Part shown: piece after piece, positions 1-64,000 of the stretch
Layout of the letters: each line of letters opens with the position of its first letter
Position numbering within the stretch: position 1 is the first letter of the stretch
Source: Aureimonas frigidaquae
Lineage (GTDB): Bacteria; Pseudomonadota; Alphaproteobacteria; Rhizobiales; Rhizobiaceae
Direction: 5' to 3'
DNA length: 64,000 nucleotides
Assembly (NCBI RefSeq): GCF_001463905.1
Contig: NZ_BBWR01000009.1
Coordinates: 62,001 to 126,000, forward strand
Made by a program: the position numbers and the translations under genes
Notes under the pieces: generated by a model
The model's database searches: none
Told to the model about the DNA's origin: nothing
Seen by the model: the letters and a program-made list of their open reading frames with translations, nothing else

Positions 1-1
1 C

Positions 2-391
2 ACCTCTGCGCTCTTTAGCGGGCCACAGACCGCGCCGGAGACGATCCGCCAGGCCATGGACGATGTGCAGGCCCACCGCGAAGCGGCGCAGCCCGTGCGC
101 GAGAAGACGGGCGGATCGACCTTCAAGAACCCGCCTGGTACCTCCGCCTGGGCAGAGGTCGACAAGGCCGGCTGCCGGGGCCTCAGCATCGGCGATGCGC
201 AGATGTCTCAGATGCATTGCAACTTCATGATCAATCGCGGCGCGGCATCGGCCCATGACCTGGAGCTGCTGGGAGAGACGGTGCGCCGCCGCGTCTACGA
301 GGCGTCGGGCATCGTTCTGGAATGGGAGATCCAAAGGATCGGCCTGCCGTTGGACGGGCGGGACGTGGCCCCGTTCCAACCTCCGCGTTGA
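2..391 (+). CDS. murB: UDP-N-acetylenolpyruvoylglucosamine reductase, C-terminal part (5' cut by window edge)
   Basis: MurB reduces UDP-GlcNAc-enolpyruvate to UDP-MurNAc in cytoplasmic peptidoglycan precursor synthesis. The reading frame is open from base 2, so only the last ~129 residues are present. They hold the family's C-terminal domain: a [10 protein letters not shown] motif, a [12 protein letters not shown] segment, CNFMINRG, and a terminal LEWEIQRIG containing the Glu of the catalytic region. The next gene is ddlB, as in the rhizobial mur-fts cluster. Identification is firm despite the truncation. Confidence 0.95.
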
Positions 392-441
392 CGGCGGGCC
401 CGCATATGACCTTACGATTTTCTTAGCTTCGCCACACTCGG

Positions 442-456
442 TTAACCAGCGCTTAA
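442..456 (+). promoter_or_regulatory. Perfect CtrA-type box TTAA-N7-TTAA upstream of ddlB-ftsQAZ
   Basis: The sequence reads TTAACCAGCGCTTAA, an exact TTAA-N7-TTAA, and its second half extends to TTAACCAT. It ends 55 bases before the ddlB ATG, in the only gap (120 bases) between murB and the ddlB-ftsQ-ftsA run. This is the known binding consensus of the cell-cycle regulator CtrA in alphaproteobacteria. CtrA control of the downstream division genes is inferred. Confidence 0.65.
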
Positions 457-511
457 CCATCCGCACAGCATGAATGGGCTCTGTAACCTTTGGTGAAGGA
501 GTTCGGTTTCG

Positions 512-1432
512 ATGCAGCGGCATGTGGCGGTCCTGATGGGCGGGATGTCGAGCGAAAGGCCGGTGAGCCTTTCCTCCGGCAATGCCTGTGCCGATGCGCT
601 GGAGGCGGAAGGCTATCGCGTCACGCGTGTCGACGTGGGCCGCGATATCGCCTCGGTCCTGTCGGAACTGAAGCCCGACGTCGCCTTCAATGCCCTGCAT
701 GGCCCCTTCGGAGAAGACGGCACCATCCAGGGCATTCTGGAGTTTCTGGAAATTCCCTACACGCATTCGGGCGTGCTGGCCTCGGCCCTGGCGATGAACA
801 AGGTCAAGGCCAAGACGGTTGCCGTGGCGGCGGGCGTCGGCGTTGCCGAGCAGCTCCTGGTGGACCGGCTGGAGATCGCCCGCCGGCACGTCATGCAGCC
901 GCCCTATGTGGTCAAGCCCATCTGCGAAGGGTCGAGCTTCGGCGTGGTGATCGTGCGGGACGGGCAGGAGCACCCTCCGCAGCAGCTTTCCGACCCGGCA
1001 TGGGGCTTCGGTGACATGGTCCTTGTGGAGCGCTTCGTGCCCGGCCGGGAACTGACCTGCGCCGTGATGGGCGATGAAGTCCTCGGCGTCTGCGAGATCG
1101 TGTCCAACGACCATGCCTTCTACGACTACGATGCCAAATACGCGCCCGGCGGCTCGTCCCACATCATTCCGGCCGAGCTGGATGCAGAGGTGACGGCGCG
1201 GGTCCAGGACTGGTCGCTGGCGGCGCATCGCGCCATCGGGTGCCGGGGCGTCTCGCGCTCGGACTTCCGCTACGATCCTTCGGCCGGCAGCGACGGCGTC
1301 GTCTGGCTGGAGATCAATACCCAGCCCGGCATGACCTCCACCTCTCTCGTGCCCGATATCGCGGCTGCCGGCGGACTGCCCTTTGGCAAGCTGCTCGACT
1401 GGATGGTGAGGGACGCATCATGCCGCCGGTAA
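512..1432 (+). CDS. ddlB: D-alanine--D-alanine ligase
   Basis: ATP-grasp ligase (306 aa) that makes the D-Ala-D-Ala dipeptide used by MurF. Visible family landmarks: N-terminal [17 protein letters not shown], the [14 protein letters not shown] segment, [16 protein letters not shown], and near the C-terminus [17 protein letters not shown], which carries the metal-binding Glu and Asn. Length is normal for Ddl. The ATG at 512 follows GAAGGAG about 12 bases upstream. The stop overlaps the proposed ftsQ start by 13 bases, suggesting translational coupling within the division operon. Confidence 0.97.
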
Positions 1433-2334
1433 GGGGAATCGGCCGGGCCGACCATTCCGACATGCGGCCGACCGGCCGCCTCGCCATGCGCACGCAGATC
1501 GCCATGCGCCGGTTGGCCGGTTATGCGCGCGTCTGCCAGGCGCTGCCGCTGCCGCGCTTTTCGGTTCTGGCCACGCTGGTGCTGGGCTCTTCGGCGCTCT
1601 ACGGCATGTCGAGCGGCGGCCACACGACGCAGGTCATCGATGCTTTGGCCGAACCGGTCGGCTTCGCCATCGAGCAGGTGGATGTGACCGGCGCGTCGGA
1701 AACATCGCAGATCGATATTCTGCAGACCATCTACGGCGTCGGCGCGCAGACCCTGCCGGGGCTGGATGTCGATGCGGCGCGCATGGCGCTGGAAGCCATG
1801 CCCTGGATCGCCTCGGCCAGCGTGACGAAGGTCTATCCCGGCCAACTCCTCGTGGAGGTGACCGAGAAGCAGCCCTTCGCCATCTGGCAGCGTGGACAGG
1901 ACCTGACCATCATCGACCGCAACGGCGTGGCGATCGTGCCCTTTGCGACGACGCGCTTCACCGAACTGCCGCTGGTGGTGGGTGAGGGCGCTGATACCAC
2001 GGCTGCGGCGTTCCTGGACAATATTGAACTCGTGCCGGAGCTCAAGCCGCGGGTGCGTGCCTATGTGCGCGTTGGCTCGCGCCGCTGGGACCTGCGGCTC
2101 GACAATGGCGTGACGGTGCGCCTGCCCGAGGAAGACGCCATCGAGGCGGCGGCCGAAGTGGTGCGCATGGACCGCAGCTACGGTCTTCTGTCGCGCGACA
2201 TCGCCGCCGTGGACATGCGCCTGACCGACAGGGTCACCGTCAAGCTGACGCCCGAGGCCAAGGCCCGGCGCGATGCGATGCTGGCGGAACGCGAAAAGCT
2301 TGCCAAGCAGGCCAAGAGGGGGAATCCGGCATGA
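1420..2334 (+). CDS. ftsQ: Cell division protein FtsQ
   Basis: Bitopic inner-membrane divisome protein (304 aa from this start) linking FtsA/FtsZ to late septal synthesis. A basic cytoplasmic N-terminus is followed by a transmembrane stretch around residues 44-62. Next comes a POTRA region starting near the [20 protein letters not shown] segment, and then the beta domain. The frame stays open upstream to 1240, but that part lies inside ddlB. The ATG at 1420 (MPPVRG) is the best start; ATG 1462 is an alternative. The stop overlaps ftsA by ATGA. Confidence 0.92.
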
Positions 2335-3659
2335 GCCTTTTCCTGGGCAGGAAAGATGCCCTGCCGCGCATTGAGAAACTGTCGCAGCGGCGCACGCATC
2401 TCTTCTCCATCCTCGATGTCGGATCGTCGAAGGTCACGTGCCTGATCGCCCGGCTGAAGCCCCGGCCGGAAAGCGAAGTCCTGCCGAACCGGACGCATGT
2501 GGCGGAAGTCATCGGCATCGGCCACCAGCGCTCGCGGGGCATCAAGTCCGGCGTGGTGGTGGATATCTCGGCTGCCGAACAGTCGATCCGCGCCTGCGTC
2601 GACGCGGCCGAACGGCAGGCCGGGCTGACCATCGAGAGCCTCATCGTCTCGGTCACCGCCGGCCGGCTGAAGAGCCTGCGCGGCAAGGCGGAGCTGACCA
2701 TTGCGGGCAACGAGGTGGGGCCGTCCGATCTGCGCCGCGTCCTGAACCAGGCCGCCCGCACCCAGATGGCGCCGGGCCGCGTCGCCTTGCATTCGGTGCC
2801 CTTCGACATGGCGCTCGACGGAGAGGCCGGGCTGGACGATCCGCTCGGCATGGTCGGGGAAGTGCTGGGCGCCGAACTGCATGTGTTGACGGCGGAGGAA
2901 ACCCCGCTGCGCAACCTCGAAGCGGCGATCAACCGCGCGCATCTGGTGGTCGAGGCCTTCGTCGCCGCGCCCTATGCATCGGGCCTGGCGACCCTGGTGG
3001 AGGACGAGGCCAAGATGGGCTCGGCCTGCATCGACATGGGCGCCGGCACGACGACGATCTCGATCTTCCAGAACGGCCATTTCGCCTATGCGGATGCGGT
3101 CGCCATGGGTGGGCAGCACATCACCATGGATTTGGCCCGCGGCCTGTCCATCCGCCCCGAACAGGCCGAGCGCCTCAAGGTCATGCACGGCAACGCGCTG
3201 ACCGAGTTGATGGAAGACGGCGAGCCGGTGACGGTCGAGCCCCTCAGCGACGATGACGGAGAGGGCGAGATCCACGTCTCGCGCTCGCTCATCGCCCGCA
3301 TCGTGCGGCCGCGTGTCGAGGAAACGCTGGAGCTGATCCGCGACCGGCTGGCCAATTCCGGGCTCGGCCACGTGATCGGCAAGCGCGTCGTTCTGACCGG
3401 CGGGGCCAGCCAGCTTTCGGGCATGGCCGGCGCGGCGCATGACATCCTCCAGCGCAATGTGCGCCTGGGGCGGCCGGTCGGTGTCGCCGGCCTGTCGACC
3501 ACCAACAAGAGCCCGATCTTCTCCACCTCCGTCGGGCTTCTGATCTACCCGCAGATCGCCTGGCAGGAATATGTGGCCGAGAATTCGCCCCTCGATTTCG
3601 CCTTCGACGAGACGACGCGCGTCGGGCGCATCGGCTCATGGCTGCGGCGAAGTTTTTGA
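2331..3659 (+). CDS. ftsA: Cell division protein FtsA
   Basis: Actin-like ATPase (442 aa) that tethers FtsZ to the membrane. The N-terminal phosphate-1 loop is SILDVGSSKVTCLIA. The central DMGAGTTTISIF is the phosphate-2 motif, and VVLTGGASQLSGM is the adenosine motif. The C-terminus ends WLRRSF, the amphipathic membrane-targeting helix type. It overlaps ftsQ by four bases. Length and motif order are normal, with about 30 extra N-terminal residues as is common in rhizobial FtsA. Confidence 0.97.
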   Translation: MSLFLGRKDALPRIEKLSQRRTHLFSILDVGSSKVTCLIARLKPRPESEVLPNRTHVAEVIGIGHQRSRGIKSGVVVDISAAEQSIRACVDAAERQAGLTIESLIVSVTAGRLKSLRGKAELTIAGNEVGPSDLRRVLNQAARTQMAPGRVALHSVPFDMALDGEAGLDDPLGMVGEVLGAELHVLTAEETPLRNLEAAINRAHLVVEAFVAAPYASGLATLVEDEAKMGSACIDMGAGTTTISIFQNGHFAYADAVAMGGQHITMDLARGLSIRPEQAERLKVMHGNALTELMEDGEPVTVEPLSDDDGEGEIHVSRSLIARIVRPRVEETLELIRDRLANSGLGHVIGKRVVLTGGASQLSGMAGAAHDILQRNVRLGRPVGVAGLSTTNKSPIFSTSVGLLIYPQIAWQEYVAENSPLDFAFDETTRVGRIGSWLRRSF

Positions 3660-3791
3660 TGATTTGAAGCAGGGGCCGCAAGTTTCAGGCGGGCCTTGCG
3701 GGATACGGTGCCTTCACACGCACTGGCAGACTTTAGCAACGAATTTGGGCCGGCGCGCCGAGGCGGCCAACTGCGAAAAGGGAAACTGGAT

Positions 3792-5315
3792 ATGAGCATC
3801 AACCTGCAGAAGCCGGATATCACGGAACTCAAGCCCCGCATCACGGTGTTCGGTGTCGGCGGCGGTGGCTGCAACGCCGTCAACAACATGATCAATGCCG
3901 GCCTGGAAGGCGTCGAGTTCGTCATCGCCAACACCGATGCGCAGGCTCTGCGGTCCTCCCGCGCGGAGCGTGTCATCCAGATGGGCGTCGCCGTGACCGA
4001 GGGTCTAGGCGCCGGCTCGCAGCCGGAAGTCGGCCGCGCCGCCGCCGAGGAATCACTGGACGAAATCTGCGACCATCTCCTCGGCTCGCATATGTGCTTC
4101 GTCACCGCCGGCATGGGCGGCGGCACCGGCACGGGAGCGGCCCCGGTGGTTGCCCGCGCCGCGCGTGAAAAGGGCATCCTGACGGTCGGCGTCGTGACCA
4201 AGCCCTTCCACTTCGAAGGCCAGCGCCGCCTGCGCATCGCCGAACAGGGCATCGAGGAACTGCAGAAGAACGTCGATACGCTCATCGTCATTCCGAACCA
4301 GAACCTGTTCCGCATCGCCAACGACAAGACCACCTTCGCCGATGCCTTCGGCATGGCGGACCAGGTCCTCTATTCCGGCGTCGCCTGCATCACCGACCTG
4401 ATGGTCAAGGAAGGCCTCATCAACCTCGACTTCGCGGACGTTCGCTCCGTGATGCGCGAAATGGGCAAGGCCATGATGGGCACCGGCGAAGCCTCCGGCG
4501 AAGGCCGTGCCATGGCCGCGGCGGAAGCCGCCATCGCCAACCCGCTGCTGGACGAAACCTCGATGAAGGGCGCCAAGGGCCTGCTCATCTCCATCACCGG
4601 CGGTCGTGACCTGACGCTGTTCGAGGTCGACGAAGCCGCGACCCGCATCCGCGAAGAAGTCGACCAGGACGCCAACATCATCCTGGGCGCCACCTTCGAC
4701 GAGAACCTGGAAGGCGTGATCCGCGTGTCGGTCGTGGCCACCGGCATCGACAAGACAGCCGCCGAGGCCTTCGACCGCGAGCCGCACGTCAAGCAGACGC
4801 CGGCCGTGGCCCGTCCGGCCGCCGCTGCTCCCGCTGCTCCGGCTCCGCGTCCCGCTCATGAGATTCCGTCCTTCCATCAGGGTGCACCGGCGCCGGCCGC
4901 CGCTGCGCCGCTCGAGCTGGAGGACGATTTCACCAATGCGCTGGAGCAGGAATTGTCGCAGGTCGCCGCGCCGACCCCGCAGCGTGCACATGCCCCGCAG
5001 CAGACCCGCATGCCCCGCGTCGACGAGTTTCCGCCGATGGTGCAGTCGGAGATGGAGCGCCGCGGCGGTGTCGAGCACGAGCCGGTCGAAGAGCGCGGTG
5101 CGCTCGGACTGATCCGCAAGCTGACCAGCGGCCTGTCGCGCCGCGAGGAAGAGCCGGAAGCCTATGCCGAGCGCCGTGCGCAGCCGGAGCACAACCCCTA
5201 CGCGCCGCGCCGCGTGGCGGCTGACTCGGCGGCCCGTCCGGTGAGCCAGGTTCGGCCCCAATCCGACGACGAGCAGCTCGAAATCCCCGCTTTCCTGCGC
5301 CGCCAGTCCAGCTAA
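3792..5315 (+). CDS. ftsZ: Cell division protein FtsZ
   Basis: Tubulin-like GTPase (507 aa) that forms the Z-ring. [13 protein letters not shown] occurs at about residue 21, and the tubulin signature GGGTGTG lies at 109-115. After the ~320-residue GTPase core comes a Pro/Ala-rich linker. The conserved C-terminal peptide EIPAFLRRQ, which binds FtsA, ends the protein. The frame is open to 3696, but [17 protein letters not shown] at 3792 is the typical alphaproteobacterial start. The 132-base gap after ftsA leaves room for a separate promoter. The protein is longer than E. coli FtsZ because of the linker. Confidence 0.98.
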
Positions 5316-5352
5316 GCGGTTCGCGACTTCACAAAATCGTCGCAAGCTTTGA

Positions 5353-5382
5353 CCGGGTCCGCCTCTCACGAGGCGGGCCCGT
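5353..5382 (+). terminator. Probable terminator after ftsZ
   Basis: GGGTCCGCCTC and GAGGCGGGCCC form an 11-bp stem with a TCAC loop (5355-5380), 40 bases after the ftsZ stop. The following GTTCTACTT is only moderately T-rich, so termination is likely but may be partial. The rest of the 5316-5597 gap shows no gene. Confidence 0.5.
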
Positions 5383-5597
5383 TCTACTTAAGGTATTGCA
5401 AAGTAACGCTTTTACCCCCGGTTAAGCTTGTGCCCGGTAACATGGGGAAAAGAAGCGTGATTTGGCCCTAAGGGCCTCAAATCCTAGTTTCCCGGCAACG
5501 TGATGGTTTCGCTCCGCCTTTATGCGTGGAGCGGCGCCCGGGCTCCGCCCGACATGCTTCTTGCAGCGCATGGCATGGCAGTGGACAACCCGCGGGT

Positions 5598-6560
5598 GTG
5601 ATCAAGGATTTGAGTGTGGCCAGGCAGCAGCAAACGATCGGAGCCAGCATCGGCTTTCGTGGGGTCGGCGTTCACAGCGGCGAAGCGGTCGAGATGACGC
5701 TGCATCCCGCCGACGCCGGGACCGGCGTGGTCTTCCACCTGGCGGGGCCGTCCGGACGCGTCCGTGAGATCGCCGCCGTATCGGCCAATGTTTCCTCCAC
5801 CGATCTCGCCACCGTGGTCGGCGAGCCGGGCGGACCGCATGTCGCCACGATCGAGCACCTGATGGCCGCGCTCTACGCCATGGATGTCGACAATGTCGTC
5901 ATCGAAATGGATGGCGGCGAAATCCCGATCATGGATGGCTGTTCGCATGCCTTCGTCCAGGCCATGGAAGAGGCGGGAATCGTGCAGCAGCGCGTCGCGC
6001 GCCGCTATGTCCGTGTTCTGCGCCCGATCCGGGTGGAGATGGGTGGAGCCTTCGGGGAGTATCGCCCGCACGACGGAACGCGCTTCGAGATCGAGATCGA
6101 TTTTGCCTCCGGCGCAATCGGCCGGCAGAGCTTTGCGGGCGACCTGACCCCTGCCATGTTCCGCGACGAGATTTCCCGTGCGCGCACCTTCGGCTTCATG
6201 AAGGATGTCGAGCGGCTCTGGGCCTCCGGCCATGCGCTCGGCTCCTCGCTCGAGAATTCGGTGGTGATCGGCGATGACGACCGCATCATCAATCCAGGTG
6301 GCCTGCGCTACAAGGACGAGTTCGTGCGCCACAAGACGCTCGACGCGATCGGCGATCAGGCGCTGGCTGGCGCGCGTATCCTGGGTTGCTACCATTCCTA
6401 TCGCGGCGGGCATCGGCTGAACGCCATGGCCTTGCAGGCCCTCCTGTCCGATCCCACGGCCTACGAGATCGTCGAGCTGCCGATGCGGACGGGCACGCGG
6501 GCGCGCCCGGAGCCGGCCGTCGCCGTTGCCGCGCCGGCCTACGAAGCGCAGAAGCTTTAG
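5598..6560 (+). CDS. lpxC: UDP-3-O-acyl-N-acetylglucosamine deacetylase
   Basis: Zinc amidase catalysing the committed step of lipid A synthesis. The N-terminal GVGVHSGEAVEMTLHPA is the LpxC opening motif. Zinc ligands can be read as His87 in TIEHLMAAL and His245/Asp249 in HKTLDAIGD (numbered from 5598). The long frame begins at ATG 5526, but the first ~24 residues are unlike LpxC. A GTG at 5598 gives the usual ~320 residues; GTG 5616 is another option. Its place after ftsZ is conserved in rhizobia. Confidence 0.95.
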   Translation: MIKDLSVARQQQTIGASIGFRGVGVHSGEAVEMTLHPADAGTGVVFHLAGPSGRVREIAAVSANVSSTDLATVVGEPGGPHVATIEHLMAALYAMDVDNVVIEMDGGEIPIMDGCSHAFVQAMEEAGIVQQRVARRYVRVLRPIRVEMGGAFGEYRPHDGTRFEIEIDFASGAIGRQSFAGDLTPAMFRDEISRARTFGFMKDVERLWASGHALGSSLENSVVIGDDDRIINPGGLRYKDEFVRHKTLDAIGDQALAGARILGCYHSYRGGHRLNAMALQALLSDPTAYEIVELPMRTGTRARPEPAVAVAAPAYEAQKL

Positions 6561-6701
6561 GCGCACGGATCGCGGTGCCGCCGGTCCGCCTCAAAAAAGG
6601 CGCGTTGGAAAGGCCTTGAAACATTGTCGGCTGCCGTCCTGACAAGTAGAAGGGCGTTGGCGGATCATCCGCCGCCGGAATGCAGCAGGGGAAACGTTTC
6701 T

Positions 6702-7595
6702 ATGCGCCAGTTCTTGCCCAATCATGGCCGGTTCGCCGTCACGCGGTCGCTGGCTGCGGTCTTGCTCGCGGGTTCCGTGGTCGGACTGTCCGGCTGCATG
6801 TCCGGCAAGGACACCGATATCGATGCGCTCGCCCTGGCATCGCAGACCGAGCCGGCCGATGTCCTGTACAATCAGGGCCTGGCCAATCTGGAAGCCGGCC
6901 GCCTGGGCGAAGCCGCCGCCAAGTTCGAAGCGATCGACCGGCAGCACCCCTATTCGGAATGGGCGCGCAAGGCGCTCGTGATGCGCGCCTTCACCTCCTA
7001 CCGCAATGGCGATTACGACGAGGCCGTCTCCTCCGCACGGCGTTACCTGTCATTGTATCCCGGCTCGGACGAGGCAGCCTACGCGCAGTATATCATCGGC
7101 CTGTCCTATTACCGGCAGATCCCGGAAGTCACCCGCGACCAGACCGACACGATCCGCGCCGCCGCCGCCATGCAGGAGGTCGTCGATCGCTACCCCGATT
7201 CCGAATATGCCCCCGATGCCCGCGTCAAGCTGCGCGAAGCGCGCGACCAGCTCGCCGGCAAGGAAATGCAGGTCGGCCGCTACTACCTGGAGCGGCGCAA
7301 CTACATCGGCGCGGTGAACCGCTTCAAGACCGTGGTCGATACGTTCGGCCAGACCCGCCATGTCGAGGAAGCGCTCTACCGCCTGGTCGAGGCGAATTTG
7401 GCCATGGGCATCCGCCCGGAGGCACAGGCCGCGGCATCGGTGCTCGGCCAGAACTTCCCCGAATCGGAGTGGTACAAGAATGCCTATGCGCTCCTGCAGC
7501 GCGAAGGGCTCGAGCCGCAGGCCGCCAACCAGGGCTCCTGGTTCGGCAATGCCACGCGGCGCCTGGCCGGCGGCGGCGCGGCTCCTCAGGGCTGA
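6702..7595 (+). CDS. bamD: Outer-membrane assembly lipoprotein BamD
   Basis: TPR lipoprotein (297 aa) of the BAM complex, which folds outer-membrane beta-barrels. The start at 6702 gives a basic N-terminus, a hydrophobic stretch and the lipobox LSGC. TPR-like repeats follow, with [37 protein letters not shown] split over the first two helices, and a [11 protein letters not shown] segment typical of ComL/BamD. An upstream in-frame ATG at 6624 would add 26 residues before the signal peptide and is not preferred. The gene lies between lpxC and recN, the rhizobial order. Confidence 0.95.
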
Positions 7596-7620
7596 CGCCG
7601 CCAGGAGCCGGGTCTGACCC

Positions 7621-11444
<3,824 letters not shown>

Positions 11445-11456
11445 TGCGGCGCATGC

Positions 11457-11490
11457 AAAAGGGCCGCCGGCTCGCGCCGGCGGCCCTTCC
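11457..11490. terminator. Bidirectional terminator between ligA and the Tim44-like gene
   Basis: GGGCCGCCGGC and GCCGGCGGCCC form an 11-bp stem around a TCGC loop (11461-11486), preceded by AAAA on the plus strand. The T-run is better on the minus strand, where it would end the 11513-12511 gene. It sits between two converging genes. Confidence 0.75.
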
Positions 11491-11512
11491 ATCGAAGGAT
11501 GACGGGGTGCCG

Positions 11513-12511
11513 TCAGGCTTCCTGGATCGCGGTGAGCTTCCACTCGTCCTGATGATCGCGCAGGAAGGTCCAGACCTCGGTCGACTCTACCGGCTCGGTC
11601 TCAGAACCCTCGACGATGGCGCCGGTCTGCCGGTCGCGCAGGACCATGATCATGGAATAGCGCATGGCCACCGTGGCGAACTCGCGCGAGCCTTCCTTCC
11701 AGCTTTCCGCAATATCGCCCTGCAGTAGCTTCACGTCGCGCACGTCGCTCTTCTGGCCGCGGGTCGCATTCTGCGACAGCTCTTCCGACAGGTAGGACAT
11801 GATCTCCGGCGTGGTGATCTCACGCAGGGCGGCATAGTCCTCGCGCCCGAAGGCGTCCTGGAGCTGGTACAGCCTTTGTTCGAAGACGCCGAGATCATCG
11901 GGCGTGATGCCGAGTTCGTCGGGCTGGGCGAGGTTGGTCCGGTTGGTCGGGGCGGTCCCGCCGACGCCTGCGCCCAGATGGCTGAAATCGCGTCTGCCGC
12001 CGGCATTGCTGCCGCCCATCGGCCGTTCGGGCTGCGCCTGGAAGTGCGTGGCATTGGGGCGCCCGCCCGCGGCTGCCGGCTGGGACCTCGACCGGAACAG
12101 GCGCATGGCCAGCCAGATGAGCCCACCGATGATCGCCACCTGGACCAGCATGGCCAGAAGCCCACCCATGCCGCCGAAGCCGGCGCCCATCAAAAGGCCG
12201 AAGAGGCCGCCCAGCATCAGGCCGCGCATCAGACCGCCGCCGAGAAAGCCACGGCTGGCCGCCGCACCGGCGGCGGCGCCGGTAGCGCGCCCGGCGGTTC
12301 CCTGCGCCGGCGTGCCCGGTGTCATGGAACGCTGCACGGGTGCCGCGGAGGGCGCCGTGTTGGTGGCCGGTGCAGACTGGAAGGTGCGTCCGCCACGGCT
12401 GCCGAAGCTGCCGCCACGCCGCGCCTCGGCGTAGTCCACCGCCACCACCGAGAAGATCAGTGTGAAGACAGCGAACAGAACGCCGAAGCGCATTCTGTGA
12501 AATAGAGCCAT
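11513..12511 (-). CDS. Tim44-like domain protein, membrane-anchored
   Basis: 332 aa. An N-terminal hydrophobic segment (FGVLFAVFTLIFSVVAV) is followed by an RGGSFGSRGGRTF stretch and a low-complexity Ala/Pro/Thr region. Two Gly/Met-rich hydrophobic helices follow at about 115-170. The C-terminal Tim44-like domain (~215-332) contains IMSYLSEELSQNATRG and EVWTFLRDHQDEWKLTAIQ. The mitochondrial homologue docks Hsp70 to an import channel; the bacterial role is unsettled. The ATG at 12511 begins the signal-like segment; the open frame extends to 12610. Confidence 0.85.
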   Translation of the reverse strand: MALFHRMRFGVLFAVFTLIFSVVAVDYAEARRGGSFGSRGGRTFQSAPATNTAPSAAPVQRSMTPGTPAQGTAGRATGAAAGAAASRGFLGGGLMRGLMLGGLFGLLMGAGFGGMGGLLAMLVQVAIIGGLIWLAMRLFRSRSQPAAAGGRPNATHFQAQPERPMGGSNAGGRRDFSHLGAGVGGTAPTNRTNLAQPDELGITPDDLGVFEQRLYQLQDAFGREDYAALREITTPEIMSYLSEELSQNATRGQKSDVRDVKLLQGDIAESWKEGSREFATVAMRYSMIMVLRDRQTGAIVEGSETEPVESTEVWTFLRDHQDEWKLTAIQEA

Positions 12512-12648
12512 GGGGAGCCTTCCTCCGGAATCATCATGTGCCCCGATATAGGGGGTGCGTCCGGGCAGATTGAAGGGTCTGCGCAAGCCAAGGCACCGCC
12601 TGATGATCAAATTTGCGGCAACATGCGATCAAATCGGCGTTTGGCGCG

Positions 12649-12721
12649 TTAACCATTCGATGCACCTGGATCTTCGATCGGGCACTCTCCCATTCAGCGA
12701 CCATTCAGGTGGACAATGGTT
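12649..12721. promoter_or_regulatory. Two inverted TTAACCAT half-sites before the BA14K gene
   Basis: TTAACCAT occurs at 12649-12656 and its reverse complement ATGGTTAA at 12714-12721. Both lie in the 243-base gap between two diverging genes, and 34 bases separate the inner copy from the BA14K start. The same octamer forms half of the CtrA-type box before ddlB. CtrA half-site binding is an inference; the spacing is not that of a full box. Confidence 0.35.
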
Positions 12722-12754
12722 AATCGGGGCATAGGATCTCCGAGGAGACGTGAC

Positions 12755-13300
12755 ATGTCATTCTTCAACAGACTGAGCGGCAAAGCGCTGATCGTGGCGC
12801 TGGGTATGGCCATGGTGCCGGCCAGCGTGGCTGTGCCGCAGAACACCACCGGGCCGGTCGGCGCGGCCGTTTCCAACCTTCTGGGCGCAACCTCGGCCAA
12901 GGCCGATCCGTGGGGTGGACCTCCGGGGTGGGGTGGCGGCCGGCGCTGGGACCGTGGTCCGGGCTGGAACCGTGGCCCGGGCTGGAATGGCGGCCCCGGC
13001 TATTACCGTGGGCGCGGCTGGGACGATCGGCGCTACTATCGCCGCCATCGCGGCAACGACGCAGCGGCGGCCGCCATCATCGGCGGCATTGTCGGCCTTG
13101 GCGTCGGCGCGGCCATCGCCAACAACAATCAGCCCCGCTATGTCCAGCCGGCACCGCGCCGCTACTACGCGCAGCCCGCCTATGCGCCGCAGCCCTGGAC
13201 GCGGGAATGGTATCAGTACTGCTCGCAGCGCTACCGCAGCTTCGATCCGGGCAGCGGGACGTTCCAGCCCTATAACGGCCCCCGGCGCTTCTGCCAGTAG
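12755..13300 (+). CDS. BA14K family secreted protein
   Basis: 181 aa. A signal peptide (KALIVALGMAMVPASVAVP) is followed by a Gly/Trp/Arg-rich low-complexity segment of GPGW and GGP repeats (~55-95). A glycine-zipper hydrophobic helix follows (AAAAAIIGGIVGLGVGAAIA). The C-terminal BA14K motif runs from WYQYCSQRYRSFDPGSGTF to GPRRFC. BA14K of Brucella is an immunoreactive, lectin-like protein; the function here is not known. GAGGAGA precedes the ATG at 12755, favouring it over ATG 12716. Confidence 0.88.
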   Translation: MSFFNRLSGKALIVALGMAMVPASVAVPQNTTGPVGAAVSNLLGATSAKADPWGGPPGWGGGRRWDRGPGWNRGPGWNGGPGYYRGRGWDDRRYYRRHRGNDAAAAAIIGGIVGLGVGAAIANNNQPRYVQPAPRRYYAQPAYAPQPWTREWYQYCSQRYRSFDPGSGTFQPYNGPRRFCQ

Positions 13301-13320
13301 GCTTGGCGCATCGTAGCAAT

Positions 13321-13350
13321 AAGGCCCCGCCGATCCCGGCGGGGCCTTTT
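13321..13350. terminator. Bidirectional terminator
   Basis: A 12-bp perfect stem AAGGCCCCGCCG/CGGCGGGGCCTT with a four-base loop is followed by TT on the plus strand. It lies between the converging BA14K and I78-inhibitor genes. Confidence 0.85.
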
Positions 13351-13364
13351 CGTTTGTGCTGTCC

Positions 13365-13673
13365 TCAGCCGCAGCGCGCCTCCACGATCCGGCCGGAGGC
13401 CGGGTCGGTCTCCACCGTTACGCGCTCGGCACGATAATCCATGGTGACGGGGGAGCCCGGCGTGATCTGGCGCACCGATGCCGCGCCCGTTGCGGCCATA
13501 AGCTGTGCATCGGTCATTCTGTCGCGGCCCGCCAGCGCGGCGGCGCCATCGGCACGGCACAGGCCGGCCGCCTGCTCCGGCGCAGGTTCGGTTTGCCCGC
13601 CGGACTGGCAGCCTGCCAGAAGGGCGAGGGCAACCGGCACTGCGGCAAAGGCGAGGTTCCGTCTGAAGTTCAT
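13365..13673 (-). CDS. Peptidase inhibitor I78 family lipoprotein
   Basis: 102 aa. An N-terminal signal with lipobox LLAGC is followed by the I78 (elastase inhibitor) pattern: a Cys near residue 40, then GRDRMTDAQL, TGAASVRQITPGSPVTMDYR, ERVTVETD and a terminal ARCG. The two distant Cys likely pair. Family members inhibit serine proteases; a periplasmic or envelope protective role is inferred. The ATG at 13673 is the only start that gives the signal peptide. Confidence 0.85.
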   Translation of the reverse strand: MNFRRNLAFAAVPVALALLAGCQSGGQTEPAPEQAAGLCRADGAAALAGRDRMTDAQLMAATGAASVRQITPGSPVTMDYRAERVTVETDPASGRIVEARCG

Positions 13674-13704
13674 GGGATGGCTCCTTTTGCGTCCGGGGTG
13701 GGGC

Positions 13705-15537
13705 TCAATCGCCCAGCGGCGCTGTCGCACGGGCCAGCCAGGCGCGGTCGGCATCGTCCGGCAGGTGCGGGGCAAGCTTGTTTCGCACATCCTCGTGGTA
13801 GGCATCCAGCCAGGCCCGCTCCCATGACTCCAACAGATCGGGCAGGACGAGCCTGCGGTCGATCGGCGCGAAGGTGAGTGTCTCGAAGCCATGCATGGGC
13901 AGATCGCCGCCCTCGATCGGCTCGGGCGGGGTCACGAGAATGAGGTTCTCGATCCGGATGCCGAAATGGCCCTCGCGGTAGTAGCCGGGCTCGTTGGACA
14001 GGATCATCCCGCTTTCCAGGACCGTCGCGCCGCGGCGGGATATGGATTGCGGCCCTTCATGAACGGCGAGGTAGGAGCCGATGCCGTGGCCCGTGCCATG
14101 GGCGTAGTCGCATCCGGCCTTCCACAGGGCCACGCGCGCCAGAGGATCGAGGTCCAGTCCGCGCGTGCCGACCGGGAAGCGGATGGTGGAAATGGCGATC
14201 ATGCCCTTGAGCACGAGCGTGAACTTGCGGCGGCGCTCCTCGTCCACGGTGCCGATGGCCACGGTGCGGGTAATGTCCGTCGTGCCATCGCGATACTGGG
14301 CGCCGGAATCGATCAGGAAGATCGATCCATCCTCGATGGCGATATTGGAGTTCTGGTTGACCCGGTAATGCGGCAGAGCCGCATGCGGCCCGGCACCCGC
14401 GATCGTATCGAAGGAAATGTCGAGGAGCGGGCTCCCCGCGCGCGAGGCGGTCTCCGCGCGCAGGCGCTCCAGCATGGTGGCGGCATCGATCTCCGTCACC
14501 TGGCCGGGCGTCTGCGAATCGAGCCAGCGCAGGAAGCGGACCATTGCCGCGCCATCGCGCAGATGGGCCGCCCGGCAGCCGGCAACCTCCGTCATGTTCT
14601 TGCGGGCGCGCGGAAGCCGGGCGGGGTCGGGCTTGGCGATCACCTTGGCGCCGCCTTCGGCCACGAGATTGCCGATGCGCTCGGCGCAGAGGGAATCGTC
14701 CAGGAGCACCCGCTCGGCCGGCCCGAGGGCCGCCAGCGCCGGCTCGAAGCGTGCCGGGGGCAGAAGCTGCGACACCGCCTCCAGATGGGCCTGCGCCGCG
14801 CGGTCGAGCTTGTCCGGATCGATGAAGAGGCTCGGCTTGCCATCGGTGCGCAGGATGGCGAAGGAGAGGGGCAGCGGCGTGTGCGGAACGTCTTCCCCGC
14901 GAATGTTGAAGGCCCAGGCGATCGAGGACGGATCGGTCAGGACGCTTGCCGTGCCGCCATCGGCGCGGATCGATTCGGACAGCTCGGCGAGCTTGTCGGC
15001 CACCGAACGCCCGGCCAGTGTTTCGGGGTGGACGGTGACTTGGCCCTTCGGCGCGGCGGGGCGATCCTGCCATATGCGGTCGATCGGGTTGTGCGGAAGG
15101 GATACGAGCTTGAAGCCATGCTCGGCGCCCGCCCGCCGCAGGCGCTCGACCTCCCCGCGCGTGTGGAGCCAAGGGTCGAAGCCGATCGTCAGGCCGGCGG
15201 CGTTGCGGGCAAGCCAGCTATCCAGCGGTTGCTCGATGGAACTGCCCGTGGCCATGGCGGCCGGGTCGACCTGTTCGCGCGCCTGGGTCGTGTAGCGCCC
15301 GTCGACGAAGAGCGTCGCCTGGTTCGGCAGGATGACGGCGTAGCCGGCCGAGCCGGAAAAGCCCGTCAGCCAGGCAAGGCGGGCCGAGGCGTCGGGAATG
15401 TACTCGCCCTGGTGCTCGTCGGCGCGCGGAACGATGAAACCGTCCACGCCAAGATGGCGCAGTTCGGAGCGCAGGTTTTCCAGCCGGCTGGCGCTGGCGG
15501 CAGAACTCGCGGTTTCTTCGAAAGACTGGAACACCAT
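13705..15537 (-). CDS. pepP: Xaa-Pro aminopeptidase (aminopeptidase P, M24B)
   Basis: 610 aa metallopeptidase that removes N-terminal residues preceding proline. It has the three-domain long form: two creatinase-like N-terminal domains (GFIVPRADEHQGEYIP; FVDGRYTTQA) and a C-terminal pita-bread domain. The metal-binding residues are readable: Asp in LIDSGAQYRDGTTDITRT, His in GHGIGSYLAVHEGP, Glu in LSNEPGYY and Glu in RIENLILV. Length matches eukaryotic-like APP rather than the short E. coli PepP. It is likely cytoplasmic, as no signal peptide is seen. Confidence 0.93.
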   Translation of the reverse strand: MVFQSFEETASSAASASRLENLRSELRHLGVDGFIVPRADEHQGEYIPDASARLAWLTGFSGSAGYAVILPNQATLFVDGRYTTQAREQVDPAAMATGSSIEQPLDSWLARNAAGLTIGFDPWLHTRGEVERLRRAGAEHGFKLVSLPHNPIDRIWQDRPAAPKGQVTVHPETLAGRSVADKLAELSESIRADGGTASVLTDPSSIAWAFNIRGEDVPHTPLPLSFAILRTDGKPSLFIDPDKLDRAAQAHLEAVSQLLPPARFEPALAALGPAERVLLDDSLCAERIGNLVAEGGAKVIAKPDPARLPRARKNMTEVAGCRAAHLRDGAAMVRFLRWLDSQTPGQVTEIDAATMLERLRAETASRAGSPLLDISFDTIAGAGPHAALPHYRVNQNSNIAIEDGSIFLIDSGAQYRDGTTDITRTVAIGTVDEERRRKFTLVLKGMIAISTIRFPVGTRGLDLDPLARVALWKAGCDYAHGTGHGIGSYLAVHEGPQSISRRGATVLESGMILSNEPGYYREGHFGIRIENLILVTPPEPIEGGDLPMHGFETLTFAPIDRRLVLPDLLESWERAWLDAYHEDVRNKLAPHLPDDADRAWLARATAPLGD

Positions 15538-15699
15538 CAGTGCCTCTCATGAATCATGAACGAAGTGTGAAAACATCCGGCTCTTTGCCGTGCGCTTCGC
15601 GAAACGGACCTATGCGTTTGCCCGTATAGCTCAATAGGCTCGTATGGAGCATAACGGTGCTGGGAGAGGTGCTAAGGACCACCCATCAGAGGCTTTATC

Positions 15700-15903
15700 A
15701 TGTTGACGCTGAACAACCACCGTACCGCACCCGTTTCGCCCCGTCAGGGCTTCCCGTCCCGCCGCATCGGCAGTGCGGAAGGCCGTCGACTGCCGTCGCG
15801 GCTGCAGGTCGCCAGCGCGCGCGGCATGTTGCAGGACGAAATGACGAGCCTTGTCGGACGCCGCGGCTCCTTCTTCGAGGTATGCAGCCCCGAGCGTCAC
15901 TGA
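15700..15903 (+). CDS. Small basic protein of unknown function
   Basis: A 67-residue frame starting ATGTTGACGCTG, with a GAGGC motif 11 bases upstream. It lies in a 440-base gap between two minus-strand genes. The product is rich in Arg and Ser with no membrane segment or known motif. Support for a real transcript comes from a strong plus-strand hairpin with a T-run 38 bases after the stop. I do not recognise the family. A non-coding RNA using the same terminator is the main alternative. Confidence 0.4.
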   Translation: MLTLNNHRTAPVSPRQGFPSRRIGSAEGRRLPSRLQVASARGMLQDEMTSLVGRRGSFFEVCSPERH

Positions 15904-15940
15904 CGCTTCGCTACACGCCCCATCGGGGGCATGATCGGGA

Positions 15941-15963
15941 AGGCGGCCTCGGCCGCCTTTTGC
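15941..15963 (+). terminator. Terminator downstream of the small 15700 frame
   Basis: AAGGCGGCC-TC-GGCCGCCTT followed by TT and GCGTTT. The T-run is on the plus strand, so it serves a plus-strand transcript from the 15538-15940 gap rather than prmA. Confidence 0.65.
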
Positions 15964-15981
15964 GTTTCTGGCACGCCGTGC

Positions 15982-16842
15982 CTACCGGGTCAGATGGAGA
16001 GTGACCCAGTCCCCCATCTGCAAGGTGCGGCGGTGATAGAGCCCCTGGTCGCGATAGGCGGCCAGCACGGCGCGGCGCTGACGTGCCAGGATGCCCGACA
16101 GGATGATATCGCCGCCGCGTTGCAGCCGGCGCTCCATCTGCGGCGCAAGGCGCATGAGCGGGCCGGCCAGGATATTGGCGACGATCAGGTCGAAGCGTGC
16201 GCCATCTGCAAAGGCAGGGCCGGCAAATCCCGTCGCGACCGCGCCGGTGACAAGGCCCGCGACCCCGTTGGCGCGCACATTGTCCACCGCGACCCGCACG
16301 GCGACCGGATCGATATCCGTCGCCAGAACGGGGATGCGGCCGAGCCTGGCGATGGCGATGGCCAGGACCGCGCTTCCGGTGCCGAGGTCGAGGGCGGTCT
16401 GCGGGGCCTTGCGGCGCAGCACATCCCCGATCAGCTGGAGGCAGCCTGCCGTCGTGCCATGATGGCCGGTGCCGAAGGCCTGGCCCGCCTCGATCTCGAT
16501 GCCGATATCGTTGGCCTTGACGCGCCCCCGGTCATGGGCGCCATGCACCAGAAACCGGCCGGCCCGCACGGGCTTGAGCTCCGCCAGGACGCTCTGCATC
16601 CAGTCCACATCCGGCAGGTCCTCACGCTCGGGAGTGAGCGGTGCAAAGGCCGCTATGGCCGCATCCTGCGCCGGCTCCTGCGAGACGTCGAAATAGACCG
16701 CCACCTCGAAAATGCCTGCCGCCTCGTCCCATTCGAAGATGGAGACGGGCAGGCCTTCATCGCCGAAGGCCGCATCGAGTGCGGCATAGGCGCGGTCGGC
16801 CGCGGGCTGGGTACCGCGTGCAAAGTAACGTGCTTGGCCCAA
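15982..16842 (-). CDS. prmA: Ribosomal protein L11 methyltransferase
   Basis: SAM-dependent enzyme (286 aa) that trimethylates ribosomal protein L11. An N-terminal substrate-binding domain (to ~115) is followed by a Rossmann domain with GQAFGTGHHGTTAGCL, SAM motif I ALDLGTGSAVLAIA, the acidic-loop VLATDIDPVAV, and VANILAGPL, the family's NxxxxPL motif. The next gene on the strand (SCO1-like) is 18 bases upstream, so the two may be co-transcribed. Confidence 0.93.
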   Translation of the reverse strand: MGQARYFARGTQPAADRAYAALDAAFGDEGLPVSIFEWDEAAGIFEVAVYFDVSQEPAQDAAIAAFAPLTPEREDLPDVDWMQSVLAELKPVRAGRFLVHGAHDRGRVKANDIGIEIEAGQAFGTGHHGTTAGCLQLIGDVLRRKAPQTALDLGTGSAVLAIAIARLGRIPVLATDIDPVAVRVAVDNVRANGVAGLVTGAVATGFAGPAFADGARFDLIVANILAGPLMRLAPQMERRLQRGGDIILSGILARQRRAVLAAYRDQGLYHRRTLQMGDWVTLHLTR

Positions 16843-16860
16843 TCTCGTCTGCCGCCTGCG

Positions 16861-17487
16861 CTAGAGTGTCGTCAGGCGATCGAGCTTCTCGAGCGCCGTA
16901 TCGGAGTTTTCCTGGTATGCGATCGTGCCGACGAACTGCCCGGCCGAGCCCAGAAGAATGACCGAGGCAGTATGATCCATCGTGTAGCCATCGCCCGTCT
17001 GGACGCGCTCATGATGGACACCGAAGCCGTCCAGCATCTGATTCACCGCTTCCGGCGTGCCGGTGACACCGGTGATGCCGGGGCCGAAGGCGGCGACATA
17101 GGTCTTCAGGACATCGGGCGTGTCGCGTGCCGGATCGACGGTGACGAAGACGACGTTCAGCGACTTGCCTTCATCGGCAAGCTGCTTCTGGAAGCCCGCC
17201 AGTTCGTAGAGCGTCGTGGGGCAGACATCCGGGCAATGGGTGAAGCCGAAGAAGAGCGCGGTCGCTCCGCCACGCAGGATGCTTTCCGTGACGGGCGCGT
17301 TGTCCTGATCGACGAGTTGGAACGGCACGCCGTAGGGCTCGGCGACGTCCTCGGCGGTGCGGAACTGCCGCAGCCCGACCGCCCAGACCAGCACCAGCAG
17401 CGCCGCGACCAGCGCGACGAGGACCCAGAGTGCGATGCGCAGGCTGGCGCGACGGCGCCGTGGCGTGTTCGTCGGTTCGTTCGACAT
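16861..17487 (-). CDS. SCO1/SenC family copper chaperone
   Basis: 208 aa, anchored by one N-terminal transmembrane helix (LRIALWVLVALVAALLVLVWAV), with a periplasmic thioredoxin-like domain. The copper ligands are visible: CPDVC (CxxxC) within FFGFTHCPDVCPTTLYE, and the distal His in YTMDHTASVIL. Homologues deliver copper to the CuA site of cytochrome c oxidase. No oxidase genes are in the window. ATG 17487 is preferred over ATG 17520 because it directly precedes the basic N-terminus. Confidence 0.93.
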   Translation of the reverse strand: MSNEPTNTPRRRRASLRIALWVLVALVAALLVLVWAVGLRQFRTAEDVAEPYGVPFQLVDQDNAPVTESILRGGATALFFGFTHCPDVCPTTLYELAGFQKQLADEGKSLNVVFVTVDPARDTPDVLKTYVAAFGPGITGVTGTPEAVNQMLDGFGVHHERVQTGDGYTMDHTASVILLGSAGQFVGTIAYQENSDTALEKLDRLTTL

Positions 17488-17579
17488 GGCGCTTCTCCAA
17501 TCTCTGGCATCGCGATACATGAAGCCGCAGGGACGGGAAAGGGGGCGGAGCGTGGCGCGGCCCCGGATCGGGAACAGGC

Positions 17580-18272
17580 ATGACGGCGGGTGATGACGGC
17601 ATGGCGCCGGACGAGGACACGGAACTGCGGTTCCGGGCAGAGACGCCGAAGGTCCATGGCAGCGCCGAAGTGAAGCAGTCGACGCTGGGGCGCTATTGCG
17701 AGGTCGGTCCCCGCTGCGTCCTGCGCGAGGTCGCGCTCGGGGATTTCTCCTATGTCGAGCGCGGCGGGGAGGCGATCTACGCGACGATCGGACGGTTCGT
17801 ATCCATTGCGGCCAATGCGCGGATCAACGCGCTGGAACATCCCATGGAGCGGGTCACCACCCATAAGATCAGCTACCGCCCCAACGAGTATTTCCGCTTT
17901 CTGCCCGTCGATGGCGATTTTCGGGCGCGGCGCCGGGCAGCGCATGTGACGATCGGCCACGATGTGTGGATCGGTCATGGCGCGGTGATCCTGCCCGGGG
18001 TCACGGTGGGCCATGGCGCGGTGATTGGCGCCAATGCCGTGATCCGCCAGGATGTGGCGCCGTACATGATCGTGGCCGGGGTGCCGGGCCGCACCTTGCG
18101 GCCGCGCTTTCCGCAGCATGTCGTGGACAGGCTCCTGGCGCTGCAATGGTGGGACTGGCCGCTGGAGACGCTCTACAGTTCCATTCCAGACATGCAGTCC
18201 CTGCCGATCGAAGCGTTTCTGGACCGCTGGGAGGCTGGCGCCCGTTCTGGCGCAGGCTCAGGCGCCGGTTGA
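17580..18272 (+). CDS. Hexapeptide-repeat acyltransferase of the phosphonate-operon type (TIGR03308-like)
   Basis: 230 aa left-handed beta-helix transferase. The sequence resembles the family normally encoded inside phosphonate-utilisation (phn) operons: STLGRYCEVGPRCVLREVALGDFSYVER, YATIGRFVSIAANARINALEHPMER, then VTIGHDVWIGHGAVILPGVTVG split by hexapeptides, and WWDWPLE near the end. The His in NALEHPMER matches the acetyltransferase catalytic position. No phn genes lie nearby, so the substrate is open. The 3' end overlaps the converging MFS gene by 15 bases. Confidence 0.82.
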   Translation: MTAGDDGMAPDEDTELRFRAETPKVHGSAEVKQSTLGRYCEVGPRCVLREVALGDFSYVERGGEAIYATIGRFVSIAANARINALEHPMERVTTHKISYRPNEYFRFLPVDGDFRARRRAAHVTIGHDVWIGHGAVILPGVTVGHGAVIGANAVIRQDVAPYMIVAGVPGRTLRPRFPQHVVDRLLALQWWDWPLETLYSSIPDMQSLPIEAFLDRWEAGARSGAGSGAG

Positions 18273-19433
18273 GCGCCGCTCGGTGGCCACGAAGACGAGC
18301 GCGATGCCCGGCAGGGCCGCCGCCAGAAGAGCGACCGCCGGCCAGCCGAAGCCCTGCAGGACGGGACTGGTGATGGCGGATCCGAAGGCCCCGCCCAGGA
18401 AGAACACCGCCATATAGACCGCGTTCAGGCGGCTGCGGATGGAATCGTCGAGCGCGAAGATTTCCCGCTGGCCGAAGACGAGGTTGGCCTGGACGCCCAG
18501 GTCGATCAGGATTCCCGACAGGATGAACAGCGCCATGGACCCGCCGGCAACAGCCGCCACGAGCATCGCGGCGACGGCAAGTCCCATGGCCGCTGCCGTG
18601 CCGACGCGCGTATAGCCCCGATCCGCAAGCCGGCCCGCCAGCGGTGCGGCGAAGACACCGAAAACGCCGCTCAAGGTGAAGAGGGCGACGGCATGGCCGC
18701 TATAGCCATAGGGCGGGCTCAACAGGACGATGGGCGCTCCGGTCCAGAACATGGCGAAGGCGCCGAACATGGTCGCGTGATAGAGCGCACGTCGGCGCAA
18801 GGTCGGCTGCTCCAGGAAGAGCCAGCCGAGCGAGCGGATCAGCGCCCCATAGCGGGCCCGCGCCGGCGGGCTGCGCTCGGGGATGATGCGAAGGCAGACC
18901 AGCCAGAGGATGCAGAGAAGCCCGGCCGACAGGACGAAGATGCCTTGCCAGCCGAAATACTCGGCGCTCAGGCTGGAAACGGGCCGGGCCAGGAGGATGC
19001 CGCCGAGCAGACCCGCCATGACATTGCCGACGACGGCGCCGCGCCGCTCGGGCGGCGCCAGATGCGCGGCAAGCGGAACCAGCATCTGCGCCGCGCAGGA
19101 TGCCGCGCCCACCAGGATCATGGCGCCGAAGAGCCAGCCGAGCCCGGGCGCCAGCGCCAGGGCCACGAGCCCGAGAATGCAGGCCAGGATCGTTGCGAGG
19201 ATCAGCCGCCGGTTGTCGACGATGTCGCCGAGCGGCACCAGGAGCACGAGGCCGAGCGCGTAACCGAGCTGCGTGGCCGTAACCAGCAGGCTTTCCAGCG
19301 CGGGCGCCATGTCGAAACTCGCGCCGATCAGCGTGAGGACGGGCTGCGCATAATAGAGGTTGGCGGCAAGGACGCCGCATGTCACAGCCATGACGAATGT
19401 CATGGTGCGGCTGATCGTCGGCATGGGACTCAT
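18258..19433 (-). CDS. MFS transporter, DHA1-like exporter
   Basis: 391 aa inner-membrane protein with about 12 hydrophobic helices. The loop 2-3 region LVPLGDIVDNRRLIL matches the major facilitator signature. The early ANLYYAQPVLTLI segment is typical of a DHA1 drug or metabolite efflux subgroup. The start at 19433 is 85 bases from the diverging phzF-like gene, with which it may share a regulatory region. The substrate cannot be told from sequence. Confidence 0.88.
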   Translation of the reverse strand: MSPMPTISRTMTFVMAVTCGVLAANLYYAQPVLTLIGASFDMAPALESLLVTATQLGYALGLVLLVPLGDIVDNRRLILATILACILGLVALALAPGLGWLFGAMILVGAASCAAQMLVPLAAHLAPPERRGAVVGNVMAGLLGGILLARPVSSLSAEYFGWQGIFVLSAGLLCILWLVCLRIIPERSPPARARYGALIRSLGWLFLEQPTLRRRALYHATMFGAFAMFWTGAPIVLLSPPYGYSGHAVALFTLSGVFGVFAAPLAGRLADRGYTRVGTAAAMGLAVAAMLVAAVAGGSMALFILSGILIDLGVQANLVFGQREIFALDDSIRSRLNAVYMAVFFLGGAFGSAITSPVLQGFGWPAVALLAAALPGIALVFVATERRSTGA

Positions 19434-19518
19434 GATGCAAGGCCTTTGTGCAGTGCGAAAAGTCTAGCGGATGAGGGCTGTCCTTGGCTACTGGTTCACC
19501 AGCCGAAGGAGTTCGAAT

Positions 19519-20331
19519 ATGTCGCAAAGGCCTATCTTCCAGGTGGACGCCTTCACCAACCGCCGATTTGCGGGCAACCCGGCCGCCGTGGTGCTTCTGG
19601 AAAGCTGGCCGGCGGACCGTCTGCTGCAGGCGATTGGGGCCGAGAACAACCTGGCTGAAACGGCCTTCCTGGTTCCGCAAGCCGATGGAAGCCACGAGCT
19701 GCGCTGGTTCACCCCGACGGTCGAGGTGCCGCTCTGCGGGCACGCCACCCTGGCGAGCGCACTTGTCCTTGCGCAGGAATACGGCCTGGAGCCGCCATTC
19801 CGGTTCCGGACGCGCAAGTCCGGCGTCCTGACGGTGACGCGGGAGGGCAGCCTCTATACGCTCGATCTGCCGCGGCGTCGGGTCGACGCCGGCGGCGATG
19901 CCGATGCCGTGTCCCGCGCCATCGGCGCGAAGGTCGTTGAGACGCGCCTCGTTCCGGTGGACGGCGACGAGACGGTCCTCGCCGTCCTGGCCGATGCCGG
20001 CGCCGTCCTGTCGCTGCGGCCCGATATCGGCGCCATTGCCGCACTGGACGCGCGCAGCCTGATCGTCACCGCGCGCGGGGACGATGTGGATTTCGTGTCC
20101 CGCTATTTCGCGCCGCGCCACGGCATCGACGAGGATCCCGTGACCGGCTCCACCCATTGCGCATTGGTGCCGTACTGGGCCGAGCAGCTCGGCGGCACGC
20201 AGTTCACCGCCCGGCAGGTTTCTCCACGGGGCGGCATCCTGCACTGCCGTCTGGCGGGTGACAGGGTGATCGTCGCGGGAGAGGGCGTCATCTATCTGCG
20301 CGGCAGCATCGTCCTGGACGGGGACGACTGA
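19519..20331 (+). CDS. PhzF family isomerase-like protein
   Basis: 270 aa protein with the diaminopimelate-epimerase-like fold of PhzF. Family motifs: FQVDAFTNRRFAGNPAAVVLLE at the N-terminus, the catalytic Glu in ENNLAETAFLV, RWFTPTVEVPLCGHATLA, and EDPVTGSTHCALVPYW in the C-terminal half. Most members are not phenazine enzymes, and no phz cluster is present, so the reaction is unknown. AAGGAG eight bases before ATG 19519 fixes this start over ATG 19471. Confidence 0.9.
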   Translation: MSQRPIFQVDAFTNRRFAGNPAAVVLLESWPADRLLQAIGAENNLAETAFLVPQADGSHELRWFTPTVEVPLCGHATLASALVLAQEYGLEPPFRFRTRKSGVLTVTREGSLYTLDLPRRRVDAGGDADAVSRAIGAKVVETRLVPVDGDETVLAVLADAGAVLSLRPDIGAIAALDARSLIVTARGDDVDFVSRYFAPRHGIDEDPVTGSTHCALVPYWAEQLGGTQFTARQVSPRGGILHCRLAGDRVIVAGEGVIYLRGSIVLDGDD

Positions 20332-20341
20332 TCGACCCCCG

Positions 20342-22933
20342 TCAGACCGGCTGGACGAAACCGTCCAGGACCCGCTTTCGCCCGGCCTTGTCGAAATCGA
20401 TCGTCAGCTTGTTGCCTTCCACCAGGAAGACGGTGCCATTGCCGAATTTCAGGTGGAAGACCCTGTCGCCGGCCGCAAAACGGCTTTCCTCCACCGCCAC
20501 GGACTTGGCGACGAGTTCGCCGGCAATCTCCCGCGGGCCGCCGCCGAGGGCGGAGCTGTAAAGCCCCGCGCCCTTGCGCGGCGGCTGGTTCGAGCCGCGC
20601 CCGTGCTGGGCCGTATGGGCTTCCTCCATGCGGCCGGCAAAGCCGGGCGCCCCCTCGTCGCGCAGCGTGCCGTCCCGGCCGATATAGCGGTCGGCCTGGG
20701 CGGCGGCACGGTCACGGGCGCTGGTGGCGCCGCCTTCGCCATAGGCGATCCGGCCATCGCGGCCTCCGGCATAGCCGCCTGCATTGGCGCCGGCCGCCTG
20801 TGCGCGGCGCCAGCCCGGCGTCTGGTAGGAACCGGTCGAAAAGCTCCCCTGATCCCATCGGCTCGCGCCGTAGCCGCCATAGGAGGACGGCGCCTCGATC
20901 ACCTCGACATGGTCCTCGGGCAGTTCGTCCAGGAAGCGGGACGGGATGGTGCTCTGCCACAGGCCGTGGATCCGGCGGTTCGAGACGAACCAGATCTTCA
21001 CCCGCTTCTTGCCGCGGGTGATTCCGACATAGGCCAGGCGCCGTTCCTCCTCCAGCCCCGAGCGTCCGCCCTGGTCGAGCGCGCGCTGGTGCGGGAAAAG
21101 ACCTTCCTCCCAGCCCGGCAGGAAGACCGTTTCGAACTCCAGCCCCTTTGCGGAATGCAGGGTCATGATGGAAACGGCGTCCATCTCTGCATTCTGCTCA
21201 TTGTCCATGACGAGCGCGATATGCTCCAGAAAGCCGGGCAGGCTCTCGTAATCGTCCATGGAGCGGATCAGCTCCTTCAGGTTCTCCAGCCGGCCCGGCG
21301 CCTCGGCCGAGCGGTCGTTCTGCCACATGGCGGTGTAGCCGGATTCCTCCAGGATCATCTCGGCAAGATCGGTGTGGCGCATGGAGGGCAGGAGATCCCG
21401 CCAGCGGGTGAAGTTCGCCACCACCTCGGCCAGCGCGGCGCGCGGCTTCGGCTTCATCTCGTCGCCCTGCACCAGCTCCGCAGCGGCCGCCAGAAGGGGG
21501 ATGGCCTTGGCGCGGGCATAGTCGCGCAGGAGCCGGATGGCGGTATCGCCCAGCCCGCGCTTGGGCGTGTTCACGATACGCTCGAAGGCGAGGTCGTCCG
21601 CTGGCTGCACGGTGGCGCGGAAATAGGCGAGGGCGTCGCGCACCTCCAGCCGCTCGTAGAAGCGGGGCCCGCCAATGACGCGGTAGTTCAGCCCGAGCGT
21701 GACGAAACGATCCTCGAAGCCGCGCATCTGGAACGAGGCGCGGACAAGGATCGCCATATCGTTCAGATTGTGGCCCTTGCGCTGGAGTTGCTCGATCTCT
21801 TCTCCGATCGCGCGGGCTTCCTCTTCCGAATCCCAGGCCGCATGGACGGTGACACGCTCGTCTTCCGGGTCGGCCATGTCGGTGAAGAGCGTCTTGCCGA
21901 GCCGGTCTTCGTTATGGGCGATCAGGTGGCCGGCCGTGCCGAGGATATGCGCCGTGGAGCGGTAGTTGCGCTCCAGCCGGATCACCGTGGCGCCGGGAAA
22001 ATCCTTTTCGAAGCGCAGGATGTTGTCCACCTCCGCGCCCCGCCAGCCATAGATGGACTGGTCGTCATCGCCCACGCAACAGACATTGCGGGCGCCCTCG
22101 GCGCCGGTCTGCTGGGCGAGCAGGCGCAGCCACATATATTGGGCGACGTTGGTGTCCTGGTACTCGTCCACCAGGATGTAGCGGAAGCGGCGGTGATACT
22201 CGGCCAGAACGCCGGCATTGTTCCGGAAAATCTCGATGGGATGGAGCAGGAGATCGCCGAAATCGGCCGCGTTGAGCTGCTGCAACCGAAGCTGGTAGGC
22301 CTTGTAGAGCTGCCGCCCGCGCCCGTCGCCGAAGGCGCGTGCATCCCCTTCCGGGATCTTGTCCGGGGTCAAGGCCCGATTCTTCCAGCCATCCATGAGA
22401 TTGGCGAAATCGCGGGCCGGCCAGCGCTTGTCGTCCAGGTTTTCGGCCTGGATGAGTTGCTTGATCAGGCGGATCTGGTCGTCCGTGTCGAGGATGGTGA
22501 AATTGGGCTTCAGGCCGACCAGTTCGGCATGTTTGCGCAGCATGCGCACGCCGATGGAGTGGAAGGTGCCGAGCCAGGGCATGCCCTCGACCTCTTCGCC
22601 GACGAGCAGGCCGATGCGCGTCTTCATTTCACGCGCGGCCTTGTTGGTGAAGGTGACGGCCAGGATCTGCGACGGATAGGCCCGCCCCGTCGCCAGGATA
22701 TGGGCGATGCGCGTGGTCAGGACGCGGGTCTTGCCGGTTCCCGCGCCCGCAAGCACCAGGACCGGACCTTCCGTCGTTTCGACCGCAGCCCTTTGTTCCG
22801 GGTTCAGGCCGGCCAGGTATGCCGCCTGCGGCGCGGCCGGCGCGCGGCCACGCATTCCCGCCAGGGCCCGCGCCGCGATGCCGCCAGGCTTGCCCGCGCC
22901 AGCGCCGCCCTGCATGTCTTTCGGATCGTTCAT
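20342..22933 (-). CDS. uvrD: UvrD/PcrA-type ATP-dependent DNA helicase
   Basis: Superfamily 1A 3'-5' helicase (863 aa) for nucleotide-excision and mismatch repair. The Q-motif is LNPEQRAAVETTEG, Walker A is LAGAGTGKT, motif II VDEYQDTN, motif III GDDDQSIYGWRGA, motif IV VIRLERNYRS, and VSIMTLHSAKGLEF precedes motif VI LAYVGITRGKKR. The C-terminal tail has a low-complexity linker and a Tudor-like end (DRVFHLKFGNGTVFLVEG). ATG 22933 is chosen over 22966. An SOS-type box lies 38 bases upstream. Confidence 0.96.
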   Translation of the reverse strand: MNDPKDMQGGAGAGKPGGIAARALAGMRGRAPAAPQAAYLAGLNPEQRAAVETTEGPVLVLAGAGTGKTRVLTTRIAHILATGRAYPSQILAVTFTNKAAREMKTRIGLLVGEEVEGMPWLGTFHSIGVRMLRKHAELVGLKPNFTILDTDDQIRLIKQLIQAENLDDKRWPARDFANLMDGWKNRALTPDKIPEGDARAFGDGRGRQLYKAYQLRLQQLNAADFGDLLLHPIEIFRNNAGVLAEYHRRFRYILVDEYQDTNVAQYMWLRLLAQQTGAEGARNVCCVGDDDQSIYGWRGAEVDNILRFEKDFPGATVIRLERNYRSTAHILGTAGHLIAHNEDRLGKTLFTDMADPEDERVTVHAAWDSEEEARAIGEEIEQLQRKGHNLNDMAILVRASFQMRGFEDRFVTLGLNYRVIGGPRFYERLEVRDALAYFRATVQPADDLAFERIVNTPKRGLGDTAIRLLRDYARAKAIPLLAAAAELVQGDEMKPKPRAALAEVVANFTRWRDLLPSMRHTDLAEMILEESGYTAMWQNDRSAEAPGRLENLKELIRSMDDYESLPGFLEHIALVMDNEQNAEMDAVSIMTLHSAKGLEFETVFLPGWEEGLFPHQRALDQGGRSGLEEERRLAYVGITRGKKRVKIWFVSNRRIHGLWQSTIPSRFLDELPEDHVEVIEAPSSYGGYGASRWDQGSFSTGSYQTPGWRRAQAAGANAGGYAGGRDGRIAYGEGGATSARDRAAAQADRYIGRDGTLRDEGAPGFAGRMEEAHTAQHGRGSNQPPRKGAGLYSSALGGGPREIAGELVAKSVAVEESRFAAGDRVFHLKFGNGTVFLVEGNKLTIDFDKAGRKRVLDGFVQPV

Positions 22934-22970
22934 GGCCCTCTTATCCACGAATTTTCCGGAGAACACTAGG

Positions 22971-22985
22971 GGAACACATTTCGTA
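22971..22985 (-). promoter_or_regulatory. Perfect rhizobial LexA (SOS) box GAAC-N7-GAAC before uvrD
   Basis: Plus strand reads GAACACTAGGGGAAC, an exact GAAC-N7-GAAC direct repeat. This is the published LexA operator form of rhizobia and many other alphaproteobacteria. It ends 38 bases before the uvrD ATG, where it could overlap the promoter, making uvrD DNA-damage inducible. Confidence 0.7.
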
Positions 22986-23078
22986 AAGACCCGTCTTCAC
23001 CCTCGACAAGCCAGCTTTTGCATGGCCTATCCTGCCGGACGGCCGTCGCGGCCGGGATGTCGAGGGAGCGATCATAGG

Positions 23079-26000
23079 GTGCGACTGTTCATTGCCATAG
23101 GCGGGCTTGTCCTGGCACTGCTGGTCGCCGCGCTGGTCGCGCCGTTCTTCATCGACTGGACAGCCTGGCGCGCTTCCTTCGAAAGCGAGGCCAGCCGGCT
23201 CGTCGGCCAGCGCGTGCAGGTGCGCGGCCAGGCGCAGGCGCGCCTCCTGCCATTCCCCAGCCTGACCTTCACCGATGTGCAGGTGGGTGAGGAGGGGACC
23301 GGGCAACCGTCCATGACGCTGGAAAGCTTCCGCATGGATGCGGAACTAGCGCCCTATCTGACGGGCGAAATCCGCATTTTCCAGATGGAACTGGCCGGCC
23401 CGCACCTGATCCTTCCCTATGGGGCGGGCTCCAGCGCGCCCGTGATCGGCGATGGGCTGGATCGCCAGGGCAGCAACATCGTTTTGGAAAACGTGGTCGT
23501 CACCGACGGTACGATCAGCCTGCGGAACGGGAGCAACGGCCAGCGGCGCGAGCTGCACGATGTCGATGCGCGCCTGTCGGCCTCCACGCTGCGCGGCCCC
23601 TTCCGGGGCGGCGGCACCTTCAGGAGCGGTGGGCAGGCGCTGGACTTCACCCTGTCCTCCGGCACGATCGAGGGTGGTGGCCATTTTCCGTTCCGCATCA
23701 ACGTCGTCGCGCCTGCCATCGCCACCGCCTTCGGCTTCGACGGCTCGACCGAGCTCGGCGACGAGGCCGCCGATTTCACCGGGCGGGTGGACATCACCTC
23801 GCCCGCGCCCGGCATGGAGCGGGTGGACGCCATTCCCGAGCTGCGCGCCTCGGCCGACATGGTGGCGACGGGCGGCAATGCGGCACTCACGAAGCTGCGG
23901 ATGGAGCTCGGCAAAGCGGAAGCCCCCTATGTGCTGACGGGCGACGGAGAACTGGCATCCGGGCCGATCCCGCATTTTCGGCTGAAGCTCCAGGGCGAGC
24001 AGGTCGATCTGGATGCGCTGGCCGCCGATACGCTGGAGGCGGGCGGGCACATCACCTTTGCGGCCAGGGCGGAAGCGATGCGCCGGGCCATCGCCGGCAT
24101 CCCCGCTTTGCCCATCGCGGGGGAGGTCGAGCTCGGCCTTCCCGTCTTCACGGTGGGCGATACGACCGTCCGGGGGCTTCAACTTACGGCCTCTCCCAAT
24201 GCCGATGGTTGGGCGCTGCGGCAGTTGCGCGCAGAACTGCCAGGCCGCACCCTCGTCGAGGCGTCGGGCCTTCTGGCCATACAGACGGCACTGGGCTTTC
24301 GGGGCGATGTGCTCCTGGCATCGCGCCAGCCGGCCGGCCTCGTCACCTGGCTTGGCGGCAGCACGGGGACAGGACTTGCCGAGCTTGCCCGCGCAGGTTT
24401 TTCCGCGCGGGTGGACCTGTCGGCCGAGCGGCAGACCCTCGACAATCTGGAAGTGGATGTTGGCGGCCAGACGCTGGCCGGGCGGATCGAGCGCGGCACC
24501 GGCGCAGCCGGCACGTCGCTGACAGCCGATCTGGACGGCGCGGCGCTCGACATCGAGAACTTCCTGGAATTTGCCCGGCTCTTCATGGGCGACTCCGTCC
24601 TGGTCGATGCCCCCAACCAGCTGGACCTGCGCCTGGCCGGCGGGCCAATTGCCTATGGCGGCGTGCAGGCCGCCGCTGGCGAGGTCGATCTGGCCCTGTC
24701 CGAGGGCGCGCTGGACTTACGCAATTTGAGCCTGACGGATTTGGCCGGCGCCAATATCGAAGCGCGGGGGACATTGTCCGGCGCCTCCGACGCATACCGC
24801 CCCGACCTCGCCTTCGACCTCGACACGCCGGATGCCGGCCGGCTCATCGACGCCGCCACGACGCTTCTGCCCGCGCTGCGCCCGTCCCTGTCTGCCGGAT
24901 TGCCCGCCAGGGCAAGCGCCTTCGGCCGCCTGACATTGAGCGGCAGCCTGACCGGGGCCGAGGATGCGCAGATGGTGACGCTGCGCGGTGAAGGGGCGGC
25001 CGACGCAACGCGGCTCGATGCCAGCGTGACCTTTCCGGCCGCAGCCCTTGCCGACGCGGCGGCCGCGGATGCCATCCAGGCCGATCTGGCCCTGACATCC
25101 GATGCGCCGCTCGATCTTCTGCGCCAGTTCGGGCTGGTGGGGATCGACCTTGGCGTTGTGGGACCGCTCCGCCTGTCCGCCACGATCGACGGCACCGCCG
25201 CCGAGGCGGCGACACGCCTTGCGGCCTCGGCCCCCGGCCTGGAGCTGACGGGCGAGGGCACCACGCAGTGGGGCGCGGGCGGGCTGACGGATGGCAGCCT
25301 TGCCATGCGCCTGTCGACTGAGGATGCCGGACCCTGGTTGTCCGGCATGGGGCTTGCCCTTGCCCAAGGGTTGGACGCGCTCCCGGTGGACGGTCAGGGG
25401 GGCCTTACCTTCGGTCTCGATGGTGGTTGGGCGCTCGCCGACCTGTCCGGTTCGATCGGGGAGGTCACCGTCGCGTCCGGCAACATTGCCCGCGCGCCGG
25501 GGCAGGCCGTCAGCGGCGGTCTCGCTCTGTCGTCCCTGTCGCTGCCCTGGCTGTCCACCATGGTGTTCGGAACGGAGCCCAATCCTTCGGGCGCTGCGAC
25601 GGTGCCCTGGCCCGATACGGCCTTTACCGGCGCCTTCATCGCCCAGGCGCCGCCCTTCGCGCTGGATCTTTCGGCGGAGCGGATCGACCTTGGCGGCGAT
25701 GCGATGCTCGGGGCATCGCGCCTGCGCCTGACGGGCAATGGGGAAGGGCTGACTGCGAGCGATCTGGACGCCGAACTTTCCGGCGGCCGCCTGGCCGGGC
25801 AGGCCCGCCTTGCCAATGGCAGCGGCTATGCGCAGGCGCAGGCGGAACTGCGCTTTACCGATGTTGCGCTGGATGCCGCTCAGAGCCCCGCGCGCGGAAC
25901 GGCTTCGGGTCGTTTGACCGTCCAGGCCAGCGGCCAATCCTATGGCGAACTTGCCGCATCGGCGAGCGGTGAGGGCCGGGTGCAACTGTCGTCGCTTGAT

Positions 26001-26849
26001 GTCCAGGGCTATACGCCGCCGGCCTTCGAGGCCCTCCTCATGGGGGCGGACATCGATGGTTTCACAGCCGAGCCGGCGCCTGTGGCCGCACTGGTCGAAA
26101 CGCTTGCCGGCGGGTCGGCGCGCCTCGACCCCGTGGACATGCCGGTGGAGATCGGCCTTGGCCGCCTGCGCGCCGGGCCCGTGACACAGCCGCTTGCCGA
26201 TGGCACGCTCGTCCTGGAAGGCGGGTTCAACCTCGTCGACTGGCGGGGCTTTGCGCGCCTGCAGCGGCGCTATGCGCCGCCGGAGGCGGAGGCCATCTCG
26301 GACACGGCGCCCGCCGCAACCTACGAATGGACCTGGCCCGGCCAGGATGCGGTCACGCTCGCCGATGTGGAGCCGCTGACATCCTACCTGTCGCTGCGCG
26401 CCTATCGTAAGGAACAGGACCGCCTCCAGGCAATGCGCGACGATCTGCAGGAAACGCTGCGGCTGCGGCGGGAAGCCCGCTACTTCGTCGCGCAGGAGCG
26501 GGAACGCCGCTTGCGCCAGGAAGAGGCAGCCCGTCAGGCGGAGGAAGCGCGCCAGGCGGAGGAAGCGCGACAGGCCGAGGCGGCGCGCCAGGCGGAGGCC
26601 CTGCGCCAGCAGTTGATCGAAGCAGCGGCGGCCGAGGCCCGTGCCGCACAGGAGCGTGCCGATGCTGCCGCGCAATCGGCGCCGACGGACGCGCCCCTTC
26701 CCGGTGGCACGCTCCCGGTGCCCGAACTTCGCCTGCCGGTGCCGAGCGCTCCTTCGGCCCCGTTCCGCTATGATGTTGAACCGCTTCCGGTGCCGGCCCA
26801 GCCCGCACCGCTGCCGGACCTGCCGGGCGTTGATCCGAGCCTGCGCTAG
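23079..26849 (+). CDS. AsmA-like large envelope protein
   Basis: 1256 aa. One N-terminal transmembrane helix (LFIAIGGLVLALLVAALVAPFFI) is followed by WRASFESEASRLVGQRVQVRG and LLPFPSLTFTDVQVGE, which define the AsmA start. A very long periplasmic beta-rich region and a DUF3971/AsmA-2-like tail follow. AsmA relatives bridge inner and outer membrane in lipid transport. The C-terminus (~1130-1200) is a charged coiled coil built on an EEARQA repeat. GTG 23079, preceded by GAGGGAG, is the start; the frame upstream lies in uvrD antisense. Confidence 0.85.
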   Translation: MRLFIAIGGLVLALLVAALVAPFFIDWTAWRASFESEASRLVGQRVQVRGQAQARLLPFPSLTFTDVQVGEEGTGQPSMTLESFRMDAELAPYLTGEIRIFQMELAGPHLILPYGAGSSAPVIGDGLDRQGSNIVLENVVVTDGTISLRNGSNGQRRELHDVDARLSASTLRGPFRGGGTFRSGGQALDFTLSSGTIEGGGHFPFRINVVAPAIATAFGFDGSTELGDEAADFTGRVDITSPAPGMERVDAIPELRASADMVATGGNAALTKLRMELGKAEAPYVLTGDGELASGPIPHFRLKLQGEQVDLDALAADTLEAGGHITFAARAEAMRRAIAGIPALPIAGEVELGLPVFTVGDTTVRGLQLTASPNADGWALRQLRAELPGRTLVEASGLLAIQTALGFRGDVLLASRQPAGLVTWLGGSTGTGLAELARAGFSARVDLSAERQTLDNLEVDVGGQTLAGRIERGTGAAGTSLTADLDGAALDIENFLEFARLFMGDSVLVDAPNQLDLRLAGGPIAYGGVQAAAGEVDLALSEGALDLRNLSLTDLAGANIEARGTLSGASDAYRPDLAFDLDTPDAGRLIDAATTLLPALRPSLSAGLPARASAFGRLTLSGSLTGAEDAQMVTLRGEGAADATRLDASVTFPAAALADAAAADAIQADLALTSDAPLDLLRQFGLVGIDLGVVGPLRLSATIDGTAAEAATRLAASAPGLELTGEGTTQWGAGGLTDGSLAMRLSTEDAGPWLSGMGLALAQGLDALPVDGQGGLTFGLDGGWALADLSGSIGEVTVASGNIARAPGQAVSGGLALSSLSLPWLSTMVFGTEPNPSGAATVPWPDTAFTGAFIAQAPPFALDLSAERIDLGGDAMLGASRLRLTGNGEGLTASDLDAELSGGRLAGQARLANGSGYAQAQAELRFTDVALDAAQSPARGTASGRLTVQASGQSYGELAASASGEGRVQLSSLDVQGYTPPAFEALLMGADIDGFTAEPAPVAALVETLAGGSARLDPVDMPVEIGLGRLRAGPVTQPLADGTLVLEGGFNLVDWRGFARLQRRYAPPEAEAISDTAPAATYEWTWPGQDAVTLADVEPLTSYLSLRAYRKEQDRLQAMRDDLQETLRLRREARYFVAQERERRLRQEEAARQAEEARQAEEARQAEAARQAEALRQQLIEAAAAEARAAQERADAAAQSAPTDAPLPGGTLPVPELRLPVPSAPSAPFRYDVEPLPVPAQPAPLPDLPGVDPSLR
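26524..26605 (+). repeat. 18-bp tandem repeat within the AsmA-like gene
   Basis: About four degenerate copies of CGCCAGGCGGAGGAAGCG encode EARQAE-type coiled-coil hexads near the C-terminus. The unit length keeps the reading frame. Confidence 0.7.
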
Positions 26850-26877
26850 AGCGCAACCCGGCTCATGCTGCGCGGCA

Positions 26878-27120
26878 TCAAGCTTGCGGCGGGGCGGACG
26901 TATCCGAACTCGCCCGGGCGAGGGCGTCTTTGAGGACCGCCACACGCAAGCTGGAGGAAAGATTGTCGTCCATGCCGCGCGTGGCGTCGATCTGCGCCAC
27001 AAGCTGCGCCAGCGACAGGCCACGGACCTCCGCCATACGCCGCAGCTCTTCCCAGAACGCGTCTTCCAGGCTGATGGAGGTCCGGTGCCCGCGGATCGAC
27101 AGCGAGCGTTTGACGATCAT
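26878..27120 (-). CDS. Ribbon-helix-helix domain protein
   Basis: 80 aa. The N-terminal KRSLSIRGHRTSISLEDAFWEEL is a ribbon-helix-helix (RHH_4-like) core: a beta strand that would enter the DNA groove, then two helices with GLSLAQLVAQID. Proteins of this size are usually dimeric DNA-binding regulators. Its start overlaps the stop of the upstream DUF4169 gene by four bases, so it is the last gene of the sspB-DUF4169-RHH run. The target is unknown. Confidence 0.82.
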   Translation of the reverse strand: MIVKRSLSIRGHRTSISLEDAFWEELRRMAEVRGLSLAQLVAQIDATRGMDDNLSSSLRVAVLKDALARASSDTSAPPQA

Positions 27121-27320
27121 TCGTCCGGGTCCGGCGCCGTTGCCGGCTTGTCGAGGCGCGCGCCATCGAGCTGCTTGAGAAGGGTTTCCCGTTCGCTGCC
27201 GGCCTTGGCCCGCTCCTTGCGGCTGAGGCCATAGGTCACGCGGTTCTGTTCCGCGTCCTGCGCAGCTTGCTGGCGCTGCCGGTTTTTGCGGGCCATGCGC
27301 AGATTGACGACATCACCCAT
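27117..27320 (-). CDS. DUF4169 family protein
   Basis: 67 aa, highly charged. The opening VVNLRMARKNRQRQQ and the segment NRVTYGLSRKERAKA match the small alphaproteobacterial DUF4169 family, of unknown function. The frame runs on upstream, but ATG 27320 (MGDVVNL) is the family start and falls 16 bases after the sspB stop. It is translationally coupled to the RHH gene by a four-base overlap. Confidence 0.78.
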   Translation of the reverse strand: MGDVVNLRMARKNRQRQQAAQDAEQNRVTYGLSRKERAKAGSERETLLKQLDGARLDKPATAPDPDE

Positions 27321-27336
27321 GCGCCAGGCCCTCCCG

Positions 27337-27900
27337 TCAGGGCTTCTTGCGGAAAGCATCCAGGGATACGACGTCGGCGGACGGCTTGGCCGCTTCCGCT
27401 TCGGCGGCATCGTCTTCCTGCGCCTCGACGACCGGCTCCGGCTTGTCCTCATCGACCAGAGCCGGCCGGCGGGTCGGAACTTCCGTGACGGTGGCGGCGA
27501 TGGGCGAGGGGGCGGATTCGGGCTGGATGTTGGCGGCCTCGACCTCCCGCACATCGAACTCCAGCTCGAAATTCACCGCCGGATCGTAGAAGCCGCGCAC
27601 CGCGCTGAAGGGGATGAGAAGGCGCTCCGGAATGTCCGAGAAGGACAGGCCGATCTCGAAGGCCGTGTCGGTGACCGAGAGATCCCAGTACTGATGCTGG
27701 ATGACGATCGTCATCAACTCCGGGTACTTTTCCCGGAGCCGGGACGAGATGCGCACGCCGGGGGCGGAGGTGAGGAAGGTGATGAAGAAGTGGTGTTCGC
27801 CCGGAAGGCCCGTCTTGACCACTTCGGACAGGACCTTGCGTATCACGCCGCGAAGCGCGTCCTGCGCCAGAATGTCGTAGCGGATAAGATCCTGACCCAT
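27337..27900 (-). CDS. sspB: ClpXP adaptor SspB (alpha type)
   Basis: 187 aa adaptor that binds the ssrA degradation tag and delivers tagged proteins to ClpXP. The folded domain covers about residues 1-130 (LPGEHHFFITFLTSAPGV; IVIQHQYWDLSV; FEIGLSFSDIPERLLIPFSAV; GFYDPAVNFELEF). An acidic flexible linker and a short C-terminal DVVSLDAFRKKP follow, the latter being the ClpX-binding tail type. ATG 27900 (MGQDLIRYD) is preferred to 27933. The tmRNA gene that encodes its ligand lies immediately upstream on the same strand. Confidence 0.92.
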   Translation of the reverse strand: MGQDLIRYDILAQDALRGVIRKVLSEVVKTGLPGEHHFFITFLTSAPGVRISSRLREKYPELMTIVIQHQYWDLSVTDTAFEIGLSFSDIPERLLIPFSAVRGFYDPAVNFELEFDVREVEAANIQPESAPSPIAATVTEVPTRRPALVDEDKPEPVVEAQEDDAAEAEAAKPSADVVSLDAFRKKP

Positions 27901-28094
27901 TGGCCACCCGTTCCTGATCATGTTTGCCCGCATGGTGCGGACCCCTCGTCGAAAGGCCCGATGCTGCGCTGCAGACTATCGCCGTTTCATAGCCGGACTT
28001 TGCCGGGCATGAAAGACCCGACGCGAGAAGCGAGGCGAATTGTATCGAATACAAAGGGAAAGTGGAGGCTTCTGTTGCCAGGCGCCTCCGGGCC

Positions 28095-28380
28095 CCGCCT
28101 AGAGGTGCGAACCCCCAGGGCTTGAATCGAAGCTATCGCACCGCGTTAAGCGGCGAGACGTGCTTCCGCATAGTTGTCGTTGGCAACTATTTTAATAGCC
28201 CGATAACGGCGGTACCATGCCGAGCAAAAGTCCGATCTTTACACCCTCGTCGATCCTATTTCGCCCCCACCTGAACCCTGCGTAGCAGGGCTCAGGTGGA
28301 GGCGCCGGGTACCGCCCCCGGGTCCGAATGGCTTATTACATCGGCCGTTTATCGCCATAGTCGGGGCAAGCCCGACGCAA
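28095..28380 (-). ncRNA. ssrA: Circularly permuted two-piece tmRNA
   Basis: Read on the minus strand, the acceptor piece comes first. It ends with a T-arm (CCGGG-GGCGGTA-CCCGG) and the acceptor strand CGCCTCC-A-CC at about 28296-28307; a final A for CCA is not encoded. A 14-bp processing hairpin (28268-28298) follows, then the coding piece starting GGGGGCGAAATAGGATCGAC. Its GGGGGCG pairs with the acceptor strand. The tag frame lies at 28146-28184: resume codon GCC and ANDNYAEARLAA then TAA, so the mature tag is AANDNYAEARLAA. Ends are approximate. Confidence 0.95.
28268..28298 (-). other. Intervening hairpin removed between the two tmRNA pieces
   Basis: CACCTGAACCCTGC and GCAGGGCTCAGGTG pair around a GTA loop with a single A-C mismatch. 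It joins the acceptor 3' end to the coding-piece 5' end, as in known permuted ssrA precursors. Confidence 0.8.
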
Positions 28381-28383
28381 CGG

Positions 28384-28411
28384 AATATAGGGGTGCCGTG
28401 GGCTTTTGAAA
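28384..28411 (-). promoter_or_regulatory. Possible tmRNA promoter
   Basis: The minus strand carries TATATT (28384-28389), a good -10 element a few bases before the acceptor piece. A weak -35-like TTTCAA lies 16 bases further upstream. It sits between thyX and ssrA. Confidence 0.4.
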
Positions 28412-28423
28412 AGAGCGAATGCT

Positions 28424-29383
28424 CTAAGCGCTCGTGCCCAGGACAGCGCAGAGCTCGGTCCACTCGCGCTTGCTCATGCCGCTCGTCTCCTGCGTCACCT
28501 CTTCCCCACCGATCATCCGGCGGACAGCGGCGATGGCCGATGCGGAAAGCTGCGCCGCCCCCATGCGATGCTCCATGAAGGCTTCGTGCGTCAGCGGCGC
28601 CCACCGTGCGAGAATGCCCACCATTACGTCGGCATAGGCGCGGATCTCATACTGCGCATGCGGATCGGCGCGCAGGCGCAGGAAGCTCATGAAGTTGTGA
28701 AGGTCCGCCTTCCAGTACCACTGCGTGTAGAAGTTGAGCGGCAGGTTCATGCGGGCCAGTTCGCGCGCCAGCCCCTGCCGGTCCTCACGCGCAGCGCCGT
28801 CCGGGCCATCGCCCTCGTTCAGCATGAGCGCGTAGTGATCGTAGCATTGCGTGGCATCGCGGCGCAGCATGTCCAGCACCTCGGCCGCTTCCTCGCCCTC
28901 CAGCACCGCGCCCCGGCCCTGGCGGTTGATGGCGGACTGGGCGGCCAGATGCTCCGGCTCGGGAATGTAGAACTCACGGTCGAGCACGGAATAACGGGCG
29001 GAATACTCGTTCACGCTGGCCATGCGATGGCGGATCCACTGCCGCGCCACGAAGATCGGCAGCTTCACATGCAGCTTGATCTCCGCCATCTCGAAGGGCG
29101 TCGTGTGCCAGTGGCGCAGCAGGTAGTTGATGAGGCCCCGGTCTTCCTGCACCCGCTTGGTGCCGCGGCCATAGGACACGCGCGCGGCCTGAACGACGGC
29201 GTCGTCCGAACCCATATAGTCGATCACGCGCACGAAGCCGTGGTCGAGCACGGGGAGCGCCTCATACAGAATCGCCTCGAGCTCGGGCGCAACCGGGCGC
29301 ACCGTCTCGGCCCGCCGCTGGCGCGCCGCGGAGATTTCGTCCTGCTGCGTATCCGTCAGCCGCGGCTTGCCGGTGCCTTCCAT
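28424..29383 (-). CDS. thyX: FAD-dependent thymidylate synthase
   Basis: 319 aa flavoenzyme making dTMP from dUMP with methylene-tetrahydrofolate and NADPH. The ThyX motif RHRxxSxxxxSxR is present as [13 protein letters not shown]. Also visible are QWIRHR before it, the catalytic Ser within [10 protein letters not shown], and [20 protein letters not shown] toward the C-terminus. GAGGGG ten bases upstream supports ATG 29383 rather than 29398. Length is at the upper end for ThyX because of an N-terminal extension, normal in rhizobia. Confidence 0.96.
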
Positions 29384-29434
29384 GGAACGTCCCCTCATTC
29401 TTGCGATCCGATGCCTTGCGTCTCCTATAGGGAC

Positions 29435-30418
29435 TTACCCCCAAAGTGAAGGATCAGGCGGGGAGACGAGCGAAGACGTATAGGAAAGCCCGTTCGGCCG
29501 ATCCCGCGCGAGGAGCAGCGGCCCGTCCAGATCCACGAGGTCGGCCGACTGCGCCAGGAGCACGGCCGGCGCCATGGCAAGCGAGGTGCCGACCATGCAG
29601 CCGACCATGACGCCGAAGCCGAGCCGACGCGCCTCCCGCAGGAAGGCGACGCCTTCCGTCAGGCCGCCCGTCTTGTCGAGTTTCAGGTTCACGTAATCGT
29701 ATCGCCCGCACAGCCGGGCAAGATCGGCCGTGGCGTGAACGGATTCATCGGCGCAGATCGGGACCGGGTGGGGAATGGCGCCGAGCATCTCGTCCGCGCC
29801 GTCGGGCAGGGGCTGTTCGACGAGGGTGGCGCGGATCGCGGCGGCGGCCAAAAGGTTCTGGCGGATATTGTCCTGCGTCCAGCCTTCATTGGCATCGACG
29901 ATGATGCGCGCATTCGGCGCGGCCGCCCGCACCGCACGCATGCGGTCGGCATCCCCGTCCCGACCAAGCTTGATCTTCAACAGGCTGCGGTTCGAGACCC
30001 GGGCCGCAGCCGCGGCCATTTCGTCCGGCGTGCCGAGCGAGATCGTGTAGGCGGTTTCGGCGGGCCGCGCCGGAAGGCGGCAGATCATGTCCTCCACCCG
30101 CCGGCCGGTGGACTTGGCCTCCAGGTCCCACAGGGCACAGTCGAGCGCGTTGCGCGCAGCGCCGGGCGCAAGAGCCTCTCCCAGGCTGCGCCGCGAGCCG
30201 CCGCCTTCGATCAGCGCCCGCACGGTCTCGATCGTGGCGACGACGCCTTCGACGGTTTCGCCATAGCGCTGATAGGGAACGCACTCGCCCCAGCCTGCGC
30301 CGAACTCATCCTCGATGCGCGCGCTCACCACGACGGCCTCGGTCTTCGAGCCACGGGAGATGGTGAAGGCGGATGCAAGTCGAAACCGCTCGACTGTGAC
30401 CGAAAGACGACGGGCCAT
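29435..30418 (-). CDS. dgcA: Enolase-superfamily racemase/epimerase (N-acetyl-D-Glu racemase DgcA or dipeptide epimerase)
   Basis: 327 aa TIM-barrel enzyme of the muconate lactonizing subgroup. The KxK acid/base motif is LLKIKLG; metal ligands are Asp in IIVDANEGW, Glu in LVEQPLP and Asp in ICADESVH. The second base is Lys in VNLKLDKTGG. This set fits L-Ala-D/L-Glu epimerases and the rhizobial/Roseobacter DgcA. Without neighbouring dgcR/dgcN genes, the choice between the two substrates is inference. Confidence 0.8.
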   Translation of the reverse strand: MARRLSVTVERFRLASAFTISRGSKTEAVVVSARIEDEFGAGWGECVPYQRYGETVEGVVATIETVRALIEGGGSRRSLGEALAPGAARNALDCALWDLEAKSTGRRVEDMICRLPARPAETAYTISLGTPDEMAAAAARVSNRSLLKIKLGRDGDADRMRAVRAAAPNARIIVDANEGWTQDNIRQNLLAAAAIRATLVEQPLPDGADEMLGAIPHPVPICADESVHATADLARLCGRYDYVNLKLDKTGGLTEGVAFLREARRLGFGVMVGCMVGTSLAMAPAVLLAQSADLVDLDGPLLLARDRPNGLSYTSSLVSPPDPSLWG

Positions 30419-30590
30419 CCAAAACCTCCGCAGGAAATGATTGGTACGATTGAAGCTTCGGTGACAAGAACGACTACCTCCGCTAGCTTCCTGCCAGGAT
30501 AGGGGAGAATCGGCTCGTCGTGCCGCATGGCGACCCGCTTATCGCTTTACGGCAGAAGCACAAGGTTGCAGCAGGATTTTCCGCACCAGT

Positions 30591-31760
30591 ATGTTGGACA
30601 CGACCAGGACCGACCAGCGCAACGAGAATGCGCCTGCCTTGTCCGCCGACAAGGCGGGCGACGGCGTGGCCATCGTGTTGACGGGTGACTGGATCGTCCG
30701 CTCTGTCGGCGCTGTCGAGCAGACGATCGAAAAGACGCTCGCCTCGGACCTCGGCGCGCGCATCAGCCTGGACTGCAGCGGTGTGGGCCGCGTGGATACG
30801 GCCGGTGCGCTGCTGATCGAAAAGCTGAAGCGCGGCCTGTCGGACAAGGGCTCGGAGGTCCGGATCGACGGGCTGACGGCCGGCAACGACCCGCTGTTCG
30901 AGGCGGTCCGCCGCTCGCTGGATGCCGAGCATGACACTCAGCCCCGCAAACGCGGCAACCCCGTCCTCGACATGCTCGAAGGGCTCGGGCGTTGGGTGGT
31001 GGGAACGGCCGGCGAGGTGGTGGACGGGCTCAACATCGTCGGCGCTTCTCTCTATGGCGCCGGGCGCAGGCTGACGGGCAAGACGCAGTTCCGTCCGGCC
31101 GCGATCGTCGCCCAGATCGATCACATGGGCGTGCGCGCCCTGCCGATCATCACCTTGATGAGTTTTCTGATCGGCGGCGTGATCGCCCAGCAGGGCGCCT
31201 TCCAGCTGCGCTACTTCGGCGCCGAGATCTTCGTGGTCGATCTAGTCGGCATCCTGCAGCTGCGCGAGATCGGCGTTCTTCTGACGGCCATCATGATCGC
31301 CGGCCGCTCCGGCAGCGCGATCACCGCGGAAATCGGTTCGATGAAGATGCGCGAGGAGGTGGATGCCCTCCAGGTCATCGGCCTCAACCCCATCGGCGTC
31401 CTCGTCTTTCCGCGGCTGGTGGCGCTCACCATCATCCTGCCGCTGCTGACCATCGTGGCCGATATCGCCGGCATCTTCGGGGCGATGGTCGTGACCTTCC
31501 TCTATTCCGGCATTACGCCGGAAGCGTTCCTGATGCGCCTGCGCGGGGCTATCGATGTCGCGACAATCTTCGCCGGCCTGATCAAGGCGCCGTTCATGGC
31601 CATCGTCATCGGGGTCGTCGCCGCCTCCGAGGGGCTGAAGGTTGGCGGCAGCGCCGAAAGCCTTGGCCTCCACGTGACCGCATCCGTCGTGAAGGCGATC
31701 TTCCTCGTCATCCTGATGGATGCCATGTTTGCGATCTTCTATGCCTCCATCGGATACTGA
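30591..31760 (+). CDS. mlaE: MlaE-type lipid ABC permease with fused N-terminal STAS domain
   Basis: 389 aa. Residues ~20-110 form a STAS domain (GDGVAIVLTGDWIV; ISLDCSGVGRVDTAGALLIEKL), which in E. coli is the separate protein MlaB. The rest is the MlaE permease: ALPIITLMSFLIGGVIAQQGAFQL, ILQLREIGVLLTAIMIAGRSGSAITAEIG split by helices, and MKMREEVDALQVIG, the coupling region. It acts in inner-membrane phospholipid transport with the next three genes. mlaF starts 20 bases before its stop. Confidence 0.95.
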   Translation: MLDTTRTDQRNENAPALSADKAGDGVAIVLTGDWIVRSVGAVEQTIEKTLASDLGARISLDCSGVGRVDTAGALLIEKLKRGLSDKGSEVRIDGLTAGNDPLFEAVRRSLDAEHDTQPRKRGNPVLDMLEGLGRWVVGTAGEVVDGLNIVGASLYGAGRRLTGKTQFRPAAIVAQIDHMGVRALPIITLMSFLIGGVIAQQGAFQLRYFGAEIFVVDLVGILQLREIGVLLTAIMIAGRSGSAITAEIGSMKMREEVDALQVIGLNPIGVLVFPRLVALTIILPLLTIVADIAGIFGAMVVTFLYSGITPEAFLMRLRGAIDVATIFAGLIKAPFMAIVIGVVAASEGLKVGGSAESLGLHVTASVVKAIFLVILMDAMFAIFYASIGY

Positions 31761-32646
31761 GACACCGCCTGAGAGCGGCCGCGCACCGGCCGCGCAAACG
31801 CCCAGCCGCTCCGGCGGGGGCGACGACCGCGAGGTGATCATCACCTGCCGCGACGTGACCGTGCGCTTCGGCTCCAAGACCATCCTGGAAAACCTGTCCA
31901 TGGACGTGCGGCGCGGCGAGATTTTGGGCTTCGTCGGCGCCTCGGGCACGGGCAAGTCGGTGCTGCTGCGCACTATTCTGGGGCTGAACGCTAAGCAGAG
32001 CGGGACCATCGAAGTCTTCGGCATTGATTACGAGCGGGCAAGCGACGAAGAGCGCCTGGCCGTGGAACAGCGTTGGGGCGTGTTGTTCCAGCAAGGGGCT
32101 CTGTTTTCATCCTTGACGGTGCTGGAGAACATCCAGGTGCCGATGCGCGAATATCTCGACATTTCGCCCAAGCTGATGGGGGAACTCGCCCGCCTGAAGA
32201 TCGATCTGGTCGGCCTGGCCGCCGATGCGGCGGACAAGTACCCGTCCGAACTATCGGGCGGCATGATCAAGCGCGCAGCTTTGGCCCGGGCGCTGGCGCT
32301 CGATCCCGATATCGTCTTCCTGGACGAGCCGACATCCGGCCTCGACCCCATCGGCGCGGCCGATTTCGACGATCTCGTCATGACGCTGCGCGACACGCTG
32401 GGCCTGACCGTCTACCAGGTGACGCACGATCTCGACAGCCTGTTCCGGGCCTGCGATCGCATCGCGGTGCTCGGCCAGAAACGTGTCTTGGTGGAAGGCG
32501 ATATTCAGACCATGCTCGACAGTGACGACCCCTGGGTGCGCAGCTATTTCCACGGCAAGCGCGCCCGCAGCATCGTGACTGACGAAGCCGAGCCGGCCGA
32601 TGATGTCCGGCCGAAGGCGGAACGTTCCGCGGACGGGGAGGCCTGA
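31741..32646 (+). CDS. mlaF: MlaF-type ABC transporter ATPase
   Basis: 301 aa. Walker A is GASGTGKS, the Q-loop GVLFQQGALFSSLTV, the signature ELSGGMIKRAALARALA, Walker B IVFLDEPTSGLDP and the H-loop VTHDL. MREYLDI and the GMIKR signature variant are typical of MlaF. An N-terminal Pro/Ser-rich leader (~35 aa) precedes the domain. ATG 31741 lies within the mlaE end; ATG 31720 is an alternative. It powers the MlaE permease. Confidence 0.94.
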   Translation: MPPSDTETPPESGRAPAAQTPSRSGGGDDREVIITCRDVTVRFGSKTILENLSMDVRRGEILGFVGASGTGKSVLLRTILGLNAKQSGTIEVFGIDYERASDEERLAVEQRWGVLFQQGALFSSLTVLENIQVPMREYLDISPKLMGELARLKIDLVGLAADAADKYPSELSGGMIKRAALARALALDPDIVFLDEPTSGLDPIGAADFDDLVMTLRDTLGLTVYQVTHDLDSLFRACDRIAVLGQKRVLVEGDIQTMLDSDDPWVRSYFHGKRARSIVTDEAEPADDVRPKAERSADGEA

Positions 32647-32651
32647 GGCTC

Positions 32652-34319
32652 ATGGAAAATCGCGCGAATTACATTCTGGTGGGCGTCTTCACGCTGGCGA
32701 TCCTCGCCTTGAGCTTCGGCTTCATCTACTGGTCGGCCAATGTGTCGGATGCCAATAAGCGGGTGCCGCTGATCGTCCGGATCGAGGGCTCCGTATCCGG
32801 CCTGTCCGTCGGCAGCCAGGTGCTCTTCAACGGCCTGGCCGTCGGCGCCGTCACCAATCTGCGGATCGATCCGAACAATCCGCGCGTCGTGATCGCCACG
32901 ACGCAGGTGGATCGCACCACCCCCATCACCACGTCCACCGCCGCCACGCTCGGATCGCAGGGGCTGACCGGCGTCAGCTTCATCGGACTGACGGGCGGCA
33001 ATGTGAACGACCGCAACATCATCGAATCCGCCATGGCCGAAGGCGCGACGCCCGTCATCCGCGCCAGCCCGTCCGATGTGACCGACATTCTGGCCACGGC
33101 GCGCGATATTTCCGAACGCGCCAACAATATTCTGGGTGAATTCGAGCGGCTGGTGCAGGAGATCGGCCCGGCCGTCCGCACGACAGCCAACAACATCGCC
33201 GCAACGTCCGACCACGTGGAAGTCTTCACCGCGAGCCTGGCGCAGAATGCCGACCAGATTCCGGACTTCGTGGCGAGCCTCGGCCGCCTGGCCGAAAGCG
33301 CCAACTCGGTGGCGCTGCGCCTGCCGACCTTGATCGACCGCGCATCGGAATTTATCACGGCGCTGAACGTGGAGTCGGTGAACAGCTCGATCGAGAATGT
33401 CGCCGCCATCACCCAGTCGGTGCGGGACCAGACCGGCAACATCACCGCCACGGTGGAGCAGGTGGCCACGGCCGCCCGCAGCTTCGGCGCCGTCGGGGAG
33501 ACGATCAACCGCAACCTGTCCTCGGTCGACCAGTTCGTGGCCAATCTCGGCCCGATCTCCGAGCAGGCGCAGAGCGTCGCCGGGCGGCTGGACACGACGC
33601 TCCAGTCGGCGGAGGGGCTCGTCGCCTCCATCGACCCGGCACAGGTCCGCGCCACGCTGGACGGCGTGCGCGGTTTTGCCGACGCCTTGAACGCCCAGTC
33701 CGGGGCGCTCGGCTCCATCTTCGGCGGCACGCAGACGGTCCTGTCGTCGCTCGCAACCGCCCTGAACGGCCTGAACGGCACGCGCGCGCAGATCGACGAG
33801 ATCATCGCGGGGATCGACGCCGACGACGTGACGCAGGTGATGAACAACATCTCGGCCGCCAGCGCCAACATCGCCAGCGCAGCGGATTCGGTCGGCGGCG
33901 TCGCGCGGGACATCGGCAACCGCCGCGAGGATATCGACCGCATCATCACCAATGCGGAAGACATCAGCACCAACCTGCGCTCGGCCTCGGTTCAGGTGCA
34001 GACCATACTGGACTCGGTCAACGGCCTCGTGAACAGCCCGGACGGGCAGGGCCTGACGGCCGAAGCGCGCGCCACGCTGCAGTCCATCCGGCAGACGGCC
34101 GATATCGTCCGCGCCAATATCGGGCCGATCGCCGCCAATCTGCAGAGCTTCTCGGGCCAGGGGCTGAACGATGTCCGCTCGCTGATCCGTGAAGCATCCG
34201 GGGCCATATCGCGCATCGAACGTGCCATCATCGGACTGGCCGACAATCCAAGCCGCATCATCTATGGCGGGACCGGCTCCGGCCAGGTCCGTGAGTTCGA
34301 TGGTCGGACACGGCGATGA
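32652..34319 (+). CDS. mlaD: MCE (MlaD-type) lipid-binding protein, long form
   Basis: 555 aa. One N-terminal transmembrane helix (YILVGVFTLAILALSFGFIYW) is followed by the MCE domain (~38-115: VPLIVRIEGSVSGLSVGSQVLFNGLAVGAV split by strands; LTGVSFIGLTGG). About 430 mostly helical, Asn/Ala/Ser-rich residues then form a long coiled-coil tail. Long MCE proteins form hexamers with extended periplasmic tubes or needles. E. coli MlaD has only ~183 residues, so this is closer to the long architecture. Stop and next frame overlap by ATGA. Confidence 0.92.
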   Translation: MENRANYILVGVFTLAILALSFGFIYWSANVSDANKRVPLIVRIEGSVSGLSVGSQVLFNGLAVGAVTNLRIDPNNPRVVIATTQVDRTTPITTSTAATLGSQGLTGVSFIGLTGGNVNDRNIIESAMAEGATPVIRASPSDVTDILATARDISERANNILGEFERLVQEIGPAVRTTANNIAATSDHVEVFTASLAQNADQIPDFVASLGRLAESANSVALRLPTLIDRASEFITALNVESVNSSIENVAAITQSVRDQTGNITATVEQVATAARSFGAVGETINRNLSSVDQFVANLGPISEQAQSVAGRLDTTLQSAEGLVASIDPAQVRATLDGVRGFADALNAQSGALGSIFGGTQTVLSSLATALNGLNGTRAQIDEIIAGIDADDVTQVMNNISAASANIASAADSVGGVARDIGNRREDIDRIITNAEDISTNLRSASVQVQTILDSVNGLVNSPDGQGLTAEARATLQSIRQTADIVRANIGPIAANLQSFSGQGLNDVRSLIREASGAISRIERAIIGLADNPSRIIYGGTGSGQVREFDGRTRR

Positions 34320-34372
34320 AGCCGCTGTCGACCACCGCCATGACGCTGAGCGGCACGAGGGGGAGTAACAGG

Positions 34373-34963
34373 ATGACCATGATGATGAAGCCCGTGCTCA
34401 TGGCCGGCCTGGCTGCCCTTCTGGCAGGCTGCGCGTCGCTGTCGAAGCCGCCGCAGACCTTCGACCTCGATGCGCCGCAAACGGCCGGCAACGCCCCCGC
34501 TTCGCGCACGCAGGTCCTGGTGCCGGAGCCCACGACGACCGGGACGCTGGACAGCCAGCAGATCGTCGTCATGCCGACGCCGCTGACCATCGAGTATCTG
34601 GGCGCGAGCCAGTGGAGCGACCGCCTGCCGAGGCTGGTGCAGCTTCGGCTCGTCCAGGCGCTGCAGAATTCCGGGCGCTTCGGCGCGGTCGGCCTGCCGG
34701 GCCAGGGCCTGGCGATCGACTACCAGGCCGTCAGCGAGATCCGCCGCTTCGACATTTCCTATACGACGGGCCAGCCCGTCGCCACGATCGAGATTGCCGT
34801 CAAGGCGCTGGACGACCGAAGCGGGGTCGTCCGCGCCACGCGTGTCTTCCGTGTCAGCGAACCGCTCGCAGGCGGTGACAACCCCAGTCTGGTCGCAGGC
34901 CTGAACGGCGCCTTCGAGCGGATTGCGGCAGAAATTGCCGGATGGTTCGCCAGGGTCACCTGA
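34373..34963 (+). CDS. ABC-type transport auxiliary lipoprotein (PqiC-like)
   Basis: 196 aa. The signal LMAGLAALLAGC carries a lipobox. The body shows the PqiC/DUF330 pattern: QIVVMPTPLTIEYLGASQWSD, RLPRLVQLRLVQALQNSGRF, and YQAVSEIRRFDIS. These outer-membrane lipoproteins complete MCE systems. GAGGGGGAG upstream supports ATG 34373. ATG 34316, coupled to mlaD by ATGA, would add 19 residues before the signal. Confidence 0.9.
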   Translation: MTMMMKPVLMAGLAALLAGCASLSKPPQTFDLDAPQTAGNAPASRTQVLVPEPTTTGTLDSQQIVVMPTPLTIEYLGASQWSDRLPRLVQLRLVQALQNSGRFGAVGLPGQGLAIDYQAVSEIRRFDISYTTGQPVATIEIAVKALDDRSGVVRATRVFRVSEPLAGGDNPSLVAGLNGAFERIAAEIAGWFARVT

Positions 34964-34992
34964 CGCGCCGGCCGGCCGCACCGGGAGGACGC

Positions 34993-35907
34993 ATGATGAC
35001 GACGCAGGACGCAAAGCCCACAGTGGGCTTTATCGGCCTTGGCTATATGGGCCACGGCATGGCCCGCAACATCCTGAAAGGCGGATACCGCCTGATGGGG
35101 CTGGCCAATCGGCGGCGGGAGGCGATGGACGATCTCCTGGCCCATGGGGCGGCCGAAGGGCGCTCCGTCCAGGACATTGCGCAAGGCTGCGACATCGTCG
35201 TCCTGTGCCTGCCGGGATCGCCGGAGGTGGAAGCCGTCGTCGCCGGGGCTGATGGTTTGCTGGCCCATGCAAGGCCCGGCCTCGTCATCATCGACTCTTC
35301 CACCTCCAACCCCGTCTCGACCCGCGGCCTGGCCGCGTTGGCGGCGGAAAAGGGCGTCACCCTTATCGATGCGCCGCTGAGCCGCACGCCCGTCGAGGCC
35401 ATGGCCGGAACGCTCGACACGATGGTGGGCGCGGACGATGCGAGCTACGCCATCGTGCAGCCGGTCATCGATTGCTGGTCCGGCCGCATCGTGCGCACGG
35501 GCGTGGTCGGCTCCGGCCACACGATGAAGCTTCTGAACAACTTCCTGTCGCTCGGCTATGCCGCGCTTTACGCGGAAGCCCTCGCCATCGGCGCGAAGTC
35601 CGGCGTGTCCCCAGAGACGCTGCATAAGGTGATCAGCGGCGGCCGGATGGATTGCGGCTTCTACCAGACCTTCATGAAATACGTGGTCGGCAAGGACCCG
35701 CAGGCGCATAAGTTCACACTGCGCAACGCCCACAAGGACACGCGCTACCTCGTGTCATTGGCCAACGAAGCCGGGATCGCCAGCCATATGTCGAGCGCGG
35801 TCAAGAACGGCTATGCCACGGCCGAAGGCATCGGGCGCGGCGACGATTTCGTGCCCGTCCTCGCCGATATCGTGCGGGAGCTGAACGGCTTGCCCAAAGC
35901 CGACTGA
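34993..35907 (+). CDS. NAD(P)-dependent 3-hydroxyisobutyrate dehydrogenase-like oxidoreductase
   Basis: 304 aa beta-hydroxyacid dehydrogenase. The N-terminal Rossmann motif is GFIGLGYMGHGMARNI. The substrate loop is LIDAPLSRTPVEAMAGTLDTM, where Ser/Arg/Thr replace the usual DAPVSGG. The catalytic Lys is in GHTMKLLNNFLSLGY. The variant substrate loop means the true substrate may not be 3-hydroxyisobutyrate. GGGAGGA eight bases upstream supports ATG 34993 over 34942. Confidence 0.87.
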   Translation: MMTTQDAKPTVGFIGLGYMGHGMARNILKGGYRLMGLANRRREAMDDLLAHGAAEGRSVQDIAQGCDIVVLCLPGSPEVEAVVAGADGLLAHARPGLVIIDSSTSNPVSTRGLAALAAEKGVTLIDAPLSRTPVEAMAGTLDTMVGADDASYAIVQPVIDCWSGRIVRTGVVGSGHTMKLLNNFLSLGYAALYAEALAIGAKSGVSPETLHKVISGGRMDCGFYQTFMKYVVGKDPQAHKFTLRNAHKDTRYLVSLANEAGIASHMSSAVKNGYATAEGIGRGDDFVPVLADIVRELNGLPKAD

Positions 35908-35930
35908 TACCGCCGACCGGGCGATGCAGC

Positions 35931-35969
35931 AAACGAAAGGGCCGCGGCGATGCCGCGGCCCTTTCGTTT
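35931..35969. terminator. Strong bidirectional terminator
   Basis: An 18-bp perfect inverted repeat (35931-35948 and 35952-35969; outer bases AAACGAAAGGG/CCCTTTCGTTT) with a three-base loop. It lies between converging genes. Confidence 0.9.
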
Positions 35970-36012
35970 GTGATCGGGCGGCCCGAACGGGCCGCCGGGG
36001 GGCTGTGAGCCT

Positions 36013-39000
36013 TCAGGCCTGGCCGAAGCGGCCGGAGGCGTGGGCGAGCATGGTGTAGACCTTGCCCGTATCGGAGACGAGGTACTCCTGCACGCGCTTG
36101 CCATCGGGCTCGCGGCGCTTGAGGTCGTTCATCATGGCCTCGAAGTCGCCGATGTAGCGATCCACCGCATGGCGGAAATCCTGCTCGCGGTGGTAGCGGC
36201 GGCGGATTTCGTCAAAGGTCTGCTGGCCCTTCATCGTGTAGAGCCTGCGCGTGAAGACATTGCGCTCGCCCTGGCGGTAACGGTCCCACAGCTCGACCGA
36301 GGCGTCATGATCAATGGCGCGGACGATCTCGACCGAGAGCGAGTTGAGCGAGTCCACCACATGGGCCGGCGTTCGCGCGGGCTGGGCCTGCGGCCGATCG
36401 GTCGCGAAGGCGGCGTTCAGCGCGGATTCCAGCTCGTCATCCTCCGGACGCTCGTCCTCGTCGCTCGAGGCGCGGCGGATCAGGTCGGAAACCCAGCTCC
36501 GCCCCTTGGCCTGCCCGCCGGCGGCCGCGCCGCCCTGCGGCGGCGTCGGCGCGACGGGCCGGGCCGCATAGACCGATGGCTGCGGCCGGGGCTCGACCGT
36601 GCCGCGCATGTCGCGGGCAAGGTTGCCCTCCGCCTGGATCGACCCCATGGCGCGGCGCTCGAACTCGTCGGCCGCGCGCAGCTGTTCCTGCTCGTCGGCA
36701 ACGGCCTGGCGCGGCGCGGGCGCCGGGGCCGGGGCCGGGCGCTGTTCCCGCGGCGCGGCGGCCTGCTGCACCACGGGGGCCGCCGGCTGCGGAGCGGTGG
36801 CACGTGCGGCCCGGACATCCAGCGTGCGGCCGGACTGGGTCACGATCTCTCCCAGCTCCTTGAGGGCGCGGATCTGGTCGGACACGGCCCGACGCATGGC
36901 ATCGGTGCTCTGGCGTGCTTCTTCCGGAAGGTCGAAGACACCGCGCTTGATCTCCTGGCGCGTGGCGTCGAGGTCGGTCCGCAGCGTCGCAGCGGTCTGC
37001 CGCATTTCCTCGGTCGCCTGCAGGAAGCGGCGATTGGCATCGTCGAGGGCGGAGGCGAGCGCCTCGCGAACCTTGTCGACAGCGGTCGCCGAGTTGCGCT
37101 GCGTCGCCTCGATCCGGCGGCTGACGACTTCCTCCAGCGAGCGCACCGTCTGGGCGATGTCGGTCGAGCTTTGCGACAGGCCGGCGGCCAGCGTCTCCAG
37201 CCCGGCCCGGCGCTCTTCGAGCGTATGGCCCATGCCCGACTGGACATTGTCCAGGAGCTGGGCGGCCTGCGCCAGCGCCTCGCTTTGCTCCGCAAGCCGC
37301 TGAGCGATGCTGTCGCCCCGCGTGGCAGCCTCTGCGCTGAGCGTGTCGAGGCGGTCGATCTGGCCGTCGAAGCGGCTGCCCGACTGCTCGATGACCGAAA
37401 CGGCCTTGTCGGTGCCGTCGGAGAAGCGCTCGGCTGTCTGCGTGAAGCGCTCTTCCAGGCTTCCGAGGTCGCCCGTGGCGTCCGCGACCAGCTTGCCGAG
37501 CACGCCGCTGACCTGGCCGATCCGCTGGACGAGCTGAGCCGCTTCCTGCGTCAGGCTGCGCTGCGCCGTCGCCACGATGTCCGCCGCCTCACGCGAGCTA
37601 CGTTCGAGCTGGCTTCCGAGCTCCGACGAGGAACCGGAGATTTCCTCGACAAGCTGGCGGGCATGGGTGCGGAAGCTTTCCAGAAGGGCGGCGTTCTCGC
37701 TGCGCAGCCGGTCGGCGGCATCCTGGGCGCTCTCGCCGATGGCGGAGGCGATGGCGTTGCCTTCGTCCGACAGGCGGGACAGCAGCGGCCGGGCCTCTTC
37801 GTCCAGCAGGCGGGCGATCTCGGCATTGCGGCGGCCGAGCATTTCCTCCAACTCCTGGACGCGTTCGGCAAAGGCCGCACCAAGGGCCGCGGCACGGCCG
37901 GCCAGGCTGTTCTCGTTGGCTTCCACGCGGCGCGCCAGCTCGTTGGCAAAGGCGCTCGTGGCTTCCAGAACCTGATCGCGGGCGCGGTCGGCCTCCAGCC
38001 GGATGGCGGTGGACACGCCGGCCAGCGCGTTGGAGATATCGCCCGTATCGCGCAGGAGGATTTCGCGCGCTTCCCTTGCATCGTCGATCATGCGGCCGGA
38101 TACGGCACGGGAGGTTTCCTCCGCCTCGCCGCGCAGCTTGTCGCCGGCCTGGCCGATCTCCTGGCCGATCGACGCGGCGACCCCGTCCAGAATGTCGGCA
38201 AAGCCCTGTGTGCGCTGGTCCAGATCGCCGCGCAGCGTGGCAGCCCGCTGGTCCATCTGCCGCAGGGCCTCGGCAATGCCGTCCAGCATCTGCGAGGCGC
38301 CGTCGCCGAGCGTGGAGCGGGCTTCCTCGGCCACCTGACGCACACGGTCGGCCACCTTATCGAGATCGGAGCCGACATCGAAGGACCGGTCCGCAAGCTC
38401 CGCGCGGATGATGTCGACGCGCTCGGTCAGGACACGCGCTGCCTCTTCGACGCCGCGGGCCATGGTCTCGGCATTGCTGGTCACGGTCTGGCGCGAGCTT
38501 TCGCCGACGCTCGACAGCATGGTGCCGGCGCCCTGGATCGCCTCGGCCAGAGCACGGGCCTCTTCGGCCAGGCGACCGCGTGCGCCGTCGGTATCGGCGC
38601 GGAAGCGCTCCGACAGGGTTTCGAGGTTCTCGACGAAAGCGCTGGCCATTTCCGCCAGGCGCTCACGCGCCGCCTCGGACTCCTTGCGCATGGCGAGCGA
38701 GGCGCCGGACAGGTGCGTGACGAACTGCGCATTGTCGGATTGCAGCGACTGGCGTGTCTCGTCCGCCGCGACCTGCAGGCGGGCCACCGTCTGGTCGACT
38801 TCTGCCGTGAGGCGCTTGATATCGTCCTCGAAACGCTGGCGGGCTTCTTCGCCCGAACCGTCCAGGGCCGAGCCGATCCGGGCGATGCTCGCCGTGAAGC
38901 GTTCTGCCTGCTGGTCGAGCTCGGTGCGGGCGGCCGTCGCCTCGCGGACCATATCGCCCGTCGCGCCAAGGACAGCCTCGCGAACCGCATCCGCCACCTG

Positions 39001-42000
39001 GGCCGTGCGGCCGGCGAGGGTGCGTTCCACGCTGGCGAGGCCGCGCTCCAAAGTCTGCGAAATGGCCGTGGTGCGGCTTTCGAAGGACTGGTTGATCGCG
39101 TCGGTGCCGGCCGACAGGGTCGCCTCGAAATCCTGCTGGCGGTTTTCGAGCGCCTTGGCCAGGCGGTCATCCGCCTCCACGAAGGCGGCGCGCAATTCGG
39201 CCACGCGGTCGTCGAGTGTCTGGGCAAGGTCCGCATTGCTGCGCGACAGAGCCGTGCCGAGCAGGCCGGCCTTTTCGTCGAAGTCCGACAGGAAGGAGGA
39301 GCTCGTGCCGTCGAACAGGCCGCGCACGGAGTCGAGGCGCTGGTCCAGCGCCTGCAGAAGGCCGCCCTTGAGGTCCCCGCCGGCGCCCTGGATCTGCATT
39401 GTGCGGGTTTCGAGGCCGGCCATCAGGCCGCGGAGCGTTTCGTCCATGGACTGGATGACAGAGGCTGCCGAGGATTCCACACCGGCGGAGAACTCGCGGT
39501 TGCCCGTTTCCAGCGTCTTGGCGAGCACCGCGGCGGAGCTGTCCATGCCGGACAGGAGCCGGCTGCGGCTTTCGTCCACGACCGCCCGCAGCGCATCGAC
39601 CTTGGCCGCCAGTTCGGCGGTGATGTCGTCCAGCGTGCCGCTGATGCCGGCTTCCAGCCGCGCGGCATGTTCGCTGATGTGCCGGGCCAGCTCCTGGCGC
39701 TGGGCGTCGGCAGCAGTGAGCGCCTTTTCCAGGCGGCGGATGGAATCGGTATCGATGGCGCTGTTCTGGGCTTCCAGCGCCTCGACGATACGGCGACCGG
39801 CCGAGACGAGGGCCTCTTCGCCGCCGGACATGCGCAGCGTGATCTCCTGCGAGATCGCCTTGGCGCGGCTGTCCATGTTTTCGAGGAGCTGGCTCGACTG
39901 GCCTTCCAGCGTATCGGACAGGGATTTGGTGCCTTCCTCTAGGAAGAGCGCCATGGCGTTGCGCCGCTCTTCCAGGAGCGAGGCGATCAGGCCCATCCGC
40001 TGCTCGAGGCTCGTTTCGAGCATTTCGCGATTGTCTTCAACAAGTTCGATGATCTGCCGCGAACGATCGCCGATCTTGTCGGCCAGGAGTTCCGTCTTGC
40101 CCTCGAAGCCTCGCAGAAGGCGTCCGTCGACATCTTCCAGGAGCGCGGCGAGGCGCTCCACATTGCGGTCGATCGCCTTGTTGATGGCTTCGCCATGATG
40201 ATCGAGCGTCCCGACCATGGCTTCGCGCACCTCTGCAAGGGAGACGTCGAGGCCCGTGACGCGTTCCGACAGGGTCGCCGTGATGTCCTCGACCCGCTCG
40301 CCGATGCGGCCCGCCAGCGTGCGGGAGCGTTCGTCGAAATCGGACAGGAGACGTTCGTCCACGCCCTGCATCAGACGGTTCAGATCGGCCACGCCCTTTT
40401 CGATGGAGGTGGTGACGGCCTGGCCCCGCTCTTCCATGGTGGAGGCGATGGTCTGCTGTGCCAGGGCGAGGGAGGTTTCGATATCGCCCAGCCGGTCGCC
40501 GGCGACCGTGTCGAACGCGCGGGTGCGCGCTTCCAGCACGGACTGAATCTCCGCGATCTGGCGGGTGAAGGCCTCCTGCGCGGCTGCCAGCGCCTCTGCG
40601 GCGCGCTCGGCAAGGTTGGACTGCCCGTCCGCGAAGGACTGGCCGATCCGGTCGCCGTGGCTGCGCATATCGGCGCTGATGCGCTCGGCGCCCGCGTCCA
40701 GCGAAGCGCCGATCCGGGTGAAATTGCCCTCGATAGCGTCGGCGTGGCGGCCGAGCGTGGCGGCGAGGGGCGCGCCCTTGGAATCCAGCGTCTGCTCGAG
40801 CTGGTTAATGCGCTGTTCCAGGCGCTCCAGAACGTCCTCTCCCTTGCCTTCCAGCAGGAGCGAGGTGCGCAGCAGCTTCTCGTCGAACTGCTCGTCGATG
40901 AGGCCGAGGAAACGGTCGGCCTCGGCGCTGAGCGCCTTGAGCCGGTCTTCCAGCGTGCCGGCCACCGTTTCGGTGAGCCGCGTGCCTTCGGCCCCGATCC
41001 GGTCGGCACGCTCGCTCAGCATGCTGTCCAGCGTGGTCAGGAACAGCGTGTTGTCGACGCTCCAACTTTCCGTGCCGGTGCGCAGCGCTTCCCCGATACG
41101 CTCGTTGGCGCTGGCGATCGCATCGTGGATGCGCTCGCTGAGTTCGGTCGCCCCGCGGGTCAACTCCTCCGCCTTGCGCTCCAGCTCGCCCGAACGCTCC
41201 TCGATCAGGCGGTTCACCGCAGAGGTGGCCTCCTGCAGGCGGGTGCCGGCCTCGTCCGCCGTGCGGGCGATTCGCTCGGCCAGTTCCTCGCCGGTCGCGT
41301 TGAGCGTGGTCTGCGTGGACTGGCTCTGCTCGGCGAAGAACTGCGCGAGCTGGCGGCTCTGCTCCTCGTAGCGGCGGGTGATCTCGTTCGTTCGATCGTC
41401 CAGCAGCTCGGAGAAGCCGCGCGCCGCCGTCTCGATCCGCTCGGCGGCGCTTTCGGAAGCGCCCTCTACATCGTTGGACAGGCGTTGATGCGAACCCATC
41501 AGGAGCGAACGGACCTGTTCGGCATGGCTCAGCATGGCCTCGCGCTCGGTGCTGAGTTCTCCGACCAGGCCGCGAATGCGGACCTCGTTATCGGCAAAGG
41601 CCCGTTCCAGGGCGGCGACTTCCGTCGAAATGCGCTCTTCCAGGGCTGCGACCTGATCGCTCGGCAGGGCAGCGGCGGGCAGCGCGACGGGGTCACTCGC
41701 GCGTGCCGGCTGCGACTCGTTCAGGCGCAGCGCTACTTCGGCGAGCGAACGGCTCATCAGCCGCAGATCCTGCATGCGGCGCACCATCACGCCGAAGCCG
41801 AAGATCATCAGGGCCGGCAGGACGCCGCCGGCCACCATGGCGGCGCTCGCCGTCAGGAGATCGACCCCTTCCATCGCACGCCCGCCGAACAGGCCGTAGA
41901 CGGAAACGCTGGCAAGACCCAGCCAGGCAATGCCGCCGAGCCCGCCCAGGACCACCGGGCGTGCGGAGGCGCGGCGGCTCAGGAGCCCGTCGGCCATGAC

Positions 42001-42552
42001 GGTGGCCGAACGGCGCTCGTCATTGGCCGCATTCTGTTGGTAGGGCGTGGCCCCGAACGGCTGGGGCGAGGGGATATCGGCACGCGGACGGCCGGCATCG
42101 CCGCGCGTGGCAGCATAGGCTCCCGCGGCGGCGCCGGCGGCCAGTCCCGCGGCGGCAGGCTCGGGGATCAGATCCGGGGCGTCGGGACGGGCGGCCTGCA
42201 GCGTATCGGCATCGCGGTCCCAGCCGAAATCGGCCAGTTCCTCATCGAACAGACCGGGCGCTTCGTCCTGCGGCTCGATGGCCGGTTCCGCGCCGAGCGA
42301 AGGGGCCTGCGTTGCCGCGGCGTCGCCCGTCTCGGAGAAGGCGTTGCGCGCTTCGTTCAGGTTTCTGTCGAACTCGTCGAAGACGAAGTCGAAATCCCCT
42401 TCGTCGTCGGGAAGGTGATCGCCGCGCGGCGGGGTGCCGGCCTGCGTGCCGGCTGGGGTGGACGTCTCGAAATCGGCTTCGCGGAAGGCTTCCTCGAGCT
42501 CCATCTCGATCATCGCTTCGTCTGAAAGCTCGACCGTTCTGATCTTCGACAT
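36013..42552 (-). CDS. Giant coiled-coil membrane protein, Growth Pole Ring (GPR/RgsE)-like
   Basis: 2179 aa. An acidic N-terminus (~1-100) and a Pro/Ala-rich stretch precede two transmembrane helices (~200-222 and 234-257). About 1,650 residues of nearly unbroken helical heptads follow, with recurring Apolipoprotein/kinesin-like phrases such as DRLGDIETSL and LEERRNAM. A Pro/Ala linker (~1940-2030) leads to a small folded C-terminal domain (DSLNSLSVEIVRAIDHDASVELW onward, split by helices). Size, two TM helices and layout fit Agrobacterium GPR (2115 aa) and Sinorhizobium RgsE, which ring the growing pole. The assignment rests on architecture, not alignment. Confidence 0.78.
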   Translation of the reverse strand: MSKIRTVELSDEAMIEMELEEAFREADFETSTPAGTQAGTPPRGDHLPDDEGDFDFVFDEFDRNLNEARNAFSETGDAAATQAPSLGAEPAIEPQDEAPGLFDEELADFGWDRDADTLQAARPDAPDLIPEPAAAGLAAGAAAGAYAATRGDAGRPRADIPSPQPFGATPYQQNAANDERRSATVMADGLLSRRASARPVVLGGLGGIAWLGLASVSVYGLFGGRAMEGVDLLTASAAMVAGGVLPALMIFGFGVMVRRMQDLRLMSRSLAEVALRLNESQPARASDPVALPAAALPSDQVAALEERISTEVAALERAFADNEVRIRGLVGELSTEREAMLSHAEQVRSLLMGSHQRLSNDVEGASESAAERIETAARGFSELLDDRTNEITRRYEEQSRQLAQFFAEQSQSTQTTLNATGEELAERIARTADEAGTRLQEATSAVNRLIEERSGELERKAEELTRGATELSERIHDAIASANERIGEALRTGTESWSVDNTLFLTTLDSMLSERADRIGAEGTRLTETVAGTLEDRLKALSAEADRFLGLIDEQFDEKLLRTSLLLEGKGEDVLERLEQRINQLEQTLDSKGAPLAATLGRHADAIEGNFTRIGASLDAGAERISADMRSHGDRIGQSFADGQSNLAERAAEALAAAQEAFTRQIAEIQSVLEARTRAFDTVAGDRLGDIETSLALAQQTIASTMEERGQAVTTSIEKGVADLNRLMQGVDERLLSDFDERSRTLAGRIGERVEDITATLSERVTGLDVSLAEVREAMVGTLDHHGEAINKAIDRNVERLAALLEDVDGRLLRGFEGKTELLADKIGDRSRQIIELVEDNREMLETSLEQRMGLIASLLEERRNAMALFLEEGTKSLSDTLEGQSSQLLENMDSRAKAISQEITLRMSGGEEALVSAGRRIVEALEAQNSAIDTDSIRRLEKALTAADAQRQELARHISEHAARLEAGISGTLDDITAELAAKVDALRAVVDESRSRLLSGMDSSAAVLAKTLETGNREFSAGVESSAASVIQSMDETLRGLMAGLETRTMQIQGAGGDLKGGLLQALDQRLDSVRGLFDGTSSSFLSDFDEKAGLLGTALSRSNADLAQTLDDRVAELRAAFVEADDRLAKALENRQQDFEATLSAGTDAINQSFESRTTAISQTLERGLASVERTLAGRTAQVADAVREAVLGATGDMVREATAARTELDQQAERFTASIARIGSALDGSGEEARQRFEDDIKRLTAEVDQTVARLQVAADETRQSLQSDNAQFVTHLSGASLAMRKESEAARERLAEMASAFVENLETLSERFRADTDGARGRLAEEARALAEAIQGAGTMLSSVGESSRQTVTSNAETMARGVEEAARVLTERVDIIRAELADRSFDVGSDLDKVADRVRQVAEEARSTLGDGASQMLDGIAEALRQMDQRAATLRGDLDQRTQGFADILDGVAASIGQEIGQAGDKLRGEAEETSRAVSGRMIDDAREAREILLRDTGDISNALAGVSTAIRLEADRARDQVLEATSAFANELARRVEANENSLAGRAAALGAAFAERVQELEEMLGRRNAEIARLLDEEARPLLSRLSDEGNAIASAIGESAQDAADRLRSENAALLESFRTHARQLVEEISGSSSELGSQLERSSREAADIVATAQRSLTQEAAQLVQRIGQVSGVLGKLVADATGDLGSLEERFTQTAERFSDGTDKAVSVIEQSGSRFDGQIDRLDTLSAEAATRGDSIAQRLAEQSEALAQAAQLLDNVQSGMGHTLEERRAGLETLAAGLSQSSTDIAQTVRSLEEVVSRRIEATQRNSATAVDKVREALASALDDANRRFLQATEEMRQTAATLRTDLDATRQEIKRGVFDLPEEARQSTDAMRRAVSDQIRALKELGEIVTQSGRTLDVRAARATAPQPAAPVVQQAAAPREQRPAPAPAPAPRQAVADEQEQLRAADEFERRAMGSIQAEGNLARDMRGTVEPRPQPSVYAARPVAPTPPQGGAAAGGQAKGRSWVSDLIRRASSDEDERPEDDELESALNAAFATDRPQAQPARTPAHVVDSLNSLSVEIVRAIDHDASVELWDRYRQGERNVFTRRLYTMKGQQTFDEIRRRYHREQDFRHAVDRYIGDFEAMMNDLKRREPDGKRVQEYLVSDTGKVYTMLAHASGRFGQA

Positions 42553-42952
42553 CTGCGCCGCCTTGTTCGTTTCCTGTCCAGCCGCCGCTCACGATCGAAC
42601 AGCGGCCGGCGCGAGCCCTTCGTCACGTCCTGCGTGCTAGAGGGGCATTCCCGCCAAACTATGGTAGAGGCGGTGCCGGGGGTTGGGAACCGCTAAACCC
42701 TTGGCCCGCCCCAAAGTTTAAACATAAGGTTAACGCGCCTTAACAAATGCCACCGACCAGCCGGCATAGGCCTTTGCCACCAGTGGGTTACGCGTTTTCC
42801 TTCTGTTTACCATATAGGCAGATGCTGTGCCGAGGGGAGGATCCCGTCGCAAATTGGGCCGTTTCCTCCCCGCAGGATGCGCAGAGCAGTTCGACACCGG
42901 TGGGGGAGCCGGTCCGATCGCTCCGCCGACCGCCGCCGAGGGGAAACATGCC

Positions 42953-43333
42953 ATGACACGCACTGCCGCTGCCGCCACTTTCGTGAACGCCCTGCCGGAG
43001 GCTTTCGGTGAGCCGCCGTCCCGCGGGCGGGCGATCGATCTCGTCTTCCTGTCGCGCAAGACGGGCGGTGATCGCAAGGTGGAGCGCGATGTCCTGGCCC
43101 TCTTACGCTCCCAGATCGCGCTCATCCTGCAGCGTGCCCCGCACGGCACGCGGGATGAAGTCCGGCAGATGGCCAATGCCATCCGGGGTGCGGGCCGGCA
43201 TGTCGGCGCCTTTGCGGTGGCCGACAGCGCGGCGGCGCTGTCGCTGGCAACGACCGAGAGCTTCCCCATGGCCTACGACGCCTTCATCGACGAACTGGAG
43301 CGTGCGGCAAGCTTCCTGCGCTCACTCGATTGA
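42953..43333 (+). CDS. Conserved-looking small protein of unknown function
   Basis: 126 aa from ATG 42953, which has GAGGGG nine bases upstream. An Ala-rich N-terminus is followed by two or three amphipathic helices (KVERDVLALLRSQIALILQ; RDEVRQMANAIRGAG; MAYDAFIDELERAASFLRSL). There are no cysteines and no signal peptide. I do not recognise the family. It diverges from the GPR-like gene across a 400-base gap and is followed 32 bases later by the ferredoxin gene, so the two may be co-transcribed. Confidence 0.65.
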   Translation: MTRTAAAATFVNALPEAFGEPPSRGRAIDLVFLSRKTGGDRKVERDVLALLRSQIALILQRAPHGTRDEVRQMANAIRGAGRHVGAFAVADSAAALSLATTESFPMAYDAFIDELERAASFLRSLD

Positions 43334-43365
43334 CAGGCGCGGCCCATCGGGCCAAAGCCTCTGCC

Positions 43366-43686
43366 ATGACCGAGATCATCTTCGTTTCGCCTGATGGCAC
43401 GCGCTATCCCGTCGAGGCAGCCGACGGCGCCAGCGCCATGCAGGCGGCCATCCGCGCCGACATTCCGGGCATCGACGCCGATTGCGGCGGCGCCTGCGCC
43501 TGCGCCACCTGCCACATCTATGTGGACGGTGCCTTTGCCGACGCGCTGCCGCAGCCCGAAACCATGGAAGAGGACATGCTGGACTTCGCCTTCGACGTTC
43601 GGCCCACCTCGCGCCTGTCGTGCCAGATCCGCATCACGCCGGACTTGCGCGGCCTGACGCTGCATATCCCCACCCGTCAGGGCTGA
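43366..43686 (+). CDS. [2Fe-2S] ferredoxin, adrenodoxin type
   Basis: 106 aa electron carrier. The cluster cysteines follow Cx5Cx2C in DCGGACACATCHIYVDG, with the distal Cys in RLSCQIR about 36 residues later. One extra Cys lies between the first two ligands. The surrounding IDADCGGAC and MEEDMLDFA match adrenodoxin/putidaredoxin-like proteins that serve P450s or Fe-S assembly. No hydroxylase or reductase gene is adjacent. Confidence 0.92.
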   Translation: MTEIIFVSPDGTRYPVEAADGASAMQAAIRADIPGIDADCGGACACATCHIYVDGAFADALPQPETMEEDMLDFAFDVRPTSRLSCQIRITPDLRGLTLHIPTRQG

Positions 43687-43690
43687 GCCT

Positions 43691-44305
43691 TCAGTCCGCC
43701 GCCTGCGCGGGGGAATCGGCTCTCAGCCTGTCGCGCAACAGGCGCCGCAGCCGCAGCGACATCTCGTGCGATTCCTGCCGGTCGAATTCATGCTGGGCAC
43801 GTTCATGCCCGTCCAGATAGCGGTTCGTCGTCCGCGCAACGAGCGTCTCCATGGCATGGCAATCGCGCTGCGGCGCAAGGTTGCGCACCGCCATCTCCAT
43901 GCGGGTAACCCAGTTGCGCGCAATGTCTGCATGTTGCTGCTCGTGCCGCGCGACGTCCCGCTCCAGCGTCTCCCACAGGAGCACCACGACCGGGTCGGGC
44001 TTGCGCGGGCGCTTCCAGCGCGGAAGGATGATCTCGGTCCGAAGCTGGAAGTTGGCAACCGCGACACGGCAGCGGGTGCCATCCGGGCGGTAGTTCACCT
44101 GGCCGTCGAAGGTGACGGAAGTCGCGCCCGGATGCCCGGCATCGCCGCCGCCTGTCATGGGCCCGTTGCGTGCCAAGGATCGGTCCAGCTCCTCCAGGGT
44201 GGCGCCGGTGACGGTGAAATGTCGGGTCCGCTCGGCAATGTCGGCGGCACTTGCGGCCTGGGACGCGCAGGCGCCGAGGACAAGGGCAAGGATCACATTT
44301 CGCAT
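43691..44305 (-). CDS. DUF922 family secreted protein, putative zinc protease
   Basis: 204 aa. A signal peptide (VILALVLGACASQAASA) is followed by TRHFTVTGATLEELDRSL, the DUF922 opening, and the metal-site-like ARHEQQHADIARNW. The HxxxH there resembles a zinc protease motif but is not the classic HExxH. It converges on the ferredoxin gene with a 4-base gap. Activity has not been shown for most family members. Confidence 0.8.
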   Translation of the reverse strand: MRNVILALVLGACASQAASAADIAERTRHFTVTGATLEELDRSLARNGPMTGGGDAGHPGATSVTFDGQVNYRPDGTRCRVAVANFQLRTEIILPRWKRPRKPDPVVVLLWETLERDVARHEQQHADIARNWVTRMEMAVRNLAPQRDCHAMETLVARTTNRYLDGHERAQHEFDRQESHEMSLRLRRLLRDRLRADSPAQAAD

Positions 44306-44389
44306 CTATCGACTCCCGCCCCCGCTTGCTGCATCAGCGTATGATCAGGCTAACGCATCCTGGGCGGTGAGGCGAAGAAACAGGCCCGG

Positions 44390-45292
44390 ATGCGCCATTG
44401 GATTGCAGAGAGCGTTAATGCGAGGTGTGTTGTGGCGGGCGATCCGGCAGATAACTCAAAGTTGTGGCAGCTCGGGCACGGCCGGCACCTCGACCTGGCC
44501 GGCCCGGCCCGGCTGATGGGCATCCTCAACGTCACGCCGGACAGTTTCTCGGATGGCGGGCGTTTCGAGGGGAATGTGGACCTGGCCGTCGCGGCTGCGC
44601 TGCGCATGGTGGAGGAGGGCGCCGACATCATCGATATTGGCGGGGAATCGACCCGCCCCGGCGCAACGCCCGTATCGCCGCAGGAAGAGCAGGACAGGGT
44701 GCTTCCGGTCATCGAGCGCCTGTGTGCATGCTCCGACGTGCTCATCTCGGTCGATACCTATCGTGCGGAGACGGCCGAGCGCGCCGTCGCTGCCGGCGCC
44801 CATATCGTCAACGACGTCTATGGCGCGCAGAAGGACCCTGCCATGGCAGAGGTCGCCGCGCGCACCGGCGCCGGTCTCTGCCTCATGCATACGGGCCGCG
44901 AGCGCACGAAGCTGCCGGACGTGATCGACGACCAGTTCCATTTCTTCGAGCGCTCCATGGAGATCGTGGCGAAGGCCGGCATCCCGCGCGACCGCCTGGT
45001 CTGGGACCCGGGCTTCGGCTTTGCCAAGGAGCGCGATGAAAACCTCGCCCTCATGGCCCGCCTGCCGGAGCTGCGCGCCATGGGGCTGCCGATCCTGGTC
45101 GGCACATCGCGCAAGCGCTTCGTCAGGGGCGCCATCGGCCGCGAGGAGCCGGAGCCCGATGTCGCCACGGCGGCGACCAGCGTGTTGCTGCGGGAGCGCG
45201 GCGCCCACATCTTCAGGGTGCACGCCATCCTGCCCAACCGCGATGCGCTGCGCGTGGCGGACGCCGTCCTTGCCGCCGGAGTGCGCGCGTGA
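44390..45292 (+). CDS. folP: Dihydropteroate synthase
   Basis: Joins p-aminobenzoate to dihydropterin pyrophosphate in folate synthesis (300 aa). Signatures: MGILNVTPDSFSDGGRF, IDIGGESTRPGA, SVDTYRAETAERAV, IVNDVYG, WDPGFGFAKERDENL and VGTSRKRFV. The target region of sulfonamides is intact. The N-terminal ~35 residues before the first strand are not conserved, and an internal start is possible. folK overlaps the stop by four bases. Confidence 0.97.
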   Translation: MRHWIAESVNARCVVAGDPADNSKLWQLGHGRHLDLAGPARLMGILNVTPDSFSDGGRFEGNVDLAVAAALRMVEEGADIIDIGGESTRPGATPVSPQEEQDRVLPVIERLCACSDVLISVDTYRAETAERAVAAGAHIVNDVYGAQKDPAMAEVAARTGAGLCLMHTGRERTKLPDVIDDQFHFFERSMEIVAKAGIPRDRLVWDPGFGFAKERDENLALMARLPELRAMGLPILVGTSRKRFVRGAIGREEPEPDVATAATSVLLRERGAHIFRVHAILPNRDALRVADAVLAAGVRA

Positions 45293-45792
45293 CCCGCGCC
45301 TTCATCGGCCTTGGCGGCAATATGGGCGACCCCGCGGCCAGCATGGCACAGGCGCTACGCCTGCTCGACAGCTCGGCCGGGGTGCGCGTATCCAAGGTGT
45401 CGCGCCTCTACCGCACGCCGCCCTGGGGCAAGCTGGACCAGGCGGAGTTCCGCAATGCCTGCGCCGAGTTGGAAACCGACCTCGCCCCGGCGGCCCTCCT
45501 GGATCTCGCGCTCGCGCTCGAACAACGCCTGAAGCGGGTTCGGCTGGAGCGCTGGGGGCCGCGGACGATCGACATCGACGTCCTGGCCTATGGAGAAGCG
45601 CGCGTCGAAACCGACCGCCTCACCCTGCCACACCCGCGTATCCGCGAACGGGCCTTCGTCCTGATCCCTTTGGCCGAACTGAACCCGGACCTGAACATCG
45701 AAGGCCACCCGGTTCGCCACTGGCTAAAAGGGCTCGACGCAGCCTGCATCGAGGCCGTGACGGCCGATGGTGGTTGGTGGACTGAGGTCTGA
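45289..45792 (+). CDS. folK: 2-amino-4-hydroxy-6-hydroxymethyldihydropteridine diphosphokinase
   Basis: 167 aa HPPK, the step before FolP. N-terminal AFIGLGGNMGDPAASM, SRLYRTPPWGKLDQAEFRNA and the signature RWGPRTIDIDVLAYGE with the two Mg-binding Asp residues, then LPHPRIRERAFVLIPL. It is coupled to folP by a four-base overlap. The folB gene often found between the two in rhizobia is missing here. Confidence 0.97.
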   Translation: MTRAFIGLGGNMGDPAASMAQALRLLDSSAGVRVSKVSRLYRTPPWGKLDQAEFRNACAELETDLAPAALLDLALALEQRLKRVRLERWGPRTIDIDVLAYGEARVETDRLTLPHPRIRERAFVLIPLAELNPDLNIEGHPVRHWLKGLDAACIEAVTADGGWWTEV

Positions 45793-45837
45793 CAGAAGGC
45801 GGGCAGTGCCCTTCTTCCTGATCGAACTTGCTTCGCG

Positions 45838-46041
45838 TCAGTCCTGCAAAGCAGTATGGCGGACGGTTCCGTCGTCGCATTCCATCTTCATCCCGATCGC
45901 TAGGACGAGCGCCTCGCCGACCGCAAAGGAAATGGTAATATTCAGCTCCGTCAGATGTTCCTCCCTGGCACCCTTGGCGCCGTCCGGGAAGGCGCCGGTG
46001 TGAGTTCGCCTGCCGTGAGAGGGGCTAGCCGACATCCTCAA
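45838..46041 (-). pseudogene. Decayed partial copy of the secreted protein gene at 48792-49325
   Basis: The 67-residue frame reads HTGAFPDGAKGA, then LNITISFAVGEALVLAIGMKM, and ends DGTVRHTALQD. The intact gene has YTGAFLDGAKGA, LNVTISVKVGEDLVPVIGMKL and DGGTVRQTALQD. The first ~100 residues and an internal ~100-base block (roughly 48911-49008 of the intact gene) are missing. There is no signal peptide or good start. The copy is in the same orientation and marks the left edge of the low-GC island. Bases 46046-46190 hold nothing recognisable. Confidence 0.8.
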
Positions 46042-46190
46042 GGTACAGGACGAAGCGGCATCAACTACCGAGTCGGATTGAGGATATAAGCTAGCCTGTG
46101 CTTACTGTAAGGCCCGAGTTGAAGCGCTGGACATGTATCGGCGGGAAATCCGTCTACCAAGCATATACCTACAAAATGACTATCTAAGAA

Positions 46191-46691
46191 TTAATCTGTG
46201 TGAAAACTAAGCCGAATATATTTTATTGCCTGCTCTGCGGATTCATTTCTGTTGCAGCGGAACCATTCATCCTTCCTGGCTGGGCTTGTATCAGGATGCC
46301 GGTTCACCTCGTGGGCGCACCTGACCACCACATTGTCGGACCATTGCTTGTCATCGGCGTACAGCAGATCCCGTTCTGCGTTGCTTACCGACTTCCCGTC
46401 GAATATGAGGCGGAAGTACCTATACTTCACATCTTCCCATAACCGTCGTTCTCTGTCATCGCACAGGTGGTCCTCGATCGGGAGGTTCAGGGATAAGCAC
46501 CGTTCGGCAACGAGGCCTATGCAGACATAGCGCCCATAACGCTCAGGCTGGCTATGCGCCTTTAGGCAGCTTTCTACAATATTGAAGTCTTCCGTATCTG
46601 GAAACAGATAACCGTTCGCATCGCCCGCCAAGCAGGCATGTGTCAGAATAGCCGACGATATGTAAGTCAGGAATGCAAAGCGCTTAAGCAT
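46191..46691 (-). CDS. LprI-like periplasmic protein, putative muramidase immunity (second copy)
   Basis: 166 aa with a Sec signal (MLKRFAFLTYISSAILTHACLA). The mature part follows the lysozyme-inhibitor LprI/DUF1311 pattern: EDFNIVESC, YGRYVCIGLVAERCLSL, LCDDRE, then DDKQWSDNVVVRCAHEV and RCNRNESAEQAIKYI. Six cysteines align with those of the protein at 48137-48625, suggesting three disulfides. It lies 69 bases after the muramidase-HINT gene in the same operon. ATG 46691 starts the signal peptide; a GTG at 46736 is in frame. Lower GC than the flanks. Confidence 0.75.
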   Translation of the reverse strand: MLKRFAFLTYISSAILTHACLAGDANGYLFPDTEDFNIVESCLKAHSQPERYGRYVCIGLVAERCLSLNLPIEDHLCDDRERRLWEDVKYRYFRLIFDGKSVSNAERDLLYADDKQWSDNVVVRCAHEVNRHPDTSPARKDEWFRCNRNESAEQAIKYIRLSFHTD

Positions 46692-46760
46692 GAGTATCGC
46701 GGTTTGGTTGGTGTTGTGCAGACGAACAGAATGCACAATCTTCGGATGGGCAGCGCTTCA

Positions 46761-48134
46761 TTACGACACATGACACGGAGATTCGCAGAATGATCCGCTT
46801 CGATGGTTTCCCTCCCTCTCTTCTGTGCGTACGGGGATATCTAGCGCGTCCTTCGAACGCGCTAGAACGTAGTCCTCCGGCTTCGGGAGCGATGATGACG
46901 CTGTCCAATGAAAGGGCATACCCGGCCTGTCTGCACTAAGACGGAGCAGGCCATCATGACCGATAATACCGTCTGCTTGGAGGATGGTCTCCAAGATCGA
47001 GCAATCCATGCCGTCGGCAGTGATGAACCGCGTGCCAAGCCTTAACTGCGCCCGCTCCTTCACGCGCGTAAGGCCGGAGGGAAGCAGCTCCCCGCATACT
47101 GCCCAAACGAACTGATCACCGATTGATCCAACCGGGCAATTGGTCGCGGCGCGCACGCAAGATCCGTCTTGAAGCACGATCGCGCCGTCCGCGCGCAGAA
47201 TATCTATTATTGGAACGTGCTGGCCCTTCAGTGGGCCGTCGGCACAGTAGGTTAGATGACCTGGGGTGATGCCGACGCCGAATAGGTCCAAAACCTTGCG
47301 AGAGTGATTTCGGAATAACCTACTGACGCGTCCCGGATGCAGGAACCCATTCTCATCGTATGCAAGCACGACATCGCCAGGTTGGATCTCTTGAATGGGC
47401 TTATCCGGGCCATTCCACATGGCGATCTGTGTGTCAGCTATGAAGCAATGTGCAATGATTGCAGCCGCCCCTTTGACCACCAATTCCCATTCATTTGCAT
47501 CGCCGTTAAAGGCCGCCTTAACGGCGGCGATCGTCTTAGGTCGAGTATCGGAGAGGGCGGATGCTAAATCATTCAGACCATTGGAGCGATTTGCTACCGA
47601 TAGAGCAGCAGCGATTGCAATGGCCGAATCATCGTGAGAACGGTTGAATACCGTGTCGTCGCCCCACCTTTCTTTGATTGCGTCGAAGAATGAATTTATT
47701 TTCTTTAAAAGTACTCCATTCAGATATTCATCTGAATATTTATCGACTATATCTTTGGCATACTGATGATTGCTGATAAGTTCTGATAAGAACGCTTTAT
47801 CTTCCTTGTATCGCGTCTGCAGATTGCGATCAAGATCGGGTCTTTTGACACCCATGTAGTCGTACAGTCTTATAAACTGTTTGAGATCGATGTCACCGTT
47901 GGCTACGGCAGCGTCTAGGATTTCGCCGTAAGCCATTATTCCTTGATCGTTACTCCCGATGTCTAACTGCGGCAGGCCAAACGTAAAGCCTGATGAGTTC
48001 CCATGTCTCTCTTTTTCTAGAATGCTATCCTTCACTGCAAGTGTGACACGATACATCTTAGATGTATCGCCACCATGCTCTGTATGAGTCAGAACCAGGC
48101 GTATATCTGAAGAACTTATATAATTATTAGACAT
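46761..48134 (-). CDS. Putative muramidase effector with C-terminal HINT domain
   Basis: 457 aa, no signal peptide. Residues ~25-190 are helical. An ILEKE stretch (Glu40/Glu42) precedes SSGFTFGLPQLDIG (47-60), resembling the E...S-G...G-x-x-Q pattern of lysozyme-like enzymes. Residues ~229 onward are a HINT domain: Cys230 in HCFIADTQIAMW, IQPGDVVLAYDENG, the block-B TPGH (His293), and PIIDILRADGAIVLQDG. ATG 48134 lies two bases after the upstream stop; ATG 48155 would overlap it. The lysozyme call is inference; HINT is firm. AT-rich, evidently acquired. Confidence 0.7.
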   Translation of the reverse strand: MSNNYISSSDIRLVLTHTEHGGDTSKMYRVTLAVKDSILEKERHGNSSGFTFGLPQLDIGSNDQGIMAYGEILDAAVANGDIDLKQFIRLYDYMGVKRPDLDRNLQTRYKEDKAFLSELISNHQYAKDIVDKYSDEYLNGVLLKKINSFFDAIKERWGDDTVFNRSHDDSAIAIAAALSVANRSNGLNDLASALSDTRPKTIAAVKAAFNGDANEWELVVKGAAAIIAHCFIADTQIAMWNGPDKPIQEIQPGDVVLAYDENGFLHPGRVSRLFRNHSRKVLDLFGVGITPGHLTYCADGPLKGQHVPIIDILRADGAIVLQDGSCVRAATNCPVGSIGDQFVWAVCGELLPSGLTRVKERAQLRLGTRFITADGMDCSILETILQADGIIGHDGLLRLSADRPGMPFHWTASSSLPKPEDYVLARSKDALDIPVRTEEREGNHRSGSFCESPCHVS

Positions 48135-48136
48135 AC

Positions 48137-48625
48137 TTATATCCCGGTAAGCCATATATATTTTAGTGCCTGCTCGGCATGCTCATTTCTGTAGCACCTG
48201 AATGACGCATAGCTTTGACCGATCGATCCCTCTTCCTCTCTTTCAATCTCGTATGCACAATCATCATCGGCCCTGTCATGCAGGTGTTTGTCGTATGAAA
48301 GTAGCAAACGACGAGTTTCTTCCGTGTTTGTTTCTCTGTCATAAAGGAGCCGGAAGTATCGAGCCTTCAATGAGGTCCAAACGGTGTCCTCTCTCTCATC
48401 ACACCAATAGTGCTGCATAGGTAGACTAAGGCTCAGGCAGCGGCTGAAAACCAGGCCGATGCATTGGTAGCGGCCGTAGAGCTCTGGATGGCGGTTCGCG
48501 GCAATGCAGCTTTCGATGATCCTGAAGTCCTCGGCGTCAGGCTTATGGAGCTCGTCATCATCGTCAGCCAGGCAACAGGATATCGACATGGCCGATGCCA
48601 GAAGCATGTAAAGGATAAAACGCAT
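48137..48625 (-). CDS. LprI-like periplasmic protein, putative muramidase immunity (first copy)
   Basis: 162 aa with signal peptide MRFILYMLLASAMSISCCLA. The mature part has EDFRIIESC, YGRYQCIGLVFSRCLSLSLP, WCDERED, YDKHLHDRADDDCAYEIE and RCYRNEHAEQALKYI. This is the LprI/DUF1311 layout with the same six cysteines as the paralogue at 46191-46691, though much of the rest differs. LprI of Mycobacterium is a lysozyme inhibitor. AAGGTGAG precedes ATG 48625. It is the first gene of the operon, two bases before the muramidase-HINT gene. Confidence 0.77.
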   Translation of the reverse strand: MRFILYMLLASAMSISCCLADDDDELHKPDAEDFRIIESCIAANRHPELYGRYQCIGLVFSRCLSLSLPMQHYWCDEREDTVWTSLKARYFRLLYDRETNTEETRRLLLSYDKHLHDRADDDCAYEIEREEEGSIGQSYASFRCYRNEHAEQALKYIWLTGI

Positions 48626-48727
48626 TGCGAAGCGATACTCACCTTGAACCGGAATATATGTAAGATACATAAATTCATATATCATGTAACTGATTTTTTG
48701 CTGGCTTGAGTCGTTTGTTGGGAGCGC

Positions 48728-48758
48728 AAAAAAGCCCGCCCTACTGGGTAGGGCGGGC
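48728..48758 (-). terminator. Terminator of the secreted-protein gene, at the island's right edge
   Basis: An 11-bp stem GCCCGCCCTAC/GTAGGGCGGGC with a three-base loop (48734-48758) is followed on the minus strand by TTTTTT. It is 33 bases after the stop of the 48792-49325 gene. Confidence 0.9.
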
Positions 48759-48791
48759 GCGAAACGGTCTGATTGTGTTGGGGGCTTTGCG

Positions 48792-49325
48792 TCAGTCCTG
48801 CAAAGCGGTCTGGCGGACGGTGCCGCCGTCGCGTTTGAGCTTCATGCCGATGACGGGGACGAGGTCTTCGCCGACCTTGACGGAAATGGTGACGTTCAGC
48901 TCGTCGCGGTCTTCCAGCCGGGCGACCATGGCGCCATTGAGCTGCTTGCGGTCGAGGCCGAAGACCATGCGGTCGCCCTCCACCACGCCGGAGACGATGT
49001 CCAGCCCTGCGCCTTTGGCGCCGTCCAGGAAGGCGCCGGTGTAGGTTCGTCCGTCATGAGAGACCCGGGCCGACATCTTCTGCGAGAACAGGCCGACGCG
49101 GCAGGAGCCTTCGAGTTGCATGGCGGAGGGGGCCTGGTCCGTGCCGCCCGCCAGATCGCAGGTGAAGCGGGTGCCCTTGTATTTGCCGGCGACGATTTCG
49201 CCGGGGCCGACCCAGCGGCCGTTGATGGTCTGCAGGAAGGTGTCGGACGAGCCGGCCATGACGGGGCCGGCGCCGGCGGACAGCGCGGCTGCGAAGGAAA
49301 GTCCGGCGGCGAGCTGGCGCAACAT
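48792..49325 (-). CDS. Secreted protein of unknown function
   Basis: 177 aa from ATG 49325, which has GAGGATC 10 bases upstream. A signal peptide (LAAGLSFAAALSAGAGPVMA) is followed by FLQTINGRWVGPGEIVAGKYKG split by strands, and a lipocalin-like run of alternating strands with two Cys (FTCDLAGG; GSCRVG). A C-terminal LNVTISVKVGEDLVPVIGMKL completes it. I do not recognise a named family. A 3'-terminal decayed copy lies at 45838-46041. It starts 52 bases after the ycjF-like gene ends and has its own terminator. Confidence 0.75.
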   Translation of the reverse strand: MLRQLAAGLSFAAALSAGAGPVMAGSSDTFLQTINGRWVGPGEIVAGKYKGTRFTCDLAGGTDQAPSAMQLEGSCRVGLFSQKMSARVSHDGRTYTGAFLDGAKGAGLDIVSGVVEGDRMVFGLDRKQLNGAMVARLEDRDELNVTISVKVGEDLVPVIGMKLKRDGGTVRQTALQD

Positions 49326-49377
49326 GGGCAAAGATCCTCGGGGCGAAAATGCGTAGGCCGATAATCTCGCGGAAGGG

Positions 49378-50448
49378 TTAATCCTTCCTTTCGCCAGGCT
49401 GCGGGTCGTTCACCGTCAGCGCCTTCAGGATGCTTCCGATCCCCGGTCGCTCCACCTGGATGAAGGGCATGGGCCGGCACATATCCATGGCCGCAAGACC
49501 GATCCGGGCGGTCAGAAGCCCGTTGACAACGCCCTCTCCGAGCCTTGCGGACAGGCGTTGCGCCAGCCCCTGGCCGACGACCTGCTGGATCAGGCTGTCG
49601 CCGATCGCGATCGAGCCGGTTACGGCCAGGTGCGCCAAGACGTCACGGGTCAAACGCACGAGCCCGAGCGTGCCCGGACGCGCGCCGTAGAGCTCGGACA
49701 TGCGACGGATCAGCCCGACGGTTTCGAACAGGACGAAGGCGAGGTCGACGATCGCCCGCGGACTGACGGCTGTCACCACCGAAACGCGCTTGGCCGAGGC
49801 CATGAGCAGGGCTCGAGCCTGGGCATCCAGGGGAACCAGGAGTTCGCGCTCGGCCAAGGTGATCCGATCCCGCCCGTCCATTACATCGTCGCGCGCCTGC
49901 GCCAGGCGCTCGCGGCCCGCGAAGGTGGCGGGCTGGTGGGCCAGCATCGATACGAGCTGCGCGGTGACCCGTTCGGCGGCGCGGTCGTCATTGGCGTCGA
50001 AGGCGGCTTTTGCGGCGATGCGCTCTTCTTCGACCCGGCGCAGCTTGAGGATGGCGGACAGTTCCCGCCAGACGACACCGACCGCGCCCGTCACCAGTAT
50101 GGCGGAGGCTGCCGCCGCGGCCCAGCCGAGCCATTCCGCCCGCGCGAAAAAGTCCCGGATCAGGCTGTCCAGGGCAAGACCGGTGGCAAGCGAGACCACC
50201 AGGCCGAGGCCCGCCATGAAGAGCTTGCCGAATGTCAGCCTGTGGCGGCGGGGGCGCAGGGCGCCCGGGGCTGCATCGAGGGCGTCGAGCGCCTCACGCT
50301 CCAGAGCGTCGTCCGGCTCGATGGACAGGCGCGACAGTTCCCGCACGGCACGCGGCGCGCGGGCCGGGACCGGCTGCGTCACGGCGGTTGCCTCCGGGGG
50401 CCGGAAGCTGCGGGGGCCGCGATACGGCATGTCGGGATCGTCGCTCAT
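49378..50448 (-). CDS. YcjF-like membrane protein (DUF697/TIGR01620)
   Basis: 356 aa inner-membrane protein. A charged N-terminus is followed by two transmembrane helices (FMAGLGLVVSLATGLALDSL; WAAAAASAILVTGAVGVVW), then a cytoplasmic helical DUF697 domain (VSVVTAVSPRAIVDLAFVLFE; LVRLTRDVLAHLAVTG). Its start overlaps the stop of the ycjX gene by four bases. The pair is conserved as a stress-linked locus in proteobacteria; biochemical function is unknown. Confidence 0.9.
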   Translation of the reverse strand: MSDDPDMPYRGPRSFRPPEATAVTQPVPARAPRAVRELSRLSIEPDDALEREALDALDAAPGALRPRRHRLTFGKLFMAGLGLVVSLATGLALDSLIRDFFARAEWLGWAAAAASAILVTGAVGVVWRELSAILKLRRVEEERIAAKAAFDANDDRAAERVTAQLVSMLAHQPATFAGRERLAQARDDVMDGRDRITLAERELLVPLDAQARALLMASAKRVSVVTAVSPRAIVDLAFVLFETVGLIRRMSELYGARPGTLGLVRLTRDVLAHLAVTGSIAIGDSLIQQVVGQGLAQRLSARLGEGVVNGLLTARIGLAAMDMCRPMPFIQVERPGIGSILKALTVNDPQPGERKD

Positions 50449-51902
50449 CGAAGCCTGTCTCCGATCAGGAATTGCAGCGCACGGTCGAGCCGGATATGCG
50501 GCAGGGACAGGGTCAGGCCCCGATCGTCGCGCTCCAGGACCGGCGGCCGAAAGCGGACGAAGTTCAACGGATCGAGCCCCTTGCCGTCCGCGCCCTCGGC
50601 GAAGAGGCGGGCCGGGTCCTTCGGCAGATCGCCCGGGAAGATCGCCGTCTCGGTTGCCCCGTCGAAAATCTCGCCGGCGATGCGCTCGCCCGCCAGCGGC
50701 GTGCCGACGATCACCGGAAGCGTTTCCCGGCCTTCCGTCACCTGGGCTTCACGCGTGGCGCGCACGGCCGCCATGGCCACCACATCGGTCTGTGCGCCCG
50801 AGAACTGCGCGCGTTCCGTTGCGCGGGCGACGATTTGCCGGACGACCGCCTCCAGCCGTTTGTGGCTGTCGCGGTGGAGATGGTCGGCCTTGGTGGCTGC
50901 GACGAGAAGCCGGTCGATCCGACGGGACAGGAGGCCGCCGAGCCAGGTCGCGCGGCCGGGACGGAAGCAGGCTAGGATGTCCGTCAGCGCGGCTTCCAGG
51001 TCCCGGACGGCATCCGGCCCGGCATTGATGGCCTGCAGCGCGTCGATCAGGATGATCTGCCGGTCGAGCCGGGCGAAATGGTCCCGGAAGAAGGGTTTGA
51101 CGACCACCGTCTTATAGGCTTCGAAGCGGCGGGCATGCACGGCGGCGAAACTGTTGCGCGGCGGAGCTGCGGTGCCGGACGAACCGCCAAGCGGCGCGAA
51201 GGTGAGGGCGGGGGAGCCTTCCAGATCCCCCGGCATCAGGAAGCGGCCGGGGGGCAGCGTGGACAAGGCCTTGTCGTCCGCGCGGCAGCGGCGCAGGTAT
51301 TCGGTGAACAGCGCCGCCAGGCGCTGGCTCGTCGGCTCGTCGGCCGGCGCCATCGGATCGAGTGCGTCGATGGCAGCGAGGAAAGGCCCCGCCAGCGCCG
51401 CGCGGCCGGGCAGCCGCGCGCGTTGAAGGGATTCAGCACTGAATGTCTGGAAATCCTTGTCGAGCAGCGGCAGATCGAGCAGCCACTCGCCCGGATAATC
51501 GACGATGTCCAGCGACAGGCGGCCCGCGGAGAACAGGCGGGACCAGCCGGAGGCCGACTGGAACTCGATCGTCAGCCGCAGTTCCGAGATGGCGCGCGTC
51601 GATTGCGGCCACAGCCGCTCTTCCACCATGGTGCGGACATGGTCCTCGTACTGGAAGCGCGGGACGGCGTCGTCCGGCTGCTCCTCCAGATAGGTCTTGC
51701 CGATCCGGCCCGATGCGTAAGCCTCCAGCAGCGGCAGCCGGCCGCCATGCAGGAGGTTGTGGACCAGCGCGCTGATGAAGACCGTCTTGCCGGCGCGCGA
51801 CAGGCCGGCAACGCCGATGCGCAGGGTCGGATGGAACAGTTCGGTCGCGCGATCGGTCAGAGTGTCGAGCGCGTAGCGCGCTTCATCCGCAAGACTGGGC
51901 AT
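50445..51902 (-). CDS. ycjX: YcjX family GTPase-like protein (DUF463)
   Basis: 485 aa. The P-loop GLSRAGKT is at residues 33-40, followed by VFISALVHNLLHG. DIVDYPGEWLLDLPLL is a G3-like switch, and VAATKADHL serves as a G4-like motif. The family is a dynamin-like GTPase/ATPase of the phage-shock neighbourhood in enterics. It is coupled with ycjF downstream. ATG 51902 (MPSLADEARYALD) is the family start; the open frame extends to 51983. Confidence 0.93.
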   Translation of the reverse strand: MPSLADEARYALDTLTDRATELFHPTLRIGVAGLSRAGKTVFISALVHNLLHGGRLPLLEAYASGRIGKTYLEEQPDDAVPRFQYEDHVRTMVEERLWPQSTRAISELRLTIEFQSASGWSRLFSAGRLSLDIVDYPGEWLLDLPLLDKDFQTFSAESLQRARLPGRAALAGPFLAAIDALDPMAPADEPTSQRLAALFTEYLRRCRADDKALSTLPPGRFLMPGDLEGSPALTFAPLGGSSGTAAPPRNSFAAVHARRFEAYKTVVVKPFFRDHFARLDRQIILIDALQAINAGPDAVRDLEAALTDILACFRPGRATWLGGLLSRRIDRLLVAATKADHLHRDSHKRLEAVVRQIVARATERAQFSGAQTDVVAMAAVRATREAQVTEGRETLPVIVGTPLAGERIAGEIFDGATETAIFPGDLPKDPARLFAEGADGKGLDPLNFVRFRPPVLERDDRGLTLSLPHIRLDRALQFLIGDRLR

Positions 51903-51979
51903 GAACCTTCGCAAAACCTTTTGGAGTGTCGACGCGTTGGATCGACCTGGAGGGGCAGATAGGGTGCACGCGCCCGTGC

Positions 51980-52465
51980 TCACAGTGCCTTGGGTGAAAT
52001 CAGCTCCACAAGCCGGCCATTGCCGGTGCGCACGCCGCCTTGCCCGATCTCGACAATGGCAAGCGCGCCCGTTCCCAACCCGGCGGCGAGCGGCGCCGGC
52101 GTATCGGGGCCGCAGAGCTGCACCAGGAACTCTTCCATGCCGGGATTGTGACCGACGACAAGCGTCGCGTCCCCAGGGCCATCCTGGCCGAGATGGCGCA
52201 GATACACCTCCGGCTCGGCCTCGTAGAGGTTCGGCAGCCAGACGATTCGTTCATCCGCAGATGGCAGGCCGATGGCGGCGACCGTCTGGCGGGTGCGTTG
52301 TGCGGGAGACGCCAGAACTGTGGAAAAGACGAGCGCCCGCTGCGTAATCCAGTCGCGGATGCGCTCAGATTGCGCCATTCCCTTGGCATCCAGAGGTCGG
52401 TCATAATCGCGCTGGCCCGGAACGGGCCTTGCGGCGTGGAAGTGTCTGAGACAATAAAGGCGCAT
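51980..52465 (-). CDS. SixA-type histidine phosphatase
   Basis: 161 aa. It begins MRLYCLRHFHAARPVPGQRDYDRPL. The catalytic RH dyad is in LRHFHA, where the common RHG glycine is replaced by Phe, a pattern met in SixA-like proteins. The second conserved His is in LVVGHNPGMEEF. SixA dephosphorylates phospho-His on phosphotransfer proteins, but targets here are unknown. ATG 52465 aligns with the family; longer starts at 52483 or 52537 add unrelated residues. Confidence 0.87.
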   Translation of the reverse strand: MRLYCLRHFHAARPVPGQRDYDRPLDAKGMAQSERIRDWITQRALVFSTVLASPAQRTRQTVAAIGLPSADERIVWLPNLYEAEPEVYLRHLGQDGPGDATLVVGHNPGMEEFLVQLCGPDTPAPLAAGLGTGALAIVEIGQGGVRTGNGRLVELISPKAL

Positions 52466-52684
52466 CGATCGGCCGCTCTGCATGCTGCCATCTTGCCGGA
52501 AATATGCGTGCTCGCAAGTCGCCAGCGCGCGACACATTTCCTTTGTGATTCCTGATTATAAAAAATTCAACTGGTGCCTAGGTTTAGGGCACTTACTTCA
52601 TTCGGCTGGGCAGCCGCATTTGAACTTGTAGGCCTTCTCGACGGAAGCTATAAGCCAGTCCTCGACGGTGATAGAGGAAGCGAA

Positions 52685-53101
52685 ATGAGCGAAACTCTGC
52701 AGATCGGAGGCGAGCTTCGGGAGGGCGAGCCTTTCATGAACGACCGTCAGCGGGACTATTTCCGGAAGAAGCTCATGGCCTGGAAAGGCGAGATCCTCCG
52801 CGAATCCCGTGAAACGCTCGAAGCTCTCGCCAGCGACAACCCGAACCTGGCCGACGCCGCGGATCGCGCCTCGTCGGAGACGGACAGGGCCATCGAGCTG
52901 CGCGCGCGCGACCGTCAGCGCAAGCTGATCTCCAAGATCGATGCGGCGCTGATGCGCATCGAAGATGGAACCTATGGTTACTGCGAGGAAACGGGCGAAC
53001 CGATCAGCCTGAAGCGGCTGGATGCGCGGCCGATCGCCACCCTGTCCCTCGAAGCCCAGGAGCGCCATGAGCGCCGCGAGAAGGTCTATCGCGACGAATA
53101 G
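52685..53101 (+). CDS. dksA: DksA-like RNA polymerase regulator with degenerate zinc finger
   Basis: 138 aa, binds the secondary channel of RNA polymerase. The coiled coil ends in the acidic tip LADAADRAS, with Asp57, Asp60 and Ala62 matching E. coli D71, D74 and A76. The zinc finger keeps only Cys100 (YGYCEETG); the other three positions are Thr103, Ser121 and Ala124. Such one-Cys forms are standard in rhizobia and remain functional without zinc. AGAGGAAG precedes ATG 52685; the frame is open to 52574. Confidence 0.94.
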   Translation: MSETLQIGGELREGEPFMNDRQRDYFRKKLMAWKGEILRESRETLEALASDNPNLADAADRASSETDRAIELRARDRQRKLISKIDAALMRIEDGTYGYCEETGEPISLKRLDARPIATLSLEAQERHERREKVYRDE

Positions 53102-53133
53102 ACGGCCAACCGGCCATCCCGACGCAAGAACTC

Positions 53134-53160
53134 AAAAGGGCCGGCGCAAGCCGGCCCTTC
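53134..53160. terminator. Bidirectional terminator after dksA
   Basis: AAGGGCCGGC-GCAA-GCCGGCCCTT, a 10-bp perfect stem with two more A bases upstream. It lies between converging genes. Confidence 0.85.
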
Positions 53161-53178
53161 GTCATTGTGGCAGGCGCG

Positions 53179-54732
53179 TCAGCGCCGCTCCGGCGGATCG
53201 AGGGTGAAGTCCTTCAAGAGCGCGTCCATTTCTTCTTCCAGGCTCATCATGCGCGGCTTGGCAGCGGGCGCATCCTGGGTCCTGTCATCCGCGGCCGGGC
53301 GCAGGGCCGCCTCGCCGGGCTCCTTGCGGTCCGATGCGGGCAGCGGAGCCTGGACCGGCGCCGGAGCCATGGGACGCGGCGGGAAGACCGGGCTCGTATC
53401 GGGGCCCGTCTGGCGGCCTTCGGCGCTCAGTTCCGCCATCAGAAGCGCATCGATATTGGCATCGTCCTGCGCGGGCTTGGCGGCCGCCGCCTCGGCCGGC
53501 CGAGATGCCGGGGCCGCCGGAGCCGTCTGTGCCGCTGGGGCCGCCGGAGCCGCCTGTGCGGCCGGGGCGGATGGTGCTGCAGGGGCCGCCGGTGCCGATG
53601 GGACGACATCGGCCGGAGCGTTTACAGGCGCCGCCGTTGGCGACGGCCGGGCCGGGGAGGCAGATGCCGGCTGCGCAGGCTGAGCGGGGGAAGGCTGGGC
53701 GGGGGAAGGCTGGGCCGGGGACGCCTGGGGCGCCGGGAAGCGATGCTCGGACTTATGGTTCTGCACGCTCGTGGCGAAGCTCTTCACCTGAAGAGGGCCG
53801 GATGCGGAAGCCGGCGCAGCGGGGGCGCTTGGCTCCGCGCGCGGCGGCTCCTGGCGCGCCGGCTCCGCCCGAACCCCGGCTTGAGCCGGGATGGCGGGGT
53901 CCGCACGCTTGAGCGCCTCGTTCGGGCCAGGCTTTGGCGCATCGGCCGTCACGGCAGGCGCTGCATCCGCCGGGGCCTGAGAAGGCTTGTCCGCCGGGCC
54001 GGACGACGCCGCTTCGGCGACGACCGGCTCCGTGCGGGTTGCGGGCAGGGTCGGCGTTGCCATGCTGCGGGGCTGAACCGGGGCGGGACGCGGCACGGGC
54101 GGTTGCACCGGTACCGGCGCCGCGGTGGGCGCGGCAGCCTGAGCGGGCGCCTGAGCGGACGCCTGCGCGGGGCGTGACAGGGGCGGCTCGCTCCGGCGGG
54201 GCGCCTCGGCCGCGGGGGCGGATCGGGCAGGGCGCAGCGGAGCCTGTCCGGCGCTCACCGCAGGAGCAGCGGCAGCCGGTGCGGGTTGTGAGGGGGCCTC
54301 TCGGGGCGCATCCACGCGCGCGGTGACGACCGGCGGCGGGGTGCGCGCTTCGACGGGCCGGGGCGCGGGTTCGGCTGCGTGCTGCTGGGGCTCAGGCTGG
54401 AAGCTCGGCTCCACGCGGCGCTGACGTACGGGTAGGCGGGTGATCCCGGCTTCGACGACCAGATCGTTCGGGCCGCCGATCATGACGAGATGTTCGATCT
54501 CGTCGCGGCGCACCAGGACCAGCTGGCGCTTCTGGTCCACCTGGGCGACATCCAGCACCGCAAGGCGGGGCGCACCGGCGCCGCGCCCGCCGAGCCGGCC
54601 GCCGCCCACCATGCCGCGGATGAGCGCGACGAGAAAGTAGAGAATGATCACCGCAGCGGCGATCGTCAGGATGGCGACGACGACCGTCGCGATTCCTTCT
54701 CCGCCCAAAGCGTTCGCAAGCCCTTCGAACAT
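53179..54732 (-). CDS. FliO/MopB-like membrane protein with long Pro/Ala tail
   Basis: 517 aa. One N-terminal transmembrane helix (VVVAILTIAAAVIILYFLVALI) is followed by LAVLDVAQVDQKRQLVLVRR and EIEHLVMIGGPNDLVVE, which is the FliO pattern. About 390 low-complexity Pro/Ala/Gln residues follow. FliO assists assembly of the flagellar export gate, but no flagellar genes are in the window, so a flagellar role is uncertain. The C-terminal LEEEMDALLKDFTLDPPERR looks conserved. Confidence 0.75.
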   Translation of the reverse strand: MFEGLANALGGEGIATVVVAILTIAAAVIILYFLVALIRGMVGGGRLGGRGAGAPRLAVLDVAQVDQKRQLVLVRRDEIEHLVMIGGPNDLVVEAGITRLPVRQRRVEPSFQPEPQQHAAEPAPRPVEARTPPPVVTARVDAPREAPSQPAPAAAAPAVSAGQAPLRPARSAPAAEAPRRSEPPLSRPAQASAQAPAQAAAPTAAPVPVQPPVPRPAPVQPRSMATPTLPATRTEPVVAEAASSGPADKPSQAPADAAPAVTADAPKPGPNEALKRADPAIPAQAGVRAEPARQEPPRAEPSAPAAPASASGPLQVKSFATSVQNHKSEHRFPAPQASPAQPSPAQPSPAQPAQPASASPARPSPTAAPVNAPADVVPSAPAAPAAPSAPAAQAAPAAPAAQTAPAAPASRPAEAAAAKPAQDDANIDALLMAELSAEGRQTGPDTSPVFPPRPMAPAPVQAPLPASDRKEPGEAALRPAADDRTQDAPAAKPRMMSLEEEMDALLKDFTLDPPERR

Positions 54733-54972
54733 TGTGCCAGTCTCCCTGGTCCTGGATTGTCGCCGGGTTGCAGATGCCCGTCGTCAACCTTTACAGCATA
54801 GTCGGCAGGCAGGATCGCCGAAGGGCTGTCCTTTCGCCTGTTCCCGGTTCATGTGACGAAATTGCCGCCGCTTCAAGGGCTACGACAGTTTCATCGCGTA
54901 TAATACCGGGAAGTGCTGAACAATATCTTTTAGAGCACAGGGGTGCTCCACCGAAGGCGGCTGGCGAGGACG

Positions 54973-57504
54973 ATGACTGCTGACGCGCGATCCCAGACCC
55001 GCAAGCCGCTGATCGACCGCAGCGCCGGCCGTGCCGGCGTGTGGCGGATCCTGGCGCTGTTCGCCTTCGTGCTTGTGGTGGCGGCGGCCCTGGCGCTGGC
55101 CGGGCATGTATCGGGCGGAATCGCGGTCCTCGGCATTTTTGCGGTTCTAGCCGGCATCGGCATCGTGGCCTGCTTTGCGCTGGCGCTCGGCTTCCTGCAA
55201 CTGTCCAACCGCGTGTCGGACGGCGAGCTGGGACGCGACTTCCTGGACGATTTCCCGGTCGGCACCTTGATGACGGATGCCAAGGGGCGAATCGTCTATG
55301 CCAATCGCGCCTATGCGGCCGTGACCGGCATGCGCGGCCTGCGCGATGCGCAAACGCTGGAGCAACTCCTCTCGCGCGAGGCGGAGGCGGCCGAGGCCGT
55401 CTACCGGCTGGCCAATGCGGCCCGCGACGGCAATCCCCTTCAGGAAGAGTTCCGCCTGTCGCGCACCTTGAGCGATGGCGAGGGGGCGGGCTGGTACCGC
55501 GTCGGCGTGCGGCCGCTTGAGCGCGGCGGCCGGGCGTTGAATGTCTGGCAGGTCGCCGACATCACCGAGGAGCGCGCCGAGCAGGAAAGCTTCTTCCAGG
55601 AGCTGCAGAACGCCATCGACTATCTCGACCATGCGCCGGTCGGCTTCTTCGCCTCCTCCGCTTCGGGGTCGATCGTCTATCTGAACGCGACGCTCGCCGG
55701 ATGGCTCGGCTTCGATCTCGCGAGCTTCGACCCCGGGAGCATGTCGGCCGCCGATCTGGTGGGGGAGGAAGGCCGCGCCTTCCTGGCCGCCACCGCCGAG
55801 GGCGAGCCCGGGCGAATCCATGTCCTCGACGGCGATCTGGTGACGCGCAAGGGGCAGCGCCTGCCGGTGCGCCTGTTGCGCCAGGCGCGCGCAGCGGGAG
55901 AGGATCGGCTGGGGCATATGCGCACGGTCGTCCTGAACCGGTCTTTGCGCAGCGACAGTGATGGGGACGCTCCGGAAAAGGTGCTCGTCCGCTTCAACCG
56001 GTTCTTCAATTCCTCTCCCATGGCCATTGCATCCCTGAACCGGAAGGGCCAGGCGACCCGCGCCAACGCTGCCTTCGCACGGCTGTTCGGCGCCCCGGTG
56101 GCGGCCGGCGGCGCGCCGCTGGAGGACGCGCTGCGCGCGGAATACCACGATGCCTTCCGGAACAGCCTGGAAGCGGCCTGCGGCGGACAGGCCGGAATCC
56201 CCTCGCTCGATGTCGAGATTGCCGGGGATGCCACCCGCTCGGTGCGGCTTTACTTCAGTGCGGTCTCGGACGTGACGGACGATTCCGACGAGGCGGCCCT
56301 TGTCTACGGGATCGACTTTACCGACCAGCGGGCGCTCGAGGAACAGTTCGCCAAGGCGCAGCGCATGCAGGCGATCGGCAATCTGGCCGGCGGCATCGCG
56401 CATGATTTCAACAACGTGCTCACCATCATCACCGCCTCGGTCGACTTCCTGCTCTTGAACCATCGCACGGGCGATCCGTCCTTCCAGGATCTTCTGCTCA
56501 TCAAGCAGAGTGCGAACCGCGCGGCCTCGCTGGTGCGGCAGCTTCTGGCCTATTCGCGCCGTCAGACCATGCGCCCCAAGATGCTGAACCTGACCGACGT
56601 CGTCGCGGACATGCATCTTCTTTTGAAGCGCATCTCGGGCGATCTGGTGAAGCTGGAACGCCACCACGCCCGCGACCTCTGGCCCGTCATGGCCGATATC
56701 GGCCAGTTCGAGCAGGTCATCACCAATCTGGTCCAGAACGCGCGGGACGCCATGAGCGATGGCGGGCGGATCGATATTTCCACCCGCAATGTCGCGGCAG
56801 GCGAGGTGGCGGGCTTCGCCTATCCGGAATTGACGCTGGGCGACTACGTGCTGGTGGAGGTGGCCGATACGGGGTCCGGCATGCCGCCGGAGGTCGCGGA
56901 GCGGATCTTCGAGCCCTTCTTCACCACGAAGGATATCGGCAAGGGGACCGGGCTCGGCCTCTCGATGGTCTATGGCATCATCAAGCAGTCCGGCGGCTAC
57001 ATCTTCGTGGAGTCGCGGCCGGGCGAGGGAACCGTTTTCCGCATCTTCCTGCCGCGGCATATTCCGGCGGAGCCGGCCCTGGCCGCCCCGGAAACGGCGG
57101 CCACGGTGCAGCAGCCGGGCAAGATGGACCTGTCCGGAACCGCGACGATCCTGCTCGTGGAGGACGAGGATCACGTGCGCGCCGGCAATGTGCGCGCGCT
57201 GAAGATGCGCGGCTACGATGTCCATGAGGCATCGTCCGGCGTGGAGGCGCTGGCCGTCATGGAGGATCTCGGCGGACGTATCGACCTCGTCGTGTCGGAC
57301 GTCATGATGCCGGAGATGGACGGGCCGACGCTCCTGCGGGAAATGCGCAAGCTGCGGCCGGAACTGAAGTTCATCTTCGTTTCGGGCTATGCCGAGGACG
57401 CCTTCGCCAAGAACCTGCCGGAGGGGGCGCAGTTCGGCTTCCTGGCCAAGCCCTTCTCGCTCCGCGACCTTGCCGTGGTGGTCAAGCAGATCCTCGACGA
57501 ATAG
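54973..57504 (+). CDS. cckA: Cell-cycle hybrid histidine kinase CckA
   Basis: 843 aa. Two N-terminal transmembrane helices (~25-75) precede PAS domains ([21 protein letters not shown] and later repeats). The dimerization H-box [20 protein letters not shown] has phospho-acceptor His477. HATPase motifs follow ([32 protein letters not shown]). The C-terminal receiver has phospho-acceptor Asp776 in [12 protein letters not shown]. CckA feeds phosphate via ChpT to CtrA. GAGGAC supports ATG 54973 over 54943. Position before recA is usual in rhizobia. Confidence 0.94.
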
Positions 57505-57597
57505 GCCGGCGGCGCGGCGATTCGCCCGCCCTCCGCCTTTACCCTTTCTTATGGATCGATCGGGTCGGACTTGCGCGAATCACAACCGCAAATCTTA

Positions 57598-57643
57598 GAA
57601 CAAATCGGGATCATCCATTGTAAAACCGGAACAAAAAGAGTAC
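57598..57643 (+). promoter_or_regulatory. Two imperfect LexA-type boxes upstream of recA
   Basis: GAACAAATCGGGATC (57598-57612) and GAACAAAAAGAGTAC (57629-57643) each match GAAC-N7-GAAC at seven of eight positions. They lie 62-108 bases before the recA ATG. recA is LexA-controlled in rhizobia; which box is used cannot be told. Confidence 0.45.
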
Positions 57644-57705
57644 ATCTGAGCCATGGCGGAAGCGTTGCGCGTCCAGACGCCGCGTGAAATAAGGACCGAA
57701 GGCCA

Positions 57706-58767
<1,062 letters not shown>

Positions 58768-58802
58768 TCTTCGATCCGCACGACGTGCTGGTAAAAGACC
58801 AG

Positions 58803-58829
58803 ACCCGCCCGGACCTCCGGGCGGGTTTT
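58803..58829 (+). terminator. recA terminator
   Basis: ACCCGCCCGGA-CC-TCCGGGCGGGT followed by TTT, 36 bases after the recA stop. The remaining 58830-59174 stretch is very GC-rich and shows no gene I can support. Confidence 0.9.
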
Positions 58830-59174
58830 GCGTTTTGAGGTGGCGGGCGCGCGCCAACGGCCGGGCGTCGGCGCACGGTCCCGGTGGGTGGCGGGCGGGC
58901 GGAACACGATCTGCGGCCGCGCCGTGCGGTGAAGGAACAGGCGCGAAGCGCAGGCCGCGCAACGCGCCATCCTCCCGGACTATTGCCGTTCGATGGCCCA
59001 GTGGCTTGCCCGGGGTTCGGCCGGCAGGCGCTCCGTCCGGCGGGCGAGCGGGCAGTGGTTTGCCGCGCACCAAGCATCCGCGATGCGGCAGCACGGGCGA
59101 TTTCAGTTGAGCCCGGACCGCGTGAGCGTGTATCGCTCTCCGGGCAATGGAACAGCCATTCAGGGACCAATTGT

Positions 59175-61832
<2,658 letters not shown>

Positions 61833-61960
61833 GCGCAGGCTGTCAGGAAGACCGGCTGCGCGGCTCAGCGCGGCCACACTGCCGACGAAGGATGCAACGC
61901 TTGGAGCGCGCGGTGCCCGACTGTGCGGGGCATTGCTAGGCGGCTACCGTGCGGGGGTGG

Positions 61961-62836
61961 TCAGAACCAGGTTTCCAGGAGTTCGGTGACGCGCGCGTCC
62001 CGCGCGCGGCCGGTTTCCCCGCCCATCACCACGACGATGAGGCGCTTGCCGCCGCGTTCGGCGGTGGCCACGAGGTGGAAGCCGGATGCCCGTATATAGC
62101 CGGTCTTCATGCCGTCGACGCCGCGGACCTTGCCGAGCAGCTTGTTGGTCGCCTCGTAGCGGCGGCCGTTGAAGGTGAACTCGCTGAGGCGGAAGAAGCC
62201 CTGATAGGCCGGGAAGCGCTGACGCACGGCGAGTGCCAGAAGGGCCATGTCGCGCGCGGTGGAGATCTGCGCCTCGTCCGGCAGGCCGGACGCGTTTGCG
62301 AAATGGGTGCGGGACAGGCCGAGCGCGCGAGCGCGCTGGTTCATGCGCTGGACGAAAGCCTCTTCCGATCCGCCGAGATTTTCAGCGATCACGGCGGCCA
62401 CGTCGTTGGCCGACCGCACCGCAAGGGCCGTCGCCGCCTCACGTGCGCTGATGCTGCTGCCGGCGGGCAGGCCGAGCCGGGCCGGCGGCTTCATCGCCGC
62501 GGCCGCGGACACGGTGAAGGGCGTTTCCAGAGAGACTTGACCGCTGTCGATCGCTTCGAACAGGAGATAAAGCGTCATCAGCTTGGTCAGCGAAGCCGGA
62601 TAGCGCAGTTCATTGGCGTTCTGCTGCCACAGAATGCGCCCTGTCGCAGCGTCCAGCACAAGCTCCGACCGTCCACGTTCCTCCACCGGGCCGAGCGATA
62701 CGGGCGTGGCGAGGGGGCGGCCCGTCGACGGTTCGACGTTGAGCACTTCCGTGCTTCGGCAGGCGCTGAGCGCAAGCCCGATCGCAAGGACGATGGCAAC
62801 GCGGCTGAAGAACCGGGACCGGGCGGCTTGGAACAT
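61961..62836 (-). CDS. D-alanyl-D-alanine carboxypeptidase family lipoprotein (PBP5/DacF-like)
   Basis: 291 aa peptidoglycan hydrolase/transpeptidase fold. A signal ending LALSAC (lipobox, Cys26) is followed by the active-site SLTK (Ser82, Lys85), the SxN motif in RSANDVAAVIAENLGG, and the KTG motif in GMKTGYIRASG. It trims the terminal D-Ala from pentapeptides. It lacks the C-terminal domain of E. coli PBP5. ATG 62836 starts the signal peptide; the frame runs to 62977 without function. Confidence 0.93.
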   Translation of the reverse strand: MFQAARSRFFSRVAIVLAIGLALSACRSTEVLNVEPSTGRPLATPVSLGPVEERGRSELVLDAATGRILWQQNANELRYPASLTKLMTLYLLFEAIDSGQVSLETPFTVSAAAAMKPPARLGLPAGSSISAREAATALAVRSANDVAAVIAENLGGSEEAFVQRMNQRARALGLSRTHFANASGLPDEAQISTARDMALLALAVRQRFPAYQGFFRLSEFTFNGRRYEATNKLLGKVRGVDGMKTGYIRASGFHLVATAERGGKRLIVVVMGGETGRARDARVTELLETWF

Positions 62837-62927
62837 GGCTGACTTTCGCGGGCAATTCGAGCTGTGGCCGTTCAAGCTCTTGTGCCAGAGCTTGCCTAAG
62901 AAGGCACTAAGACAAGGCCGCTTTCGG

Positions 62928-64000
62928 TCAGAAGCGGTAGCTCGCATCCACCATGCCGCCATGCCGGTCGACGCCATCGCCCAAGCTCCCGAAATAGGAT
63001 ACGCCGAAGCGCAGGCTGCGCGTTATGTCGACCGCGATCCCGGCCTTCAGGCTGACGCTGTCCTCTCCCACCGGGGTGCCCTGCGCCTCGAAGGGAAGCC
63101 CGCCCAGGAAGGCAAGCTGCGCTGCAGGCACGCTATCCCCGAAGGCGTGGTTCCAGGCCGCTTCCGCATAGACTTCCCCGGCAAGTCTGCCGAGCGGTGC
63201 GCGCAATCTTGCACCGAGAGACGAGAAGGTGACGTTCTCGCGTCCGCTGGCGACGCTCAAGGCGGCATCGCCCCCGCTTTCCGCGAAGGCATCGGTATCG
63301 ACCATGACGTGCGTCACCCCGACGAAGGGTTCGAGCAGCATGATCGAAACGGGCAGGGCGTAGGCAAGTTCGGCAAAGGCTGAGGCCGTGCTGGCATCGT
63401 AATCGGCGTTGAGCGTATCCCCGAAGAGCGGGAAGGCGATGCTGCGCTGCGTCGCCACGCTGTGCCAGCCATAGGTGCCGCCAGCGCTCAGGCGAAAGCC
63501 GTTCCACTGCGCACCGCCATACAGGCCGAGGAGGAGACTGTCGGTATCGGCCGTGGAGCCGCGGGCCGCGACATCGAAGGAGGAGCGGCCATACAGGGCC
63601 GCAGCGCCCAGAAAGGCCCGTTCGCCAATGGCCGCGTCCAGCCCCGCCATAACCCCGCCCTTACGCACATCGCCCTCAGCGGCATTGCCGTCGCCCGCGC
63701 GTGTGCCGCCATCGCCGAAGCCGGCGGCCCAGGCGCCAAGGTCGTGGACGCGCGTGGCCTCACCCTGCAGCGGTGCCGCCAGGCCAGGCTCCATGCGCTG
63801 CGCGCGGGCCAGCATGCCCTGCTGCAGCATTCGGTTGGTTTCCATCAGCTCGGTGCGAAGGCTGGCATGGACTTCGCCCGACAGAAGATCGAAAGCCTGC
63901 CGGGCATTGTCGGCGTTGCCGGACAGGACGGCCCGCTGCGCAAGATTGGCGGCCGGCGCACTGTCGAGACCCGCGCCCGCATTGCGCTGGTTGAAGGTGG
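62928..64000 (-). CDS. Autotransporter, C-terminal barrel (5' beyond window)
   Basis: The frame is open from the right edge, giving ~357 residues. A linker with AFDLLSGEVHASLRTEL leads to the autotransporter beta-domain: AWAAGFGDGG, DVRKGGVMAGLDAAIGERAFLGAAALY split over strands, FVGVTHVMVDTDAF, and a last strand ending VDASYRF with the terminal Phe needed for BAM. The passenger is outside the window. An internal Met at 63845 is not the start. Confidence 0.92.
   Translation of the reverse strand, partial: TFNQRNAGAGLDSAPAANLAQRAVLSGNADNARQAFDLLSGEVHASLRTELMETNRMLQQGMLARAQRMEPGLAAPLQGEATRVHDLGAWAAGFGDGGTRAGDGNAAEGDVRKGGVMAGLDAAIGERAFLGAAALYGRSSFDVAARGSTADTDSLLLGLYGGAQWNGFRLSAGGTYGWHSVATQRSIAFPLFGDTLNADYDASTASAFAELAYALPVSIMLLEPFVGVTHVMVDTDAFAESGGDAALSVASGRENVTFSSLGARLRAPLGRLAGEVYAEAAWNHAFGDSVPAAQLAFLGGLPFEAQGTPVGEDSVSLKAGIAVDITRSLRFGVSYFGSLGDGVDRHGGMVDASYRF

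Follow-up and report, generated by a model that had tools for sequence, protein, structure and literature searches.

The questions raised by this locus are whether a very long open reading frame in Aureimonas frigidaquae encodes a relative of the Agrobacterium polar ring protein GPR and of RgsE from Sinorhizobium meliloti, and whether the presence of such a gene tells us how the cell grows. A sequence-only reading had proposed both. The window analysed is a stretch of 64,000 nucleotides, and the frame proved to be real: it is a single minus-strand ORF, starting with ATG and 2179 aa long, and the gene is single-copy in the 4.1 Mb genome. Its parts, and the neighbouring genes discussed below, are as follows.

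36013..42552, minus strand: gene of the GPR/RgsE family, 2179 aa, single copy, with homology to RgsE
41968..42552, minus strand: acidic low-complexity N-terminal region, aa 1-195, weakly conserved
41887..41961, minus strand: predicted TM helix 1, aa ~198-222, from hydrophobicity and AlphaFold
41779..41859, minus strand: predicted TM helix 2, aa ~232-258, the helix running on to aa ~279
41329..41661, minus strand: conserved block after the TM helices, in which the rod begins, aa 298-408
38878..41517, minus strand: hendecad rod, aa 346-1225 (880 aa), with one dominant 11-residue frame
36883..38877, minus strand: remaining rod, aa 1226-1890, same period, several register shifts
36418..36810, minus strand: Pro/Ala-rich linker, aa ~1915-2045
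36016..36399, minus strand: C-terminal domain, helical, aa 2052-2179, closer to RgsE than any other part
42827..43333, plus strand: small gene between the ferredoxin gene and gpr
43330..43686, plus strand: 2Fe-2S ferredoxin gene, upstream of gpr on the opposite strand

The hydrophobic segments (aa ~199-223 and ~229-258) agree with the helices in an AlphaFold model of the region (aa ~198-222 and ~232-279), and the two closely spaced TM helices proposed earlier are thus borne out as predictions. The small C-terminal domain, also proposed, is modelled as a compact helical fold (mean pLDDT 87.4, pTM 0.78) and follows the Pro-rich linker. In the post-TM block, aa 298-408, three Glu residues are invariant across 44 aligned members, and about 12 columns of the block are missing both here and in A. 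fodinaquatilis (L037).

Homology to RgsE (SMc00190; locus L076, strain 4H41) is clear at both ends of the protein. The last ~125 residues show 70% identity across 123 aa (E 5e-61), with a score of 181 bits where 50 shuffles peak at 23.9 bits. At the N-terminal end, aa 1-400 match with E 6e-34, and aa 263-400 with 37% identity and E 1e-24, while the TM segment alone gives 28.1 bits, scarcely over the shuffle maximum of 26.6. The rod scores 349 bits, a similarity inflated by composition, as shuffled rods reach up to 100. RgsE has the same architecture, with C-terminal domain, post-TM block and hendecad rod; the rod itself has diverged (26.8% identity over aa 401-1900), and it is RgsE that retains the ~12 post-TM columns. 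Identity over the whole alignment is 30.4% with RgsE and 67.5% with A. altamirensis. The link to Agrobacterium GPR runs via RgsE, to which GPR is reported to be 42% identical (PMC7327166), and GPR (Atu1348) was compared by its published description: 2,115 aa, two N-terminal TM helices, a helix of ~1,700 aa, a Pro-rich region before the C terminus, and PF01442 matches (PMC8262873).

The gene neighbourhood, proposed earlier as a check, agrees with this. The RgsE locus has the ferredoxin, DUF922 and 44390-45292 genes in common with the window. Among 80 named loci, which rank highest out of at least 540 relatives and are therefore biased to close kin, the ferredoxin gene is present at 80/80, a DUF922 gene at 63 and a relative of the small gene (query 42956-43333) at 45; the small gene itself matched nothing in Pfam or NCBIfam at E 0.001. 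The ferredoxin gene is also found in 14 of the 16 stretches from MreB-bearing genomes of the order, and in 0/20 of the stretches from outside the order, which have short flanks only. Because both end regions are homologous to RgsE and the neighbourhood is shared, we assign the protein to the GPR/RgsE family, very probably as an ortholog of RgsE and GPR.

The rod had been described as ~1,650 residues of heptads. A long Pro-poor rod of ~1,600 residues is indeed present (within 291-1890, Pro occurs only at 292, 297, 595, 1589 and 1876), but the heptads are not. That it is helical is predicted from this lack of Pro, from the sequence period and from the PF01442 match (178 bits), the structural model covering aa 298-408. 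The hydrophobic period is 3.66 with power 14.0, against 1.2 at 3.5; the test was calibrated on 1000 shuffles alone (maximum 2.32 at any period tested), a search of the same genome for SMC as a heptad control giving four matches with none above cutoff. In the block aa 346-1225, which was picked together with the a-k labels after the phase had been seen, the distribution of hydrophobics by position gives a chi2 of 262 modulo 11 and only 2.4 modulo 7. A heptad coiled coil is rejected on these values, and we conclude that the helix of the rod repeats every 11 residues (hendecad). Hydrophobic residues make up 44, 74, 34 and 80% of core positions a, d, e and h, and 2-12% elsewhere. A description as 80 repeats in one register was given up, since the register model sets one shift at aa 460/461; its longest unbroken stretch, aa 461-1247, is 787 aa or 71 repeats, compared with 557 aa in RgsE. 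Weak stretches occur in the distal rod near aa 1700-1740 and beyond 1850.

Within the order, rods are near pure hendecad (3.62-3.665) and register runs are as long as 1,543 residues; outside the order the period is mixed (3.565-3.62, median 3.575). Rod counts cover 134 of 139 proteins, since no TM segment was found in L049, L050, L056, L121 and L123; L133 and L152 are without a single-sequence match. The i/b flank is more acidic than the k/g flank in 132/134 proteins, and this charge asymmetry is weak outside the order (median k/g net charge 0.005) and for the window protein (0.03). Long hendecad rods are described in the actinobacterial polar scaffold Scy, which has more than 1000 residues almost wholly in hendecads, and in FilP, whose long rod has heptads expanded by hendecads (PMC9858780). 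These proteins differ in their DivIVA-type N-terminus, and the likeness is taken as one of analogy only. The hendecad-family work of Martinez-Goikoetxea and Lupas (2023) may already include GPR/RgsE.

Our preferred reading, to which we give a probability of roughly 0.8, is that this Aureimonas relative of RgsE and GPR is an inner-membrane scaffold, anchored by two helices and carrying a cytoplasmic hendecad rod, that builds a ring at the pole and drives unipolar elongation. The two-helix hairpin would hold the protein in the inner membrane, with the ~1,600-residue rod in the cytoplasm. Rods could come together in near-straight coiled coils, given that the a/d/e/h core lies between a more acidic i/b side and a more basic k/g side, and that these sides may pair between chains. 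The anchored rods would then form a ring where the pole grows, keeping cell-wall synthesis there. This accords with published accounts in which RgsE is cytoplasmic, membrane-anchored and located at the growing pole (PMC7327166) and GPR is a hexameric polar ring (PMC8262873). The C-terminal domain would recruit or instruct partners rather than build the ring, because the Agrobacterium ring forms without it; a role as ring-assembly module, considered earlier, was dropped on the same ground. Removal of 221 or 332 C-terminal residues from GPR is reported to block complementation (PMC8262873). In two-hybrid assays RgsE has TolQ and RgsA as partners, and RgsS as a weak one, and depletion of RgsE slowed the growth of S. 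meliloti without stopping it (PMC7327166).

We regard it as unlikely that the rod is instead an apolipoprotein-like lipid-binding helix bundle, acting by binding lipid or by organising polar lipid synthesis, which is the published classification. PF01442 matches the whole protein with 178 bits (cutoff 90) in ten stretches. In GPR it is reported over ~75% of the protein, two domains of which were modelled on human apolipoprotein A-IV with SWISS-MODEL, and small (~20-aa) coiled-coil deletions leave ring foci (PMC8262873). These deletions, together with the ring that forms without the C-terminal domain, take some weight from the scaffold and add it to the lipid reading. However, register-preserving shuffles, which keep only per-position composition, also match PF01442 in 3/3 cases (E 4e-15, 1e-6 and 1e-11; 56, 29 and 45 bits), and full shuffles in 0/2. 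The native 440-aa segment, at 88.3 bits, does beat all three. The published apolipoprotein label may thus partly reflect periodicity. Class A apolipoprotein helices are punctuated by Pro and have basic residues along both flanks, whereas this rod is nearly without Pro and its flanks differ in charge. The 11-residue register leads to a near-straight coiled-coil model, unlike the apolipoprotein picture.

An equally improbable reading is that the protein organises the pole for something other than wall growth, for example polarity or the placement of Tol-Pal, in Aureimonas as elsewhere. Krol et al. raise the possibility of another role for distant homologs and report the TolQ interaction (PMC7327166), and the C-terminal domain frequently occurs in genomes that have MreB. 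It was found in 115 of 121 sampled genomes of the order, one copy in each, including all 16 that bear MreB. True MreB was separated from other PF06723 matches at a line that we placed where scores drop from 103 to 64 bits; the MreB of G009 is fragmentary, with 103 bits over positions 207-326. MreC accompanies MreB in 13 of the 16 and was not found in the other three (G001, G032, G090). The six order genomes lacking the domain (G026, G036, G068, G078, G113, G114) have no true MreB, and four of them are below 90% complete. Outside the order, 103 of 285 sampled genomes of the class carry the domain, 95 of them with MreB. An N-terminal profile matched 16 of 20 genes from outside the order at E < 1e-3, with three lacking a match and one at 0.12; these were hand-picked across the score range from 103. 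Against this reading, loss and overproduction of GPR/RgsE are reported to change growth poles and cell shape in two Rhizobiaceae (PMC8262873, PMC7327166), and the Aureimonas genome itself has no detectable MreB.

The remaining alternative, that there is only generic coiled-coil similarity to GPR, is refuted by homology to RgsE at both ends and by the shared neighbours, even though shuffled rods score against RgsE and coil-only matches do occur (SpiroCoCo and others below cutoff, and the anti-phage Zorya protein ZorA by NCBIfam, at 40 bits over aa 369-625, far under its cutoff of 250 and covering only profile positions 246-456).

The 111 sampled genomes with both the C-terminal domain and MreB speak against the earlier published suggestion that Rgs and MreB are mutually exclusive within Rhizobiales, and this in a protein studied as a polar-growth factor of that order. 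That the two occur together outside the order is implicit in Krol et al., where distant homologs of RgsE are reported from outside Rhizobiales and MreB from most Alphaproteobacteria (PMC7327166); the findings within the order, and the breadth, are new. Since carriers with MreB are common both inside and outside the order, the presence of a GPR/RgsE-family gene alone does not reveal the growth mode of a cell, and the proposal that it predicts polar growth is not borne out. For Aureimonas, polar growth is nevertheless likely, because of the kinship together with the lack of detectable true MreB and MreC: the genome has no TIGR00904 match, no MreC was detected, and the two listed of its four PF06723 matches are partial (at most 61 bits). 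The latter lie in 648- and 849-aa frames which we take to be Hsp70-like. The literature searched yielded no paper on polar growth in this genus. The wider family, mostly found alongside MreB, more probably serves as a scaffold that organises the pole in general.

We suggest, tentatively and with rather more doubt than confidence, that GPR/RgsE did not originate with polar growers but is an ancient pole scaffold of the Alphaproteobacteria, coexisting with MreB, of which lineages that had lost MreB came to make more, its hendecads being convergent with those of FilP and Scy. If so, it would be an independent parallel to the heptad-to-hendecad growth of FilP and Scy, giant straight hendecad rods having arisen by convergence at the growing tips of two phyla. 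Within the order, the median rod length is 605 aa with MreB (n=14) and 1392.5 without (n=22; Mann-Whitney p 0.0004). That rod length tracks MreB loss was nonetheless rejected: the short rods belong mainly to one 16-row clade (11 MreB-bearing, 5 MreB-less), and on the tree, where eight named loci were set as MreB-less by label alone, one of four independent starred-branch pairs differed as expected and three showed no difference.

Comparison of the C-terminal domain with known structures gave no match on which a fold could be named. Foldseek gave 79 matches at E <= 10 and none at E <= 0.001, and the top match to the PDB by sequence profile was a designed protein (E 0.028). In VIA, among 309 chains, the highest score (Z 4.1) was to the C-terminal domain of KaiA.

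36013-42552, minus strand: gpr, an open reading frame of 2179 aa
41329-42003, minus strand: block of gpr following the membrane segments
36040-42525, plus strand: antisense open frames of 1300, 596 and 776 aa opposite gpr

The gpr gene is present in one copy in its own 4.1 Mb, 30-contig genome. Its product was compared with RgsE of Sinorhizobium meliloti strain 4H41, using composition correction for identities and E values and no correction for shuffle bit scores. The homology to GPR/RgsE outside the coil proposed by the sequence-only reading is borne out at both ends: the C-terminal part (aa 2046-2179) is 70% identical to RgsE (E 5e-61), and aa 1-400 match it with E 6e-34 (within these, aa 263-400 are 37% identical with E 1e-24, and the TM segment by itself 25% with E 9e-5). 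Native scores against the maximum of fifty residue shuffles were 181 against 23.9 bits for the C-terminal part, 94 against 30.8 for aa 263-400, 28 against 26.6 for the TM segment and 349 against 100 for the rod. Homology is therefore carried by the protein ends, while the TM segment is marginal and the rod scores are inflated by composition. The closest named match, among the best 80 of at least 540 relatives, is from Aureimonas altamirensis, at 85% over the C-terminal domain.

The two N-terminal membrane segments that had been claimed are also found by hydropathy, and a model of aa 184-408 made from 44 family sequences has two helices followed by one long helix (mean pLDDT 87.1, pTM 0.40). 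In the block that follows, this protein and that of A. fodinaquatilis both lack about 12 otherwise conserved columns near GQxVRREV, one of them a nearly invariant Arg. The antisense frames are probably a by-product of a GC-rich, repeat-like gene, and not genes.

The heptads claimed for the rod are absent. Windowed power of hydrophobic periodicity peaks at 14.0 at 3.66 and is 1.2 at 3.5 (1000 shuffles, at most 2.32), and hydrophobic counts over aa 346-1225 give chi2 262 modulo 11 versus 2.4 modulo 7. In a charge-blind register model there is one shift at aa 460/461, after which the register continues unbroken over aa 461-1247 (787 residues, 71 repeats); shifts are commoner further along the rod. 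By arithmetic, a single continuous helix of 1,600 residues would be about 240 nm long, which is of the same order as the 200-nm ring diameter given in the Zupan 2019 title. The hydrophobic spacing is that of hendecad positions a, d, e and h (44, 74, 34 and 80%), and in 132/134 family proteins the more acidic of the two flanks is i/b, not k/g. Hendecad labels, and the very minor supercoiling of hendecads, are described in the available part of PMC9858780. The word 'hendecad' is absent from the main text of PMC8262873 and PMC7327166, and a literature search on hendecads gave no GPR paper among the matches listed. The hendecad rods of Scy/FilP resemble that of the gpr family by analogy.

The Pfam Apolipoprotein profile PF01442 matches the whole protein with 178 bits and a native 440-aa rod segment with 88.3 bits (cutoff 90). 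Three register-preserving shuffles, in which residues were permuted only inside each of the 11 positions, scored 56, 29 and 45 bits (E 4e-15, 1e-6, 1e-11), and neither of two full shuffles of the segment gave a match. A good part of the match is thus probably due to periodicity and composition, though the native segment outscores every shuffle. The periodicity effect may extend to GPR itself.

Beyond the predicted anchor, the register and the conserved C-terminal domain, the proposed mechanism is that rods would pair via a/d/e/h cores and unlike flanks to form near-straight coiled coils, with partners being recruited by the C-terminal domain. In the available text of PMC8262873, Agrobacterium GPR forms a hexameric polar ring, and its C terminus is required for function and dispensable for ring foci; that of PMC7327166 gives TolQ, RgsA and RgsS as contacts of RgsE. 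Two GPR rod deletions of ~20 aa, expressed alone, still form foci (PMC8262873, same text), which counts against a strict version of rod pairing.

The C-terminal domain occurs in 115/121 genomes of the order Rhizobiales, in single copy in each. The MreB profile PF06723 finds full-length MreB in 15 of the 121 (379-485 bits) and a fragment in genome G009 (103 bits); remaining matches are at most 64 bits and well separated from MreB. All 16 MreB-bearing genomes have the C-terminal domain, and 14 of their 16 loci hold a 915-1498-aa frame of TM segments, rod and C-terminal domain, loci L121 and L123 being short frames. MreC exceeds the cutoff in 13/121, every one among the 16. In the class sample the domain matches in 107/289 genomes (103/285 after removing the own genome and three members of the order), and TIGR00904 MreB at E <= 1e-60 in 261/289. 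MreB is present in 95 of these 103 carriers outside the order, the exceptions being genomes G163, G193, G218, G258, G285, G290, G307 and G334. In all 20 members fetched from the 103, the domain lies within a 691-2418-aa frame that has at least one membrane segment close to its N-terminus; 19 of the 20 frames have two or more.

As far as the available text of Krol et al. goes (PMC7327166), four Rhizobiales species with MreB are without Rgs homologs, and mutual exclusion was suggested. According to the same text, Emcibacterales and Rhodospirillales have distant homologs of RgsE, so that co-occurrence with MreB outside the order is implied by those data. Frames shorter than ~1,045 aa would fail its length criterion for RgsE (within 50% of 2,089 aa); by the lengths measured here these are 5/14 in the order and 9/20 outside, and this may explain the difference from our counts.

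Outside the order, rod periods range over 3.565-3.62 (n=20). Within it they span 3.62-3.659 where the genome bears MreB (n=14) and 3.629-3.665 where it does not (n=22); the named loci, not sorted by MreB status, fall at 3.62-3.661 (n=77). Rod length differs between MreB-bearing and MreB-less members, but this difference does not hold independently of the tree, and a causal link to MreB is therefore not claimed.

In the own genome there is no TIGR00904 match and MreC was not found; PF06723 has four matches, the two listed being partial and at most 61 bits. Polar growth is likely in Aureimonas frigidaquae because of MreB absence and kinship, and not, as had been predicted, because of the presence of GPR.

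30591-34963, plus strand: Mla/MCE-type lipid transport genes (MlaF-like ATPase, MlaD/MCE protein, ABC_trans_aux lipoprotein)
34942-35907, plus strand: 3-hydroxyisobutyrate-dehydrogenase-like gene, flanked by the MCE genes and gpr
43330-43686: ferredoxin gene
43691-44305: DUF922 gene
44390-45792, plus strand: two genes, folP- and folK-like in protein text, recognised by eye

Synteny, scored within the fetched stretch for the best 80 of at least 540 relatives, agrees with the homology: a ferredoxin relative lies near gpr in 80/80 named loci and a DUF922 relative in 63/80. Ferredoxin is also found in 14/16 loci of the MreB-bearing order genomes, the two exceptions being L123 and L130, where the fetched stretch is short. 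Among the same 80, relatives of the folP/folK-like pair lie close to gpr in 56 and 31, and relatives of the three Mla/MCE-type genes, which lie downstream of gpr on the opposite strand, occur in 54-65 each. The dehydrogenase-like gene has a relative in only 1/80 (A. altamirensis) and is possibly a recent insertion. Jiella pelagia (L049, complete genome, 725 aa) and Aurantimonas manganoxydans (L050, 533 aa) have only short open frames at the C-terminal domain, which are broken genes or sequencing frameshifts.
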